Of a stretch of DNA of 64,000 nt, positions 1 to 64,000 are shown one piece after another (position 1 is the stretch's first letter; each line of letters opens with the position of its first letter). Under the pieces are notes generated by a model that did not search any database, was not told the DNA's origin, and saw only the letters and a list, made by a program, of their open reading frames with translations. A program made the translations under genes and the position numbers. Source of the stretch: Macrococcoides bohemicum (GTDB lineage: Bacteria > Bacillota > Bacilli > Staphylococcales > Staphylococcaceae); NCBI RefSeq assembly GCF_003259675.1, contig NZ_PZJG01000001.1, forward strand, positions 434,001-498,000, in the 5' to 3' direction.

Positions 1-541
1 TGGACCGTTCGAAGCTGCAGTTCAGAATGTTAAAAAGTATAATGCTTCATCTTCTATCGACGTACGTCTTGGTAATGGATTAGAAGTCATTAAACCGGGT
101 GAAGTAGATGTAATTACTATTTGTGGGATGGGTGGTCCACTTATTGCAGACATCATTACATCGGGTAAAGATAAATTAGGCAATCATCCACGTCTAATAC
201 TGCAAAGTAACATTCATACAGAAGCAGCTCGTCATGCACTTGTTTCACTTGGTTATGAAATCATTGCTGAAGAGATAATGAAAGAAAAAAAGCATACTTA
301 CGAAATTATCGTTGCTGAATATGCCACTGAACAAGTGAATTATACGCAAAAAGCACTGAAATTTGGTCCAATTCTTTTACAAAATAAAAATGAAGTGTTT
401 GTCGAAAAGTGGAATAGAGAATATCAGCATTTAATGAAAGTATTATCAGCGATAGAACACGATCCTATTCATGGACAAAAACATGAACAGCTAAAAGAAG
501 AAATCTCATTGTTAAGAGAGGTGTTAGGTTATGTTGATTAG
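1..541 (+). CDS. trmK: tRNA (adenine(22)-N1)-methyltransferase TrmK, 3' part
   Basis: The reading frame is open from base 2, so the gene is cut by the left window edge and only about 179 C-terminal residues are visible. TrmK uses S-adenosylmethionine to methylate N1 of A22 in bacterial tRNAs. The visible part has the Rossmann-fold end and the family signature CGMGGPLIADI (near bases 121-153), followed by a helical C-terminal domain. The stop overlaps the next gene by 11 bases, as in Bacillus and Staphylococcus, where trmK and the nif3-like gene are adjacent. The internal ATG at 128 lies inside the catalytic domain and is not the start. Confidence 0.92.
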   Translation, partial: GPFEAAVQNVKKYNASSSIDVRLGNGLEVIKPGEVDVITICGMGGPLIADIITSGKDKLGNHPRLILQSNIHTEAARHALVSLGYEIIAEEIMKEKKHTYEIIVAEYATEQVNYTQKALKFGPILLQNKNEVFVEKWNREYQHLMKVLSAIEHDPIHGQKHEQLKEEISLLREVLGYVD

Positions 542-1616
542 AGAGTTATTAAATCAAATTAATCAGGAGATACCACTGCATACTGCAGAAAATTGGGATA
601 ATGTAGGTCTTCTTATTGGAGATGAAGCAGCTGAAGTATCCGGCATAATAACAGCGCTTGACTGTACATTAGAAGTTATACAGGAAGCTAAAGAAAAAAA
701 TATAAACACAATAATTTGTCATCATCCATTGATTTTTAGTGGAATAAAATCAATTCTACATTCAGGTTATGGAGAAGTAATCAGAAGCTTAATAAAGAAC
801 GATATGCAATTGATTGCACTACATACGAATTTAGATGCACATCCTAAAGGTGTTAGTACGATGATTGCTGAGCATCTTGAATTAAATGATATAGAAATAT
901 TATTACCTGAACAAAAATCGATTCAAAAACTCCAGATTTTTGTTCCTTTAGCTTATGCTGAACAATTTAAATCAGCGTTGGCAGAAGTAGGTGCTGGACA
1001 AATTGGTGATTATGAACACTGTTTCTTTTCAGTAAAAGGAACAGGCGAATTTCGTGCATTAGAAAATGCTAACCCATTTGTCGGTAATAAAGGTGAAATC
1101 CATCAGGAAGAAGAAATGAAGATTGAATGTGTCTTTGAATCATCTTTGAAATCTGATGTATTAGAAGTGATAAAAACACATCATCCTTATGAAACACCTG
1201 CTTTTGATATTTGGTCATTTGATGTCCAGGCTGAATATGGTACTGGTGTGAAAGCAGCCTTGAAGGAACCTATGTCATTATCTGATTTTGCAAAAAATGC
1301 AAAAGAAAAATTAAATTTGGATGTAATTAAGATGATTGGAGAAGATAAAGTTATTAACACAGTAGGGATAATTGGGGGTTCAGGAATGGATTACATGAAT
1401 GAAGTTAAACGAGTGGGTGTTGATGTATTTATTACAGGTGATATTAAGTATCACGAAGCACATGATTTGATAATGGCAGAACTAGCTGCGCTTGATATCA
1501 CACATTATGCTGAACATGTTATGAAAGAAGGACTCAGTACACTTTTATCAACTTTTATCAAAGATATAAATATCGTTGTTTCACAAATAGATACGAATCC
1601 ATTTAAAGTGATATAA
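531..1616 (+). CDS. Nif3-like dinuclear metal center protein (YqfO family)
   Basis: A 361-residue protein of the Nif3/YqfO family: hexameric, ring-forming, with a dinuclear metal site; also described as GTP cyclohydrolase 1 type 2-like. The true function is unsettled. Metal-binding motifs are visible: ICHHPLIF near residue 63, LHTNLDAHP near residue 98, and a C-terminal HYAEH near residue 327. The long middle section (about 130-230) matches the PII/CutA-like insert of the longer Firmicute version. The start overlaps trmK by 11 bases and the gene ends just before a large hairpin. Confidence 0.9.
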   Translation: MLIRELLNQINQEIPLHTAENWDNVGLLIGDEAAEVSGIITALDCTLEVIQEAKEKNINTIICHHPLIFSGIKSILHSGYGEVIRSLIKNDMQLIALHTNLDAHPKGVSTMIAEHLELNDIEILLPEQKSIQKLQIFVPLAYAEQFKSALAEVGAGQIGDYEHCFFSVKGTGEFRALENANPFVGNKGEIHQEEEMKIECVFESSLKSDVLEVIKTHHPYETPAFDIWSFDVQAEYGTGVKAALKEPMSLSDFAKNAKEKLNLDVIKMIGEDKVINTVGIIGGSGMDYMNEVKRVGVDVFITGDIKYHEAHDLIMAELAALDITHYAEHVMKEGLSTLLSTFIKDINIVVSQIDTNPFKVI

Positions 1617-1624
1617 AATAGCGA

Positions 1625-1735
1625 GGCTGGAGCAGGAGTGTTCTGCCACAAGCAAAAACCGAACAAAACTAATAAATCACGCTTTGATTTATAGTTTTTG
1701 TTCGGTTTTTGACGTAGGGGCAACTTCTGTTCCAC
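1625..1735. repeat. Long imperfect inverted repeat acting as bidirectional terminator
   Basis: Between the convergent nif3-like and ispH genes. The core arms at 1653-1679 and 1685-1711 are 27 nt each, nearly complementary, with a 5-nt loop. Outer segments (1625-1646 and 1715-1735) are partly complementary, extending the dyad to about 110 bp. The wording resembles intergenic hairpin repeats common in Staphylococcaceae. It probably ends transcription from both sides; whether it is a dispersed repeat family cannot be judged from one copy. Confidence 0.6.
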
Positions 1736-1787
1736 CGTTAAAGCTGTTAAACAGAAGAGAGTTAAGACTTATGACACACCCTGTTAA

Positions 1788-2756
1788 TTAATCTATTATT
1801 TTTACAGGTGTTGCATTTTTAATCTTAGGTAATATCTTTTCTGTCGGTACGCCTGACTTTTCTGGTATCGGTTGAATATTTAATGGGTCATAAGATTTAA
1901 TATAATCGATGACCTCTTTTACGATTGGTGTTGGTGTTGAAGCGCCAGCAGTTACAGCAATCGTTGATTTTCCCTGAAGCCATTCAAGTTTTAATTCACT
2001 AATGTCAGAAATACGGTAAGCTTCTGTATGAGCGATTTCTTTAGATACTTGTGCTAAACGGTTAGAGTTATTGCTTTTTGGGTCACCAACCACGATTAAT
2101 ACGTCTGCCTGTCCTGCTTGATTTGCTACAGCTTCCTGGCGTACTTGTGTCGCTAAACAAATTTCTCTATGAACCTCAATATGTGGATATTTTTTTTGAA
2201 GTTCGTCCATAAGATGTTTTACATCCCATTGACTCATTGTTGTTTGATTTGTAACGATAAGTTTTTTGTTTTTTAAATCTTCATCAAGGTTATCGATATC
2301 ATTGATATTTTCCACGAGATGTACGATTTCCGGAGCAACACCAACAGCTCCTTCTGGTTCAGGATGACCTTTTTTTCCGATATAGATAACATGATATCCT
2401 TCCGCTTTTTTCTTGCGAATCAATGTATGTGTATTTTCAACATCCGGACAAGTTGCATCAATGCATACAAGTCCTTTTTCTTTAGCACGGCGTTTCACTT
2501 CTGGACTCACACCATGAGCAGTAAATATAACGGTACCTTCATTAATTTTTTCTAATATTTCTAATCTGTTCGGTCCATCGAGTGTGATGATACCATCGCT
2601 TTCGAAAGCATCAGTCACATGTTTATTATGCACGATCATACCTAAAATATATATTGGACGTGGTAATGTTTTATCAAGTGAAGCATTGCGTGCAATCACC
2701 ATGGCATCAACGACACCGTAACAATATCCACGAGGTGTTATTTTAATAATTTCCAT
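1788..2756 (-). CDS. ispH: 4-hydroxy-3-methylbut-2-enyl diphosphate reductase
   Basis: IspH/LytB carries out the last step of the MEP isoprenoid pathway, reducing HMBPP to IPP and DMAPP with a [4Fe-4S] cluster. Seen: the N-terminal cluster cysteine in PRGYCYGV (residue 12), the second in DATCPDV (about 103), the third in REICLATQ (about 196), and the AHGVSP and TAGASTP motifs. Two ATGs are adjacent; the second (used here) is 8 nt from AGGAGG and gives the usual N-terminus, the first lies at 2759. The length of 322 residues is normal. It stands alone on the minus strand, divergent from cshB; ispG, ispA and dxs of the same pathway are elsewhere in the window. Confidence 0.95.
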
Positions 2757-2902
2757 CATATTTTCCTCCTATTAATCTGCTTAATAAATAGTATAACAAA
2801 CTTTTAAAGAGGATTAGAATATTTTAATTTTAACAATGATTGCTTTCTTTTTCGTATTCTTTCCTATATAATACATGAGATGAACATAAAAGGAGGATTA
2901 TG

Positions 2903-4231
2903 ATGGACAAACACCCATTTGAATTATTTGAACTTGCACCATATTTAGTAGAAGCGGTGGAAGATTTAAATTTCAACCAGCCCACAGAAATCCAGAGAAG
3001 AGTTATTCCTAAATTAAAAAAAGAAACGCACTTAATTGGACAATCACAAACAGGCACAGGAAAATCGCATGCATTTTTACTACCGTTGATCAATAAAATT
3101 AATAAAGAGGTACAGCATCCTCAAATTATTATTCTTGCACCGACTAGAGAGCTTGCAAAGCAATTATATGATGCAGCAGAGCATTTAATTTCATTTACAG
3201 ATGATATTAAAGCAGGACTATATATTGGAGGCACAGATAAGAATAAAGATATACAAAAATCAAAAGTGCAGCCACAAATAGTTATCGGTACACCAAATCG
3301 AATAAAAGATTTAGCAGAAGAAAATGTATTACATATTCATTTAGCAAGAGCAGTTGTAATCGACGAAGCAGACTTAATGATTGATTTAGGATTCTTGCCG
3401 ACAGTCGATAAGATTGCTGCAAATGTATCCCGTGAAGCACAAATAGCAGTATTTTCTGCGACGATACCAAAAGCTTTACACCCATTTTTAAATAAATACT
3501 TATCTAAGCCAGAATTTATTGAGATTGAGCCTGACGCAAAGACAAATAAAAATATTACTTTTTATCTTGTACCTACAAAAAGTAACGATCGTAAAGAACA
3601 GTTGACTAAAATTATGTCTACTATTAATCCTTATTTAGCAATTATTTTTGCGAATAGTCGTGAACGTGCGGATGAAGTAGCAGAATATTTACAGGATCAA
3701 GGTTTAAAGGTAGGCGTTATTCATGGCGGTCTTGCACCACGTGAGCGTACACAACAAATGAAACGTGTGAAAAATCTTGAATATCAATATGTTGTTGCGA
3801 GTGATTTAGCGAGTCGTGGGATTGATATCGATGGTGTTAGTCATGTTATCAATTATGATATTCCACGTGATATAGCCTTCTTTACTCATCGTGTAGGACG
3901 AACTGGCCGAGGAAATTATACAGGGGTTGCAATTACGATCTACACGCCTGATGAAGAAGATTTAATCAACCAGATTGAGAAACGTGGTTTCTCATTTATT
4001 CATAGCGATGTTAAAAATGGTGAACTCGTTGAAATTAAAGATCGAACTGAGCGTCAATCGCGTAAGAAAAAAGAAGATAATATTGAACAGAACCTAAAAC
4101 ATAAACTTAAAGGTAAGAAAAAAGTGAAGCCGGGTTATAAGAAGAAATTCCGATATGAATTGGATAAGTTAAAACGTAATGAGAAAAAGGCCCATTCTAA
4201 ACGTACGAATAGAGAGAATAAAAAAAGGTAG
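2903..4231 (+). CDS. cshB: DEAD-box RNA helicase CshB
   Basis: ATP-dependent RNA helicase of the cold-shock CshB (YqfR) type, thought to remodel RNA during cold adaptation and ribosome assembly. All core motifs are present in order: F-ELFEL with Q-motif QPTEIQ, SQTGTGKS (motif I), PTREL (Ia), GTPNR (Ib), DEAD (II), SAT (III), then domain 2 with IIFANSR, ASDLASRGID and HRVGRTGR (VI). A strongly basic lysine-rich tail from about residue 375 probably binds RNA. Tandem ATGs follow AAAGGAGG; the second gives a 6-nt spacing. Followed 9 nt later by nfo, as in Bacillus. Confidence 0.93.
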   Translation: MDKHPFELFELAPYLVEAVEDLNFNQPTEIQRRVIPKLKKETHLIGQSQTGTGKSHAFLLPLINKINKEVQHPQIIILAPTRELAKQLYDAAEHLISFTDDIKAGLYIGGTDKNKDIQKSKVQPQIVIGTPNRIKDLAEENVLHIHLARAVVIDEADLMIDLGFLPTVDKIAANVSREAQIAVFSATIPKALHPFLNKYLSKPEFIEIEPDAKTNKNITFYLVPTKSNDRKEQLTKIMSTINPYLAIIFANSRERADEVAEYLQDQGLKVGVIHGGLAPRERTQQMKRVKNLEYQYVVASDLASRGIDIDGVSHVINYDIPRDIAFFTHRVGRTGRGNYTGVAITIYTPDEEDLINQIEKRGFSFIHSDVKNGELVEIKDRTERQSRKKKEDNIEQNLKHKLKGKKKVKPGYKKKFRYELDKLKRNEKKAHSKRTNRENKKR

Positions 4232-4240
4232 GGAATTAAC

Positions 4241-5137
4241 ATGCTAATTGGATCTCATGTATCAATGAGCGGTAAAAAAATGCTGCTAGCTGCAGCAGAA
4301 GAAGCAGCGAGTTACAAAGCTTCCACATTTATGATATATACAGGTGCGCCTCAAAACACACGTCGTAAACCGATAGAGGATTTGAACATAGATGCAGGTC
4401 TAGCATTTATGAAAGAAAATAATTTATCTAACATTGTTGTGCATGCACCTTATATCATCAACATTGCTAACACTGTAAAACCTGAAGTATTTGAACTGGG
4501 TGTAGAGTTTCTACAAAAAGAGATTGAACGTACAGAAGCAATTGGCGCAAAAGATATCGTGCTTCATCCTGGTGCACATGTTGGCGCTGGCGAAGAAGCT
4601 GGCATCAAGAAAATTATTGAAGGTTTAAATGAAGTTTTATCTAACAATAATAATGTTCGTATTGCTTTAGAAACGATGGCAGGTAAAGGTTCTGAATGTG
4701 GTAAATCATTTGAAGAACTTGCTGAAATTATTTCAGGTGTAAAGAATAATGAACGTTTATCAGTGTGTTTTGATACTTGTCATACTCATGATGCTGGTTA
4801 TGATATTGTCAATGATTTTGACGGTGTTCTGGAAGAGTTTGATAAAATTATCGGTCTAGATAGAATTAAGGTCATACATGTTAATGATTCAAAGAACGTT
4901 CAGGGCGCACGTAAAGATCGTCATGAAAATTTTGGATTTGGTAACATTGGTTTTGATGCATTATCAAAAATTGTTTATCATGAAGTCTTTAAAGATGTAC
5001 CTAAGATTTTAGAAACACCATACGTTCAAGTTGGCGATGATAAAAAAAATAAAAAGCCACCGTATAAATTTGAAATTGAAATGATTAAAAATAATCAGTT
5101 TGATTCGGATTTACTAGAAAAAATTATTCATCAATAA
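4241..5137 (+). CDS. nfo: Endonuclease IV (AP endonuclease)
   Basis: A 298-residue TIM-barrel AP endonuclease that cleaves 5' to abasic sites in base-excision repair using a three-zinc cluster. Signature motifs are present: GSHVSMSG at the N-terminus, [28 protein letters not shown] and HVNDSKN. It lies 9 nt after cshB and is probably cotranscribed with it; a terminator follows. Confidence 0.94.
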
Positions 5138-5143
5138 AATTTA

Positions 5144-5181
5144 AAACAGGGATTAATCTTTGATTAATGCTTGTTTTTTAT
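5144..5181 (+). terminator. Rho-independent terminator after nfo
   Basis: A 15-nt-arm stem (5144-5158 with 5162-5176, one mismatch and one wobble) around a TTT loop, followed by a T run. It separates cshB-nfo from the zinc-uptake operon. Confidence 0.75.
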
Positions 5182-5201
5182 CTTAAAAAGGACTGAAGCG
5201 A

Positions 5202-5969
5202 TTGGAGCCAATATTTGAAATTCGAAATGTATCGTATCGATATCCAGGTAAAGTAGCATTATCAGATATTAACATCAGTATCTATCCAGGAGATTTTCTG
5301 GCGATTGTAGGACCAAATGGATCCGGAAAGTCAACATTGTTAAAATTAATTCTAGGTATTTTAAAAATACAATCAGGCAGCATTTATATGAATGGAAGGA
5401 ATATGAAATTACAAAAAAAACTGACTGGTATCGGTTATGTTTCTCAAAAAGCAAACGCGAGCAGTGGTGGTTTCCCGGCTACAGTATTTGAAGTTGTAAG
5501 AAGTGGTTTAATTCAAATTAAACCGTTATTTAAAAAATTTAATAAACAGGATGAACAAAAAGTTGAAGCGATACTGGAACGATTAAATATTACGCATTTA
5601 AAGGATAAAAATATATCTCAGCTTTCTGGTGGTCAGCAGCAACGTGTATTTATCGCGCGTGCACTCATATCAAATCCATCTGTATTAGTGCTTGATGAGC
5701 CGACTGTTGGTATTGATGCAAAACATGTAGCACAGTTCTATGAATTGCTCGCTCAACTTAAAGCAGAAGGTATCACAATTCTATTAGTAACGCATGATAT
5801 AGGTGTAGTTGTTGATACAGCCACTCAAGTTGCCTGTCTCAACCAGCATCTGCATTTTCACGGGACAACACATCAATTTAAATCATTAGATGAAGTTGAA
5901 ATCTCTAAGATTTATGGTCATCCTGTACAGTTTGTTGACCATAATCATAGTAGGGAGTGTTGTCATTGA
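5202..5969 (+). CDS. znuC: Zinc ABC transporter, ATP-binding protein
   Basis: A 255-residue ABC ATPase with Walker A GPNGSGKST, Q-loop VSQKA, signature LSGGQQQR, Walker B VLVLDEPT and H-loop VTHD. It belongs to the metal-ion (ZnuC/MntB) subfamily and energises the membrane partner encoded next. The start is TTG, 9 nt after AAAGGA; no ATG fits upstream of the N-terminal strand. Assignment to zinc rather than manganese comes from the adjacent zur gene. No substrate-binding lipoprotein gene (znuA) is in the cluster. Confidence 0.88.
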   Translation: MEPIFEIRNVSYRYPGKVALSDINISIYPGDFLAIVGPNGSGKSTLLKLILGILKIQSGSIYMNGRNMKLQKKLTGIGYVSQKANASSGGFPATVFEVVRSGLIQIKPLFKKFNKQDEQKVEAILERLNITHLKDKNISQLSGGQQQRVFIARALISNPSVLVLDEPTVGIDAKHVAQFYELLAQLKAEGITILLVTHDIGVVVDTATQVACLNQHLHFHGTTHQFKSLDEVEISKIYGHPVQFVDHNHSRECCH

Positions 5970-6817
5970 GCTTAATAGAAGCGTTGTGGGAATTTGATTT
6001 TATTCGCTATTCATTTCTGAGTGGGATGCTGATAGGTATTCTTGCCCCATTAATCGGGACATTTATTGTAGTACGTCGTCTTTCATTAATTGCAGATGCG
6101 TTAAGTCACGTTACACTCGGTGGTATTGCATTTGGCATGCTTTTATCAAAACTGATTGCAGTTACAATTAATCCGGTTTGGACTGGGATATTATTCTCAA
6201 TCACAGGCTCTCTTTTAATTGAGAAACTTCGTTCTTTATATAAACATTATCAGGAGTTAGCAATACCGATAATCATGAGTTTTGGAATTGGATTGAGTGT
6301 TATATTTATTTCATTTGCGGATGGATTTAATCAGGACCTATTTGGCTATTTATTCGGAAGTATCAGTGCAGTAACTTTAAATGATGTATTTATTATTTTA
6401 GCAATCTTTATATTAGTACTTATATTTATCTTTGTGTTGTATAAGGAACTCTTTATACTATCTTTCGATGAAGAATATGCAGCGATTATCGGTGTACCGA
6501 AGTATGTTCATATTTTGTTTATGCTGATGACTGCGCTTGTAATTTCTGCTTCGATGCGTGTCGTTGGCATTCTTTTAGTAAGTAGTTTAATCACACTGCC
6601 TGTAGCAAGTGCCATGCGTTTTGCAAAAGGATATAAACAACTCATGCTGTGGAGTGGTGTGATAGGCGAATTATCGGTCTTAATTGGCCTCGTTATTGCA
6701 TTTTATCTAGATATATCTCCAGGTGGTGTAATTGTAATGCTGCTAGTATTAGTGTTGCTTTTTGCCCTTGCTATCAGTAATATGAATGAAAAAGGAGGTA
6801 TTTCAAATGAATACTGA
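5966..6817 (+). CDS. znuB: Zinc ABC transporter, permease
   Basis: Polytopic membrane protein of the ABC-3 metal permease family (about 283 residues, 7-8 hydrophobic segments) that forms the metal channel with ZnuC. Recognisable family stretches are [19 protein letters not shown] near the N-terminus and [16 protein letters not shown] in the C-terminal half. A TTG start at 5966 overlapping the znuC stop (TTGA) is preferred because GGGAG lies 8 nt upstream; a GTG at 5957 in the same frame is the alternative. The 3' end overlaps zur by 11 bases. Confidence 0.88.
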
Positions 6818-7214
6818 TGATGCGATTAAAGTTTTAAAAGATAATGGACATAAATATACTGACAAACGTCGTGATATGATAAGTATGTTACATGATACAA
6901 GTAAATACCTTAATGCAAAACAAATGCAGGAAGAACTAAATGAGAAATATCCTGGCATTTCATTTGATACAATATATAGAAATTTAAATTTATTTGATGA
7001 ATTAAATATAATCGAAGTGACAGAACTTGATGGTGAAAAGAAATTTAGATTATCATGTACGACACATCATCATCACCATTTTATATGTGAAAAATGTGGT
7101 GAAACACGTGTCGTTGAATTTTGTCCAATTGCAACATTTGAAGCGGAACTTGATAATGTTGAAATTCATAGTCATAAAATTGAACTATATGGATTATGTG
7201 AGCGTTGCAAATAA
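6807..7214 (+). CDS. zur: Zinc uptake regulator, Fur family
   Basis: A 135-residue Fur-family repressor. It has an N-terminal winged helix, the histidine-rich hinge [15 protein letters not shown], and a second CERC at the C-terminus forming the structural Cys4 zinc site. Coupling to znuCB is the reason for calling it Zur rather than Fur or PerR. ATG at 6807 is chosen because AAAGGAGG lies 8 nt upstream; the in-frame ATG at 6786 would start inside that site. No convincing Zur operator was found upstream of znuC. Confidence 0.88.
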
Positions 7215-7255
7215 GAAAAGGAGAAGACAGTTAACTGTCTTCTCCTTTTCTTATT
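7210..7255. terminator. 46-bp perfect palindrome, bidirectional terminator
   Basis: Bases 7210-7255 read identically on both strands, with no loop mismatch. The stop codons of zur (7212-7214) and of the convergent nucleotidase gene (7231-7233) both lie within it. T-rich tracts flank the stem in each direction, so it should terminate both operons. Confidence 0.8.
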
Positions 7256-7821
7256 GGAAATTGTTTTTTAATTAAAGTATCTAATTCCAGCCAGGATTTT
7301 ACTCGTGTAACACCAGCTGGTAATTCACTTTGATTATAAGGTGTATCAAATAAATACACTGGAATGTTTAATGCGTTGTGAATTTCAATCGCATTATCAA
7401 GTTTATCCTCAAAAAATGCATCAACATTAAGACGTCTTGCTGTTTCTATCTTTTCATGTGAACCTGTAAGTTCGATGTGATGATAGGGCACATTGTGTGT
7501 TTTAAACCAGTCAATTGTTAATTCTTGTAAGTATGAATGTCTGGCACTGATAAAGATCAGTTGATAATAATTAGCCCAATTCATTAAGACATGATCTGCA
7601 TCATTATGAACAGGTGAATACTTATATATTTCATGTTCATTATCTTTAAACCATTGATAAATTTCTGATTCAGGAATATTAAGTACATTAGATAAGTCAT
7701 ATTCAGTAATATCTTCATATTTAAAATCTTTATTAAAAGATCTTTGAAGATAAGGTACTAAAGCAGTAGGGCATGTTACAGTACCATCAATATCTATACC
7801 CATACGAAACTTTCTATTCAT
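7231..7821 (-). CDS. HAD-superfamily 5'-nucleotidase (YqfW-like)
   Basis: A 196-residue HAD hydrolase of the 5'(3')-deoxyribonucleotidase/YqfW type. The nucleophile motif is GIDIDGTV (aspartates 9 and 11), motif II is FISARH, and the late acidic motif is FFEDKLDNA. The substrate is probably a nucleoside monophosphate, but this is not proven for the group. The start overlaps the ispG 3' end by 8 bases, so it is the second gene of an ispG operon, matching the Bacillus neighbourhood (yqfV zur, yqfW, yqfY ispG). Confidence 0.8.
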
Positions 7822-8938
7822 TTACTGCCTGCGCTTGATTTAATTTTTCTTCAGCTTGCTTTTTAAAGTATTCCTCAGCTAATTTATCAATTTCAATCTT
7901 CAGTTCTTCTACCATCGTTTCCTCTGGAACTTTTCTGACTGTTTTACCTTTCATAAATAACAAGCCTTCACCACGTGCACCGGCAATACCGATATCTGCT
8001 TCACGTGCTTCACCCGGACCATTAACTGCACAACCCAATACAGCAACTTTTAACGGTGCTTTAATCGTTGAAATGTATTCTTCCACTTCATTTGCAATAG
8101 AAATTAGATCTATTTCAATACGTCCACAAGTAGGACAAGAAATTAATGTAGCTGCATTGCTTGCTAATCCAAATGATTTTAATAATTCTTTAGCCACTTT
8201 AACTTCTTCAACAGGATCAGCAGATAAAGAAATACGGAGTGTATTTCCGATACCTAAACTCATGATTGCACCAAGCCCTGCTGCAGATTTAACTGTTCCA
8301 GCAAATAATGTACCACTTTCAGTAATACCTAAATGTAATGGATAATCAAAGGCTTGCGCAGCTTTTGTGTAAGCCTCTATTGCTAAGTTAACATCACTTG
8401 CTTTCATCGATACGATGATATCATGGAAATCCAGGTCTTCTAAAATTTTTATATGATGTAATGCACTTTCAACCATACCATCTGCAGTTGGATAACCGTA
8501 TTTTTTTATGATATGTTTTTCAAGCGATCCGGCATTAACACCAATACGGATTGGTATACCTTTTGCTTTACATGCTTTTACAACTTCCTCTACCTTTTCA
8601 CGACGCCCGATATTACCTGGATTGATACGAATTTTATCAGCGCCACCTTCGATAGCAAGTAAAGCTAATTTATAATCAAAATGAATGTCCACAACAAGTG
8701 GGATATTAATTTGTTTTTTTATTTCTGCAATTGCCAGTGCATCTTCTTCTTTTGGACAAGCTACACGTACAATTTGGCAACCTGCTTCTTCAAGACGCTT
8801 AATTTCTGCAACTGTCGCTTGAACGTCATGTGTTTTCGTTGTCGTCATACTTTGTATGATAAGCTCATCACTTCCACCGATTGTAAGATCTCCAACCTTC
8901 ACTGGACGTGTATTTCTTCTATGTGTGATTTCAGGCAT
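7814..8938 (-). CDS. ispG: 4-hydroxy-3-methylbut-2-en-1-yl diphosphate synthase
   Basis: IspG/GcpE converts MEcPP to HMBPP in the MEP pathway with a [4Fe-4S] cluster. Seen: the N-terminal TIM-barrel motif [11 protein letters not shown], the cluster motif [11 protein letters not shown] and the conserved [15 protein letters not shown] near residue 305. The 374-residue length is typical. The start ATG has AGGAG 8 nt upstream. It is the direct upstream partner of IspH, whose gene is about 5 kb away in this window. Confidence 0.95.
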
Positions 8939-9025
8939 TTATAAAACTCCTTTAATTTTAAGTATGAATAATGTCATAACATATTTATTATATAGAATAA
9001 TAACATTAAATTGTATTGTTTTGTT

Positions 9026-9760
9026 TTAAGATTCAAACTTTGCTCTTTTACGAGGTAAATAATGAACAGTTACTAATATGAGGACTGCGAGCACTGTCCA
9101 TGAGCACATGATGAAAAACATATTGTATTTTAAATTCAATAAGCCAAAAAATAAAATAATTGAAGGCAGTGTTAATAAAAATGTTGTTATTTTAAGCCAG
9201 TTCATAAATCTGGATTTTCTTTTGAATAACACTGATATAACATGTGCAACTATACTGATAAAAATAATTTTTATGACAGTAGTGATAAATTGAATGAAAA
9301 TCAGAAAACCGATAAAGATCGACAGATAAAAGTAACTAGACGCAGTATACGTTTTTAAAAAAGTAATGAAAGTCGTTTTATCATAAAACATCGGCAAATT
9401 TAAATATGACAAGAAGGTTGATTCATCTACTTGTATGCCGTATTTCTGAAACGACATGACATGATTTTCCGGTGATTGTTTTTTATTTGAAAATAAAATT
9501 TTATAAGGTGGGACATCGATTGTTTTTTCTTCTTTCAAGACAAGTACATTATCTTTAATTTTAAAGTCAGGTATTTCATGCTGTTTATTTTTCACCATCT
9601 GATTTGCAACATTAATGGCTTTGTAAAAATTAATACTATTTGGAATAGAGAAAAGAATTGCAATGATTAATATATGTAAAAAAATATATCTGAGCTTTAC
9701 TGTTCTGAACAAAGAATATTGTTTAGGTTTCATTAACCTTTTCAAGTGCTTAAAATACAA
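9026..9760 (-). CDS. DUF1189 family membrane protein
   Basis: A 244-residue integral membrane protein of unknown function. One N-terminal transmembrane segment (about 26-44) is followed by an extracytoplasmic domain (45-135) and four further hydrophobic segments, ending in a basic tail. A DUF1189 gene sits at the equivalent place near sodA in Bacillus. The start is TTG, 7 nt after AGGAGG. Monocistronic, divergent from sodA. Confidence 0.75.
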   Translation of the reverse strand: MYFKHLKRLMKPKQYSLFRTVKLRYIFLHILIIAILFSIPNSINFYKAINVANQMVKNKQHEIPDFKIKDNVLVLKEEKTIDVPPYKILFSNKKQSPENHVMSFQKYGIQVDESTFLSYLNLPMFYDKTTFITFLKTYTASSYFYLSIFIGFLIFIQFITTVIKIIFISIVAHVISVLFKRKSRFMNWLKITTFLLTLPSIILFFGLLNLKYNMFFIMCSWTVLAVLILVTVHYLPRKRAKFES

Positions 9761-9852
9761 ATTATTTCCTCCTAGAATTCTTTAAATGATTGGAGATAAG
9801 ACAACACTATTATTCTATCAAAAATATTCATTTTGATATATAAGCAAAGTAG

Positions 9853-9881
9853 TTGAGAACGCTATCTTAAGTTGATATGAT
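9853..9881 (+). promoter_or_regulatory. Candidate sigma-A promoter for sodA
   Basis: TTGAGA at 9853-9858 and TATGAT at 9876-9881 are separated by exactly 17 nt, with the AAGGAGG of sodA 20 nt downstream. Good match by eye; not tested. Confidence 0.6.
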
Positions 9882-9917
9882 AAATATGTACTTAAAATTT
9901 AAGGAGGATGATTAATT

Positions 9918-10517
9918 ATGGCTTTTGAATTACCACAATTACCATATGCATATGATGCATTAGAACCACACATCGATAAAGAAACTATGGAGATTCACCA
10001 TACGAAACACCATAATACTTACGTTACTAACTTAAATGCTGCAGTAGAGGGAACTGAATTTGCAGATCTTTCTATCGAAGATTTAATGAAAAAAATTAAC
10101 GAAGTACCTGCTGACAAGAAAACAGCTGTAGTAAATAATGGTGGTGGACACTATAATCACTCATTATTCTGGACTTTACTTGCAACAGGTAAAGAAGCTA
10201 CTGGTGAAGTAGTTGATGCAATCAATGCTAAGTTCGGTTCTTTAGACGCTTTTAAAGAAGAATTTGCTAAAGCTGCAACTACACGTTTTGGTTCTGGTTG
10301 GGCTTGGTTAGTAGTAAACAATGGAGAATTAGAAGTAGTTTCTACACCAAACCAAGAGAATCCTTTAATGGAAGGTAAAACACCTATCTTAGGTTTAGAT
10401 GTTTGGGAGCATGCTTATTACTTAAACTATCAAAATAAACGTCCTGACTATATTGCAGCATTCTGGAATGTAGTAAACTGGGAAAAAGTAAACGAATTAT
10501 ATTTAGCTGCTAAATAG
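9918..10517 (+). CDS. sodA: Superoxide dismutase, Mn/Fe family
   Basis: A 199-residue cytoplasmic superoxide dismutase that dismutes superoxide to peroxide and oxygen. Metal ligands: His27 in EIHHTKHH, a histidine in [11 protein letters not shown], and Asp/His in [11 protein letters not shown]. Whether manganese or iron is preferred cannot be settled by eye; the staphylococcal homologue is manganese-dependent or cambialistic. AAGGAGG precedes the start. Codons are strongly biased to AT-rich high-expression types. The following class B PBP gene matches Staphylococcus and Bacillus. Confidence 0.95.
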
Positions 10518-10542
10518 TAGTTAATCATAATTCGTAAGCGTT

Positions 10543-10580
10543 AAGAGACATTTCATCTGAAATGTCTCTTTATTTTTGTT
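10543..10580 (+). terminator. Terminator after sodA
   Basis: A perfect 13-bp stem (AAGAGACATTTCA and its complement) with a TC loop at 10543-10570, then a T-rich tail. Confidence 0.85.
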
Positions 10581-10657
10581 TTTATATCAAAAATATAGAA
10601 AATATGTGTTAATTCATATATTATTAAAAGATAAATGGTAGTGATGGGGGATTTCCT

Positions 10658-12784
10658 TTGAAACGTGTTAAACAAGAATCAAATGAACTAAAACAAAAAC
10701 GACTGATGAACCGCAGAATCAGCGTTATCTTTATGGCAATTGTTTCATTATTAATCATCCTGGTTCTTAGATTAGGATACCTTCAGATTGTTAAAGGTGA
10801 AACTTATAAAAAAGCTGTAGATAATAATGAAAATATAGAAGTAAATGAATCAGTGCCTCGAGGGAGAATATATGATCGAAACGGTAAACTGTTGGTTGAT
10901 AATACTTCGAAAAAAGCAATTACATACACACGTGATCGTATGACAAGTCGTAGTGAGATGCTTGATACTGCAAAAAAATTACATGAATTGATGTCTATGC
11001 CTATAGATGCTTTGACTTTAAGGGATAAACAGGACTTCTTTATACTGACTCATAAAGATGAAGTCGATCAATTAATGAAGAAAGAATTACAATTATTTGA
11101 TACAGGTGAAATCTCTCAGGAAGAATATAATGAAGCGGTCTATAAAAAATTAACAATAGCGAAATTGAAATCAATGTCACAAGATGAATTAGAAGTAGCA
11201 GCAATTTTTCGTGAAATGAGCAGTGGAAGTCAGTTAAGTCCTCAAATTATTAGAAACGACAATGTGACAGAAAAAGAATATGCATTAGTTTCTCAGAATT
11301 TAAGTGAATTACCTGGTGTGAATACTACAATGGATTGGGATAGAAAATATCTTTATGGTAAGACATTACGTACAATGTTTGGCAATGTTTCATCAAAAGA
11401 AGAAGGATTACCTAAAGAATTAGTAGACTATTATTTATCTAAAGGTTATTCACGTAATGACAGAGTAGGACAAAGTTATCTTGAATTTCAATACGAAAAT
11501 GTTTTACGAGGCAAAAAGAAAAAGATGCGTTATTTAACTGATAAATCAGGAAAAATCATTAATTCTGAAGTGATTTCTGAAGGGTCGAGAGGTAACGATC
11601 TGGTTTTATCAATAGATATTGATCTGCAGCTTAAAGTTGAAAAATTAGTAGATGAACACATTCAAATTTTACGTTCAATGAATGCAAAATCGATGGATAA
11701 AGTATTAGTGGTCGTACAAGATCCTAATAACGGTGATATTCTTGCATTAGCTGGAAGACAAATTGATAAGAACGGTAAGATAACAGATTATCATTACGGA
11801 ACATTTACATCTCAATATGCAGTTGGGTCTATAGTAAAAGGTGCTACAATACTTACTGGATATAGTAATAATGCTATAAGTATTGGAGAGGATATGATTG
11901 ACCAACCTTTAGTATTTAAAGGTGGTGTAGAAAAGCGATCATATTTTAACCCGACTGGCAAAATAGAGATTAATGATAAAGAAGCATTAATGCACTCATC
12001 AAACGTTTATATGTTTAAAACAGCATTAAAGATGGCAGGTTTAAATTATTCTAATAATATGTCATTACCTGCAGATATAACAGAGGTAGGATTAAAACTA
12101 AGAAAAGGATTAAATCAATTTGGATTAGGTGTTAAAACAGGTATTGATTTGCCAAATGAGGTGACAGGTCAAACAGGTACGCTGAAGAATAATCCTGGTA
12201 ATTACCTGGATTTAGCAATCGGACAATATGATACATATACGCCATTACAACTTTCTCAATATGTCTCAACGATTGCTAATGATGGTTACCGTATACAGCC
12301 ACATCTAGTGAAAGAAATTCGTGCAGCTTCAAAGACTGATAAAATAGGACCAATTAAAGAAAGTATTAAAGGAAAAGTGCTGAACCGAATTAATAATTCA
12401 CAAGATGAAATTGATCAGGTGAAAGATGGGTTCGATATGGCATTTAATAACGAACTTGGTACAGGTTATAAAAGTTTTGCTAATACGATAGTAAAAAGTG
12501 CAGGAAAAACCGGAACAGCAGAAGTATTCCAGGATGGTAAGTCACGCGTAAATTCTACGTATATCGGCTATGCTCCTATGGACAAACCAAGTATGAGTTT
12601 CGCTATTATCTATACAAATCAACCTGTCCCACCACCATGGTTACCTGGTGGAGATTTGGGAAGAGATATTATAAATGAATATTTTAAAGATAAAGCGGAT
12701 AAGAAAACAAAAGTGATAGAAACAGGTTCTTCAGGTGTACAAAGTGCAATATCAAATGGTGTTGAACAGAATAATACAGAATAA
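10658..12784 (+). CDS. Class B penicillin-binding protein (PBP3/PbpA-like transpeptidase)
   Basis: A 708-residue monofunctional peptidoglycan transpeptidase. It has a short cytoplasmic tail, one transmembrane anchor (about 22-42), a PBP dimerisation domain starting at PRGRIYDRNG, and a transpeptidase domain with the active-site triad SIVK (Ser391), SSN (447-449) and KTGT (617-620). Position after sodA and before pstS matches B. subtilis pbpA and staphylococcal PBP3, which act in cell elongation or shape. It is not the PBP2a resistance protein. The start is TTG, 7 nt after GGGGG. Confidence 0.88.
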   Translation: MKRVKQESNELKQKRLMNRRISVIFMAIVSLLIILVLRLGYLQIVKGETYKKAVDNNENIEVNESVPRGRIYDRNGKLLVDNTSKKAITYTRDRMTSRSEMLDTAKKLHELMSMPIDALTLRDKQDFFILTHKDEVDQLMKKELQLFDTGEISQEEYNEAVYKKLTIAKLKSMSQDELEVAAIFREMSSGSQLSPQIIRNDNVTEKEYALVSQNLSELPGVNTTMDWDRKYLYGKTLRTMFGNVSSKEEGLPKELVDYYLSKGYSRNDRVGQSYLEFQYENVLRGKKKKMRYLTDKSGKIINSEVISEGSRGNDLVLSIDIDLQLKVEKLVDEHIQILRSMNAKSMDKVLVVVQDPNNGDILALAGRQIDKNGKITDYHYGTFTSQYAVGSIVKGATILTGYSNNAISIGEDMIDQPLVFKGGVEKRSYFNPTGKIEINDKEALMHSSNVYMFKTALKMAGLNYSNNMSLPADITEVGLKLRKGLNQFGLGVKTGIDLPNEVTGQTGTLKNNPGNYLDLAIGQYDTYTPLQLSQYVSTIANDGYRIQPHLVKEIRAASKTDKIGPIKESIKGKVLNRINNSQDEIDQVKDGFDMAFNNELGTGYKSFANTIVKSAGKTGTAEVFQDGKSRVNSTYIGYAPMDKPSMSFAIIYTNQPVPPPWLPGGDLGRDIINEYFKDKADKKTKVIETGSSGVQSAISNGVEQNNTE

Positions 12785-12819
12785 TTAATCTATTAAAAAA
12801 TAAGATTTCTTGAGTAAAA

Positions 12820-12847
12820 GGCAATGCAATGATGCATTGTCTTTTTT
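12820..12847 (+). terminator. Terminator after the PBP gene
   Basis: GCAATGCA / TGCATTGT stem with ATGA loop, followed by CTTTTTT. The T run leads directly into the pstS Pho boxes. Confidence 0.75.
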
Positions 12848-12848
12848 C

Positions 12849-12902
12849 TTTACATAAAATTTACATTACATTCATCTTGAATTAACAATCTTACACTATA
12901 GT
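12849..12902 (+). promoter_or_regulatory. Pho-box array and -10 element of pstS
   Basis: Four hexamers in exact 11-bp phase: TTTACA (12849), TTTACA (12860), TTCATC (12871, degenerate) and TTAACA (12882), followed by TATAGT at 12897-12902. This matches the Bacillus PhoP arrangement (TT(A/T/C)ACA repeats in the -35 region), so the pst operon is inferred to be induced by phosphate limitation through PhoPR. Confidence 0.75.
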
Positions 12903-12960
12903 AAGTAGTGTAATAAACAAATACAAATTATTCGTCTATTCAATTAGGAGGACTTTCAAA

Positions 12961-13932
12961 ATGAAAAAATGGCAATTAGTAGGTTCAACAACTGTTTTAG
13001 GTACTGCATTATTATTAGGTGCTTGTGGTGGAGCAGCTGACAAGAAAGAAGATAATGCTTCTGAAGATAAAGGTGCTAGTACTGATACAGCAGCTAAAGA
13101 TATTGAAGGTAAAGTAGCTGGAGACGGTTCATCGACTGTTGCACCAGTAACTGAAAAAATTAATGAAGAATTCAATGCTGAATATCCTAATGTTGAGGTT
13201 GCTATCGGAACATCAGGTACTGGTGGTGGTTTTGAGAAATTCATCGCTGGAGAAACTGACTTCTCTAACGCATCTCGTGATATTAAAGATGAAGAGAAAA
13301 AAGCTTTAGAAGATAAAAAAATTGAATATACTGAATTTAAAATCGCTTCAGATGGATTAACTGTTGCTGTAAATAAAGATAATGATTTTGTAGATTACTT
13401 AACATTTGAAGAGTTAGCTAAGATTTACTCTGGAAAAGCTAAAACTTGGAAAGATGTTCGTGCTGACTTCCCAGCTGAAGAAATTAAAGCATTCTCACCC
13501 GACCAATCACATGGAACTTATGACTTCTTTAGTGAAGAAGTATTAGATGAAGGTGAAATTAAAGCTGAGAAAAATGCTGATACTAACGTAATCGTTAAAT
13601 CAGTACAAGATAATAAAACTGGTATCGGTTTCTTCGGATATAATTTCTATCAAGAAAACAAAGATAACTTAAAAGCTGTTAAGATTCAAAAAGAAGGTAA
13701 AGGTGAGGGTGTAGAAGCGACTGAAGAATCAGTTAAAGATGGTTCTTATCCATTAAGTCGTCCATTATTCATCTATGCTAAAAATGATTCTTTAAAAGAA
13801 AACAAGGCATTTAAAGAGTTTATGAAATTTGCTTTAGAAAAAGCAAAAGATGCTTCAACTGAATCTGGATATGTTGCATTAGAAGATGCAGAATATGAAA
13901 AATCTTTAAAAACATTAGAAGGTATTAAATAA
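12961..13932 (+). CDS. pstS: Phosphate ABC transporter, substrate-binding lipoprotein
   Basis: A 323-residue lipoprotein with signal peptide and lipobox LLLGAC (Cys22). The acidic low-complexity linker (about 25-50) is followed by the phosphate-binding fold, with GDGSSTVAPVTE, GTSGTGGGFEKF and NASRDIK lining the anion pocket. It captures inorganic phosphate and delivers it to PstCA. AGGAGG precedes the start. It is followed by an attenuator-like hairpin. Confidence 0.95.
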   Translation: MKKWQLVGSTTVLGTALLLGACGGAADKKEDNASEDKGASTDTAAKDIEGKVAGDGSSTVAPVTEKINEEFNAEYPNVEVAIGTSGTGGGFEKFIAGETDFSNASRDIKDEEKKALEDKKIEYTEFKIASDGLTVAVNKDNDFVDYLTFEELAKIYSGKAKTWKDVRADFPAEEIKAFSPDQSHGTYDFFSEEVLDEGEIKAEKNADTNVIVKSVQDNKTGIGFFGYNFYQENKDNLKAVKIQKEGKGEGVEATEESVKDGSYPLSRPLFIYAKNDSLKENKAFKEFMKFALEKAKDASTESGYVALEDAEYEKSLKTLEGIK

Positions 13933-13970
13933 TTATTAACTTAATAATTATTAGAATATGAAATTTTTTT

Positions 13971-14000
13971 AAGGGACGAAATTTTTCGTCCCTTTTAAAA
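13971..14000 (+). terminator. Intra-operon hairpin between pstS and pstC
   Basis: A strong stem (AAGGGACGAAA with its complement, 13971-13996) followed by TTTT. Its place between pstS and the permease genes suggests partial termination, or protection of the pstS 3' end, so the binding protein is made in excess over the channel. This is inference from position. Confidence 0.65.
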
Positions 14001-14016
14001 TGAAGGAGTCTAAACT

Positions 14017-14949
14017 ATGGAAAATAAAATTTCTGTACAAGATTTAATTGCTCAAAATAAGAGTAAAGGATCTTCAAAAAACATCATTGAAAAAATAATT
14101 CCAACAATTTTAGCTATCATTGCTTCAATTTCAATTTTAACGACAATTGGAATCCTCATTACATTATTAACTGAAACAATTACGTTCTTTACACGTGTTT
14201 CGTTTGCAGACTTTTTCCTTGAAAAAGAATGGAATGCATTTGGTCAAGATCCGAAATTCGGTATTATTTCATTAATTTTAGGAACTTTAAAAGTAACTTT
14301 AATCGCAACTCTTTTCGCTGTTCCGGTTGGTTTAGGCGCAGCATTGTATTTAAGTGAATATGCAAGTGATCGTGCAAGAAGAATTATTAAACCTATTTTA
14401 GAAATCTTAGCAGGTATCCCTACTATCGTTTATGGTTTCTTTGCTTTAACATTCGTTACACCGTTATTACGTTCAGTATGGCCAGACTTAGGAAGTTTTA
14501 ATGCAATCAGTCCGGGATTAGTAATTGGTATTATGATCGTACCGATGATTGCTTCATTATCTGAAGATGCAATGAGTGCTGTACCACAGGCAATTCGTGA
14601 AGGTGCATTAGGTTTAGGATCAACGAAATTAGAAACTGCTATTAAAGTAGTTTTCCCTGCAGCATTATCTGGGATTTTAGCTTCTATCGTGTTAGCAGTA
14701 TCACGTGCAATCGGGGAAACAATGATCGTATCACTTGCAGCAGGTAGTTCACCTGAATTCTCTTTAGATTTCACGAACTCATTACAAACGATGACAGCAT
14801 TTATCGTGCAGGTTGCGACTGGAGATGCTACATTTGGATCAGATATATACTACAGTATCTATGCAGTAGGATTTACATTATTCGTATTTACATTAATTAT
14901 GAACTTCATTTCACAATGGGTTACTAAACGATTCAGAGAGGAGTATTAA
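14017..14949 (+). CDS. pstC: Phosphate ABC transporter permease PstC
   Basis: A 310-residue membrane protein with six predicted transmembrane helices. The ABC permease coupling motif EGALGLGSTKLETAIKVV lies in the cytoplasmic loop, and GIPTIVYG is typical of PstC. It forms the phosphate channel with PstA. A GGAG site precedes the start; pstA follows 1 nt after the stop. Confidence 0.95.
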   Translation: MENKISVQDLIAQNKSKGSSKNIIEKIIPTILAIIASISILTTIGILITLLTETITFFTRVSFADFFLEKEWNAFGQDPKFGIISLILGTLKVTLIATLFAVPVGLGAALYLSEYASDRARRIIKPILEILAGIPTIVYGFFALTFVTPLLRSVWPDLGSFNAISPGLVIGIMIVPMIASLSEDAMSAVPQAIREGALGLGSTKLETAIKVVFPAALSGILASIVLAVSRAIGETMIVSLAAGSSPEFSLDFTNSLQTMTAFIVQVATGDATFGSDIYYSIYAVGFTLFVFTLIMNFISQWVTKRFREEY

Positions 14950-14950
14950 T

Positions 14951-15844
14951 ATGGAATTAATTAATCATGAAACAGTTGAAAAGAAACTCTCTGGCAGACT
15001 GTCAAAAAATAAAATTGTTAAATTTCTTTTCTTCCTATGTACAATGATCGGTTTAGTTGTACTGGCGATTTTATTATTTGATATTATTCGTAAAGGTGCA
15101 GGGTATTTAACACCTCAGTTCTTTACAAACTTCTCATCTACAACACCAGAAAAAGCAGGTATTAAAGGTGCTTTAATCGGAACATTATGGCTAATGATGA
15201 CAATTGCACCAATCGCAGTAACCTTAGGTGTAGCTACGGCTATCTACATGGAAGAGTATGCAAAGGATAATGCTTTTACTAGATTTATTAAAGTCAATAT
15301 CGCTAACTTAGCATCTGTACCATCAGTGGTATTTGGTTTATTAGGATTAACGTTATTCGTACGTGGTGCGGGTATTGAATCACTTTCACTTGGAAAGTCG
15401 GTTTTAGCGGCAGCACTTACAATGTCATTAATGATTTTACCGGTTATCATCGTTTCGAGTCAGGAAGCGATTAGAGCAGTACCGAATGCAATTCGTGAAG
15501 CTTCATTAGGATTAGGTGGAACGAAATGGCAGACGATTACAAACGTTGTATTACCAGCTTCTATTCCTGGTATTTTAACGGGGACAATTTTAGCTTTATC
15601 TCGTGCCATTGGTGAGACTGCACCATTAGTAGTAATCGGTATTCCAACTATCTTCATGAAAACACCTGATAGTATTATGGATAGATTCCAGGCGTTACCA
15701 ATGCAGATCTTTACATGGGCTAAATTACCGAAAGCTGAATTCCAGTTTGTGTCTTCAGCTGCGATAATTGTGTTATTAATCATGTTAATTGCCATGAACT
15801 CAATTGCAATTTTTATCCGTAATAAATATCAGAAAAAATTCTAG
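14951..15844 (+). CDS. pstA: Phosphate ABC transporter permease PstA
   Basis: A 297-residue six-helix permease, partner of PstC. The coupling loop reads REASLGLGGTKWQTITNVVLP, and LASVPSVVFGL is the PstA hallmark. The start lies in the GAGGAGTATTAATATG context, translationally coupled to pstC. Confidence 0.95.
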   Translation: MELINHETVEKKLSGRLSKNKIVKFLFFLCTMIGLVVLAILLFDIIRKGAGYLTPQFFTNFSSTTPEKAGIKGALIGTLWLMMTIAPIAVTLGVATAIYMEEYAKDNAFTRFIKVNIANLASVPSVVFGLLGLTLFVRGAGIESLSLGKSVLAAALTMSLMILPVIIVSSQEAIRAVPNAIREASLGLGGTKWQTITNVVLPASIPGILTGTILALSRAIGETAPLVVIGIPTIFMKTPDSIMDRFQALPMQIFTWAKLPKAEFQFVSSAAIIVLLIMLIAMNSIAIFIRNKYQKKF

Positions 15845-15869
15845 TTTTTAATTTGAGAGGGGTCTTATA

Positions 15870-16769
15870 ATGAATAACAACGTAAAAGTTTCAAATGACG
15901 TAAAGAATAATGAAAAAGTTATCGTTACAACTGAAACAGTAAACAATACAGGTAGTGAAAATGTAAAAAAAGAACGTAATATCGTTACAGGTCAAACACC
16001 AAATCCAACAAATCGTAATATTGTTTATCAAACAAAAAATTTAGATTTATGGTATGGAGATCATCATGCTTTACAAAATATCAATTTAGATATTTTAGAA
16101 AATGAAGTTACAGCAATTATCGGACCATCAGGTTGCGGTAAGTCAACTTATATCAAAACTTTAAATCGTATGATTGAATTAATCCCAAGCGTAAGAACTT
16201 CTGGAGAAATTCTTTACCGTGGAGATAATATCTTCGATAAAAGTTATAAAGTAGAGCATTTAAGAACTAGAGTAGGTATGGTCTTCCAAAAGCCTAACCC
16301 ATTCCCAAAATCTATCTATGATAACATTACTTATGGGCCGAGAATCCATGGTATCACTGATAAAAAAATCTTAGATGAGATCGTTGAAAAATCACTTCGT
16401 GGTGCGGCGATTTGGGATGAAACAAAAGATAGATTAGATAAAAATGCATATGGCTTATCGGGTGGACAACAACAACGTATTTGTATCGCTCGTTGTTTAG
16501 CAATCGAACCTGATGTTATTTTAATGGATGAGCCTACATCTGCATTAGATCCAATTTCAACTCTAAAAGTCGAAGAGTTAGTTCAGGAAATAAAAAATCA
16601 ATATTCAATCATTATCGTTACGCATAACATGCAACAAGCTGCTCGTATTTCAGACAAAACAGCATTCTTCTTAAATGGTTATGTAAACGAGTATGATACA
16701 ACGGATAAGATTTTCTCTAACCCAGCTGACGAACAAACAGAACGTTATATTTCAGGAAGGTTTGGTTGA
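15870..16769 (+). CDS. pstB: Phosphate ABC transporter ATP-binding protein
   Basis: A 299-residue ABC ATPase with Walker [11 protein letters not shown]-loop VFQKPNPFP, signature LSGGQQQR, Walker B VILMDEPT and switch VTHNM. About 50 asparagine- and threonine-rich residues precede the family core, an N-terminal extension seen in staphylococcal PstB; its role is unknown. Confidence 0.95.
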
Positions 16770-16770
16770 T

Positions 16771-17400
16771 ATGAGAGAAATATATGAAGAAAGTTTACAA
16801 CATTTAGAAGAAAGTGTTTTAAAACTTGCCGATGAAGTTTATAGAACTATTGAAAAAAGTATTAATGTACTAAGTGATGATGAAAAAACTGTTGCTAGAG
16901 AAATTATTGAACATGATCAGGTTATTAATGCTATGGAAAGTGATATAGAGGACCAGATAATCAGTTTAATTACTAAACAGCAACCCATCGCTACAGACTT
17001 AAGAATGATTTTATCATCAAGTAAAGTATCTTCAGAACTTGAAAGAATGGGAGATAATGCAGCAAATATTGCTAAGATTCGTAAAAGAGTAAAATTTGAA
17101 GATGAATATATTTTGATGCGTCTTAAAACAATGGGAAAACTTAGTATGCTAATGCTAGCTGATCTTAAAGAAGCACACAAAAATAATGATGTGAATTTAG
17201 TTAAAGAAATTATTGAGCGAGATAATGATATTGATGATTTATATAAAGAAATTATTAATAGTGCATATTTAATCGACAACGATCCATATATCTCTGGTCA
17301 AGCGCATTTAGCTGGTCGTTACCTAGAAAGAATTGGTGATCACATCACGAATATCGCTGAAAGTGTTTATTTTACGATTACTGGTGAAAGATTTAACTAA
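16771..17400 (+). CDS. phoU: Phosphate signalling protein PhoU
   Basis: A 209-residue all-helical protein with two PhoU repeats (about 10-100 and 110-205), each carrying an acidic metal-binding E/DxxxD-type motif, for example ELERMGDNAANIAK and YLERIGDHITNIAE. It dampens Pst transport and PhoR signalling when phosphate is sufficient. ATG at 16771, just after the pstB stop and downstream of GGAAGG, is chosen over an in-frame ATG at 16693 inside pstB. Confidence 0.92.
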   Translation: MREIYEESLQHLEESVLKLADEVYRTIEKSINVLSDDEKTVAREIIEHDQVINAMESDIEDQIISLITKQQPIATDLRMILSSSKVSSELERMGDNAANIAKIRKRVKFEDEYILMRLKTMGKLSMLMLADLKEAHKNNDVNLVKEIIERDNDIDDLYKEIINSAYLIDNDPYISGQAHLAGRYLERIGDHITNIAESVYFTITGERFN

Positions 17401-17488
17401 TTCATAAATTAGTACTAGATAATTAATGCGACACATGTTATTATAGAAAAGTCGTATGGATATTTAGAAACGTGAGGAGGGAACAACT

Positions 17489-17638
17489 ATGCGCGTTAAT
17501 GTTACTTTAGCTTGTACTGAATGTGGTGAAAGAAACTACATCACTAAAAAAAATAAACGTAATAACCCGGAACGTATTGAAATGTCAAAATACTGTGCAA
17601 GAGATAATAAAAAAACTTTACACAGAGAAACTAAATAA
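17489..17638 (+). CDS. rpmG: 50S ribosomal protein L33
   Basis: A 49-residue ribosomal protein. The N-terminus [17 protein letters not shown] and the C-terminus KTLHRETK are diagnostic. It keeps one CxxC pair (Cys9 and Cys12), but the second knuckle reads YCARDNKK with a single cysteine, like the RpmGB type of B. subtilis; it is a candidate zinc-independent paralogue. GAGGAGG lies upstream. Another rpmG elsewhere would be expected. Confidence 0.9.
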
Positions 17639-17647
17639 TTTTTTGAG

Positions 17648-17679
17648 CAGACATGAATTTTCATGTCTGTTTTTTTTTT
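17648..17679 (+). terminator. Terminator after rpmG
   Basis: CAGACATGA / TCATGTCTG stem with a short loop (17648-17669) and a run of ten T residues. Confidence 0.85.
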
Positions 17680-17731
17680 ATGTCCATTCCATTCTTTATG
17701 CTATATTGTATAATATAAATGAGGTGAGAAA

Positions 17732-18298
17732 ATGACGATTAAATCAGAAAAAAAAGAATTACGATTAACGATACTTTCGCAGTTAAAGCATAACCAAAAT
17801 AAAACTGAAAAAGAAGATTCGATAATACATACTTTTATTAATGAAGATGTATTTAGAAATGCGAATTCAATTGGTATCACAATGAGTATGAATCATGAAT
17901 TAGATACGAGATGGTTAATAGAATATGCAGCAGGTCTTGGTAAAAAAGTATACGTTCCATATTGTGACTATAAAACGAAACAAATGCACTTTGTTAGATA
18001 TACTTCGCAAAAGGACATTGTAAAGGATTCATTTGGCATAGATATAATGAATCATCGGGAGGAAAGTGGTGCGCAGCCGGAACTAATTGTTGTTCCTGGT
18101 GTTGTATTTAATGAAGATGGTTATCGTATTGGATACGGTGGAGGATATTTTGATAAATTTTTAAGTCAATATACTGGGCAAACAATAAGTTTAATCTTTG
18201 AACTTCAACTCAGTGAAGTATTAATTGAACCACATGATATTCCAGTTTCAATGCTTATTACTGAGAAAAGAATAATAGTTAATGAGGGCAATCAATGA
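17732..18298 (+). CDS. yqgN: 5-formyltetrahydrofolate cyclo-ligase
   Basis: A 188-residue enzyme that converts 5-formyl-THF to 5,10-methenyl-THF using ATP. The C-terminal signature GYRIGYGGGYFDKFL and the N-terminal basic segment KKELRLTIL are recognised. The start ATG follows GAGGTGAG. The stop overlaps the rhomboid start by 4 bases. The same pair is adjacent in B. subtilis (yqgN-yqgP). Confidence 0.9.
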   Translation: MTIKSEKKELRLTILSQLKHNQNKTEKEDSIIHTFINEDVFRNANSIGITMSMNHELDTRWLIEYAAGLGKKVYVPYCDYKTKQMHFVRYTSQKDIVKDSFGIDIMNHREESGAQPELIVVPGVVFNEDGYRIGYGGGYFDKFLSQYTGQTISLIFELQLSEVLIEPHDIPVSMLITEKRIIVNEGNQ

Positions 18299-19719
18299 TA
18301 ACAGAGAAGTTGATATGGAAAAACATCTATGAATTTATAAAATATACAGATTATGATTTTATTACAACTTCAGATACCTTAGATGATATATGGTTGTATA
18401 GTCGTAGTAAAAAAACATTGAAACGGTTAATATTAAACAAACAAACAGCACAATCAACGATGTTTATGGTTCAGAAAATTATGGATCATCATGATGAAAT
18501 TGAAAGTTTAGTTACATATCCGATTAATTGTTATGAAATAATACTCATTGATCAGGAAATTCAAATGAATGAGATGCCTTTAAATATTAAAGTGATTTCA
18601 TGTCCGGATTCTCAGTCAGTAAAACAAACGCTAAATACACCTTTTAAAGCGATATCGAGTAAAACTAAGCCACAATCAGTATCGTGGTATCAAAATAGAG
18701 TGATTAAAAATAACCCGATTGATACTGCTATGATTAAGTTTACACCTCTTACATACCTATTAATTGTGATAAATATTATAAGTTTTATCGTCATGAATAT
18801 ATGGCACATGACACATAAGGTTGACACGTTAGTAGAAAAAGGTGGGTTAACGCATTTTAATTTTGTTCATGGTGATTATTACAGAGTGATATCATCAATG
18901 TTTCTACATTTTGATTTTCAGCATTTATTGTTTAATATGATGTCGCTATTTATTCTCGGTAAAATTATAGAATATTTATATCTAAATTGGCAGTATCTTC
19001 TGATTTATATTTGTGGTGGTATTATAGGTAATTTAGTTTCTCTTGCATTTGATACGACTTCTATATCTGTTGGAGCAAGTGGCGCAATTTGTGCGTTGAT
19101 GGGCGCAGCATTAGCGCATATCATCTTTAGTGGGAAATTTGATAAAAAGTTTATTATGCAAATATTAATAGGTAGTATTATCTATCTCGCAGCAAGTTCT
19201 TTATTTGCCAATGTTAATAACTATGCCCATTTTGGTGGTTTATTTGGTGGATTGTTTATTGCAATGCTTATACATTTATATAAAATTAAAAGTCAGTATT
19301 TTAAATGGATGAGTGCTGGCCTAGGTATTATAGTAATTTTATTACTCTTTAATATTTTTTCTGAAAAGGAACATCATATTTATAATGAATTTGCTGCACA
19401 GGCCATCGCTGCAGGTAATGATCAGGATGCGAAGGAAATCCTTACTACTACAATTCAAAAAGGTTATGATAATGACGAAACATATGTATATTATGGTTTA
19501 CTGAAAACCAAACAGGAAAGTTTATCAAACGGAATCGCTGAATGGAAAAAAGGTCTAACGAAATTTCCTGATAGCGATAAATTAAACTATCAGATGGCAT
19601 TAGCTATGCGTGCAATGGATGATTATGATAGCGCTAATAAATATTTGAACAAGGCAATTCAACGCAATAGAATATCTTCTTATATAAAACTTCAAAAAGA
19701 ATTTAAAGAATTCAGGTGA
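18295..19719 (+). CDS. gluP: Rhomboid-family intramembrane serine protease with C-terminal repeats
   Basis: A 474-residue rhomboid homologous to B. subtilis GluP/YqgP. A soluble N-terminal domain (1-150) precedes six to seven transmembrane helices containing the catalytic serine motif VGASGAICALMG and the histidine in NNYAHFGGLFGG. The C-terminal 100 residues are helical and TPR-like. Family members cleave membrane proteins within the bilayer; GluP is linked to membrane-protein quality control. The substrate here is unknown. Confidence 0.9.
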   Translation: MITEKLIWKNIYEFIKYTDYDFITTSDTLDDIWLYSRSKKTLKRLILNKQTAQSTMFMVQKIMDHHDEIESLVTYPINCYEIILIDQEIQMNEMPLNIKVISCPDSQSVKQTLNTPFKAISSKTKPQSVSWYQNRVIKNNPIDTAMIKFTPLTYLLIVINIISFIVMNIWHMTHKVDTLVEKGGLTHFNFVHGDYYRVISSMFLHFDFQHLLFNMMSLFILGKIIEYLYLNWQYLLIYICGGIIGNLVSLAFDTTSISVGASGAICALMGAALAHIIFSGKFDKKFIMQILIGSIIYLAASSLFANVNNYAHFGGLFGGLFIAMLIHLYKIKSQYFKWMSAGLGIIVILLLFNIFSEKEHHIYNEFAAQAIAAGNDQDAKEILTTTIQKGYDNDETYVYYGLLKTKQESLSNGIAEWKKGLTKFPDSDKLNYQMALAMRAMDDYDSANKYLNKAIQRNRISSYIKLQKEFKEFR

Positions 19720-19723
19720 AACA

Positions 19724-19915
19724 ATGCATTCATTTTACGATGTACAACAGTTACTTAAACAATTTGGTATTATTATATATTTTAAAGATGAAAATGATAC
19801 CATTGAAATGATGAATCAGGAGATAAAATCATTACATGATGCTGGCATTATTACGAATGAACAGTTTGTGCAGGCACGTTTAATATTAAATCAGAGAAGG
19901 ATGGGAAAAATATGA
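19724..19915 (+). CDS. yqgQ: YqgQ family small protein
   Basis: A 63-residue protein of the YqgQ (DUF910) family, function unknown, typically between the rhomboid gene and glucokinase. Conserved features are FYDVQQLLKQFG at the start and LILNQR near the end. The stop overlaps glcK by 4 bases. Confidence 0.85.
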   Translation: MHSFYDVQQLLKQFGIIIYFKDENDTIEMMNQEIKSLHDAGIITNEQFVQARLILNQRRMGKI

Positions 19916-20883
19916 TTATTTTAGCTGCGGATATTGGAGGCACAACTTGTAAGTTAGGTGTCCTTGATGAAACATTAGAAATACTACATAAATGGGAGAT
20001 TCCGACGAAGACTGAAAATAATGGTGAAAGCATATTGAAGAATGTTTATGATTCATTTGTTGTTAACTCAAAACATAAAAATTACAACATGGAAGATGTT
20101 CTCGGTATAGGTTTAGGGATTCCTGGCCCAATTGATTTTAAAACGGGTGTTGTTAATGGTGCGATTAATTTAAACTGGCATGGAAAGATCAATATTAAAG
20201 AACAATTTGAAAAGTTAAGTGGATTACCGGTCTATGTTGACAACGATGCTAATGTAGCAACTTTAGGAGAAAAATTTAAAGGTGCCGGACAGAATGAACC
20301 TGATGTTATATGCGTGACGCTCGGTACAGGTGTCGGCGGCGGTATAATAAGTAATAATGAACTTGTCCACGGTCATAATGGTTCTGGTGGGGAGCTCGGT
20401 CATTTTAAGGTCGATTTTAAAGAAAGATTCCAATGTAACTGTGGAAAGAAAGGTTGTTTAGAAACAGTTGCGAGTGCAACAGGCGTTGTTAATCTGTCTT
20501 ATCATTACTATGACGAACTACAATTTCAAACAGTAATTGAAGATGCGATGAAAAATAGAACGCTACAGGCTAAAATGGTTTTTGATGCTGCAAAAGCTGG
20601 AGATGAATTTGCGACATATGTTATAAAGAAAGTTGCGAGAAATTTAGCATATGCATTGAGTGTATTCAGTGTTGTAACGAATCCTAAATATATCATCATT
20701 GGTGGTGGTGTATCTAAAGCTGGTGATTTCTTAATTCAGCATATTGAAGATGTTTATCGTGAAATAACATTTACGCCTGCAACTCAAGGTACTAAAATTG
20801 TAACAGCGACTTTAGGTAATGATGCTGGAATTATTGGTGCTGCAGGTTTGATCAAACAATATGTGAAAAAGGAGCAAGTTTAA
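19912..20883 (+). CDS. glcK: ROK-family glucokinase
   Basis: A 323-residue ATP-dependent glucokinase. Seen: phosphate-1 motif DIGGTTCKLG, the ROK zinc motif CNCGKKGCLE near residue 178, substrate loop GELGHF and VTLGTGVGGGI. It phosphorylates cytosolic glucose to glucose 6-phosphate and feeds glycolysis and the pentose phosphate pathway (gnd at the end of the window). Overlaps its neighbours on both sides, so it is part of a translationally coupled operon. Confidence 0.93.
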   Translation: MIILAADIGGTTCKLGVLDETLEILHKWEIPTKTENNGESILKNVYDSFVVNSKHKNYNMEDVLGIGLGIPGPIDFKTGVVNGAINLNWHGKINIKEQFEKLSGLPVYVDNDANVATLGEKFKGAGQNEPDVICVTLGTGVGGGIISNNELVHGHNGSGGELGHFKVDFKERFQCNCGKKGCLETVASATGVVNLSYHYYDELQFQTVIEDAMKNRTLQAKMVFDAAKAGDEFATYVIKKVARNLAYALSVFSVVTNPKYIIIGGGVSKAGDFLIQHIEDVYREITFTPATQGTKIVTATLGNDAGIIGAAGLIKQYVKKEQV

Positions 20884-21194
20884 TGGCGATAATTGATGTA
20901 GTAGTAATTCCTTTGGATGGTAAGTCGATAAGTGTGAGTAAGTATATCGCAGAAATTCAAGTAATATTAGAAGAATTAAAGCAGCAGGGCAAAATCGATT
21001 ATATGTTAACTCCAATGAGTACATTGATCGAAGGAGAACTACACGAATGTCTCATGGCTCTTGAAGCAATACATGAGTCTCCATTTAAGCAGGGATTAGA
21101 TCGTGTATGTACAAATATTAGAATTGATGACAGAAGAGATAAAAAACGAAAGATGATTGAAAAGATAGATGCAGTAAATAAACATCTGAAATAA
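20883..21194 (+). CDS. yqgV: MTH1187 family thiamine-binding-type protein (YqgV-like)
   Basis: A 103-residue ferredoxin-fold protein of the MTH1187/YkoF-like family (DUF77), with the typical core MLTPMSTLIEGEL. Some relatives bind thiamine or its precursor; the function here is uncertain. The start overlaps the glcK stop by one base, and a bidirectional terminator follows. Confidence 0.78.
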   Translation: MAIIDVVVIPLDGKSISVSKYIAEIQVILEELKQQGKIDYMLTPMSTLIEGELHECLMALEAIHESPFKQGLDRVCTNIRIDDRRDKKRKMIEKIDAVNKHLK

Positions 21195-21195
21195 A

Positions 21196-21233
21196 AAATA
21201 AAACCAGGACAAAATGTCCTGGTCTTATTTTTA
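21196..21233. terminator. Bidirectional terminator, yqgV / yqgW
   Basis: CCAGGACA / TGTCCTGG stem flanked by A-rich and T-rich tracts. The minus-strand gene's stop (21231) is at its edge. Confidence 0.8.
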
Positions 21234-21470
21234 GTGATGTAAAATTGGATATCCGTATGTGAAGATTGTTGCTAGTGAAAAGAATCCAAATGATAAAGTA
21301 GCCAATAATCCAAAGATAATGCCTAATACATTTTTAGATTTAACAGCATTTAATAAAGCTTTGATTGATAGGAAAAATACTGCTAACATTAAAAGTGAAA
21401 AGATATTTACACCAATATGAATTTTTGTACCAAAGATTTCAAATAATTCGCCTGTGTTAATAAACGGCAT
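21231..21470 (-). CDS. yqgW: DUF2759 family small membrane protein (YqgW-like)
   Basis: A 79-residue protein with two hydrophobic segments (about 19-40 and 48-70) and a short polar tail. Size, topology and placement between yqgV and the yqgX-type hydrolase match B. subtilis YqgW. No function is known. Confidence 0.72.
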   Translation of the reverse strand: MPFINTGELFEIFGTKIHIGVNIFSLLMLAVFFLSIKALLNAVKSKNVLGIIFGLLATLSFGFFSLATIFTYGYPILHH

Positions 21471-21562
21471 AACATAACCCCCATGAAATTACTTTTATTA
21501 TCATTAATATTGTATAATTAATAAATAACTTTGTCGAGTACATTTTTTAGGAGGAGCTACTT

Positions 21563-22192
21563 ATGGATAAAATTAAATTACCTTTAGGTCAAATACAAAC
21601 AAATTGTTATATTATACATAATGATTCAGAAATATTGATTTTTGATCCAGGAGATGAACCAGAAAAGATTATAGATGCTATTCTACCACTAGAGAAGAAA
21701 GTAATCGCTGTTATTCTCACACATACACATTTTGATCATATCGGAGCAGTAGATGCGATATGTGAGCGATTTAATGTACCGGTCTATGTTTCGGAAGAAG
21801 AGCAGTACTGGTTAACTGATACAATTAAAAATGGTTCTGAAAATTTTAAACAGTATGGTTTAGAACCAGTTATTGCAAAGACAAAGCCTTTAAAAATGAA
21901 ACTTGGAAAGCAAACAATCGGTTCGTTTACGCTCGATGTTCGTCATACACCAGGACACTCACCAGGTAGTCAATCTTTTATCTTTGACAAGTTTGCCATA
22001 GTAGGGGATACATTATTCAATGAAAGTATCGGTCGTACAGATTTATACGAAGGGAACACACAACAATTACTAAATAGTATTGATCAACAGCTCATGACTC
22101 TAGACGAGCAAATGATTATTTGTCCAGGACATGGTGCATATACTACAATTCAACATGAGATGGATTGCAATCCATTTTTAAATGGGTATTAA
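21563..22192 (+). CDS. yqgX: Metallo-beta-lactamase fold hydrolase (YqgX-like)
   Basis: A 209-residue glyoxalase II-like hydrolase. The dinuclear zinc site is complete: THTHFDHIGA, the histidine in TPGHSPGS, the aspartate in VGDTLF and the late histidine in CPGHGAYT. It probably hydrolyses a thioester such as S-lactoyl-bacillithiol or a related adduct, but the substrate is not certain. GGAGGAG lies upstream. Confidence 0.85.
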   Translation: MDKIKLPLGQIQTNCYIIHNDSEILIFDPGDEPEKIIDAILPLEKKVIAVILTHTHFDHIGAVDAICERFNVPVYVSEEEQYWLTDTIKNGSENFKQYGLEPVIAKTKPLKMKLGKQTIGSFTLDVRHTPGHSPGSQSFIFDKFAIVGDTLFNESIGRTDLYEGNTQQLLNSIDQQLMTLDEQMIICPGHGAYTTIQHEMDCNPFLNGY

Positions 22193-22221
22193 AAAAAACC
22201 TTCCGTAAAGGAAGGTTTTAT
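22191..22221. terminator. Bidirectional terminator, yqgX / yqgY
   Basis: AAAACCTTCC / GGAAGGTTTT stem with a short loop, A- and T-rich on either side. It ends two convergent genes. Confidence 0.8.
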
Positions 22222-22466
22222 TCGTGATGGCCAAAACTTGGCTCTAATAAGAAAGTTGAATAGTATGTGAATCCTACGAAACATACTACTAAGTATGCTG
22301 CAAAAATATACATATACATTCTTTCAGTTAATTTTAAGTAACCTAATAATACAAAAAATCCAGTTTGAGCAACGAAAATGAATGACACCATTGACATACC
22401 GCCAACGTAGAACATTACCGCAAATATCGCTGTCCAGAATCCTAAAGTTTTAAAAACTTTATCCAT
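22218..22466 (-). CDS. yqgY: DUF2626 family small membrane protein (YqgY-like)
   Basis: An 82-residue protein with two to three hydrophobic segments and a C-terminal GHHE. Matches YqgY by size, sequence style and position directly upstream of comG. Function unknown. GGGGGAATAACC precedes the ATG. Confidence 0.72.
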   Translation of the reverse strand: MDKVFKTLGFWTAIFAVMFYVGGMSMVSFIFVAQTGFFVLLGYLKLTERMYMYIFAAYLVVCFVGFTYYSTFLLEPSFGHHE

Positions 22467-22675
22467 ATGGTTATTCCCCCTATATTCAAACTCTTCATAT
22501 CACTTATTATTATAAAGATAAGCATTTAATAAGTAAACCTCTAATTTTGCAAATTCAATGGAAATAATTGGATTTACTTAAACATTTTATAAGAAAATAA
22601 ATTAATGAAATAAAAATTCTGATGTAAAAAAATAAAATCGAAGAAGTTCCCGATATTTAAGTAGAGGAGGGATTT

Positions 22676-23644
22676 ATGGAAAAACTATTACATACAATAT
22701 TGGATGATGCAATTGCTAAAAAAACTTCAGATGTACACTTTATACCTGAAGTGCAGAATGTCATGATGAAATTCAGGATTGGAGGTAATATGTATGCCTA
22801 TAATCAGTTAAATACCGAAGACTTCGAAAAATTATTATCATATGTAAAATTTATAACACATCTTGATGTTTCTGAAAAAAATAAAGCGCAGAGCGGTATA
22901 CTGACCTATCAGAAGGACAAAATACTTTATAATATCAGGGCATCTACATTACCACATACGATTGGACAGGAAGCATGTGTGATGCGAATAATTCCAGCTT
23001 TATTTAGTCAAAATATTTCGATTGAACAGGAATTATTATCTTTGATGCATAAAGGAAGCGGATTAATTCTAATTAGTGGTCCTACTGGGAGCGGAAAAAG
23101 TACTTTAATGTACCAAATGTTAAATTATGCTGCGCAAAATTTAAATAAACAGATTATATCGATTGAAGATCCTGTTGAACAGAGAATTCATGGTATGATT
23201 CAAATCAATGTGAATAGAAAAGCTAATATAACATATCAGAATGCAATAAAGGCTATTCTTCGCTGTGATCCGGATATTATTATGATAGGAGAGATCCGTG
23301 ATATAGAAACTGCAAAGCATGTCATCAATGCAAGTTTAAGTGGTCATCTTGTGCTGTCGACACTTCATGCAAATACATGTCTTGGCGCTATCCATCGATT
23401 GCTGGAAATGGGAATAACAAAAGTTGAACTTGAACAGTGTGTAGAAATAATCATTAATCAGCGATTAGTTAATACTACATCAGCGCGAACACGTATTTTT
23501 GAACAGTTGATTAAAGGCGATGTACGGGATTATTTAAATGATAGAAAGGTTCAGCATTATCATCCTTTATCTGAACAATTGCAAATTTTGTACGACAAAG
23601 AAAAGATTACGCAGCTGGAGTATGAACGTTATGCTTTGGAATAG
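22676..23644 (+). CDS. comGA: Competence pseudopilus assembly ATPase ComGA
   Basis: A 322-residue secretion-type (GspE/PilB) ATPase that drives assembly of the competence pseudopilus. Seen: Walker A GPTGSGKST (about 139-147), Asp box SIEDPVEQR, Walker B IIMIGEIRD and the His box LSTLHANT. It heads a seven-gene operon with AGAGGAGG at its ribosome site. The 209-nt upstream gap is AT-rich; no clear ComK or SigH site was identified by eye. Confidence 0.93.
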   Translation: MEKLLHTILDDAIAKKTSDVHFIPEVQNVMMKFRIGGNMYAYNQLNTEDFEKLLSYVKFITHLDVSEKNKAQSGILTYQKDKILYNIRASTLPHTIGQEACVMRIIPALFSQNISIEQELLSLMHKGSGLILISGPTGSGKSTLMYQMLNYAAQNLNKQIISIEDPVEQRIHGMIQINVNRKANITYQNAIKAILRCDPDIIMIGEIRDIETAKHVINASLSGHLVLSTLHANTCLGAIHRLLEMGITKVELEQCVEIIINQRLVNTTSARTRIFEQLIKGDVRDYLNDRKVQHYHPLSEQLQILYDKEKITQLEYERYALE

Positions 23645-24668
23645 AAACAAATTAAAATTATATGAAGATGATTTTTTGATTCGCTTAAGTGAGATGACAC
23701 AAAACGGCTTTACACAATATGAAGCAATTAAATTTTTATTTTCTCAATATGATGAAGTAAAATCTTCAGATAAGAAATTAGTATTATCTGCACTTGAACA
23801 AGGCCAACCTTTATCGCATTGTCTGAAGTTATTAAATTATAGTAATCATATCGTTATGCAGGTTCATTTCAGTGAATCATTTGGTAATGTTAACGAAACA
23901 TTAAAACATTGCTATGCATATAATCTTTCAAAACGGAAACTGAAACAACAGTTTATAAAGACAATTCAATATCCGTTAGTACTTATCGTAATATTTATCA
24001 CATTAATCATTACTGTTAATCATACAGTACTCCCACAGTTTAAAAATATGTATAGTTCAATGGGAGTGACTTTAAGTAAAGAACTCATAATCCTTACAAA
24101 TATTCTATATACACTTCCGCAAATAATTATATATACATTGTTTCTTCTCATTTTTCTTACATTTTATTATTTTCTTATTTTTAAAAAATCCAATATTAAA
24201 AATCAACTTTCTACCATTAAAAAAATTCCGATTATTAATCAACTTTATCGTTTATTCATTACTTATCGTGTGAGTGCCGAACTTTCATTCTTTTTAAGTA
24301 ATGGAGTCATGATGAAAAATGTTATCTCAATATTAGAAGGTCAAAATAATGATCAAACGTTAAGTTATATTGCAGCTTGCATTAACCAGGAATTGATTAA
24401 AGGTGAACCACTTCCTGATGCAGTATCTAAATTACAATTATTTGAAAAGTCTATGATTCAATTTATGCAACATGGGGAGAAGAATTCGAAGTTAGACAGA
24501 GAACTTGAATATTATAGTGAGTATGTATTTAAAAAATTTGAACTAAAGATTTTCAAATTGATTAAAAGTATTCAGCCAATCATATTTATTGTTTTGGGAT
24601 TATTAATTGTCGCAATGTATTTAGTTATTATATTACCGATGCTCCAGATGATGGAAGGCATTCAGTAG
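23631..24668 (+). CDS. comGB: Competence pseudopilus membrane platform ComGB
   Basis: A 345-residue GspF/PilC-family polytopic membrane protein, the platform for pseudopilin extrusion. Two F-domains of the T2SF type are visible, with transmembrane helices near 123-145, 170-195 and 315-340. ATG 23631 is preferred (GGAG 10 nt upstream, 14-nt overlap with comGA); an ATG at 23622 is possible. Confidence 0.9.
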   Translation: MLWNRNKLKLYEDDFLIRLSEMTQNGFTQYEAIKFLFSQYDEVKSSDKKLVLSALEQGQPLSHCLKLLNYSNHIVMQVHFSESFGNVNETLKHCYAYNLSKRKLKQQFIKTIQYPLVLIVIFITLIITVNHTVLPQFKNMYSSMGVTLSKELIILTNILYTLPQIIIYTLFLLIFLTFYYFLIFKKSNIKNQLSTIKKIPIINQLYRLFITYRVSAELSFFLSNGVMMKNVISILEGQNNDQTLSYIAACINQELIKGEPLPDAVSKLQLFEKSMIQFMQHGEKNSKLDRELEYYSEYVFKKFELKIFKLIKSIQPIIFIVLGLLIVAMYLVIILPMLQMMEGIQ

Positions 24669-24679
24669 GAGGAAAAAGA

Positions 24680-25039
24680 ATGTATCAATTTATTAAAACA
24701 CATAGTAATAATTTTGCCCAATCTTTTAAAAATCAATTCAGAAAAAATGATGGATTTACATTAATTGAAATGTTGCTTGTTTTGCTTGTTATTTCAGTGC
24801 TAATTATTGTGATTATTCCAAACATCGCAAAACAATCTGATAACGTTCAGAATACGGGTTGTACAGCACAAGTGAAGATGGTACAAGGTCAGATAGAAGC
24901 ATATAAGCTTCAGAATGGAAAGGCGCCAACTTCGATTAATGAACTTGTGCCGGAATTTTTAAAGGAAAATCAGGTGAAATGTAAAAATGGGGATCCTATC
25001 AATATTGAAAATGGAGAAGCGGTGGCACAAAAACAATAA
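24680..25039 (+). CDS. comGC: Major competence pseudopilin ComGC
   Basis: A 119-residue type IV-like prepilin. The leader of 25 residues ends in KNDG, cut before F26 by prepilin peptidase ComC, followed by FTLIEMLLVLLVISVLIIV with the conserved Glu5. Two cysteines lie in the globular part (CTAQVKM and VKCKNG). AGGAGG precedes the start. It is the main subunit of the DNA-uptake pseudopilus. Confidence 0.93.
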   Translation: MYQFIKTHSNNFAQSFKNQFRKNDGFTLIEMLLVLLVISVLIIVIIPNIAKQSDNVQNTGCTAQVKMVQGQIEAYKLQNGKAPTSINELVPEFLKENQVKCKNGDPINIENGEAVAQKQ

Positions 25040-25457
25040 TGGATTTAGTTATATTGAATCATTACTTGTATTATTAATCATCGTTATCATCATAATCATA
25101 ATTCCAGTTACAAAATTTGATGAAAATAAAGTGAAAGATGAAGAAATTAACGATGAAATTATTTCGCTTTTAAATTATTATCAGACGAAGTCTTATGAAA
25201 CAGGTGAAGTCATAGTTGTATCGTTCCCTCCAAGGAGCGATACAATCTATATTCAATCCAAAGTTTTAGGGATTAATAGTAAATATATAATTAAGCAAGG
25301 TGAAATATATGAAGGTAATGGTATCGCAAATAGTGAAATCATTTTTAAGAATAATGGAGTCAGAAAAGGTGGTTCGATCAAATATTATATTGGTGAGACA
25401 CTTTATCAAATCGTTGTACAATTACACAGGGGAAGAATACGAATTGAAAAAGTATGA
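24987..25457 (+). CDS. comGD: Minor competence pseudopilin ComGD
   Basis: A prepilin-like protein with leader ending KNNNG and core FSYIESLLVLLIIVIIIII. Overlaps comGC. Two starts are possible: ATG 24987 has AGGTGA 9 nt upstream and gives 156 residues; ATG 25011 gives 148 and a more usual leader length but has no ribosome site. Minor pseudopilin thought to form the tip complex with ComGE, ComGF and ComGG. Confidence 0.82.
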   Translation: MGILSILKMEKRWHKNNNGFSYIESLLVLLIIVIIIIIIPVTKFDENKVKDEEINDEIISLLNYYQTKSYETGEVIVVSFPPRSDTIYIQSKVLGINSKYIIKQGEIYEGNGIANSEIIFKNNGVRKGGSIKYYIGETLYQIVVQLHRGRIRIEKV

Positions 25458-25689
25458 TGGGTTTATGCTGATTGATAGCCTGCTTTCTTTTTCGGTAGTC
25501 GCTTTAATTACTTTATCGTTATTGCCGATGTATTTCACGTTATCTCATACATATGAGCAAAAGAAAAAATCGTTGGAAATGTATCGAATAGCATATGTAG
25601 AAATAGTCATCAATGAAAGAGGTGGTTTCATTGAAGGTGATCAGATTTGTTATAAGAAAGATAAAGTATACTGCATTAAGAAGAAGTGA
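25444..25689 (+). CDS. comGE: Minor competence pseudopilin ComGE
   Basis: An 81-residue protein starting at TTG 25444 (GGGGAAG upstream, 14-nt overlap with comGD). The short leader KKYDG is followed by FMLIDSLLSFSVVALITLSL, where Asp replaces the Glu5 of classical pilins. A longer frame from 25300 would lie inside comGD and is unlikely to be used. Confidence 0.72.
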   Translation: MKKYDGFMLIDSLLSFSVVALITLSLLPMYFTLSHTYEQKKKSLEMYRIAYVEIVINERGGFIEGDQICYKKDKVYCIKKK

Positions 25690-26083
25690 CGGTTTTACGA
25701 TGATTGAAATGATGATAAATTTATCGATTATTATAATGATTATGAGTATGTTACCGCTCATTTACATGAATATTTATCAATTAAGCGGTAAAAGTACCGA
25801 TCATTTTGATGTTAATAATGCTATGTTTCAAAGAGATCTCTATGAAGAATTAAATAATGCTGACTATGTTGAAATAGTTAATAATCAGCTTTGGATATAT
25901 ACTGGGAATGATATTATACAATATCTATATCATAAGCAGCGCATCATTAGAAAGCTCAACCAAGAAGGATATATTATAATGTTAGAAGGAGTAAAAAATG
26001 CACATTTTAAAATGGGTGATAATGCAGTATTCCTATCTATTGAACGCTTCAACAAACATACAATTACGTATCAAATCATCTGA
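25631..26083 (+). CDS. comGF: Minor competence pseudopilin ComGF
   Basis: A 150-residue protein starting at TTG 25631, 5 nt after AGAGGTGG, with leader ending RRSDG and hydrophobic core FTMIEMMINLSIIIMIMSML. The C-terminal part matches the ComGF fold in style (FQRDLYEELNNAD). An in-frame ATG lies at 25613, but the ribosome site falls between the two. Confidence 0.82.
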   Translation: MKVIRFVIRKIKYTALRRSDGFTMIEMMINLSIIIMIMSMLPLIYMNIYQLSGKSTDHFDVNNAMFQRDLYEELNNADYVEIVNNQLWIYTGNDIIQYLYHKQRIIRKLNQEGYIIMLEGVKNAHFKMGDNAVFLSIERFNKHTITYQII

Positions 26084-26240
26084 AGGCTTTATCTTTCCAT
26101 CTATGCTGATGTTATTAATGCTTACAATATTTTTTTTAAGTTACTTCAGTACAAGATACATGTTAAAATTTAATACATTAGATAATCTTGAGCATTATTA
26201 TCTTAATGAAATTATTGAAGCTATTTCACAAAAGAAATAG
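25998..26240 (+). CDS. comGG: Minor competence protein ComGG
   Basis: An 80-residue protein with AAGGAG 6 nt before the ATG. A 28-residue N-terminal stretch is followed by EGFIFPSMLMLLMLTIFFLSYF, a pilin-like hydrophobic helix. Last gene of the comG operon; overlaps comGF by 86 bases. Identified mainly by position and topology because ComGG is poorly conserved. Confidence 0.72.
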   Translation: MHILKWVIMQYSYLLNASTNIQLRIKSSEGFIFPSMLMLLMLTIFFLSYFSTRYMLKFNTLDNLEHYYLNEIIEAISQKK

Positions 26241-26263
26241 CTTTTTTAAATAGGGGGTAAGTG

Positions 26264-26770
26264 ATGGCAATTGTATTAATAGGATTTATGGGTGCAGGAA
26301 AGACAACCATTGGAGAATTGCTTTCTCGTAAAATGGATTTACCATTTATAGATTTGGATAAAGCGATAGTAGAAAAGGAAAATCTGTCGATTCCTGAAAT
26401 ATTCGAAAAATATGGAGCGTCTTATTTTCGTAAATTGGAACATGATGTATTAAAAACATACATAAACAAGAATATGATCATAGCAACTGGGGGAGGTATT
26501 ATTGAAAATCCGAACAATTTGGAAATATTACAGAAAAATAATTTAAATATTTGGGTAGATACGAACATTGATACTGTGTATAATAGAATTGTTGGTGATA
26601 CTAACCGTCCCAATGCTCAGAATAAATCGTTTGAAGAAATTAAAGAGTTGTACAACAGTAGAATTTCACGTTATAATGAAATCGCATACATCAAGGTCTA
26701 TAATGAGCATGATGTAACTTTAAGTGTTCAGGAAATTCACAATCAAATAATGACGGATGATGAAAATTAG
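26264..26770 (+). CDS. aroK: Shikimate kinase
   Basis: A 168-residue P-loop kinase that phosphorylates shikimate in aromatic amino acid synthesis. Walker A GFMGAGKTT, shikimate-binding DLDKAI and FRKLEHD, IATGGGI and the lid NRPNAQ are all present. ATG 26264 has GGGGG 6 nt upstream; a GTG lies one codon earlier. Its final codons and stop form the 5' strand of the glycine riboswitch P1 stem. Confidence 0.92.
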   Translation: MAIVLIGFMGAGKTTIGELLSRKMDLPFIDLDKAIVEKENLSIPEIFEKYGASYFRKLEHDVLKTYINKNMIIATGGGIIENPNNLEILQKNNLNIWVDTNIDTVYNRIVGDTNRPNAQNKSFEEIKELYNSRISRYNEIAYIKVYNEHDVTLSVQEIHNQIMTDDEN

Positions 26771-26887
26771 AGAGAATGAGTGATCATCGCCGAAGGGGCA
26801 AGCTATATAAACTCTCAGGCAAAAGGATAATTTTCGGACGTAACCTGAAGAAATCAACAGGATAGCATTTGCTATGCTGTTTTTTTA
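26762..26887 (+). promoter_or_regulatory. Glycine riboswitch (single aptamer) with terminator
   Basis: Contains the glycine aptamer core CGCCGAAGGGGCAAG (from 26789) and CTCTCAGGCAAAAGGA (from about 26812). P1 is formed by GAAAATTA (26762-26769, the last bases of aroK) and TAATTTTC (26828-26835). Only one aptamer is seen before a terminator hairpin (about 26858-26880) with a T run. Glycine binding is expected to switch on the gcv genes. Confidence 0.9.
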
Positions 26888-26909
26888 TTATATTTTTAGG
26901 AGGATAATC

Positions 26910-27992
26910 ATGACTGAATTAAAGAAAACACCATTGTATGACAAATACATTGAAGACGGTGCAAAAGTAATTGACTTCTCTGGGTGGGGTTTACCTGTTC
27001 AATTTTCTAGTATTAAAGAAGAGCACATTGCTGTTCGTGAAAATGTTGGAATGTTCGATGTAAGTCATATGGGTGAGATTATTGTTGAAGGTGAAAAAGC
27101 TGTAGAATATCTTCAAAGTGTTTTAACGAACGATATTACAAAGACAACTGATAGAAAAGCACAATATACAATGATCTGTAACGAAAATGGTGGCGTAATT
27201 GACGATTTAGTTGCTTACAAACTTGATGAAAACAAATATTTATTAGTAGTAAATGCGGGTAATACAGACATCGATTTTGAATGGTTGCAAAAACATACCA
27301 TTGATGGTGTAACTGTAACGAACGTATCGAAAGAATACGGACAAATTGCGGTTCAAGGTCCTAAAGCATTAGAAGTATTAAAATCACAAGTTAAAGAAGA
27401 TATTGCATCATTAAAAATGTTTGAATTTATTCAAGATGTTGAAATCTTCGGTAAGAACGTTATCTTTAGTCAATCTGGTTATACTGGTGAGCACGGCTTT
27501 GAAATTTATTGTGCTGCAGAAGACACAGTTGCAATTTGGGAAGGTTTATTAGATTTAGGTGTTGTACCTTGTGGTTTAGGTGCGCGTGATACATTACGTT
27601 TAGAAGCAGCTTTACCATTACATGGACAAGATTTGTCTACTGACATTACACCTTATGAAGCTAAAATGGGCTTCAGCGTAAAATTAGATAAAGCCGATTT
27701 TATTGGTCGTGAAGTTCTTGCAAAACAAAAAGAAGAAGGTCTAACACGTAAATCAGCTGGATTAGAAATGTTGGAACGTGGAATCGCACGTACAGATTAT
27801 GAAGTACAAGATAAAGAAGGAAATAAAATTGGTTATGTTACTAGTGGTACTCAATCACCATCTACTGGTCGTTCAATTGCTTTAGCATTGGTTAATATCG
27901 ATCAAACCGAAATTGGTAATGAAGTATATGTTCAAGTACGTAAAAAATTAGTACCAGCCAAAGTTGTAAAAACACCATTCCATAAAAATTAA
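26910..27992 (+). CDS. gcvT: Glycine cleavage system T protein (aminomethyltransferase)
   Basis: A 360-residue THF-dependent aminomethyltransferase, releasing ammonia and methylene-THF from the aminomethyl-lipoyl group on GcvH. Motifs: [25 protein letters not shown] and [10 protein letters not shown]. The ATG follows AGGAGGATAATC; a longer in-frame start at 26874 would lie inside the riboswitch terminator. First gene of the gcvT-gcvPA-gcvPB operon. Confidence 0.95.
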
Positions 27993-28004
27993 GGGGTTGA
28001 AAAA

Positions 28005-29348
28005 ATGAGTCATCGTTATATTCCGTTAACAGAAACTGATAAAAAAGAAATGATGGATACAATCGGTATCCAGTCTATCGACGAATTATTCCAGGATATT
28101 CCTGAACGCGTCCGCTTTCAAGGGGATTTAAATATTAAACCTCGTAAAGCAGAAACACCTTTATTAAAAGAATTATCTGCGCTTGCAAATAAAAATATTA
28201 CAAGCGACACACACGCATCATTTTTAGGTGCTGGTGTCTATGATCATTATATTCCTACAGTAGTTGATCATGTTATTTCTCGTAGTGAATTCTATACAGC
28301 GTATACACCATATCAACCAGAAATCTCTCAAGGGGAATTACAGGCTATCTTTGAATTCCAGACGATGATTGCTGAACTAACAGGTATGGATTGCGCTAAC
28401 TCATCTATGTATGATGGCGGAACATCTTTTGCTGAAGCGGCGATGTTAGCATGTGGACACACTAAAAAGAAAAAAATTATTGTATCTAAAGCAGTTAACG
28501 ACCAATCACGTGCTGTTTTACAAACTTATGCAACGGGTCAACATTTAGAAGTTGTTGAAATCGATGTTAAAGATACTGTAACAGATTTAGATGCTTTAAA
28601 AGCAGCAATCGATGAAGATACTGCATGTGTTATGGTTCAATATCCAAACTTCTTTGGTAGTATTGAAGATTTAGAAACGATTAAATCATACACAGAAGGT
28701 ACAAAAGCATTATTCGTAGTATCAAGTAACCCTATGAGCTTAGCATTATTAACACCTCCTGGTGAATTTGGTGCTGACTTAGTTGTTGGTGATGCACAAG
28801 TATTTGGTATCCCGGCTCAACTTGGTGGACCACACTGTGGATATTTCGCGGCAACAAACAAATTAATGCGTAAAATGCCAGGTCGTTTAGTAGGTCAAAC
28901 ACAAGATAGTGAAGGTAACCGTGGTTTCGTATTAACTTTACAAGCACGTGAACAACATATCCGTCGTGATAAAGCGACTTCAAATATTTGTTCTAACCAG
29001 GCATTAAATGCATTAGCAGCATCTGTTGCAATGAGTGCATTAGGTAAAAACGGTGCCTACGAGATGGCGAACCAAAATTTACAAAAAGCTAACTACATGA
29101 AAGAAAAAATGATCGCTGAAGGTTTCACCGTATTAGCTGGTACAACTTTCAATGAATTCGTAGTTAAATTTAACGCACCAATCTCTGAAATCAATGAAAA
29201 ATTATTAGAAGATGGATTTATTGGTGGTTATGATCTTGGTCAAGTGGATAGCAAGTATGAAAATCATATGTTAATCGCTGTTACCGAGTTACGTACGAAA
29301 GAAGAGATCGATATATTTATCGCGAAAGTAGGTGTGTTCAATGCTTAA
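28005..29348 (+). CDS. gcvPA: Glycine dehydrogenase (decarboxylating) subunit 1
   Basis: A 447-residue N-terminal half of the P protein, encoded separately as usual in Firmicutes. It has a PLP fold-type I architecture ([34 protein letters not shown]) but lacks the catalytic lysine, which is in GcvPB. Decarboxylates glycine as a heterodimeric complex. Overlaps gcvPB by 8 bases. Confidence 0.95.
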
Positions 29349-30810
29349 AGGAAGCTCTCCATTAATTTTTGAACGTTCAAAAGAAGATCGTTTCAGTTAT
29401 TCATTACCTGAATTAGAAGTTGAAAATAAAAAAGTTGAAGATATTTTAGATAGTAAGTTCATTCGTAAAGAACGCGCCATGTTACCAGAAATCGCTGAAT
29501 TAGATTTAATGCGTCATTACACTGAATTATCTAATAAAAACCATGGTGTTGATTCTGGATTCTATCCACTTGGATCTTGTACGATGAAATACAATCCAAA
29601 AATCAACGAGAAAGTTGCTCGTATGGCTGGATTTGCAGCAGCGCATCCACTACAAGATGAAAAAACGATTCAAGGTTCGTTAGAAGTGATCTATGATTTA
29701 CAAGAACACTTGAAAGAAATTACTGGTATGGATGAAGTTACGCTTCAACCTGCAGCAGGTGCACATGGTGAGTGGACTGCATTAATGATGATTCGTGCGT
29801 TCCACGAAGCAAATGGTGACCACAACCGTACAAAAGTAATCGTACCAGACTCAGCACATGGTACTAACCCGGCATCAGCAACAGTTGCTGGTTTTGAAAC
29901 AGTTACAGTTAAATCAAACGAATTTGGATTAGTTGATATTGAAGATTTAAAACGTGTAGTTGGACCAGATACAGCGGCTATCATGTTAACAAACCCAAAT
30001 ACATTAGGTTTATTTGAAGAAGATATTTTAGAAATTCGTGAAATCGTTCATGCGGCCGGTGGTAAATTATACTATGATGGTGCAAACTTAAATGCAATCA
30101 TGAGTAAAGTACGCCCTGGAGATATGGGATTTGATGCAGTTCACTTAAACTTACACAAAACTTTCACTGGACCACACGGTGGTGGCGGACCAGGTTCTGG
30201 ACCAGTTGGTGTGAAAGCTGATTTAGTACCATTCTTACCAAAACCACATATTATTAAAACTGAAGATGGATTTAAATTTGATTATGACCGTGAACAATCT
30301 ATCGGACGTGTTAAGCCATTCTACGGTAACTTTGGTATTTACTTACGTGCATACACGTATATCCGTACAATGGGACCAGACGGCTTAAAAGAAGCATCTG
30401 AAGTGGCTGTATTAAATGCGAACTACATGATGAGAAGATTACAAGACTACTTCGTATTACCATATGATCGTCATTGTAAGCATGAATTTGTAATCAGTGG
30501 TTCTAAACAGAAGAAACTTGGTGTGAGAACGTTAGATATGGCAAAACGTCTGTTAGACTTTAACTTCCATCCACCAACAATCTACTTCCCATTAAATGTT
30601 GAGGAATGTATGATGATTGAACCAACTGAAACTGAATCAAAAGAAACATTGGATTCATTCTGCGATACGATGATTCAAATTGCTAAAGAAGCAGAAGAGA
30701 ATCCAGATATCGTATTAGAAGCGCCTCATGATACTGTTATCGGACGTCTTGATGAAACAATGGCAGCGCGTAAACCAGTATTAAAATATTCAGGATCGAT
30801 CGAAAAGTAA
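29341..30810 (+). CDS. gcvPB: Glycine dehydrogenase (decarboxylating) subunit 2
   Basis: A 489-residue C-terminal half of the P protein. The PLP lysine is in [20 protein letters not shown], with [11 protein letters not shown] and [10 protein letters not shown] also diagnostic. ATG 29341 has AGGTG 6 nt upstream; a GTG three codons earlier is possible. Ends the operon, followed by a terminator. Confidence 0.95.
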
Positions 30811-30826
30811 TATTGAGTTTTAATAT

Positions 30827-30900
30827 AAGCAAAGCATGAATTCATACGTGCTTTGCTTATTTATATTAAAAAAAAAAAAACGAGACTAATTTGTCCCGTC
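30827..30900. terminator. Paired terminators, gcvPB (+) and rhodanese gene (-)
   Basis: Stem AAGCAAAGCA / TGCTTTGCTT at 30827-30858 serves the plus strand. A second stem (GAGAC / GTCCC type, 30881-30900), preceded on the plus strand by a run of 13 A, serves the minus strand. Confidence 0.75.
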
Positions 30901-30913
30901 AAAAAATTTTAAA

Positions 30914-31297
30914 TTATTTTTTCACTTTTAAATCATATTTCCAGTCTTTATAGCCATTTTTCAGCATATAAAGATTATTGTAGCCGTGTTTTTTCAGCAT
31001 ACGTGCTGCACGATAGCTTGAGATACCATTTGCATCTACAAAGTAGATCGGTTGATCTTTACGTAACCCAAGCATTCTCGTTCTGAATATTGTCATAGGA
31101 ATGTTTCTTGCACCGTTAATATGTCCGTAATCATAATCTGCTTTTTCACGTAAATCGATGACCTGCGCTTTTCTTAAACCGCTTTTAAAGTCATCTTGAC
31201 TTAATTCTGTAACAGCTTTACGATTGATAGAGTAATTAATTAGAATGTAAACTAACAAAGCAAGAAGTACGATTCCTAAAATATACCACATCGTCAT
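30914..31297 (-). CDS. Membrane-anchored rhodanese-like protein without catalytic cysteine
   Basis: A 127-residue YqhL-type protein: an N-terminal transmembrane helix (3-22), then a rhodanese domain (about 35-125) with VIDLREKADYDYGHINGA. At the active-site loop, where sulfurtransferases have Cys-x-x-G-x-R/S, the sequence is VDANGISSYRAA with no cysteine, so sulfur transfer is unlikely. Position next to gcvPB/lipM matches Bacillus yqhL. Possible scaffold or sensor role is inference. Confidence 0.82.
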   Translation of the reverse strand: MTMWYILGIVLLALLVYILINYSINRKAVTELSQDDFKSGLRKAQVIDLREKADYDYGHINGARNIPMTIFRTRMLGLRKDQPIYFVDANGISSYRAARMLKKHGYNNLYMLKNGYKDWKYDLKVKK

Positions 31298-31418
31298 TTT
31301 AGTAGTCCTCCTTTTATAATCATAGATTTATTATAGTAATAAAATCATATGATTTCAAAGTTATTTTACATTTATTTTATTTTTATTTGATGTTATTACG
31401 TTGGGGAGTTTGATTGAG

Positions 31419-32261
31419 ATGGAAAATAGTAAAAAAGAAGAATGGTTATTTATAAATACGAAGAAAAATGATCCTTATTTTAATATGGCTTTGGATGAAG
31501 CATTACTCAATTTTGTTTCAGAAGGTAAGCTGCCTCCTGTTATTCGATTTTATGGATGGAATCCTGCGACACTATCAATCGGTTATTTTCAAAAATTAGA
31601 AAAAGAGATTGATATAGAAAAGGTAAAATCAAAAGGATATGGTTTAGTACGTCGTGCTACAGGCGGTCGTGGTGTACTACATGATAAAGAACTTACATAT
31701 AGTGTTATCGTACCTGAAGCACATCCTGAAATGCCCAAGACTGTTACTGAAGCATATCGTGTTATTTCTCAAGGTCTACTTGAAGGATTTATTGATTTAG
31801 GCTTTGATGCTTATTTTGCTGTTCCTAGAACAGAAGAACAACGCGCTAAACTGAAAGATCCTAGAAGTTCAGTCTGTTTCGATGCACCTAGTTGGTATGA
31901 ACTTGTTGTAGAAGGTCGTAAAATTGCCGGGAGTGCACAAACCCGTCAAAAAGGTGTGATATTACAACACGGTTCTATTTTGCAATCCATTGACGTTGAC
32001 GAGCTTTTTGACTTATTCACATATCAAAATCCGAGACTTAAAGATAAAATGAAAAAAGCTTTTTATTCTAAGGCAGTCAGTATACAGGATCTAACAGATA
32101 AAGAAATAACGATAGAATTGATGGAAGAAGCATTCTTTAAAGGTTTTGAAAAAGGTTTAAATAAAAAATTAGTCCCTTTTGAAATGACCGATGAATTAAG
32201 AGATGAGACGAATCGTTTAATTGAAAAATATAAAAATGATGATTGGACGTATCGAAAATAA
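31419..32261 (+). CDS. lipM: Octanoyltransferase LipM
   Basis: A 280-residue biotin/lipoate-ligase-fold enzyme that moves octanoyl from ACP to GcvH in lipoate synthesis. Seen: [18 protein letters not shown], the catalytic cysteine in [12 protein letters not shown] and the lysine in [14 protein letters not shown] 31419, with GGGGAG upstream, is preferred over the TTG at 31401, which overlaps that site. Its location after gcvPB fits a supply role for the lipoylated glycine-cleavage H protein. Confidence 0.9.
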
Positions 32262-32310
32262 TTATTCAAAGTTATACATCAATTATTTATAAAGAATATA
32301 ATACAAAAAG

Positions 32311-32352
32311 AAAACTGGCACGATTCATACTGTGAATCATGCCGGTTTTTTA
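32311..32352. terminator. Bidirectional terminator, lipM / ykyA-like
   Basis: AAACTGGCA-GATTCA arm with its near-perfect complement (32313-32348) and T run. The minus-strand gene's stop (32350) sits in the tail. Confidence 0.8.
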
Positions 32353-32940
32353 TTGGAACTGTATTTCATTAAACTGATCGATTACTTTCTGTAAGGTAGC
32401 TTTTCCTTCTGAAACAAGCGTCTTATTCTTTTTATCATACCCTTTTTCAATCTTAGAAATCGCTTTTTTCATATGCTTGTTAGCATGTTGAATCTGGTCA
32501 TGGATTTCTTCAAACGTTTTAGGCGGATTAGCTTTTTTAAATGGCGCTTCATATGTTTGAACCGCATCATCGATAGTTTGTTTTACATCAGATAAACGAT
32601 CTGACACCAACGCATCTCCTTTCAGTTGATCAATCTTACCTTCTATGTCAGAGTATGTTTTAAATGCGGTTGCTAATTGAGTAGTGTAAGCTTTAAAGTT
32701 TTGCGTGTATAAGTCATTTGTTATAGTGTTACCACTTTTGGCTTGTTTGAGTTCGTTATCTATATTCTTTAATGTGTTATTTTTTGAAATATGTTTCATT
32801 TTCTCATTTTCAACTTTTTCTTTTAAATGTTCAACTTCTTTAGTTAAAGTATTCTTTTCTTTCGTAAGTTGTTCTGCTTCTGATGGTCCGCAAGCTGTTA
32901 GTAGTAGACTAGTAATAAATAGTAAAAATATTTTTTTCAT
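32350..32940 (-). CDS. YkyA-like coiled-coil lipoprotein
   Basis: A 196-residue lipoprotein with signal peptide and lipobox LLLTAC (Cys17). The mature part is almost entirely helical, with a long coiled coil (about 25-60) and further charged helices, as in the YkyA/putative cell-wall-binding lipoprotein family. Function unknown. ATG 32940 has GAGGCG upstream; the longer frame from 32985 lacks a signal-peptide start. Confidence 0.75.
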   Translation of the reverse strand: MKKIFLLFITSLLLTACGPSEAEQLTKEKNTLTKEVEHLKEKVENEKMKHISKNNTLKNIDNELKQAKSGNTITNDLYTQNFKAYTTQLATAFKTYSDIEGKIDQLKGDALVSDRLSDVKQTIDDAVQTYEAPFKKANPPKTFEEIHDQIQHANKHMKKAISKIEKGYDKKNKTLVSEGKATLQKVIDQFNEIQFQ

Positions 32941-32993
32941 TTTGTTACGCCTCAATTCAAATAGTGTCTTTATATATGTTAACATATATATAA

Positions 32994-33582
32994 TATCATT
33001 AGTGTTGCATAAATAAAGATTGAAAATTCAGATATTAAATTTTCTTCGAAAATTTAAAATTTGAAAACACCTAAATAAAGGTAGTAATCATCCGTTTTTT
33101 TACTATATAATTTCCATTGGCAGAGCGTCAAAACATTTATGTTTTATGGTACATTCTCACTGATTCTTCGAATCTACAGATGGTTACTTTTCTATATAGA
33201 AGCTTTAAGTAACCGTGTAATTTGGAGTATGCTCTTAAAAATTTTCTGAAAGATTTGAGTTGATACTTCTGCTAACTTTCTACTTAATTGTGAATATAAT
33301 AAAAGTTTTACAAATGACAGTGTATTCAGCTTCTTTGTATAATGATCTAAATTAAGTATTGTTACTTGTTTTGAAACTTTTTTAAAATCAATGGGAGACA
33401 TCCATTGTTCAAATGATGATTTTTTAGTAAACTTATCTATAGGTTGTTTCCTTTATTGTTGGATTTGGATGAGTTTTACTACCTCCAACCATTATAAAGG
33501 AAATTTTTTTACATAAAATAAGTTTTTTGAAAATTCAATCCATAACTGAAGGTTAAGTTATTTTAATGCAACACTAGTGATA
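32994..33582 (-). mobile_element. Degraded IS4-like insertion sequence remnant
   Basis: Near-perfect terminal inverted repeats bound the element: 32994-33010 and 33566-33582 match at 16 of 17 positions. Inside, on the minus strand, is an IS4-type transposase N-terminus, KFTKKSSFEQWMSP then TILNLDHYTKKLNTLSFVKL (frame about 33192-33440). It lacks a start codon and has an internal deletion after LLLYSQL; the remainder is truncated. At 589 bp against 1.3-1.6 kb for intact relatives, it is not functional. It fills the 680-bp gap between ykyA and the M24 peptidase; no other gene is seen there. Confidence 0.72.
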
Positions 33583-33624
33583 TAATGTTATAAAAAAGCT
33601 TATATATAGAGAGGAAGTAATAAA

Positions 33625-34680
33625 ATGAAATTTGAAAAAGTAAATCACTTGCTAGGCGAAAAATCTTTAGATGCTTTAATTATACTATCACATTATAACA
33701 GAAGATATTTATCAGGATTTACAGGTTCAAGCGGTGCTTTAATCATTTCCAGAGATAAGAAAATTTTAGTGACTGATTTTAGATATATTGAACAGGCTAC
33801 TAACCAAGCTTCAGCTTTTGAAATTGTTAAACACAGTAAACCGATACTTGATGAAATTCGTATGTTAATAGAGACATATGGCTATAAATCTATTGGTTTT
33901 GAGGGAGATCTTATTACATATCAGCAACATCAAAGTTTATTAAGTAATCATTATGAACTTGTTAATGTTGCTGGGGAAGTAGAACGTATCCGAATGATAA
34001 AAGAACCGCACGAAATTGAAATTATCCAGAAAGCGGCAGATATTGCTGATGCTACTTTTGACTATATTTTAGAAATAACAAAACCTGGTATGACTGAAAT
34101 GCAGATTAATAACTTAATGGAGATGAAAATGCGTGAACTAGGGGCATCTGGTTCTTCTTTCGATACAATAGTTGCTAGTGGTGTACGAGGAGCATTACCC
34201 CATGGTGTCGCTAGTGATAAAGTGATTCAATCTGGTGAAATGATCACCTTTGATTACGGTGCGATATACAATGGTTACATATCAGACATTACGCGTACGA
34301 TTGCTGTTGGTGATCCAAGTGAAGAGATGGTTAAGATTTATAACATCGTATTAGAATCACAAATGAAAGCTTTAAATGAAATTACAATGGGTATGTCTGG
34401 AGTCGAGGCCGATAAAATTGCCAGAGATGTGATTGAATCTTACGGATACGGAGAAAATTTTGGACATTCATTAGGGCATGGTATAGGGCTTGAAGTGCAT
34501 GAGGGACCAATGTTATCTTCAAAATCTCCTCATATTCTGGAAGAAAATATGTGTGTAACATTAGAACCTGGTATATATGTCGATGGTGTAGGTGGCGTAC
34601 GTATAGAAGATGATGTTTTAGTAACAAAAAATGGACTAAAGCGCTTTACACATTCAACAAAAGACCTTATTATTTTATAA
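33625..34680 (+). CDS. M24 family Xaa-Pro peptidase (YqhT-like)
   Basis: A 351-residue creatinase-fold peptidase. The N-terminal domain (1-125) is followed by the pita-bread catalytic domain with metal ligands in FDYGAIYNGYISDITRT, the histidine of SLGHGIGLEVHEGP, ENMCVTLEPGIY and RIEDDVL. It removes or cleaves Xaa-Pro peptides in the cytoplasm. AGAGAGGAAG lies upstream. The pair with efp is conserved across Firmicutes. Confidence 0.9.
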   Translation: MKFEKVNHLLGEKSLDALIILSHYNRRYLSGFTGSSGALIISRDKKILVTDFRYIEQATNQASAFEIVKHSKPILDEIRMLIETYGYKSIGFEGDLITYQQHQSLLSNHYELVNVAGEVERIRMIKEPHEIEIIQKAADIADATFDYILEITKPGMTEMQINNLMEMKMRELGASGSSFDTIVASGVRGALPHGVASDKVIQSGEMITFDYGAIYNGYISDITRTIAVGDPSEEMVKIYNIVLESQMKALNEITMGMSGVEADKIARDVIESYGYGENFGHSLGHGIGLEVHEGPMLSSKSPHILEENMCVTLEPGIYVDGVGGVRIEDDVLVTKNGLKRFTHSTKDLIIL

Positions 34681-34704
34681 GAGAGCTAATTAGGAGGAAA
34701 TTTA

Positions 34705-35262
34705 ATGATTTCAGTAAACGATTTTAAGACAGGTTTAACAATTGAAGTAGATAACGGGATTTGGAGAGTTATTGAATTTCAACACGTAAAACCAGGTAAA
34801 GGTGCTGCATTCGTACGTTCAAAATTACGTAACTTACGTACTGGTGCAATTCAGGAAAAAACTTTCCGTGCTGGTGAAAAAGTAGGTAAAGCACAAATCG
34901 ATAATAAACGTATGCAATATTTATATGCTTCAGGCGACCAACATGTATTCATGGATAATGAATCTTATGAACAATTAGAATTGCCGGAAAGCACGATTGA
35001 ATACGAGTTAAAATTCTTAAAAGAAAATATGGAAGTTCATATTCAAATGTATGAAGGTGAAACGTTAGGTGTTGAATTACCAAATACTGTAACATTAGAA
35101 GTAACTGAAACAGAACCTGGTATTAAAGGTGATACAGCACAGGGTGCTACGAAACAGGCTACTGTTGAAACGGGTTATACTTTAAATGTACCTTTATTCG
35201 TTAACCAAGGTGATAAATTAATCATCAATACAACTGATGGTTCATATGTATCACGTGGATAG
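34705..35262 (+). CDS. efp: Elongation factor P
   Basis: A 185-residue three-domain translation factor that rescues ribosomes stalled at polyproline. Domain I has the loop [12 protein letters not shown], whose tip lysine (Lys32) is the usual modification site. Domain III ends in [23 protein letters not shown] precedes the start. In B. subtilis the spoIIIA operon lies just downstream; here accB follows directly. Confidence 0.95.
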
Positions 35263-35278
35263 GCTTCAAAATTTTATC

Positions 35279-35313
35279 AAGACATGCATATTTTGCATGT
35301 CTTTTATTTTTTT
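35279..35313 (+). terminator. Terminator after efp
   Basis: AAGACATGCA / TGCATGTCTT stem with a short loop, then a T-rich tail. Confidence 0.85.
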
Positions 35314-35389
35314 CTTGTATTGGTCTGACCACTAGGATAAAATAAATTAGTAACTAGTCATAAAATCTTGTATAAAAAAGGGGTACATC

Positions 35390-35869
35390 ATGAAATTTGA
35401 AGATATAAAGAAACTTGTAGATTTAATAGACACATCAAAAACATTAACTGAATTAAATTTAGAGCAGGATGAATATAAAATTGTGATTAAAAAAGAAAAA
35501 GAAATAGTACAGGCACCGATTACTTCAATGTATGAAGTACCATCAGCACAGGTTATGCATACACCGCAAATACAGTCACAGACGCACGCTCAACCTCAAA
35601 CAAACGCTATATCACCGGCAGAACATATAGATACTGGTAAGACGATTAATGCACCTATGGTTGGAACATTTTATAAATCACCTTCACCTGAAAGTGCGCC
35701 ATACGTGAGTGTTGGGGATAAAGTCAATGCAGACAGTACAGTATGTATTCTGGAGGCAATGAAATTATTTAATGAAATTCAGGCTGAAATCTCAGGAGAG
35801 ATTGTAGAAATTCTTGTTGAAGATGGACAAATGGTTGAATACGGACAACCGTTATTTAAGGTGAAATAA
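35390..35869 (+). CDS. accB: Acetyl-CoA carboxylase biotin carboxyl carrier protein
   Basis: A 159-residue BCCP. A glutamine- and proline-rich linker (about 45-80) joins a helical N-terminus to the biotinyl domain, with the biotin lysine in LEAMKLFNEI. It carries carboxybiotin between AccC and AccDA in fatty-acid synthesis. GGGG precedes the ATG. accC follows with a 1-nt gap. Confidence 0.95.
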   Translation: MKFEDIKKLVDLIDTSKTLTELNLEQDEYKIVIKKEKEIVQAPITSMYEVPSAQVMHTPQIQSQTHAQPQTNAISPAEHIDTGKTINAPMVGTFYKSPSPESAPYVSVGDKVNADSTVCILEAMKLFNEIQAEISGEIVEILVEDGQMVEYGQPLFKVK

Positions 35870-35870
35870 T

Positions 35871-37217
35871 ATGAAGAAAGTATTAGTCGCAAATCGTGGC
35901 GAGATAGCAGTAAGAATCATTCGTGCGTTAAAGGAGTTAAATATACAGTCAGTGGCTGTCTATTCTGAGGCAGACCGTGATGCCTTACATACTCAAATTG
36001 CAGATGAAGCTTATTGTATCGGACCGAAACAATCGAAAGATTCTTATTTAAATATCCCGAATATTTTAATGATCGCAAGCTCTACAGGTTGTGATGGTAT
36101 TCATCCTGGGTATGGTTTTTTAGCTGAGAACGCAAATTTTGCAGAAATGTGCGAAGCATGTCAAATTAAATTTATCGGACCGAGTCACTATTCAATCTCT
36201 AAAATGGGAATCAAGGACGTAGCCAAGAAAGAAATGATAAAAGCAAATGTTCCTGTTGTTCCTGGAAGTGATGGATTATTAGAAAGTGTTGAAGATGCAT
36301 TGACACTTGCGAATCAAATGGGTTATCCGGTTATCTTAAAAGCGACTGCTGGTGGCGGTGGCAAAGGGATACGTGTAGCAAGAAATGATGAAGAACTTCG
36401 CAATGGTTATATGATGACTGAACAGGAAGCTGCTACAGCTTTCGGTAATCCAGGGCTATATTTAGAGAAATTTATCGAGGAATTTCGTCATGTGGAAATC
36501 CAAATATTGGCTGATCAATACGGTAATGTAATACATCTCGGTGAGCGAGATTGTACCATCCAGCGTCGTATGCAAAAACTTGTAGAAGAATCACCTTCGC
36601 CTATTTTAGATGATACAACGAGAACAGCAATGGGTCAGGCAGCAGTACGTGCAGCTGAAGCTGTAAATTACGAAGGTGCTGGTACGGTTGAATTTATCTA
36701 TGATTTAGCAACGAAAGCATTTTACTTTATGGAAATGAATACACGCATTCAGGTTGAACACCCGGTGACTGAAATGGTGACAGGAATTGATCTGGTGAAA
36801 TGGCAGATAAAAATTGCCGCAGGAGAAAGACTCACGACACAACAGGATGATGTTATGATGTCAGGTCATGCGATTGAACTCAGAATAAATGCAGAGAATC
36901 CATATAAAAATTTTATGCCATCTCCAGGTAAAATTACTCAATATGTTGTACCAGGTGGAAATGGTGTAAGAATAGATTCAGCGTGTTATACGAACTATAT
37001 AATTCCACCTTTCTACGACTCGATGGTGGCTAAACTAATCGTATATCAACCAACACGTGCAGAAGCGATTGAATGTGCCAAACGTGCACTAGATGAATTT
37101 GTTGTAACGGGAGTTGATACGACGATACCTTTCCACATTGCATTAATGGAAAATGATACTTTCAGATCTAATGATTATAGCACGAAGTTTTTAGAACAAA
37201 ATGAAATACTTTCATAA
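35871..37217 (+). CDS. accC: Acetyl-CoA carboxylase biotin carboxylase
   Basis: A 448-residue ATP-grasp biotin carboxylase. Motifs: KVLVANRGEIAVRIIRA, IHPGYGFLAEN, glycine loop TAGGGGKGIR, ERDCTIQRR, EMNTRIQVEHPVTE and RINAE. Carboxylates AccB-biotin with bicarbonate and ATP. Same operon as accB; a terminator follows. Confidence 0.96.
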   Translation: MKKVLVANRGEIAVRIIRALKELNIQSVAVYSEADRDALHTQIADEAYCIGPKQSKDSYLNIPNILMIASSTGCDGIHPGYGFLAENANFAEMCEACQIKFIGPSHYSISKMGIKDVAKKEMIKANVPVVPGSDGLLESVEDALTLANQMGYPVILKATAGGGGKGIRVARNDEELRNGYMMTEQEAATAFGNPGLYLEKFIEEFRHVEIQILADQYGNVIHLGERDCTIQRRMQKLVEESPSPILDDTTRTAMGQAAVRAAEAVNYEGAGTVEFIYDLATKAFYFMEMNTRIQVEHPVTEMVTGIDLVKWQIKIAAGERLTTQQDDVMMSGHAIELRINAENPYKNFMPSPGKITQYVVPGGNGVRIDSACYTNYIIPPFYDSMVAKLIVYQPTRAEAIECAKRALDEFVVTGVDTTIPFHIALMENDTFRSNDYSTKFLEQNEILS

Positions 37218-37241
37218 AAAAACGCATAAGCGTTTTTTTAT
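37215..37241 (+). terminator. Terminator after accC
   Basis: AAAAAACGC / GCGTTTTTT stem around ATAA, immediately after the stop codon. Confidence 0.82.
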
Positions 37242-37305
37242 TTAGCATTTAATATTATACTTAAAACATGTTATAGTATTAATATGAGATGGGAGGCATA
37301 TATCA

Positions 37306-37653
37306 ATGATTGAAACAAATAAAAAAGGCAATTTAGGTACTGTTGAAATTGCACCAAGTGTAATTGAAGTCATCGCTTCAATCGCTGTATCTGAAGTCAA
37401 AGGTGTATCACTTGTTCAAAAGAACAAATCTCTCGATAAATTAGGCGTTAAAAATCAAAAAGGTGTTAACGTAGAAGTTAAGGATGAAGATATCATTATC
37501 GATGCATACTGTGCTTTCGACTATGGTACAAAAATCTCTAAGACGGCAACACAAGTACAGCAATCTATAAAAAATGCATTAGGTAATATGACTGCGATTA
37601 GTCCGAAACAAATCAATGTGCATATCGTTAATGTAAAATTTAAAGAAAATTAA
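37306..37653 (+). CDS. yqhY: Asp23/Gls24 family protein (YqhY)
   Basis: A 115-residue envelope-stress (Asp23/Gls24) family protein. The N-terminal LGTVEIAPSVIEVIASIAVSEV and late AISPKQINVHIVNV are diagnostic. In B. subtilis YqhY is tied genetically to acetyl-CoA carboxylase control, in line with the accBC neighbours. GGGAGG lies upstream. Confidence 0.88.
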   Translation: MIETNKKGNLGTVEIAPSVIEVIASIAVSEVKGVSLVQKNKSLDKLGVKNQKGVNVEVKDEDIIIDAYCAFDYGTKISKTATQVQQSIKNALGNMTAISPKQINVHIVNVKFKEN

Positions 37654-37685
37654 TTTAGAGGATGCTTGCATCCTCTAAATTTTTG
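37654..37685 (+). terminator. Hairpin between yqhY and nusB
   Basis: TTTAGAGGATGC / GCATCCTCTAAA perfect 12-bp stem with a TT loop, followed by TTTTT. It could partly terminate or act as an attenuator ahead of nusB. Confidence 0.8.
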
Positions 37686-37697
37686 AAGGAGAAACAT

Positions 37698-38090
37698 ATG
37701 TCAAGAACAGAATCAAGACAACATGCAGTACAAATATTATTTCAATTAGAAACAAAGGAACATGATATTACAATTGAAGAAGCAACAGCTTTTATTATTG
37801 AGCCTCCTCTAAAGGATGAATTTTGTGAATCAATCGTTCGTGGTGTGAAAGCTTATGAAACAGACATCGATGGTAAAATATCACCTCATCTTAAACAGTG
37901 GACGCTTGACCGTATCAATAAGATTGATCGAATTATTTTACGTATGAGTACTTATGAAATGCTATACACTGATGCACCGGAAAAAGTAGTTGTTAATGAA
38001 GCGGTAAATTTAGCGAAAACTTATAGCGATGATGACAGCTATAAATTTATCAACGGTGTTTTAAGTGAAATAATTAAAAATAAAGCGTAG
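37698..38090 (+). CDS. nusB: Transcription antitermination factor NusB
   Basis: A 130-residue helical RNA-binding protein with N-terminal [17 protein letters not shown] and C-terminal [25 protein letters not shown]. Works with NusE/S10 in rRNA antitermination. ATG 37698 has AAGGAG 6 nt upstream; the in-frame TTG at 37662 lies in the hairpin. Confidence 0.93.
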
Positions 38091-38097
38091 TGATGAT

Positions 38098-39423
38098 ATG
38101 GAAAAGTATTTAACGGTAAGTGCGTTAAGTAAATATATAAAAGTAAAATTTGATAGAGATCCTTATTTACAGGAAGTCTATATAAAGGGTGAGCTTTCAA
38201 ACTATAAACGTCATTCTAGTGGACATCATTATTTTGCATTAAAAGATAACGGTGCCATTATTCAATGTATGATGTTTAGTCGTGATGCGGGTAAATTATC
38301 TTTTACTCCTAAAGAGGGAGATAGTGTACTTATTACCGGACGTGTTTCATCATATGAGGCACGAGGCAACTATCAATTGTATGTTAATACAATGACGCTT
38401 GATGGTATTGGGTTATTATATGAGAAATTTGAACAACTTAAAAAGGAATTTCAGGAAAAAGGTTATTTTAATAGAGAACATAAACAGTCTTTACCAAAAT
38501 ATCCGAAGCATATTGCAGTACTTACAGCAAGCACAGGAGCGGCCGTACAGGATATACGGACTACTTTAAATAATAGATATCCATTGGCAGAAGTAACGTA
38601 TATATCGACACTAGTACAAGGTGCAGGTGCTAAAGAAGATATCGTAAAAAATATTGAACAAGCAGATGCTATCGGTGTCGATGTAATCATTCTTGGACGT
38701 GGTGGGGGCTCAATTGAAGATTTATGGGCATTTAATGAAGCTGCTGTTGTTGAAGCTATATATAATGCACGTACACCTATCATTTCAGCAGTAGGACATG
38801 AAACGGATACGACTTTATCAGATTTTGTAGCAGATTTACGTGCACCAACACCAACTGGAGCGGCTGTTCTTGCAACGCCTGACGTCCGTGAATTGGATGC
38901 GCAGATTAATAAAGCACGTGAATTCATGAATCATAAAATGAACAATATATTACGTCATCAAGTGCAGCACTTAAATCAGCTTGAGAATTATTATATTTTT
39001 AAGAATCCATATATGCTTGTTGAACAAAAAGTTCAGCGAATCGATGAAATTCAGAATAATATGAAGTACCTGGTGAATACGATGCTGCAACAACAAAAGC
39101 ATCGTTCTTCAACTTTAACTCAGCATATTACACCTAAGACATTAGAGGATAAGGTAAAGTATTACCACAAAGAAATTGAAAATAAACAACATCAAATGGA
39201 CAGAATAGTACAGTATTTGATGTCAATGAAACAAACAGCATTTCAATCTCGACTTGCACTGCTTAGCAGCTTAAGTCCAACAGAAACATTACTACGAGGA
39301 TATAGTATTACGCGATATAACGATGCGATAGTGCGTTCTGTAGATGATGTGAAAATTGGTGATAGGTTAGAAATTGAAATCAAGGATGGTAAACTAATCA
39401 GTGAAGTAATTGAAAAGAAATAA
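38098..39423 (+). CDS. xseA: Exodeoxyribonuclease VII large subunit
   Basis: A 441-residue protein with an N-terminal OB fold (1-100), a catalytic domain with SSTGAA-like TASTGAAVQDI, the conserved ILGRGGGSIEDLWAFN and SAVGHETDTTLSDFVADLRAPTP, and a long C-terminal coiled coil. Degrades single-stranded DNA with XseB. No good ribosome site; coupling to nusB (7-nt gap) is likely. folD, between these genes in B. subtilis, is absent here. Confidence 0.94.
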   Translation: MEKYLTVSALSKYIKVKFDRDPYLQEVYIKGELSNYKRHSSGHHYFALKDNGAIIQCMMFSRDAGKLSFTPKEGDSVLITGRVSSYEARGNYQLYVNTMTLDGIGLLYEKFEQLKKEFQEKGYFNREHKQSLPKYPKHIAVLTASTGAAVQDIRTTLNNRYPLAEVTYISTLVQGAGAKEDIVKNIEQADAIGVDVIILGRGGGSIEDLWAFNEAAVVEAIYNARTPIISAVGHETDTTLSDFVADLRAPTPTGAAVLATPDVRELDAQINKAREFMNHKMNNILRHQVQHLNQLENYYIFKNPYMLVEQKVQRIDEIQNNMKYLVNTMLQQQKHRSSTLTQHITPKTLEDKVKYYHKEIENKQHQMDRIVQYLMSMKQTAFQSRLALLSSLSPTETLLRGYSITRYNDAIVRSVDDVKIGDRLEIEIKDGKLISEVIEKK

Positions 39424-39438
39424 CTAGGGGTGTCTTCC

Positions 39439-39633
39439 ATGGCTAAAGATTTTGAAACGATGATGAACGAATTAGAAACGATTGTTAAACAACTTGATAA
39501 TGAAAATGTTTCGCTTGAAAAATCCATTGAACTATATGAAGCAGGTGTCAAATTATCTAAAGCATGTCAGGATAAACTGAAAGAAGCTGAGCAGAAAATC
39601 GCTAAACTACAAGAGGCAGATACAAATGAATAA
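39439..39633 (+). CDS. xseB: Exodeoxyribonuclease VII small subunit
   Basis: A 64-residue helical-hairpin subunit with FETMMNELETIVKQLDNENVSLEKSI, typical of XseB. ATG 39439 has AGGGG 8 nt upstream; a GTG three codons earlier is the alternative. Overlaps ispA by 8 bases. Confidence 0.92.
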   Translation: MAKDFETMMNELETIVKQLDNENVSLEKSIELYEAGVKLSKACQDKLKEAEQKIAKLQEADTNE

Positions 39634-40486
39634 GGCATATATTGAAGCGATTAATAATGCAATCGATGAAAATTATCAGGAAAAAGCCGTATCATCACAA
39701 TTAAATGAATCGATTATCTATTCGTTAAAAGCGGGAGGTAAACGTGTGCGCCCATTACTGTTAATGACAACGCTTGAAAGTCTGGGTGGTAATCCAGATG
39801 ATGGGATAGCATTTGGTTTGGCAGTCGAAATGATACATACATATTCGTTGATTCATGATGATCTTCCTGCAATGGATGATGATGATTATCGCAGAGGCAA
39901 ACTCACAAACCATAAAGTATATGGTGAAGCAACAGCTATTTTAGCAGGAGATGCCTTACTAACGGATAGTTTCCATCAAATAATATCAGGCAACTATTCA
40001 GACGCAACTAAAATAAAACTGATAACATTATTATCAGATGCTGCCGGGTCTAAAGGTATGGTCGCGGGACAGATGCTTGATATGGAAAGCGAAAATAAAT
40101 CAATTGATATGATGACGCTTGAGACAATTCACCATCATAAAACAGGAGATTTAATTCACGCATCTATTTATGCTGCAGGTATTATACTAAATCTGAATGA
40201 TGATATTTTATTGTCGCTAGATAAAGTAGGAAGAAATATTGGATTAATGTTTCAGATTAAAGATGATATATTAGATGTAGAAGGTGATTTCGAGTCAATC
40301 GGAAAAACTGTTGGAAGTGATGCAGAAAATGCAAAAAGCACATACGTCTCACTAATCGGTCTTGAAGCATCTAAACAAAGACTAAATGAAATCTATAATG
40401 AGACGATAGAAATTGTTAAGGACATTACATTAAATAAAGCACCACTCATAGCATTAATTGATTTTATTGTTGATAGAAATAAATAA
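39626..40486 (+). CDS. ispA: Polyprenyl (farnesyl) diphosphate synthase
   Basis: A 286-residue all-helical prenyltransferase. The first aspartate-rich motif is DDLPAMDDDDYRRG and the second QIKDDILDVEGD. GGKRVRP binds IPP. Condenses DMAPP/GPP with IPP to farnesyl diphosphate. Ribosome site GAGG. The adjacent dxs and the ispG/ispH genes in this window belong to the same isoprenoid route. Confidence 0.93.
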   Translation: MNKAYIEAINNAIDENYQEKAVSSQLNESIIYSLKAGGKRVRPLLLMTTLESLGGNPDDGIAFGLAVEMIHTYSLIHDDLPAMDDDDYRRGKLTNHKVYGEATAILAGDALLTDSFHQIISGNYSDATKIKLITLLSDAAGSKGMVAGQMLDMESENKSIDMMTLETIHHHKTGDLIHASIYAAGIILNLNDDILLSLDKVGRNIGLMFQIKDDILDVEGDFESIGKTVGSDAENAKSTYVSLIGLEASKQRLNEIYNETIEIVKDITLNKAPLIALIDFIVDRNK

Positions 40487-40510
40487 AAAGCCTGTATAAG
40501 GCTTTTTTTA
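40485..40510 (+). terminator. Terminator after ispA
   Basis: AAAAAGCCT / AAGGCTTTTT stem with GTAT loop and T tail. Confidence 0.8.
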
Positions 40511-40581
40511 TTTTTCATGCATTCATAAACAATGATATAATAGGTAACATATTATAGTAAGAGAGATGTAGGTGGGAATTC

Positions 40582-42468
40582 ATGGATGTATCGAAAATAA
40601 AAGATCCATCGTTTATTAAAAATTTAACAGATGATGAGTTAGTTGAATTAAGTGGTGATATTCGTCAGTTTCTTATAGAGAAATGCGCAATTACCGGAGG
40701 GCATATTGGGGCAAATTTAGGTGTTGTAGAATTAACAATCGCCATGCATAGAAGTTTTAACAGTCCTCAAGATAAACTTATCTTTGATGTAGGACATCAG
40801 GCATATATTCATAAAATATTAACTGGCCGTGGAGAGAAATTTGATACGTTACGCCAATATAAAGGTTTAAGTGGATTTCCGAAATTAAATGAAAGTCCGC
40901 ATGATGTATGGGAAGCAGGACATTCTTCAACTTCACTCTCAGCAGCTATCGGCATGGCAAAAGCGCGTGATATTCTAGGTGAAGATTATGATGTTGTACC
41001 GATTATCGGAGATGGAGCTTTAACAGGTGGTATGGCACTTGAAGCTTTAAATCATATCGGACATGATAAAACTGATATGACAATCGTCTTAAATGATAAT
41101 GAAATGAGTATTGCGCCTAACGTTGGTGCGATGCATAATATGTTTGGTCGATTACGCACGAATCAAAACTATAACCGTGCAAAAGTTGATATTGACGGTT
41201 TCTTAAGTAAATTACCGGGTGGACATAAACTAAGAGATTCAGCTGATCGTATTAAGGATAGTCTGAAATATCTTGTTGTAACAGGTGTATTCTTTGAGGA
41301 GCTTGGCATTAAATATGTCGGGCCAGTAGACGGGCATAATTTTAATGATCTTAAAGAAGCTTTCGAGACATCTAAACGTATTAACGGACCAGTTATCGTT
41401 CACGTTATTACTAAAAAAGGTAAAGGTTACCGACCGGCAGAAAACGATAAGATTGGGACTTGGCATGGATTAGGACCATATAAATTAGAAACGGGCGAAC
41501 AGGTAAAAGGTAGCTCAAAAGCACCAGCCTGGAGTCAAATCTTCAGCGACACGGTACAAAGTTTTGCAGAAAAAGATAAACATATTGTTGCGATTACACC
41601 GGCGATGCCAGTAGGTAGTAAGTTAACGAGGTTTCAGGCAGAATTACCGGATCAATTCTTTGACGTTGGTATAGCAGAACAGCATGCAGTGACGATGGCG
41701 GGTGGATTAGCTGCTAATGGCATGAAACCTTATGTGGCCATTTATTCAACATTTTTACAACGTGCTTATGATCAAATGCTGCATGACGTCGACCGTCAAA
41801 ACTTACATGTAGTATTTGGAATTGACCGTTCAGGTCTTGTTGGAGCAGATGGCGAAACACATCAAGGTGTCTTTGATATACCTTTCTTAAGTCATATGCC
41901 GAATATTACGATTATGATGCCAAAAGATGAGAATGAAGCGCGTCATATGCTGCATAGTGCATTTTATGAATACACGGGCCCTATTGCGATACGTTATCCA
42001 AGAGGGAATGGTATTGGTGTGGATGTGGATGCTAACTTGCAACCCGTACCATATGGTAAATGGGAAACCCTTCATGATGGTGAGGATGTCGCAGTACTAA
42101 GTTTCGGACCGACATTACAACTTATTGAAGAAGTGCGTGATGAACTATTAAAAGAAGGCATCAATATTGAAGTGGTTAATGCACGATTTATTAAACCGTT
42201 AGATACAGACTATCTGGATAAAATTGCAAAGGAAAATAAAGCAATAATTACAGTTGAAGAGTCGATGTTGAGCGGTGGTTTTGGGTCATTAATCGTCAAT
42301 TACTTCAATGATAGACATCAACATATAGATATTAAACGCATCGGAATTGACGATGAATATATTGAACATGGTGATGTAGAATTATTACTGAATGATATCG
42401 GGATTTCAAAAGCAAATATTATCAATGAAATAAAACAATCACTAAAGCGTAAACATGAAAAAAATTAG
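40582..42468 (+). CDS. dxs: 1-deoxy-D-xylulose-5-phosphate synthase
   Basis: A 628-residue thiamine-diphosphate enzyme, first step of the MEP pathway. [18 protein letters not shown] plus the downstream LNDNEMSI forms the ThDP/Mg motif, with transketolase-type [17 protein letters not shown] in the pyrimidine domain and a C-terminal transketolase domain. Overlaps tlyA by 14 bases. Confidence 0.95.
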
Positions 42469-43288
42469 AATAGATGATTGGCTCGTTGAACATGACTATT
42501 ATGAAACAAAAGATGCCGCTATGCGAGCAGTCATGGCAGGTCTCATTTTTAATGACAATATTCGTATTGACACTGCAGGTGAGAAAATTAATCCTATAAC
42601 TGCAAAAATCCGCGTGAAAGATAAACGGAAAAAATATGTAAGTCGTGGCGGATATAAACTTGAAAAAGCAATTGAATATTTTGATTTAAATTTAATTGAT
42701 GTCATTCATCTCGATATCGGATCTTCTACTGGTGGATTTACAGACTGTGCATTACAAAATGGTGCGCGTCATTCATATGCTTTGGATGTCGGTACGAATC
42801 AATTAGACTATCGTTTACGTGTTCATGATAAAGTTACAGTCATGGAACAGACAAATTTTAGATATGTGATGAAAGAACAGTTTGATCCTACACCGAATTT
42901 TATCACGATAGACGTAAGTTTTATTTCTTTATCAGTGATTTTCAATAAACTTGTTGAAATAGTAAAACCTGGTGCCACGATTATTGCACTCATCAAGCCC
43001 CAATTTGAAGCAAGATATGAATATGTTGATAAAGGAATTGTTCATGATAAAGATGAACATATCCGGGTATTAGATGAAATGATTCAGCTTTGTAAGAAAC
43101 TTAATATTCAAGTACACGGTATTACCTTTTCACCAATTACTGGGCAAAAAGGTAATATTGAATATTTATTACATGGTGAAGTTATTTCTGATAATGATGA
43201 AATTATTAATTCTGTTATCAATGATAAAAATCTGTCACAATCAACAGCAATGATTGTGGAACAAGCGTTTAACATATTAAATGATTAA
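42455..43288 (+). CDS. tlyA: TlyA family rRNA 2'-O-methyltransferase / hemolysin-like protein
   Basis: A 277-residue protein with an N-terminal S4 RNA-binding domain (1-60) and an FtsJ-like methyltransferase domain: [32 protein letters not shown] (SAM loop), [14 protein letters not shown] and [10 protein letters not shown]. The homologue YqxC/TlyA methylates 16S and 23S rRNA in mycobacteria; the hemolysin label is historical. Order dxs-tlyA-argR-recN is as in Bacillus. Confidence 0.9.
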
Positions 43289-43317
43289 ACCACCGAGGCA
43301 AATTCGGTGGTTTTTTC
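43288..43317 (+). terminator. Terminator after tlyA
   Basis: ACCACCGA / TCGGTGGT stem followed by TTTTTT. Confidence 0.85.
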
Positions 43318-43319
43318 GT

Positions 43320-43366
43320 ATACAATAAATTGTATGTATGCTAAAATTATCTGTATAATTATACAG
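43320..43366 (+). promoter_or_regulatory. Two palindromic candidate ARG boxes upstream of argR
   Basis: Palindrome 1 is ATACAATAAATTGTAT (43320-43335); palindrome 2 is CTGTATAATTATACAG (43351-43366, perfect). Their centres are 31 bp apart, about three helical turns. Palindrome 2 resembles the ArgR half-site TGAATAATTATTCA at 12 of 14 positions and contains TATAAT. Autoregulation by ArgR is inferred. Confidence 0.55.
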
Positions 43367-43385
43367 GTACAAGGGGGGCGTAGGT

Positions 43386-43838
43386 ATGGCCAATAAAACT
43401 ATCCGACAAATTAAAATCAGAGAGATCATCTCTAATCAACAAATAGAAACACAGGAAGATCTCGTTGAGAAATTAAATGAATATAATTTAAATGTAACAC
43501 AAGCAACTATTTCTCGAGATATTAAAGAATTACAATTAATTAAAGTACCCACACCTAGTGGACAATATATTTACTCACTACCAAGAGACAGAAAATATCA
43601 TCCGTTAGATAAATTAGGACGCTATTTAATGGATTCATTTGTTAAATTGGATAGTGCTGACAATTTACTTGTCTTAAAAACTTTACCAGGAAATGCACAG
43701 TCAATCGGTGCTATTTTAGATCAGTTAGAATGGGAAGAAGTGATCGGTACAATTTGTGGTGATGATACTTGCCTATTAATCTGTAAAGATAAAAAAGCAG
43801 CAGAAGTGATCACTGAACGTATTTTTAACATGCTTTAA
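43386..43838 (+). CDS. argR: Arginine repressor
   Basis: A 150-residue ArgR/AhrC. The N-terminal winged helix ([17 protein letters not shown]) is followed by the hexamerisation and arginine-binding domain with [15 protein letters not shown]. Controls arginine synthesis and catabolism with L-arginine as corepressor. AAGGGGGG lies upstream, just after two palindromic operator candidates. Confidence 0.94.
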
Positions 43839-43852
43839 TTGGGGGATTTTAT

Positions 43853-45520
43853 ATGCTTTTGTCGTTATCTATTAAACAGTTTGCAATAATCGAGGCATTA
43901 GAAATTGAATTAAAAGATGGTTTAACTGTACTTAGTGGAGAAACTGGTGCAGGTAAGTCAATCATTATCGATGCAATCGGACAACTCATTGGTATTCGAG
44001 CAAGTCAGACTTTAGTGCGTCATGGTGAAAATAAAGCGATTGTTGAAGGTATATTTGATATAGACCATAATCCTCGAGTAAAGGATATGCTCATTGAAAA
44101 AGATATTCCATTAGATGATTTTATGTTGGTAAAACGTGAAATTTTAAAGACGGGTAAAAGTATATGTAAGATCAATAATCAGACCGTAACATTAACAGAA
44201 TTAAAAAGTATCATGCAGGAGCTTTTGGATATTCATGGGCAACACGAAACACAGACCCTGTTAAAACCAAAATATCATCTGACATTATTAGATGATTATG
44301 CAAAAGGCAATTATGATACTTTACTGGCGGAGTATCAGATAACCTTTAAACAATATGTTGAGAAGACGAATGAGCTGAAAAACTTGCAGCAAAAAGATGA
44401 AGAGTTGTTGCAACGTTTAGATTTAATAAAATATCAACATAAAGAATTAAGTGAAAAGGAATTAATCGCCTCAGAAAAAGAAACGTTAACAGAAGAAATT
44501 AATCGACTGCAAAATTATGAGAAACTTAATGATGCTTTAACAAAATCAGTTAATCTATTAAGCGAAGAAAATCAAATATTAGATTTACTATTCAAATTTA
44601 ACGCATCACTTAAAGAAGTGGATGAAATTATACCAAACAAGTTTAGTAAGACATTAGAGGAGTCGGAAGGTCTGTATTATATTTTAGATGATGCAAAACA
44701 TGCATTGCATGATGCGATGTCTCAAAATGAATATGATGAGAATGAACTTAATCAGTTAGAGACGCGTATGAATGAAATACAATTTCTAGAACGTAAGTAT
44801 GGAAAACCTTTAAATGAGCTGATACCTTTTATTGATGAGTTAGAAAAAGAAATTAATACGATTGAAAATATTGAAGAATCTACTACTCAATTGATAAAGG
44901 AAATTGAACAGACAAAATCAAAACTTCTGTCGTTAGGAAATGATTTAAGCAAAGCAAGACGTAAAGTAGCTCAAACACTACGCAATGAAATATTAGATGA
45001 AATTCATAATTTAGAGATGAAAAGTGCAAACTTTGAAATGGCATTTACTAAGACTGAACCAAGCGTAACCGGTATTGAATCTTTAGAATTTATGATTAGC
45101 CCAAATAAAGGAGAACCATTGAAACCGCTGGAGAAAATAGCATCTGGTGGGGAACTAAGTCGTATGATGCTTGCTTTGAAAAGTATATTTGCAGAGTCGA
45201 AAGGTAAAACAGCAATTTTATTTGATGAAGTAGACACAGGTGTTTCTGGTAAAGTCGCTCAAAAAATGGCTGAGAAAATGTATGATATTTCACAGCATAT
45301 ACAAGTTATCTGTATTTCACATTTACCACAAGTTGCTGCAATTAGCGATCATCATCTTTATATCGAGAAAAAAGAACAAGATGACAGAACCACTACAAGA
45401 GTAACTGAACTCGATGGAGAATCACGCATAAAAGAAGTTGCAAGAATGATCTCAGGTGTTGAAGTGACGCCACTCACATTAGAACATGCAGCTGAATTAA
45501 TCAATCAAAATAAGAAGTAA
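43853..45520 (+). CDS. recN: DNA repair protein RecN
   Basis: A 555-residue SMC-like repair ATPase. N-terminal Walker A SGETGAGKSIIIDAI, coiled-coil arms (about 150-370), signature SGGELSRMMLALKS and Walker B ILFDEVDTGVSG near the C-terminus. Acts early in double-strand-break repair. GGGGGA precedes the start. Followed by the spo0A-like gene with a 17-nt gap; spoIVB of sporulating relatives is absent. Confidence 0.95.
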   Translation: MLLSLSIKQFAIIEALEIELKDGLTVLSGETGAGKSIIIDAIGQLIGIRASQTLVRHGENKAIVEGIFDIDHNPRVKDMLIEKDIPLDDFMLVKREILKTGKSICKINNQTVTLTELKSIMQELLDIHGQHETQTLLKPKYHLTLLDDYAKGNYDTLLAEYQITFKQYVEKTNELKNLQQKDEELLQRLDLIKYQHKELSEKELIASEKETLTEEINRLQNYEKLNDALTKSVNLLSEENQILDLLFKFNASLKEVDEIIPNKFSKTLEESEGLYYILDDAKHALHDAMSQNEYDENELNQLETRMNEIQFLERKYGKPLNELIPFIDELEKEINTIENIEESTTQLIKEIEQTKSKLLSLGNDLSKARRKVAQTLRNEILDEIHNLEMKSANFEMAFTKTEPSVTGIESLEFMISPNKGEPLKPLEKIASGGELSRMMLALKSIFAESKGKTAILFDEVDTGVSGKVAQKMAEKMYDISQHIQVICISHLPQVAAISDHHLYIEKKEQDDRTTTRVTELDGESRIKEVARMISGVEVTPLTLEHAAELINQNKK

Positions 45521-45537
45521 AAAAAGGATGAAGAAGT

Positions 45538-46230
45538 ATGGTGCTTAAAGTTGCAATTATTGAAGATTCACGAGAACTCGCAGTAACAATAAAAACACAT
45601 CTAGAAAAACATAATTTGCAGGTCGTCGGAATGTGTCATAACGGTAAGGATGCACTTAATATGATCAATGATGTTGAATTTGATTTACTGTTACTTGACC
45701 TGATATTGCCACATATCGATGGAATTACACTGTTAAAAGAGCATATTCCAACGAACCATCCTTTTAAAATTATTTGCTTAAGTGCGTTTGGAAAAGATTC
45801 TGTGCTGTCAGAAGCAATGGATTCCGGAGCTGATTATTTCATTTTAAAGCCGATTAATTTTGATAATTTTGTCAATCGTATTTGTCAGATCTGTAATATT
45901 GATGAATCAGTCCTCAGACAAGATAAATTAGAACAGTTAGGATTTAAAGAAAAACATAAAGGTACGCGATATATACAGGATGCCATTGAAATATTATCTG
46001 CTAGAAGCGAACAAGAACGAGCGAAGAAAGTACACTTAACAATTGATTTATATCCAAAGATTGCAGAAAGAAACAATGTTAAGAATGCAAATGTAGAACG
46101 TTCTATACGACATGCAATTGAAAAAGCATGGGATAACGGTTTACAGGAAGTGTTTAGCAAACGTGGAAAATTAAATCGACCGACGAGTGGCGAACTAATC
46201 GATTACCTCTTGGAGGATTATCATGACTAA
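45538..46230 (+). CDS. spo0A: Spo0A-type response regulator (diverged)
   Basis: A 230-residue two-domain response regulator. Receiver (1-115): acidic pocket Glu9/Asp10, predicted phosphoacceptor Asp54 in [13 protein letters not shown], Ser82 in LSAFG and Lys104 in YFILKP. C-terminal Spo0A effector domain (about 130-230): [25 protein letters not shown] and [16 protein letters not shown], then RPTSGELI. Compared with the near-invariant SRVERAIRHAIEVAW of sporulators, the recognition region reads [15 protein letters not shown]. The interdomain linker is short and the length is below the usual 260-270. It lies between recN and the glycerophosphodiesterase gene, overlapping the latter by 8 bases: the ancestral spo0A locus without spoIVB. 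Confidence 0.88.
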
Positions 46231-46957
46231 AATAATTGGACACAGAGGGTATGCTGCACTTTATCCTGAAAATACGATGCTAAGCTTTAAAAAAGCTTAT
46301 GAACATGGTGCAGATGGAATAGAGCTTGATATACATATGTCTGTCGATAAAGCAATTATTGTCATCCATGATCCAACCTTAAATCGTACAACCAATCAGA
46401 AAGGTCGAGTCAATCAATTAACATTAGATGAAATCAAAAATGCACGTATTAAGAATGGTTTATTTAAAATAACTGACGAACAAGTCCCAACGTTAAAAGA
46501 AGTGATGGACTGGATCATTACAACTGATATGACATTAAATATTGAAATAAAAGGTGTTACTGAAGGTGTGCTTGAAGAAGAGCTACTCAAACTTTTAAGT
46601 CACTATGACATGAAAGAGCGTATTATCATATCAAGTTTTAATCTTGAAAGTCTTTTATATATAGAAAAGATTGATTCGAGTTATGACACAGCACTACTTA
46701 CAGATAAAGATTTGGGTGAGCCGTGGATATATTTGGAGTCACATGGCATTAAATCAGTGCATCCTTATGGAAAAAGTTATATGACCGATGCGAAAAGACA
46801 AGAAGTAGTAGGATATAATTTACCAGCACGTGTCTACACGGTTAATCGCGCAAAAGAAATACAGTACTGGCTGGAAGAAGAAATCGATGCCATTATAACA
46901 GATGAAGTAGAAGTAGCGGTAAAATTAAAAAAAGATTATTTGTTAAAACAACATTGA
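46223..46957 (+). CDS. Glycerophosphodiester phosphodiesterase (YqiK-like)
   Basis: A 244-residue GDPD-family TIM-barrel enzyme that hydrolyses glycerophosphodiesters to sn-glycerol 3-phosphate. Active-site motifs [38 protein letters not shown] and IEIKG are complete. No signal peptide, so it is cytoplasmic. In B. subtilis yqiK also lies shortly after spo0A. Confidence 0.88.
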
Positions 46958-46968
46958 TAAAAATAAAG

Positions 46969-47008
46969 AACAAGAGAATCATCCATTATTAGGACTGATT
47001 CTCTTGTT
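46969..47008. terminator. Bidirectional terminator, GDPD / yqzF
   Basis: AACAAGAGAATCA / TGATTCTCTTGTT perfect 13-bp stem with a 14-nt loop and flanking A/T runs. Confidence 0.82.
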
Positions 47009-47240
47009 TTTTATAAAATTTTTCTTGAGCACGTTTACTTTTCTTTTCGATATGAAGAATATAGCCGCCTACAAAACTAACACCAAGTACCATTAAGATA
47101 AGTCCGATTAAAAATTGCAGCCAAATAAAATGGAGTTCTGGGACAAGAATACCAAAAACAGCATCTCGCATCCATTTGATACCTAAACCTGCAAAATAAA
47201 TTGGAATAACTAAAACAAGAAGTGCGATAATCTTTTTCAT
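46989..47240 (-). CDS. yqzF: DUF2627 family small membrane protein (YqzF-like)
   Basis: An 83-residue protein with two transmembrane segments (about 4-22 and 36-62) and a basic C-terminal tail. Matches YqzF, encoded between yqiK and the bkd/bcd genes in B. subtilis. Function unknown. ATG 47240 follows GTAGGTGA; an in-frame start at 47261 is less likely. Confidence 0.75.
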   Translation of the reverse strand: MKKIIALLVLVIPIYFAGLGIKWMRDAVFGILVPELHFIWLQFLIGLILMVLGVSFVGGYILHIEKKSKRAQEKFYKKQENQS

Positions 47241-47369
47241 AAATTCACCTACCAATAGCATTATAACAAAAAAACATCATAATATTAATAATAAAAAATT
47301 TATTATATAAATATAATAAGAGATGAAAATGATGAATAAAAAAAATCTAAAATACGTTCAAATAGCATG

Positions 47370-47383
47370 TTGTAAGCGCTTTA
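47370..47383 (+). promoter_or_regulatory. Candidate cre site upstream of leucine dehydrogenase
   Basis: TGTAAGCGCTTTAG resembles the CcpA operator consensus TGNAARCGNTNNCA, with the AAGCGCTT core intact. It lies about 170 nt before the bcd start. A weak CodY-like stretch (AATATACAGAAATAA, 47446-47460; 10 of 15) is also present but not claimed. Confidence 0.4.
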
Positions 47384-47555
47384 GTTTGTTGAAGTACATA
47401 AAAATTTAATAGAATATAATAATAATATATCGGAAATCGAACTAAAATATACAGAAATAAATTTAATAATGAATATTTTTGTTTTATAAACATAATATTT
47501 AATGTAAAATAGGAAGTGTTAAAATAATAATTATTTTATGAAAAGGGGAAATAAA

Positions 47556-48656
47556 ATGATTTTTAAGACTTTAGAACAATATGACTATGAGCAAGTTGTA
47601 TTCTGCCAGGATAATGCAAGTGGATTAAAAGCGATTATCGCGATCCATGATTCAACACTTGGACCAGCATTAGGTGGATGCAGAATGTGGCCATACAAAA
47701 CAGAAGAAGAAGCAATTGAAGATGCATTACGTTTAGCACGTGGAATGACATATAAAAATGCAGCAGCAGGACTTAACTTAGGTGGCGCGAAAACAGTTGT
47801 TATCGGAGATCCTAAGAAAGATAAATCAGAAGCTTTATTTAGAGCATTAGGTCGTTATATTCAAAGTTTAAACGGACGATATATTACAGCTGAAGACGTT
47901 GGTACAACAGTTACTGATATGGACATTATTCATGAAGAAACTGACTTTGTCGTAGGATTATCAGAAAGCTACGGATCTAGTGGAAATCCTAGTCCGATGA
48001 CAGCATTAGGAGTTTATCGTGCGATGAAACGTACGGCGAAAGAAGCATTCGGTGATGATAGTTTAGCAGGTAAGACAATTTCTGTACAAGGGGTAGGAAA
48101 TGTATCTTATACTTTATGTAAATATTTACATGAAGAAGGTGCGAAATTAATCGTTACGGATATCTTCCAGGAATCAATTGATAGAGCGGTAAATGATTTT
48201 GGCGCAACAGCAGTGAAACCTGATGAAATTTACTCAGTTGAAGCGGATATCTTTGCACCATGTGCATTAGGAGCAATTCTTAATGATGACACAATTCCAC
48301 AATTGAAAGTTAAAGCAGTATGTGGATCATCTAATAACCAGTTGAAAGACATGGAAAGACACGCAGCAATGCTTAAAGAAAGAAACATTATCTATGCACC
48401 TGACTTTGTTGTAAACTCGGGTGGAGTTATTAATGTAGCTGATGAGTTAAACGGCTACAACCAAGATCGTGCAATGAAAAAAGTAAATGAAATCTATGAT
48501 CAGATGGATAAAGTATTTGAAATCGCGAAACGCGATAACATTTCTACAGCATTAGCAGCAGAACGTTTAGCTGAAGAACGTATTGATCAAATGATGCGTG
48601 TACGTAGTACATTTAGTTTAAATGAACATTCTTTGCTTTCTAGACGTAGAGGTTAA
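47556..48656 (+). CDS. bcd: Leucine dehydrogenase
   Basis: A 366-residue NAD-dependent branched-chain amino acid dehydrogenase. GGCRMWPY and the catalytic lysine in [14 protein letters not shown], with Rossmann motif [11 protein letters not shown], are clear. Deaminates leucine, valine and isoleucine to 2-oxo acids. ATG 47556 has AAAAGGGGAA upstream. In B. subtilis it sits inside the ptb-bcd-buk-lpd-bkd operon; here it stands alone before a terminator and decayed DNA. Confidence 0.9.
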
Positions 48657-48657
48657 T

Positions 48658-48696
48658 AAAACAGGTATGCTCAGAATTTTGAGCATACCTGTTTTT
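48658..48696 (+). terminator. Terminator after bcd
   Basis: AAACAGGTATGCTCA with its complement (15-bp stem, short loop) and T run. Confidence 0.88.
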
Positions 48697-48710
48697 AAAT
48701 ATCACTAAAA

Positions 48711-48932
48711 TTAATTTTGTAATTTTCTTTTAGGGTGAAACGACCAATAAGTCACCACACGAATGATATATTCAAGCGGACCATATTTAAAATATATACT
48801 GCTCAATAAGATTTGTACCACAAAGAAAATTAAGGCAATGAAAACAGATAATACAAAATTGCTGTCACCAAATCGTCCAAACCCATGACTATAATAAATA
48901 AACCCATGGAAGATAGATTGGCTAATGTAATT
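48711..48932 (-). pseudogene. C-terminal remnant of a DUF418 membrane protein
   Basis: Translating the minus strand gives 73 residues to a stop, with the DUF418/YeiB C-terminal pattern: NYISQSIFHGFIYY, two hydrophobic segments, FKYGPLEYIIRVVTYW. No start or N-terminal 250-300 residues are present. Homology ends at about 48932, where the nucleoside-phosphorylase remnant begins on the other strand. This is a deletion or recombination scar and accounts for most of the stretch between bcd and 48974. Confidence 0.7.
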
Positions 48933-48973
48933 AGTGAGAGAAAGTTTATAGATTATATAGAGAAAATTGGATT

Positions 48974-49772
48974 ATGAAAGACGCGCCAACATATTTAGTT
49001 AAATATACTAATGGTTTAAAAGATAAAGGTTTCGTTCCGAAAGATCATGTAATACAACAATTTAATTCGATTGGTATATATGAAGATTATAAGAATTTAA
49101 TTCAAGAGATTTTACAATCGACGATCTAAAAATATTTATGACAAAATTATTGATTTATATAACTGTGAAAAGATTGCTGAGATTCATGTTTGTAACGGTA
49201 GTTATCCAATATATAAATTTATTCATGAAGGCAAAGATATTGGATTTTATTTAAGTGGTATTGGATCAACATTAGCGGCTCAATTTTGTATAGAAGCTAA
49301 CTGGTTAACTGGTGCTACTCAGTTTATAATGTCAGGTTCAGCAGGTAGTTTAGATAAAGAAAAGACGGATAATAAATTTGTGATTCCAACGGAAAGTTAT
49401 CGAGATGAAGGTATGTCTTATCATTATGCAAAAGCAGATGATTATATTGAAATTAATAATAGTAAAAAAGTAGCTGAAATATTTGATATATTAGAATTAC
49501 CTTATGTGCAAGGTAGGGTATGGACAACTGATGCTATGATGAGAGAAACTAAAAATAATGTTGAAGTGCGCAAAAACGATGGATGTATTGCAGTCGAAAT
49601 GGAACTTGCAGGTGTTCAAGCTGTTAGTGACTTCCATGGGTTTGAACTCTATAACTTTTTGGCAACGGGTGATGTACTTGCAGAAAATGAATACGAGATT
49701 GACGGCTTAAGTGACGCTAATCATAATATGGATAAATTCTTTATAGGTTTGGAAATAGCAAAGAGAATTTAG
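48974..49772 (+). pseudogene. Nucleoside phosphorylase family gene with frameshift
   Basis: Two reading frames together make one PNP/UDP-phosphorylase-like protein of about 265 residues. Frame A (48974 to about 49125) ends TAA after LIQEILQS. Frame B continues without its own start (RRSKNIYDKIIDLYNCEKIA) through GFYLSGIGSTLAAQF, FIMSGSAGSLD and AVEMELAGVQAVSDF to the stop at 49772. One extra base near 49115-49125 would explain the shift. The phosphate-binding GSAG and the ribose-site VEME motif are intact, so the loss could be recent or a sequencing error. An internal ATG at 49329 would give only the last 147 residues. Confidence 0.72.
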
Positions 49773-49832
49773 ATAGAATTAATGATAGTACATAATGGGT
49801 GAAATAATCATTAAATATAATGGAGAATTAAA

Positions 49833-50019
49833 ATGCTGATGTTTAGTTATAAAAAACAAAGTTGAATGCGATTTTGAATTGATAGATTATCAGATGAAAC
49901 ATCTTTCTGATAAATGTAAATTTGCAACTTATATTATGGTTGATATACTAACAAATAATAAATTTTATATAAGTTCGATTAGGATAAATGAAGATAGATG
50001 GAAAATGAAAGTAATATAG
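49833..50019 (+). pseudogene. Broken small orphan gene
   Basis: ATG at 49833 with GGAG upstream starts a frame that stops after 10 codons. Shifting in the AAAAAA run at 49860 continues as KNKVECDFELIDYQMKHL and on to a stop at 50017. The reconstructed protein of about 62 residues is not recognised. The A-run suggests slippage or decay. The rest of the 294-nt gap between 49773 and 50066 shows nothing else. Confidence 0.4.
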
Positions 50020-50066
50020 AAAGGCTAATGAAATAAATATTAATCAGCTGAGGTGGGTAGAATATT

Positions 50067-50492
50067 ATGACTCTTACAAGAAATTTAAGACTTGCTAATT
50101 TAGAACGATGGTATATGTATCCTGGTAATGTATTTGAAGGTACAGAATATATGAATACATTTTTAGAAGTTTTTATATTTGAAGCAAATGAAATTTATAT
50201 TTTAACAATTACAGATATCCCAAAAGATAGTTTGTTCAGTAATGAAGAATTAATTTCAGATATTGAGGGGTTGGCACATCATTTGGCAGTTGAAAAAGGA
50301 TCGACACAACTTTTTGAGTTTCTTGATATTGATATGTCTAATTTTAAATTTAATCCAGATTCAGATGGTAACATAGAATATCAGACAAATGAATATAAAG
50401 ATAAATATATTGAAAAATATTATAAAGAAATACTATATCAAAAATACCCTCAAATTAATGTGATTCATGAAAACACTACATTTAGTTATTGA
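50067..50492 (+). CDS. Hypothetical acidic protein
   Basis: A 141-residue soluble, acidic protein with no signal peptide or recognised domain. GAGGTGG lies 10 nt before the ATG. The sequence looks like a compact alpha/beta domain (FLEVFIFEANEIYILTITDI, then a helical, lysine- and tyrosine-rich tail). Small acidic orphan proteins in decayed accessory regions are often immunity proteins, but nothing in the sequence proves this. Confidence 0.6.
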   Translation: MTLTRNLRLANLERWYMYPGNVFEGTEYMNTFLEVFIFEANEIYILTITDIPKDSLFSNEELISDIEGLAHHLAVEKGSTQLFEFLDIDMSNFKFNPDSDGNIEYQTNEYKDKYIEKYYKEILYQKYPQINVIHENTTFSY

Positions 50493-50565
50493 TAGAATTT
50501 CCTTTTAAATGTCAACAGAATTTAAAACTTTTGATTTATCATTTATTAAATATTAAAATGTAAAT

Positions 50566-50683
50566 GAAAAGAGGAGTGTAGCAACACTCCCCTTGTAGAT
50601 CCGTTTAGACGGTGACCAGCCTTTATAGTGATATCAAACTACTACCACTCAGCTCGGTCAAAGCTTATGAGTGGTTATTTTTT
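50566..50683 (+). ncRNA. Candidate antisense antitoxin RNA
   Basis: Promoter TTGATT (50531-50536), 17-nt spacer, TAAAAT (50554-50559); start predicted near 50566. The end is a strong terminator: ACCACTCA (50644-50651) pairs with TGAGTGGT (50668-50675), then TATTTTTTAT. The RNA of about 118 nt would be antisense to the 3' UTR and last codons of the toxin mRNA on the minus strand, the geometry of RatA/TxpA and SprF/SprG systems. Confidence 0.6.
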
Positions 50684-50764
50684 ATCGTTTTTACTGACTT
50701 CTATGACACATAGCATGATATCTGCAAAAAGTAGTGCAAATATCAATGCTTCATAAATAGTCAT
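50675..50764 (-). CDS. Type I toxin, holin-like small membrane peptide
   Basis: A 29-residue peptide: MTIYEALIFALLFADIMLCV, then IEVSKNDKK. A short polar start, one hydrophobic helix and a lysine-rich tail fit the holin-like toxin family of type I systems (TxpA/BsrG/SprG-like, typically starting MTVYEAL). The ribosome site GAAAGGA lies 7 nt upstream but is paired in the 5' UTR. A minus-strand -10 (TATAAT) is at 50856-50861, and the mRNA should end at the hairpin 50573-50590, whose minus-strand side is followed by TCTTTT. Confidence 0.72.
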   Translation of the reverse strand: MTIYEALIFALLFADIMLCVIEVSKNDKK

Positions 50765-50809
50765 GCTTATCCTTTCTGGGGATAACACCAAAAGTAAAAC
50801 GATAAGCAT
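50763..50809 (-). promoter_or_regulatory. Ribosome-site-sequestering stem in toxin mRNA leader
   Basis: A perfect 9-bp inverted repeat: ATGCTTATC (plus 50763-50771, covering two bases of the start codon and part of the ribosome-site region) and GATAAGCAT (50801-50809), with a 29-nt loop containing the GAAAGGA. In the mRNA this would hide the start region, as in other type I toxin mRNAs that need processing before translation. Confidence 0.6.
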
Positions 50810-50887
50810 CACCCCTTTATGGCTAGCCACCATCATAAACTAAACTACATGATATATTATAATAGGTAAAATTATTTTCTGCGAACG

Positions 50888-52525
50888 TTAGTTCGCGTTG
50901 GATTCATTTAATCTTTCTATTTCTTCATCGATTTGCTGAACATCTATTCGTTCATATAATGGTGAAACAGATGCAAGTCTTTTTGGTAAAACCTCGATTA
51001 CATGCCATTCTAATGTTTCTATTCCCAGCATATCTTTTAGTTTTTCTGCACTAAATGGGAGGAAGGGATTCAATAATTGACTTAAATTTTGAATAATAAA
51101 TACACATGTAGCTAAAGTTTCATCACATTTTTCTTTTTCTTCTTTAAATGTAATCCATGGCTGTTGTTGGTCAAAGTATTTATTATATGTTCTTATAGAT
51201 TCAAATATTAATTCTAACGCTTCTTTAATTTTAGCTTCTTCTATTAATTGCCCAACTTTTTGATAAAGTAAATGTAATTCATTTTTAATACTTTTATCAA
51301 TTTCAGTTTGAGGGACTTCTAAATCATATGATTTTTCCAGAAACTTAAATGTTCTATTAACCAGATTACCAAATGCACCAAGAAGTTCACTGTTATGACT
51401 ATAAATAAATTCTCTAAAAGAAAAATCTGCATCTCGAGATTCTGGTGCATTGATTGTAAAGAAATAGCGAATCATATCAGGGTGATATCGTTCTATTAAA
51501 TCCGGTATCCAGACTGCCCAATTCTGGCTGGTTGATATTTTTCGTTTTTCCAAAGTCATATATTCACTTGATACGATTGATTGTGGCAACCCATCAATAT
51601 TTGCACCCATTAGAATTGATGGCCAAATTACGGTATGAAATGGTATATTGTCTTTTCCATGAATATAATAAGTTTTTGTTTCTTTCATCCAGAATTGTTG
51701 GTAATCCTGATTATTTAGTTTTCCCCATGCTTCTGATGCTGTTAAATATCCAGCTACCGCTTCAATCCAAACATATATCTTTTTATCTTCAAATCCTTTG
51801 ATCGGCACATCAACACCATTAGGTAAATCACGTGTTACAGAACGATCAGGTATACCTTCATTTAAATATCTTTCAGTGAGTGCTAATGCATTTTGACGCC
51901 AGTGATATTTTGTACTTTTTTCTTTAAAATACTTTTCAAGTTGTTCCTGAAGCCTACTAAATTTGTAATATAAATGATTTGTTTCTCTAATTACAGGTTC
52001 GTTGCCACACAATTTACAACGCTTATTGATTAAATCTAGTGGATCGAGTATTGCTGAACATTGATCACACTGATCACCTCGTGCTTTTGCACCACAATTA
52101 GGACACTCACCTTCAACCAATCGATCAGGTAAGAACTGCTGATCATGTTCACAATACGCTTGCTCACTCGTTTTTTGATAGAGCATATCATTATCATATA
52201 ATTTTAAGAATAATGACTTTACGCCGTTATGATGTTCGATTGAATCTGTTCTAGTATATAAATCATAAGTAAAACCTAATTGATTAAAGCAATGTTGAAA
52301 TTCCTGATGATAAATATCTGCAATATCTCGAGTGGTCTTTCCTTCTTGTTTCGCACGTATTGCAATAGGTGTTCCGTTACAATCACTTCCAGACACATAT
52401 AAAACATCTTCACCAGTTTGTCTGTAATATCTTGCAATAATGTCTCCAGGTAATAGTGCTGCGATATGACCAATGTGCAAAGAACCATTTGCATATGGCC
52501 ATGCTCCTCCAATAAATACTGTCAT
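50888..52525 (-). CDS. metS: Methionyl-tRNA synthetase, double zinc-knuckle type
   Basis: A 545-residue class I synthetase. HIGH (17-20) in YANGSLHIGH, KRKIS replacing KMSKS in TLEKRKISTSQNW, and two zinc knuckles (CPNCGAKARGDQCDQC and CKLCGN). It ends after the anticodon domain with no C-terminal EMAPII-like domain, unlike the housekeeping staphylococcal MetRS of about 650 residues. It is therefore probably a second MetRS, comparable to MetRS2 variants giving resistance to MetRS inhibitors. ATG 52525 follows GGGGGAG; the longer frame from 52570 runs through the T-box terminator. Confidence 0.88.
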   Translation of the reverse strand: MTVFIGGAWPYANGSLHIGHIAALLPGDIIARYYRQTGEDVLYVSGSDCNGTPIAIRAKQEGKTTRDIADIYHQEFQHCFNQLGFTYDLYTRTDSIEHHNGVKSLFLKLYDNDMLYQKTSEQAYCEHDQQFLPDRLVEGECPNCGAKARGDQCDQCSAILDPLDLINKRCKLCGNEPVIRETNHLYYKFSRLQEQLEKYFKEKSTKYHWRQNALALTERYLNEGIPDRSVTRDLPNGVDVPIKGFEDKKIYVWIEAVAGYLTASEAWGKLNNQDYQQFWMKETKTYYIHGKDNIPFHTVIWPSILMGANIDGLPQSIVSSEYMTLEKRKISTSQNWAVWIPDLIERYHPDMIRYFFTINAPESRDADFSFREFIYSHNSELLGAFGNLVNRTFKFLEKSYDLEVPQTEIDKSIKNELHLLYQKVGQLIEEAKIKEALELIFESIRTYNKYFDQQQPWITFKEEKEKCDETLATCVFIIQNLSQLLNPFLPFSAEKLKDMLGIETLEWHVIEVLPKRLASVSPLYERIDVQQIDEEIERLNESNAN

Positions 52526-52539
52526 TCTAAATCTCCCCC

Positions 52540-52800
52540 TTATATTCCATAAAAAAAGTCCCAATCGCAAAATGCGATTAGGACGAAATATTATATTCGT
52601 GGTACCACCTAAGTTCGTATATTACTCACATAATATACCTCGTAAAGTTAATAACTTTAATCCAATAACGCTGGATACGTCGCAATCTACTCATACAAAC
52701 TTTCTTTGCGAAGCTTAGAGTCATCCTTTAATTCGTTACTTCTTTTCAGCTACCGAAGCTCTCTATTTTATGAATTAAATCTTCTCATCAATGCCGTTTT
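52540..52800 (-). promoter_or_regulatory. T-box leader of metS
   Basis: The T-box sequence AGGTGGTACCACG is at 52610-52598 (minus strand). The terminator stem GTCC-CAATCGCA / TGCGATT-GGAC with a T run is at 52583-52551. AUG lies at 52724-52722 followed by A and CUCU, which can pair with AGAG near 52763-52760: the expected place of a methionine specifier codon. Uncharged tRNA-Met should relieve termination. A minus-strand promoter TTGTCA / TATAAA with 16-nt spacing lies just upstream (about 52870-52897). Confidence 0.9.
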
Positions 52801-52917
52801 TATATTATTAGATATAATATATAAGATAATTGTGAAAATTACAATATTAATTTTTTATAATTCAAATTTTATAATGAGAATTATTTTTTTGACAATCAAT
52901 AAAAAGAAATAGAATTT

Positions 52918-53040
52918 GAAATTGGTGAAACCCCAAATTCGGCAGGCAAAATCAATCTGAAATTGGTAGAACTCCAAATTCGAACTAACAATTCTTATCG
53001 AAATTGGAGATGCGCACATCAACTTTAATTTTTACTATCA
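52918..53040. repeat. Three 41-bp tandem units with dyad symmetry
   Basis: GAAATTGG begins at 52918, 52959 and 53000, an exact 41-bp period. Units 1 and 2 share about 25 conserved bases, GAAATTGG-N7-CCAAATTCG, an inverted repeat, followed by 16 variable bases; unit 3 keeps only the first half. It sits between the divergent metS T-box promoter and the fusB-like promoter. This and the T-box fill the 560-nt gap between those genes. Confidence 0.65.
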
Positions 53041-53089
53041 TTTTTATATTTATGCTATACTCAAATCATTAAAGTGAGGTATAGATATA

Positions 53090-53719
53090 ATGATAAAAGC
53101 ATATGAATTTGCGCAAGTTATGAATAATGTGAATCAGTTACTTAAGATTTATAAAACAAATGATCCAACGACGAATAAAGCACAAAAAAATATTATATTA
53201 GACGAAATTCGAGCGATTTACATTGTGAATGGCATAGATGCTAGTGAGTCTATTACTAAACTTGATGATATTCGGCTTTCCAAGACGAAAGCTGCTATGA
53301 TGCTTTCAGAAATGAAACAGTTTGTAGAACCTTTTGAAATGCCTTCAGCTAAACAAGTAGAGAAGTTATTCAAAAAGGTTAAAAAATTAAACACACCACC
53401 AAGTGATCAATATGATCTTCAGATGATGAGCTATCTTGGATGGAATGACTATTCTGCAAATCGTAAGTATATTGTCTATAAGGATGATAAGGGTGCTTTT
53501 CAGAGTGTCTACGGAGAACTAGCTCCAACCAAAGTGAAGGGATTTTGTTCGATTTGTCAGCATGAATCTGATGTTTCTTTATTCTTAAATAAGACAAAAG
53601 CGAATAGTGACGGAACATATACGAAAAAGGGTGACTATATTTGTCATGATAGTAATGTGTGTAATCAACATTTAGACGATATCGATAAACTATATCATTT
53701 CATACAAAAAATAAAGTAA
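53090..53719 (+). CDS. FusB/FusC-family EF-G-binding protein
   Basis: A 209-residue homologue of the staphylococcal FusB/FusC fusidic-acid-resistance proteins (usually 212-215). The N-terminal helical bundle (1-80) is followed by the domain with VEPFEMPSAKQVEKLFKKVK, YLGWNDYSANRKYIVY and a zinc finger: GFCSICQHESDVSLF, KKGDYICHDS and a cysteine/histidine in NVCNQHL. The family binds EF-G and releases it from fusidic-acid-stalled ribosomes. The zinc ligands and C-terminal surface are conserved by eye. GAGGT lies before the ATG. Resistance itself is not demonstrated. Confidence 0.85.
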   Translation: MIKAYEFAQVMNNVNQLLKIYKTNDPTTNKAQKNIILDEIRAIYIVNGIDASESITKLDDIRLSKTKAAMMLSEMKQFVEPFEMPSAKQVEKLFKKVKKLNTPPSDQYDLQMMSYLGWNDYSANRKYIVYKDDKGAFQSVYGELAPTKVKGFCSICQHESDVSLFLNKTKANSDGTYTKKGDYICHDSNVCNQHLDDIDKLYHFIQKIK

Positions 53720-53741
53720 GTGTCGTATAATGACACTTACT

Positions 53742-54023
53742 TTATTTTTTATTGGTACTTTTTTTAATAATGAGATAGATCGTTATTATATTGACAATTG
53801 TAAAAGCTACAAAGATTATTAGCGAAATAGTAACTGCAATTTTAACCCATAATTCATCGCTTATGCTTAGTGTACGAATATTAACTAAGACGAATGCAAG
53901 TGAGATAATGAGTGAAAGAACAGGGGGTACTAAATTCATTTTATCTAAATTTGGATTGTTATAGCTTAAATATTTGATAATAACATCTCCTAAATAAGTA
54001 TTTACTTCTTCTTCTGCCACCAT
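53742..54023 (-). CDS. Small two-helix membrane protein
   Basis: A 93-residue protein with two hydrophobic segments (about 31-49 and 60-86) and a KKSTNKK tail. Not recognised. Its start overlaps the rtcB 3' end by 22 bases and has no clear ribosome site, so translation is likely coupled to rtcB. Function unknown. Confidence 0.6.
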   Translation of the reverse strand: MVAEEEVNTYLGDVIIKYLSYNNPNLDKMNLVPPVLSLIISLAFVLVNIRTLSISDELWVKIAVTISLIIFVAFTIVNIITIYLIIKKSTNKK

Positions 54024-55288
54024 TTAGGTGTTTCAATACCTTTATGATTATATACTGGTTTAATGATGTCAATAATTTCAACTGAGTCATGAATATGCTT
54101 AATTATCTCATCAATCGGTTTATACGCATCAGGTGCTTCATCTAAAGTGTCTTCCATAACTGTACTACTATATATGCCTTCCATTTGTTTTTCGAAGGTT
54201 TCTAAGTTGAGTGTCTGTTTGGCTTTTGAACGAGATAACACGCGTCCTGCACCGTGTGGCGCAGAATAATTCCACTCTGGATTACCTTTACCTTTCCCGA
54301 TAATGATTCCGTCACGCATATTGATCGGAATAACAACATCTCTATCAAGACTCGCATCACATGCACCTTTACGAATTAAATATTCTTCTTCTTTTACTTC
54401 GATAAAATTATGAGGTGAATTTATGATTTTTGTATTATCCATCTGTATTCCAAAGTAATTGAGGATAACGGCTGTCATCATTAAACGACTCGTTTCTGCG
54501 AAGCGGCATGCAGCTGTCATATCATTGATGTAATGAAATAAGCTTTCACCTTTAAGATAGCTAACTTCTTCATCATAATGATTTTCCTGATTCAGTTGTT
54601 TTACAAATTTTATCATCGGTTGAATAGCATGATGTTTATTCTGTTCTTTTAAGATGTTAATGATAGGTGCAACATCAATATTTTTATGACTCTCTTTAGC
54701 TAAGTCCTGATAGTGTTTTTCTATCTTAGCCCCTAAGAAGCGGCTACCAGAATGAATCGTAAGGTAATATTCATCAGATTTGTTCTTTCCGATCTCAACA
54801 AAATGATTACCGCCGCCTAAAGTTCCGACTGAATTGATTAATTGAATCATATTTACATTTTGAAACAGTAAAGATGTTTGAATTTCTTTTAAATTATCTA
54901 AAATAATAGCTGTAATTTCTTGAGGTATATTATTAAATACAGGATTTTTTAGTTCATTGGTTCTTGGATATGTTGAAATATTATCAGTTATATACTGATC
55001 AAGTTCAGGAAAGTTAATATTATCAAGTTTACCTAATGGATAACTCATCATCCCACAACCAATATCCACACCGATAAATGCAGGTGGAATATTGGCATTA
55101 GATTTGTTCATTAGAATCGATGTACCAATCGCACAACCTTTTCCCTCATGTACATCAGGCATCATCACAATATTAGTGCCAGATAGAAAATCAAGGTTCG
55201 TCATATTCTGAACTCTATTTCTGGCAGCGTCTTCAATGTTATCTGTCATGATAACTGCATTTGTATATTTTCCTGTGATGTTTATCAT
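54002..55288 (-). CDS. rtcB: RtcB family RNA ligase
   Basis: A 428-residue RNA-splicing ligase that joins 2',3'-cyclic phosphate (or 3'-phosphate) and 5'-OH ends with GTP and Mn2+. Metal and GMP-site motifs: MMPDVHEGKGCAIGTS, GVDIGCGMMSYPLG, GTLGGGNHFVEIG, IHSGSR, NYSAPHGAGRVLSRSKA and EAPDAYKP. ATG 55288 has CGGAG 8 nt upstream. No archease, RtcA or RtcR gene is nearby. Patchy in Firmicutes; role is probably tRNA or rRNA repair after ribotoxin damage (inference). Confidence 0.92.
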   Translation of the reverse strand: MINITGKYTNAVIMTDNIEDAARNRVQNMTNLDFLSGTNIVMMPDVHEGKGCAIGTSILMNKSNANIPPAFIGVDIGCGMMSYPLGKLDNINFPELDQYITDNISTYPRTNELKNPVFNNIPQEITAIILDNLKEIQTSLLFQNVNMIQLINSVGTLGGGNHFVEIGKNKSDEYYLTIHSGSRFLGAKIEKHYQDLAKESHKNIDVAPIINILKEQNKHHAIQPMIKFVKQLNQENHYDEEVSYLKGESLFHYINDMTAACRFAETSRLMMTAVILNYFGIQMDNTKIINSPHNFIEVKEEEYLIRKGACDASLDRDVVIPINMRDGIIIGKGKGNPEWNYSAPHGAGRVLSRSKAKQTLNLETFEKQMEGIYSSTVMEDTLDEAPDAYKPIDEIIKHIHDSVEIIDIIKPVYNHKGIETPKWWQKKK

Positions 55289-55432
55289 TTTTAAAACTCC
55301 GTTCTTAAAAGTTCTTGAAACCAATTAAAACATAATTGTAAAATATAGTCAAAAAATATAAATAAAAATGTTTGCTAATAGTTTTATTAAACGGGTATAG
55401 AATGTTAATACGGATTAAAAGGAGAAATAAAG

Positions 55433-56104
55433 ATGAAAAAAATTATGATTATTAATACAAATACAGATCATTATAAAGGTTTAGAGGAAAAGACAGGTTT
55501 ATGGTTAGGCGAGCTTGTTCATTTCTATGATTATTTTAAAGACAAAGAAGTTGAGATAGATTTATACAGTGTTAAAGGTGGTAAAGTACCGATTGATCCA
55601 TTTAGTGTGAGTACTTTGATGTTAGATTATAAGACTAAAAACTATATGGAAGATCCTGAGTTTATGAAATTATTAGATAATACAAAGTCTATTCACGAAG
55701 CGGATGTAAGTGAATACGACGCAGTTTACTTCACTGGTGGACATGGTACTATGTTTGATTTTGTTGATAATGAAGATATTTCTCGAATTCTTAAAGAAAT
55801 GGATAAAGACATGAAAGTGATATCATCTGTATGTCACGGTGCAGCAGCTTTACTAAACTTTGAGGAAAATCGTTTGAAAGATACAGAGTTAACCGGATTC
55901 TCTAATCTAGAAGAACAAATAGTAAGAAAGACTAATAAAATACCATTTCTATTAGAAGATGAGCTTAAGAAGAAGGGTGCGAATTATAAAAAAGCGGTAT
56001 TACCAATGGCATCGAAAGTCGTGCATGATGGTAATATCATTACCGGACAAAATCCACAATCGCCAAAAGGTGTGGCTAAGAAAGTCTGGAATGCAATTCA
56101 GTAA
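55433..56104 (+). CDS. DJ-1/PfpI family protein (Hsp31-like)
   Basis: A 223-residue class I glutamine-amidotransferase-like protein. The nucleophile elbow is SSVCHGAAAL (about Cys130), with TGGHGTMFDF as the second motif and an N-terminal Rossmann strand. Relatives are glyoxalase III, chaperones or proteases; the large insert (about 50-85) points to the Hsp31/YraA-like class. AAGGAG lies upstream. Confidence 0.85.
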   Translation: MKKIMIINTNTDHYKGLEEKTGLWLGELVHFYDYFKDKEVEIDLYSVKGGKVPIDPFSVSTLMLDYKTKNYMEDPEFMKLLDNTKSIHEADVSEYDAVYFTGGHGTMFDFVDNEDISRILKEMDKDMKVISSVCHGAAALLNFEENRLKDTELTGFSNLEEQIVRKTNKIPFLLEDELKKKGANYKKAVLPMASKVVHDGNIITGQNPQSPKGVAKKVWNAIQ

Positions 56105-56133
56105 TTATTTTACGAAAGAATATATATATTACC

Positions 56134-56166
56134 AATCTATCCAAAGTTTTGGATAGATTTTTTTAT
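56134..56166 (+). terminator. Terminator after the DJ-1-like gene
   Basis: AATCTATCCAA / TTGGATAGATT stem with a short loop and TTTTTTT. Confidence 0.85.
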
Positions 56167-56258
56167 TTAATTACTGTCATATTAAGTTAATTATATAATA
56201 TATATAATTAAGTGTTAAACTATGGTAATATCAATTTAGCACGCGAGGAGGGATGAAG

Positions 56259-56440
56259 ATGACTATCACAAAACGTATAATAACTTCTATATATAATTAT
56301 TTTTCTTAGTGCTGCAGGCATATTATATTCGTATCGATCAATAATAAATAATGAGGTGAAACAATATGAATTTTGGAGACAAACTATTTATTTTATTTTT
56401 AAATGCATGCTGGATGTTTTTCGTTTATTATTTGGTAAGA
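56259..56440 (+). pseudogene. Frameshifted small membrane protein gene
   Basis: ATG 56259 follows an excellent GAGGAGGGATGAAG site but the frame (MTITKRIITSIYNYFS) stops at 56309. A shift in the TATATATAATTATTTTT tract continues as IIIFLSAAGILYSYRSIINN and on into the next gene's region. It looks like a small N-terminally anchored membrane protein disrupted by an indel in an AT tract. Identity unknown. Confidence 0.4.
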
Positions 56441-56575
56441 GTTCATGATAATGAGTTTTTATTTTATTTACCGTTTATGATACCCGCAAGCTTAATCGTT
56501 ATTTGTTTTATCATGTTGATTCAATTAAGAGATGAAACGACAAAAGGTGTAAAAGTAAGAGAGTTTGAAGAATAG
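56366..56575 (+). CDS. Small two-helix membrane protein
   Basis: A 69-residue protein with two transmembrane segments (about 6-24 and 32-52) and a charged C-terminal tail KGVKVREFEE. GAGGTG is 7 nt before the ATG. Not recognised. Lies just downstream of the frameshifted membrane gene and may have been its partner. Confidence 0.55.
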   Translation: MNFGDKLFILFLNACWMFFVYYLVRVHDNEFLFYLPFMIPASLIVICFIMLIQLRDETTKGVKVREFEE

Positions 56576-56596
56576 TTTATTATTGACATCTTTAAG

Positions 56597-56625
56597 TGTA
56601 AAATCATGTTATGATAAATTTTACA
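56597..56625 (+). promoter_or_regulatory. Candidate operator before the MFS gene
   Basis: Perfect 8-bp inverted repeat TGTAAAAT (56597-56604) and ATTTTACA (56618-56625), centred on TATGAT and preceded by TTGACA at 56583. Operator-like; the regulator is unknown. Confidence 0.4.
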
Positions 56626-56719
56626 TACTAATAACTAAATCATCACATTGACCGATAGCGATTAATCTGAATATTCTTTATAATTATTGTTAAATATAAT
56701 AATAATGTGGAGAGAAAAT

Positions 56720-57892
56720 ATGTCTAGAATTTATTACAATATTCTTTTAATCCAGCTTTCATTTAGTGCTGGATTTATTTTTTATAATGTTTCAATTACA
56801 TATTTCATTTATCAATTAACACAATCAACTTTTCTAGCAAGTTTAACAACATTTTTAAATCTCATTGCTAAAATGATAAGTAAGTTTTTTATTCAAAAAT
56901 TCACTCAGAAATATACGATTAAACAAATATTATTAATAAATACATCTGCACAGATGATATTTTTATTATTGATGTTAGTGTTTATGAATTTAAAAGTATT
57001 ATTAATCATATATATTCTTACTACTTTAATTTCTTTTTTTAATGGCATGTTCTATCCATTAAAAAACACTTTAATAAAAAATGTATTTGATGAAAATGAA
57101 GTCGCAAAAGTCATTGCAGGAATCTCTTCATTCGACCAGGCAATTATGTTTTCTGGATATATCATTGCAGGATGGATACTCGCAATGACAAATGTGGTTT
57201 TTGTTATGTCAATTACTCTTTTGTTTTTCGTTATTGCTTTTATTAACATTTTTATGATTCCAATTAATAAAAAAGAGTTGATTGAATTACAACATCGAAC
57301 GACTACTAGTATAGTTGAAGGGTATCGATTATTGTTTAGTTTTCCTGTATTAAGGCAATTAACATTTATTGAATTTATTGAAGCCTTAATTGGGACAATT
57401 TGGATTGGTGCGATTCAATTAGCGTTTATAGAAGAGTTTTTGAATGAGGATACATCCTGGTGGGGTTACTTTAATGCTGCATACTTTGCAGGAACGATGA
57501 TAGGAGCAATTGTAATATATAAATTTAAGAAGTTATCAACGCTAAATTTATATACCATTATCATTTGCCAAATCGTATATGTCATAACGGTCATAATTTT
57601 TGGTACTATAAAAATACCTGTTATTTCTGTTTTGCTAATTTTTATTATGGGACTCGTATTTCAAACTAAAGATATTTTGCAGGAAACACTAATCATTTCA
57701 AAGATCCCAAAAGAACATATCACTCTACTTACAGCATTTAAATCAACGATTATAGAATTTGGATATTTGATTTCAATTATATCAATTGGAGTTTACGCAG
57801 AAGTAGTTCCTATTCAGTGGGTGTATATCACTTCAGGGATAGTATATATGTTATGCATTTATTTAATGTTAAAATTGAAAAGATTACTTTGA
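56720..57892 (+). CDS. MFS transporter
   Basis: A 390-residue major facilitator with about 11-12 hydrophobic segments. N-terminal half LIQLSFSAGFIFYNVSITYF and a cytoplasmic loop near residue 205 (QHRTTTSIVEGYRLLFSFPVL) resemble drug or siderophore-type MFS exporters. Substrate not inferable. ATG 56720, 5-6 nt after GGAGAG, is preferred over an in-frame start at 56687. Confidence 0.78.
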   Translation: MSRIYYNILLIQLSFSAGFIFYNVSITYFIYQLTQSTFLASLTTFLNLIAKMISKFFIQKFTQKYTIKQILLINTSAQMIFLLLMLVFMNLKVLLIIYILTTLISFFNGMFYPLKNTLIKNVFDENEVAKVIAGISSFDQAIMFSGYIIAGWILAMTNVVFVMSITLLFFVIAFINIFMIPINKKELIELQHRTTTSIVEGYRLLFSFPVLRQLTFIEFIEALIGTIWIGAIQLAFIEEFLNEDTSWWGYFNAAYFAGTMIGAIVIYKFKKLSTLNLYTIIICQIVYVITVIIFGTIKIPVISVLLIFIMGLVFQTKDILQETLIISKIPKEHITLLTAFKSTIIEFGYLISIISIGVYAEVVPIQWVYITSGIVYMLCIYLMLKLKRLL

Positions 57893-57934
57893 AAAAATCA
57901 CCTCAATCGACTTTAGATTGAGGTGACTTTTTTG
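57893..57934. terminator. Bidirectional terminator, MFS / CHAP gene
   Basis: TCACCTCAATC / GATTGAGGTGA stem, A run before and T run after. The CHAP gene stop (57903-57905) lies in the stem. Confidence 0.85.
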
Positions 57935-58391
57935 GATTTATCTTAGGATGGATAATTTTATATCTGAATAAATTTTTATTATATATAATACGCTCTGTTA
58001 TTTCATATGGCTGTGTATAATTCATCTCTGAAACTTTTACATTACCGTTTTGATATACATGCTCAATGTATGCTACATGACCTTGCGTGCCTCTTGGTGA
58101 TTGAAGTAACGCACCTTTTCGTGGCGAATGGTTTACATTATATCCATCTTGTTTAGCAAGCTTCGCCCAATACTTTGCATCACGCCATGATCGTTCTATC
58201 ATGTTGCCGTCTTTCTTTACTTTATCAAATACATAATAGGTACATTGACCTTTATCATAAGTGTTTATAGCCATCGGATCTGGCATAAGTTCTATTTTTA
58301 TCTGTTCATATTTTTGGAAGAGTTTATCGTGATTCATAAATATGAGCATGATTGATATGATGAAGATGAGGAAATAGATTATTCTTTTCAT
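57903..58391 (-). CDS. Membrane-anchored CHAP-domain protein
   Basis: A 162-residue protein: an N-terminal transmembrane helix (2-19) with no clear cleavage site, then a CHAP domain (about 40-145) with nucleophile Cys50 in YDKGQCTYYVF and the histidine in GTQGHVAYIE. CHAP domains cleave peptidoglycan cross-bridges or stem peptides; staphylococcal relatives include IsaA/SsaA-type and phage lysins. The start overlaps the GNAT gene by 4 bases. Confidence 0.82.
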   Translation of the reverse strand: MKRIIYFLIFIISIMLIFMNHDKLFQKYEQIKIELMPDPMAINTYDKGQCTYYVFDKVKKDGNMIERSWRDAKYWAKLAKQDGYNVNHSPRKGALLQSPRGTQGHVAYIEHVYQNGNVKVSEMNYTQPYEITERIIYNKNLFRYKIIHPKINPKKSPQSKVD

Positions 58392-58873
58392 AGTGATTTT
58401 ATATACCAGCGATCCATTGCTGAATGGTCACTGCCTTCGATTGGTTGTTCTAATAATTGAAAGCCATACTTTTCATAGAGCATACATGCAACTTCTAGTT
58501 TACCCATTGTTTCTAAATAACAAGCTTTATAATGGTTTGATGCAAATGCTAATGCTTGATCCATTAATAGTTTAGAAATACCTTTCCCTTGTGAAGATTC
58601 TAAGATATATAGTTTTTGAAGTTCACATATCGTCCCATCTTCACTGAATGGGGCAATGCCAACACCACCTAAAACTTCTCCATTTTGCTCTGCTATCCAG
58701 TATTGTGCATATTTACGTTCACCATAATATGATGATAGTTGTGCTAGTTCTGGGTCAAAGTATGCTGATCCAGGGATATCTAAGTTGAACGATTCAAGAG
58801 ACGTTTGAATGATTTTATGGATGATGGGATTATCTTTTTGTTGGATTGGTCTGATTTGAAATGTATTAGGCAT
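58388..58873 (-). CDS. GNAT family N-acetyltransferase
   Basis: A 161-residue acetyltransferase. The acetyl-CoA loop appears as LQKLYILESSQGKGISKLLMDQA, followed by ACYLETMGK and LYEKYGFQ. Substrate unknown. ATG 58873 has AAAGGAGG 7 nt upstream; the frame from 58948 starts in the promoter region. Forms a two-gene unit with the CHAP protein. Confidence 0.82.
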   Translation of the reverse strand: MPNTFQIRPIQQKDNPIIHKIIQTSLESFNLDIPGSAYFDPELAQLSSYYGERKYAQYWIAEQNGEVLGGVGIAPFSEDGTICELQKLYILESSQGKGISKLLMDQALAFASNHYKACYLETMGKLEVACMLYEKYGFQLLEQPIEGSDHSAMDRWYIKSL

Positions 58874-59215
58874 AAGGATACCTCCTTTAAGATTACTGTA
58901 AATAGTAATGAAGCGCGGTGTGTATGTCAATAAAATAGGGATGCTCAATAATTAATCCTATATTTTATCCATTATACTTCGGTTATATATTATTGAGTAA
59001 GTTTGCAAACGAATAATTGTAGTTATGTTAAAGAAATAATACGTTGACTCATAAGTAAACGAACAATCGCTAATAAAAAATAGTAGGTAATACGTTACCA
59101 GCAATCAATAACCTATATATTATCTACATCTTTTTATATTCACGAATTAATCACTAGATTTCACGGTCTTTATTCGTTATGATAGTTGTATCAATTTAGA
59201 AGAGGTGTTATATCA
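58874..59215. other. Intergenic region with two dyads, no gene seen
   Basis: Holds the divergent promoters of the GNAT and bacilliredoxin genes. A 9-bp inverted repeat CTCAATAAT / ATTATTGAG (58944-58952, 58989-58997) and a small palindrome GGTAATACGTTACC (59086-59099) are visible. TATGAT near 59180 may be the -10 for the downstream gene. No reading frame of note. Confidence 0.5.
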
Positions 59216-59653
59216 ATGGATATGAATTTTAATATGTTTATGGAAGATTTCGTAAACAATGCACGTCAAGAAATCGAAACTGCGGGTTACAAACAGTTAA
59301 CAACGCCTGAAGCGGTTAAAGAAACGTTTGATAAACCTGGTACAACTTTTGTCATGGTCAACTCTGTTTGTGGTTGTGCTGGCGGTATCGCTCGTCCTGC
59401 TGCAGCACATGCATTACATTATGATAAATTACCTGATCAATTAGTAACTGTATTTGCTGGTCAGGATAAAGAAGCGACTGAAACAGCTCGTGATTACTTT
59501 GAAGGTTATCCACCAAGTAGTCCATCATTTGCTTTACTTAAAGATGGTAAGATTGTAAAAATGATCGAAAGACATGAAATAGAAGGTCACGATCCAATGA
59601 GTGTTATTACAAACATTCAAGCTTTATTTGAAGAGCATTGTGAGGAACGTTAA
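59216..59653 (+). CDS. brxB: Bacilliredoxin BrxA/BrxB family protein
   Basis: A 145-residue thioredoxin-fold protein (YphP/YqiW family) with the CGC active site (Cys52-Gly53-Cys54) in [15 protein letters not shown]. Removes bacillithiol from oxidised proteins. The later [23 protein letters not shown] is typical. ATG 59216 follows AGAGGTG; the frame from 59186 is not needed. BrxA versus BrxB cannot be decided with certainty. Confidence 0.88.
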
Positions 59654-59660
59654 TTCATTC

Positions 59661-60629
59661 ATGAAGATTAAGCCTTATAAGATTGGTTCGCGTACGATTA
59701 AGACTGCTTTCGGTATGTCTCTCGGCGTAATCATCTGTAAGATGATGGGTCTCGAGAATTTCTCATCTGCTGCTATTTTAGTCGTTCTTTGTGTGAAGAA
59801 TACAAAAGTAAAATCTTTAGAAGCTGCAAGTGCGAGATTTTTCTCGTGCTTGCTTGGTATTTTGTTTTCATATATTTTCTTTATGAATTTAGGCTTTAAT
59901 CCGATTGTCCTCGGTATCCTCGTCTTACTGTTTATTCCTGTTACAGTAATGTTCGGTATACAAGAAGGTGTGGTCACAAGTATCGTTATCATTCTACATT
60001 GCTTTAATTCAGGTCATATTGACTGGGCATTAGCTGTTAATGAATTTCTATTACTTTGTGTAGGCATGGGCATCGCTTTAATTTTAAATCTTTATATGCC
60101 GAATCACAACAATACATTACATGGTTATAAACGTGCGATAGAGATGGAATTTCAGGTTATTGTCAGCCGATTGAGTGATGCGTTAAAGCATCCTGAAATT
60201 GTATTGAACACAAATGATATTGATAAGCTGCATGAAACGATTGAACGTGCGAAGTCACTTGCCTATATGGAAGTAGAGAATCATTTTTCACGTAATGATA
60301 ATTCATATTATCATTATTTTGATATGCGTGAATCCCAACTTGAGCTTTTGGCACGTATGACACACCTGATTAATGAAATAAGCTGTAAAGATAAGCTACA
60401 TATGCAGTGTAGCGGGTTGTTAGAGGATTTATCAAATAATATAACGAGCAATAATTTTACTGCAATAAGATTACATGATTTATATGAAATAATGCTGGAT
60501 TTAGATAATTATCCATTACCGGATTCACATGAGCGATTGAAATCTCGTTCTGCCGCAATTCAGCTGCTTAAAGAAATAGAAAGTTATTTAATGATAAAAT
60601 CTAAATTTGGCTCTTTAAAGATGTATTAA
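59661..60629 (+). CDS. Aromatic acid exporter (ArAE/DUF939) family membrane protein
   Basis: A 322-residue protein with an N-terminal four- to five-helix membrane domain (15-150, with GSRTIKTAFGMSLGVIICKMMGL) and a C-terminal helical cytoplasmic domain. Belongs to the DUF939/ArAE_1 group; substrates are unknown in Firmicutes. GAGGAA lies upstream; 7-nt gap from brxB, so cotranscription is likely. Confidence 0.82.
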   Translation: MKIKPYKIGSRTIKTAFGMSLGVIICKMMGLENFSSAAILVVLCVKNTKVKSLEAASARFFSCLLGILFSYIFFMNLGFNPIVLGILVLLFIPVTVMFGIQEGVVTSIVIILHCFNSGHIDWALAVNEFLLLCVGMGIALILNLYMPNHNNTLHGYKRAIEMEFQVIVSRLSDALKHPEIVLNTNDIDKLHETIERAKSLAYMEVENHFSRNDNSYYHYFDMRESQLELLARMTHLINEISCKDKLHMQCSGLLEDLSNNITSNNFTAIRLHDLYEIMLDLDNYPLPDSHERLKSRSAAIQLLKEIESYLMIKSKFGSLKMY

Positions 60630-60663
60630 AAAAACGTTGAGAAGGTTTTCTCAACGTTTTTTA
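60629..60663. terminator. Bidirectional terminator
   Basis: AAAAAACGTTGAGAA with its complement TTCTCAACGTTTTTT. It ends both the ArAE gene and the minus-strand miniprotein gene. Confidence 0.85.
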
Positions 60664-60762
60664 CATATTAAGATATGGTAATACAGCGCTAAGCACTAAT
60701 GCTGCAACGATTAATACAAGTAAGACGATAATAAAGACTTTGCGTGCTGTTTTGTTATTCAT
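60661..60762 (-). CDS. 33-residue single-pass membrane miniprotein
   Basis: Encodes MNNKTARKVFIIVLLVLIVA, then ALVLSAVLPYLNM: a basic N-terminus and one long hydrophobic helix. AAGGAAG lies 6 nt before the ATG and a terminator follows the stop directly, so it is a complete small gene. It resembles the Prli42-type stressosome membrane miniproteins of Bacillales in size and topology; this identity is tentative. Confidence 0.62.
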   Translation of the reverse strand: MNNKTARKVFIIVLLVLIVAALVLSAVLPYLNM

Positions 60763-60888
60763 TCTGTACTTCCTTTCTTAAGAGCATTTTATTTATTATA
60801 TCAAATAATCGATTTTACGTCTTATCCTTTATTGATGAACAGTTGTTTGGTACGATAAATATAAATAATATTTTAAGGAGTGTTGTAA

Positions 60889-61992
60889 ATGAACCAGCAA
60901 AGATTAGTGGATACTTTTATTGAACTTGTAAAGATTGATAGCGAGAGTGGTAATGAACGTGAGATTGCAAATCATTTAAAAACATTATATTCAGAGCTTG
61001 GCTTTGAAGTCACTGAAGACGATACACAAAGTAAGACAGGTTTTGGTGCGGGCAATCTAATTATGAAATTAAAAGGCACAACAGATCAGGAGACAATATT
61101 ACTTTCTTGTCATATGGATACTGTTACGCCCGGTAATGGCATTAATCCGATTATTACTGATAATGTTATTCATACAGATGGCTCTACGATTCTTGGTGCT
61201 GATGATAAAGCGGGGATTGCTGCAATGATTGAAGCGATTCGAACGATTAATGAAGAACAAATCCCACATGGTGATATTGAAGTAGTTATTTCAGTTGGAG
61301 AAGAATCTCATTTAATTGGTGCTAGTGTATTAGATGGATCTAAATTAAATGCGAAACTAGGGTATGCACTGGATGCGGGTAGTGAAGTTGGTACAATTGT
61401 AAACCAGGCGCCATCAAATGCGACCCTTAATATTGAAATTACAGGTGTTACAGCACATGCTGGTGTAGCACCGGAAAACGGTGTAAGTGCGATAAACATC
61501 GCTTCTCGTGCAATAAGCAATATGAAGCTAGGTAGAATAGATGCAGAGACGACTGCTAATATCGGTACGATTGAAGGAGGTTCAAGAACGAATATCGTTG
61601 CTGAAAAATGTTATATTGTTGCAGAAGCGCGCAGTCTAGTTGATAGTAAAATGGAGGCACAAGTTGCACATATGAAAGAAGCAATTCTTACTGCAGCAGC
61701 AGAACTCGGTGGGAAAGCTGATGTAGAGGTTAAAGTAAATTATCCATCATTTAATATTGATAAATCAAGCAAAGTAATCGAGATTGCAAGTCAAGCAGCT
61801 GAACGTGTAGGTAGAACACCAGAAGTTGTACCAAACGGTGGAGGTAGTGATGCTAACTTTATTAACAAGTTTGTTCCGACTGTAGTATTAGCTGTCGGCT
61901 ATCAGGATATTCATACGGTAAATGAAAAGATGCCGATTGATGAATTAAATAAATTAACTGAACAGGTAATTGAAATCATTAAGCTTGTTTAG
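60889..61992 (+). CDS. M20 family metallopeptidase (peptidase T-like, YqjE)
   Basis: A 367-residue zinc-dependent aminopeptidase/tripeptidase-like enzyme. Metal motifs: SCHMDTVTPG, GADDKAG, VGEESHLIGA, ALDAGSEVG, and a dimerisation lid in the middle (VTAHAGVAPENGVSA). Comparable with B. subtilis YqjE, which lies near yqjI (gnd) as here. AAGGAG lies upstream. Confidence 0.85.
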   Translation: MNQQRLVDTFIELVKIDSESGNEREIANHLKTLYSELGFEVTEDDTQSKTGFGAGNLIMKLKGTTDQETILLSCHMDTVTPGNGINPIITDNVIHTDGSTILGADDKAGIAAMIEAIRTINEEQIPHGDIEVVISVGEESHLIGASVLDGSKLNAKLGYALDAGSEVGTIVNQAPSNATLNIEITGVTAHAGVAPENGVSAINIASRAISNMKLGRIDAETTANIGTIEGGSRTNIVAEKCYIVAEARSLVDSKMEAQVAHMKEAILTAAAELGGKADVEVKVNYPSFNIDKSSKVIEIASQAAERVGRTPEVVPNGGGSDANFINKFVPTVVLAVGYQDIHTVNEKMPIDELNKLTEQVIEIIKLV

Positions 61993-62052
61993 TTCAAACA
62001 TTATAGACATGTGCTATAATTATCATGAAAATTCATTTGAAAGAGGTATATT

Positions 62053-63456
62053 ATGAGTAAACAACAAATAGGCGTTATTGGTTTGGCTGTAATGGGTAAA
62101 AATTTAGCATGGAATATAGAATCACGCGGGAATACTGTTTCGGTATTTAACCGTTCAAAGGAAAAAACTGAAGAGATGATGAAAGAATCAGTTGGTAAAA
62201 ATATTTTCCCAACTTACTCTCTAGAAGAATTCGTAAATAGCCTTGAAAAGCCACGTAAAATCATGATGATGGTTAAAGCTGGGGAAGCAACAGATGCAAC
62301 AATCGAAAGCTTAATTCCATTATTAGATCAAGGCGATATTTTAATCGATGGTGGTAACACTAACTACAACGACACGATTCGTCGTAATGCATATCTTTCA
62401 GAAAAAGGATTCAATTTCATCGGTACGGGTGTTTCAGGTGGTGAAGAAGGTGCATTACATGGTCCTTCAATTATGCCAGGTGGTCAAAAAGAGGCATATG
62501 AACTTGTTAGACCTATTCTAGAATCTATTGCTGCTAAAGCTGAAGACGGCAAACCATGTGTTGCCTATATTGGTCCGGATGGTGCCGGTCATTATGTTAA
62601 AATGGTACACAACGGTATTGAATATGCAGATATGCAATTAATCGCTGAGAGTTATGATTTAATGAAAAATGTATTAGCTATGTCAAATGATGAAATCGCG
62701 GATACATTTAAATCATGGAATGAAGGCGAACTAGATAGCTACTTAATCGAAATCACAGCTGATATCTTTAAGAAATTAGATGAAGATGGTACGCCACTCG
62801 TTGAAAAAGTCATGGATAAAGCCGGACAAAAAGGTACAGGTAAATGGACTTCAATTAACGCATTAGACTTAGGTCAGCCATTAACGATAATCACTGAAAG
62901 TGTCTTTGCACGTTTCATCTCTAGTCAAAAAGATGAAAGAATTGTTGCAAGTGAAAATATCAATTCAAATAAAACAAATTTTGAAGGCGATAAAGCTGAA
63001 TTCTTAGAAGCAATTCGTGAAGCATTGTATATGAGTAAAATTTGTTGCTATGCACAAGGGTTCGCTCAAATGAGAGCAGCAAGTGAAGCTTATAACTGGA
63101 ACTTACAGTTAGGTGATTTAGCAATGATCTGGCGCGAAGGTTGTATTATTCGTGCACAATTCTTACAAAAGATTAAAGAAGCATATGATAATAACACAGA
63201 TTTACAAAACTTATTATTAGACCCATACTTCAAAGATGTTGTAGAAAAGTATCAAACTAGTTTACGTAAAGTTGCTGCGACTGCAATCACTACAGGTACA
63301 CCAGCACCAAGTTTTGCAGCAGCAATTAATTATTTTGATTCTTACACATCAAAAGATTTACCTGCAAATTTAATACAGGCACAACGTGATTATTTCGGTG
63401 CGCACACTTATGAACGTAAAGATAAAGAAGGCGTATTCCATACAGACTGGAAATAA
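62053..63456 (+). CDS. gnd: 6-phosphogluconate dehydrogenase (decarboxylating)
   Basis: A 467-residue NADP-dependent oxidative pentose-phosphate enzyme giving ribulose 5-phosphate. Rossmann motif [15 protein letters not shown], substrate residues [28 protein letters not shown] and KGTGKWT, and a long C-terminal helical domain. AAGAGG lies upstream; a strong terminator follows. Confidence 0.96.
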
Positions 63457-63468
63457 TTATGTTGTATA

Positions 63469-63508
63469 TCAAAAAGCTCGCAAGAATTTTCTCTTGCGAG
63501 CTTTTTAT
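63469..63508. terminator. Bidirectional terminator after gnd
   Basis: AAAAGCTCGCAAGA / TCTTGCGAGCTTTT stem with a short loop and T run; the minus-strand gene's stop (63505) is at its edge. Confidence 0.85.
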
Positions 63509-64000
63509 AATGTTGGTATCCAAAGTTCAACTTTATTGAAGCTATTATCAAAATCCATATCATCAGGAAAAATATAAATATACTGACTATTGCGTTCGTA
63601 GTGAATATTAAAGTCTACTTGTTTTTCAACAGATTGCCAAATTTCATTGAATACATAATCAAGCTTTCCACGAGATTCAAATTTAGCGTAATCACCGTTA
63701 TAGATTTGTTTGCTTTCATAATCAAAAGTACGTTCTGACTTCACTCCTACAAATATTTCTATATCATTTGCATTAGGTTGAACAACCACATAAATTTTTT
63801 TGTCTGAGCTAAATGATAATAATGATTTAATTTCTTCTTTTTCTTTTAATTCATAGACGATATCCGGGATAAGAAAATGATTACCTAATTCATTAAATGA
63901 AACGATTTCTTGTATTCCTACAATTCTGAAACTATCCATCGTCTGCATTTTATAAGGCATCGGAGGCTTCGTCGTCACAGATAGCTGAATGTAGAGTCGT
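63505..64000 (-). CDS. GyrI-like/effector-binding domain protein, partial at right edge
   Basis: At least 157 residues, and the frame stays open through the window edge (RLYIQLSVTTKPPMPYKM precedes the first GTG at 63978), so the gene probably begins outside. The visible part resembles the GyrI-like/Rob-type ligand-binding domain found at the C-terminus of AraC- and MerR-family regulators: DSFRIVGIQEIVSFN, then ELWIPTL at the end. A DNA-binding domain may lie beyond the window. Moderate confidence. Confidence 0.6.
   Translation of the reverse strand, partial: RLYIQLSVTTKPPMPYKMQTMDSFRIVGIQEIVSFNELGNHFLIPDIVYELKEKEEIKSLLSFSSDKKIYVVVQPNANDIEIFVGVKSERTFDYESKQIYNGDYAKFESRGKLDYVFNEIWQSVEKQVDFNIHYERNSQYIYIFPDDMDFDNSFNKVELWIPTL

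Follow-up and report, generated by a model that had tools for sequence, protein, structure and literature searches.

A 41-bp-register intergenic repeat in Macrococcus resembles staphylococcal STAR elements and may provide recombination joints for gene modules

Between a methionyl-tRNA synthetase gene and a divergently oriented fusB-like gene of Macrococcoides bohemicum (the genus is called Macrococcus here), short inverted-repeat units follow one another at a regular distance. The question raised by this locus is whether these units control their two neighbors or belong to something with a much wider distribution. The initial annotation of this DNA preferred an operator for the fusB-like gene and/or the synthetase gene and named a dispersed repeat as the alternative. 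We conclude that the array is probably a short, partly decayed array of an intergenic repeat that occurs throughout the genus.

The array between metS and the fusB-like gene

The window is the whole stretch of DNA that was analyzed, 64,000 nucleotides in length. The features of the locus, by position in the window, are the following.

50888..52525, minus strand: methionyl-tRNA synthetase gene (metS), identified by protein profile; missing here in relative L043
52576..52800, minus strand: T-box leader of the methionyl-tRNA synthetase gene, between gene and array (RF00230, 84 bits, below the gathering score of 93, E 9.1e-19)
52918..52940, plus strand: dyad unit 1, GAAATTGG-TGAAACC-CCAAATTC (sequence-profile match, 30.4 bits, E 8.2e-7)
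52941..52958, plus strand: spacer 1, 18 bp, with the A-tract typical of the repeat family (GGCAGGCAAAATCAATCT), from array comparison
52959..52981, plus strand: dyad unit 2, GAAATTGG-TAGAACT-CCAAATTC (sequence-profile match, 19.9 bits, E 0.0017)
52982..52999, plus strand: spacer 2, 18 bp, read from the sequence
53000..53007, plus strand: remnant of a third unit, left arm alone, read from the sequence; no profile match
53053..53061, plus strand: extended -10-like sequence TGCTATACT of the fusB-like gene, read in the sequence and absent from the promoter-scan list
53090..53719, plus strand: gene for a FusB/FusC-family EF-G-binding protein (best 251.5 bits)

The 41-bp register is exact, with GAAATTGG starting at positions 52918, 52959, and 53000. 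Counted on one strand, GAAATTGG occurs 4 times per 64 kb against about 2.6 expected; pairs of it 41 bp apart arose in 0 of 60 simulated windows, and the arrangement GAAATTGG-N(5-9)-CCAAATTC, found twice within the window, was present in 0 of 100 shuffles. The register described by the initial annotation thus stands. Its claim of three dyads is wrong, because the unit at 53000 consists of GAAATTGG followed by AGATGCGCACATC and has no right arm, which leaves two dyads and a left arm; the same left-arm half-unit is present in M. epidermidis (L041) and M. goetzii (L042). CCAAATTCG is an imperfect complement to GAAATTGG, with an A.A mismatch at the fourth pair. The remark that 41 bp corresponds to about four helical turns holds for the spacing but not as a local trait, since the register is common to the whole repeat family.

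Several features of the surroundings are recorded here in their own right. The product of the fusB-like gene scores below the NCBI cut-offs of four named resistance proteins. Its -10-like sequence is shared with L041, L042, and L043 and is directly followed by a near-palindrome, TCATTAAAGTGA (53066-53077), of which TCACTAAAGTGA is a perfect version in M. goetzii L042 and in TMW 2.2395 (L043); it is a candidate site for local control. The methionyl-tRNA synthetase of the window scores higher with NCBI model PRK00133.1 than with PRK12267.1, and a strong match to the Listeria sRNA rli28 (RF01492; 83.7 bits, gathering 45) sits directly downstream of its gene at 50701-50871 on the minus strand. Elsewhere in the window, a glycine riboswitch (RF00504, 63.2 bits) lies at 26757-26840 on the plus strand.

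Distribution in the genus and the operator question

In the M. bohemicum genome, seven copies with at most one mismatch are present at five loci, and the reversed control gave none. A sequence profile built from 54 units returned 14 matches in the same genome (150 of 676 candidates scored), which are seven units counted on both strands at five loci. A scan allowing three mismatches found 21 matches versus 16 in its control, and seven of the 21 (L012, L015-L020) were discarded as chance; the copy number is based on the stricter count and the profile because of this high background. At the four loci other than the fusB-like one, copies follow a glutamate-dehydrogenase-like gene with its terminator, a lumazine-synthase-like gene, and a lactonase-family gene, and the last lies near a truncated gene (labels read from translations, except for the lactonase, which is PF10282 in an orthologue).

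All nine Macrococcus genomes carry the repeat, with 7 to 24 copies per genome at one mismatch or fewer (none with the reversed pattern) and 11 to 49 profile matches per genome, both strands counted. Outside the genus, the one-mismatch search gave a single match in each of 2 of 51 other relatives, where the control matched once in 1 of 51, and the profile gave one match each in 5 of 99 family genomes (E 1.8e-4 in G093 and 0.008-0.009 in the other four). M. brunensis and Jeotgalicoccus yielded no repeat copies and one control match each. Nine exact matches in a collection of viral contigs, one of which (L059) was examined further, are taken as chance. Searches against plasmids (two queries) and phages (one query) returned no repeat match and ran without a positive control for repetitive queries. 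No description of this Macrococcus repeat was found among the papers listed in searches of open-licence literature. Both arm strings occur in 88 papers, and the 15 of these that were listed have titles on unrelated subjects.

These counts, seven copies at five loci of one genome and a presence in nine of nine genomes of the genus, support the dispersed repeat named as the alternative by the initial annotation. The genome-wide count that it proposed as a check is ambiguous as a number, with seven units rather than hundreds, but four of the five loci are not divergent promoters. Nor are the units restricted to one or a few regulated promoters. Even in the single genome they have unrelated neighbors, and in the relatives they accompany many other genes.

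A local operator, in which a repressor or activator bound along one DNA face of the dyads would control the fusB-like gene and/or metS, is accordingly judged improbable, despite near-perfect dyads in 41-bp register, the nearer of which ends 109 bp ahead of the start codon of the fusB-like gene. The array is retained in the four species with a close fusB-like orthologue (88-100% identical), which counts in favor of an operator, but its unit number ranges from two to five between them (2, 3, 5, and 4 units), and arrays of the identical kind, in a register of 40 to 42 bp, adjoin unrelated genes in all nine genomes. Furthermore, the fetched stretches around more distant fusB-like genes, in M. brunensis (L044), Jeotgalicoccus (L045), six Staphylococcus records (L046-L051), and G005 (L093), contain no unit with three or fewer mismatches, and the array of TMW 2.2395 has no metS beside it. 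The operator preferred by the initial annotation was rejected as the main reading on the copies beside unrelated genes and the locus that lacks metS. The fetched stretch of G003, which has a fusB remnant only, contains no array.

The gene order at this locus differs between relatives. TMW 2.2395 has a dehydrogenase gene, a terminator, the array, and the fusB-like gene, with metS absent between them; the window and M. goetzii have metS interposed, and M. epidermidis carries two further genes between metS and the array, one of the MerR family and a small one that reads as membrane-protein-like. The tandem order of TMW 2.2395 looks ancestral. Since in this one relative metS is missing and the array follows a terminator, the divergent-promoter setting of the window is probably secondary, and the array was probably in place before metS arrived.

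Unit structure and comparison with known repeats

The array set comprises 47 listed arrays of one to nine units each, 161 units in all, and 38 of the 47 are multi-unit. It is incomplete: at least four more arrays or units lie beyond it, at G007:C1:379516, 1587134, and 82487 and at L140:13990. L042 and L043 were omitted as duplicates of L064 and L069, and L041 represents the fusB locus of G008. Successive units within the listed arrays are 41 bp apart in 100 of 114 instances, 42 bp in 12, and 40 bp in 2. The commonest right arm is CCAATTTC (105 of 161 listed units), and the CCAAATTC of the window occurs in 23. With centers of 3 to 12 bp allowed, a hand count of 73 perfect-arm copies from the genus gave 7 bp in 72 and 8 bp in the remaining one.

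Among 54 nonredundant units, majority identity is 96% and 94% in the two arms, 51% in the center, and 56% in the spacer, and the conservation of the arms is partly built in because arrays were located by their arms. The spacers (100 of 18 bp) have a weak consensus that opens with G and purines, has its A-tract at positions 8-11, and closes with T or C, and the unit is therefore directional. It is approximately 41 bp long and consists of the dyad GAAATTGG-N7-CCAATTTC, after which there usually come G, a run rich in purines, the A-tract, and finally T or C. Centers and spacers are alike within arrays (84% and 81%) and unlike between arrays (39% and 35%), which fits local duplication, and the number of units probably changes by slippage or unequal recombination. 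As many units are orthologous, the independent events are far fewer than 161.

If the arms were maintained as the stem of a transcript, changes in one arm should be matched in the other. Compensated changes at the eight arm pairs number 0 among the 161 listed units, and the fourth pair is by itself broken in 57. When a 10-pair stem was scored for covariation on the alignment of 54 units, it fell below all 500 shuffles; five two-sided changes, fewer than in shuffles, affect its two central pairs and none the arms. As RNA, the window array shows no better folding than its shuffles do (z -0.84 and -1.07), and this, with the lack of compensation, weakens the hairpin wording of the initial annotation. 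We therefore regard as unlikely the idea that transcribed stem-loops stabilize 3' ends or act as bidirectional terminators. It would account for the frequent position of arrays after genes and terminators and for the folding of three relatives' arrays well below shuffles (z -4.0 to -7.1, five strands). It would also accommodate L022 (1493-1531), L026, and L030, where a terminator-like hairpin with a T run, between convergent genes, has a repeat unit as its upper stem and is composed in L022 as AAAAGCGT-dyad-ACGCTTTT.

The preservation of arm sequence in the absence of compensated pairs suggests recognition of duplex DNA rather than a hairpin. From the alignments, we infer that the half-sites would be recognized in the duplex by a putative protein. 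The constancy of the two half-sites would likely reflect a dimeric host protein, at a nucleoid- or boundary-type site. Operators bound by dimers, and nucleoid or boundary sites, have conserved inverted half-sites, a center of fixed length, and regular helical spacing. The Macrococcus repeat shares all three features with them; it differs from them in having tens of arrays beside unrelated genes, and the analyses run yielded no matching known regulator.

Extragenic palindromes of the REP/BIME type are short dyads between genes, single or clustered, associated with RAYT transposases. The Macrococcus repeat is likewise a short intergenic dyad found singly or in clusters, but its units stand head to tail in 41-bp register, its arms are not maintained by compensation, and a Y1/RAYT-type transposase domain (PF01797) is found in only one of the nine genomes. 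A selfish element of the REP or MITE type, mobilized by a transposase acting in trans, would explain a single dispersed, intergenic family at many sites. We give this explanation little chance, since in addition to the rarity of the domain, many positions are kept between species rather than scattered anew, the plasmid and phage queries mentioned above returned nothing, and an unsystematic look revealed no clean single-unit insertion with a corresponding empty site. Mobility through RAYT was rejected on PF01797, which the M. bohemicum genome (G000) lacks. Two other classes were set aside as well. A CRISPR array would have unique spacers, and here spacers repeat within arrays; DNA uptake sequences are short and number in the hundreds to thousands in a genome, far more than the 7 to 24 counted in this genus.

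The closest resemblance is to the STAR elements of Staphylococcus aureus, whose regions presumably contain the GAAATTGG/CCAATTTC arms. In the genus labeled g3, which we take to be Staphylococcus, 12 of 84 genomes have these arms around a center of 3 to 12 bp (hand count), and the five genomes richest in copies have them 4 to 15 times around 3 to 4 bp. A STAR motif is nearby in 10 of 15 fetched g3 loci (of 45 matches), within about 30 bp in nine. The g3 repeats and the Macrococcus repeat thus have identical arms. By the description of STAR in PMC3532100, both are intergenic, tandem at several loci, variable in unit number, and provided with locus-specific spacers; in Macrococcus, this corresponds to the 47 listed arrays, the differing unit numbers at the fusB-like locus, and spacers that are 81% alike within a locus and 35% between loci. 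The Macrococcus repeat differs from STAR in its 41-bp unit, its 7-bp center, and its lack of the STAR core TNTGTTGNGGCCC, which has three matches in the nine Macrococcus genomes versus five for the reversed control. Furthermore, its sites are conserved between species, whereas PMC3532100 reports that no STAR neighborhood was common to two species.

We did not file the Macrococcus repeat as STAR because the defining core fails; it evolves like STAR and has a dyad in common with it. True homology, with the GC-rich core lost in Macrococcus, is possible although doubtful. Identical 8-bp arms, tandem arrays of variable number, locus-specific spacers, and the STAR motif near two-thirds of the fetched g3 loci argue for it. 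Against it stand the absent core, a center of 7 rather than 3 to 4 bp, a unit of 41 rather than about 57 to 61 bp, spacers without similarity by eye, and the restriction of the arms to a minority of g3 genomes. PMC3532100 describes the function and origin of STAR elements as unknown, and a term search of its main text gave no match to Macrococcus or to the arms. According to PMC2873960, the STAR-like segments of the S. aureus transcript Teg12 contain palindromic repeats.

Array sites and gene modules

Assigned by their long flanking genes, the 47 listed arrays lie in 23 convergent, 19 tandem, and 5 divergent gaps; 13 of them, scored as genic from overlying short open reading frames, were reassigned by hand (6 convergent, 7 tandem). 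The 36 gaps of the window are 6 convergent, 23 tandem, and 7 divergent. The convergent excess (23/47 versus 6/36) has a p value of 0.003, which becomes 0.14 (6/15) when orthologues are merged into 15 distinct loci grouped by hand.

Arrays have kept their chromosomal positions as species diverged, and the number of units differs between species. The site at the lactonase gene holds an array in all nine genomes of the genus, with one to nine units. The arrays are intergenic, in many cases downstream of a gene, and occur at the borders of gene modules that are gained and lost.

Among these modules, the clearest is in G007, where two arrays enclose a DUF805 gene together with three genes of the dihydroxyacetone-kinase type (Dak1, Dak2, and EIIA-man domains). 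The module is flanked by AbgT-family and TauE-family genes, and G004 aligns there at 97-98%. G005 is without the dihydroxyacetone-kinase module, and its flanking alignments meet at one two-unit array: in the comparison of G005 with G007, the left alignment (76%) stops within the five-unit array of G007, and the right one (85%) begins 8 bp before the single unit of G007. G006 (L084, 2271-3300) has a decayed module with an internal deletion, again between two arrays. Arrays are also present at both sides of a six-gene cluster in G005 and G006, and the interval beside this cluster differs in content among G005, G006, and G007.

In M. bohemicum, three of the five loci show a gene gain or loss relative to G008 that has one of its ends at the array or close to it; of about 62 other junctions in the window, 5 to 7 have a break (p 0.01-0.02). 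The events are few, and the 5 to 7 breaks are a hand count that depends on how the stretch 56164-57928 is divided. The array at the fusB-like gene shows no break relative to G001. At L006 (1387-1455), a gene start reaches an early stop just before the array, where G001 (L029) and G008 (L083) have an open reading frame of about 314 amino acids in its place, so that a deletion here ends at an array.

Based on the one clean case, we propose that the arrays may serve as recombination joints for modules. They may cause the gene changes or merely occupy sites that tolerate them. Minimal mobile elements and repeat-bounded islets of Neisseria are gene modules that differ within conserved flanks; the Macrococcus modules likewise differ between species inside conserved flanks, here in a species-level comparison, and unlike the Neisseria elements they are bounded by 41-bp arrays. 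A more specific mechanism, in which the dyads would be the core sites of a DNA-rearranging system and the arrays would bound cassettes gained and lost at fixed joints genus-wide, is suggested by analogy and seems to us very improbable. Like tyrosine-recombinase sites, the array has inverted half-sites around a 7-bp center of nearly fixed length that is shared within arrays and different between them. A search for PF00589 gave at least two strong matches (E <1e-43) in each of the nine genomes, which we take to be XerC and XerD, plus scattered weaker ones. A private tyrosine recombinase was rejected on these unclustered matches, among which a third universal one may be present.

Overall, we favor the interpretation that the element is a novel family of STAR-like repeats and that its arrays function as recombination joints. 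Identical arms in a second family, from a sister genus, that lacks the core and has another center length and period single out the dyad as the common part, and "what binds GAAATTGG...CCAATTTC?" becomes a testable question. If the arrays are joints for the exchange of gene modules, they would help explain gene turnover in macrococci.
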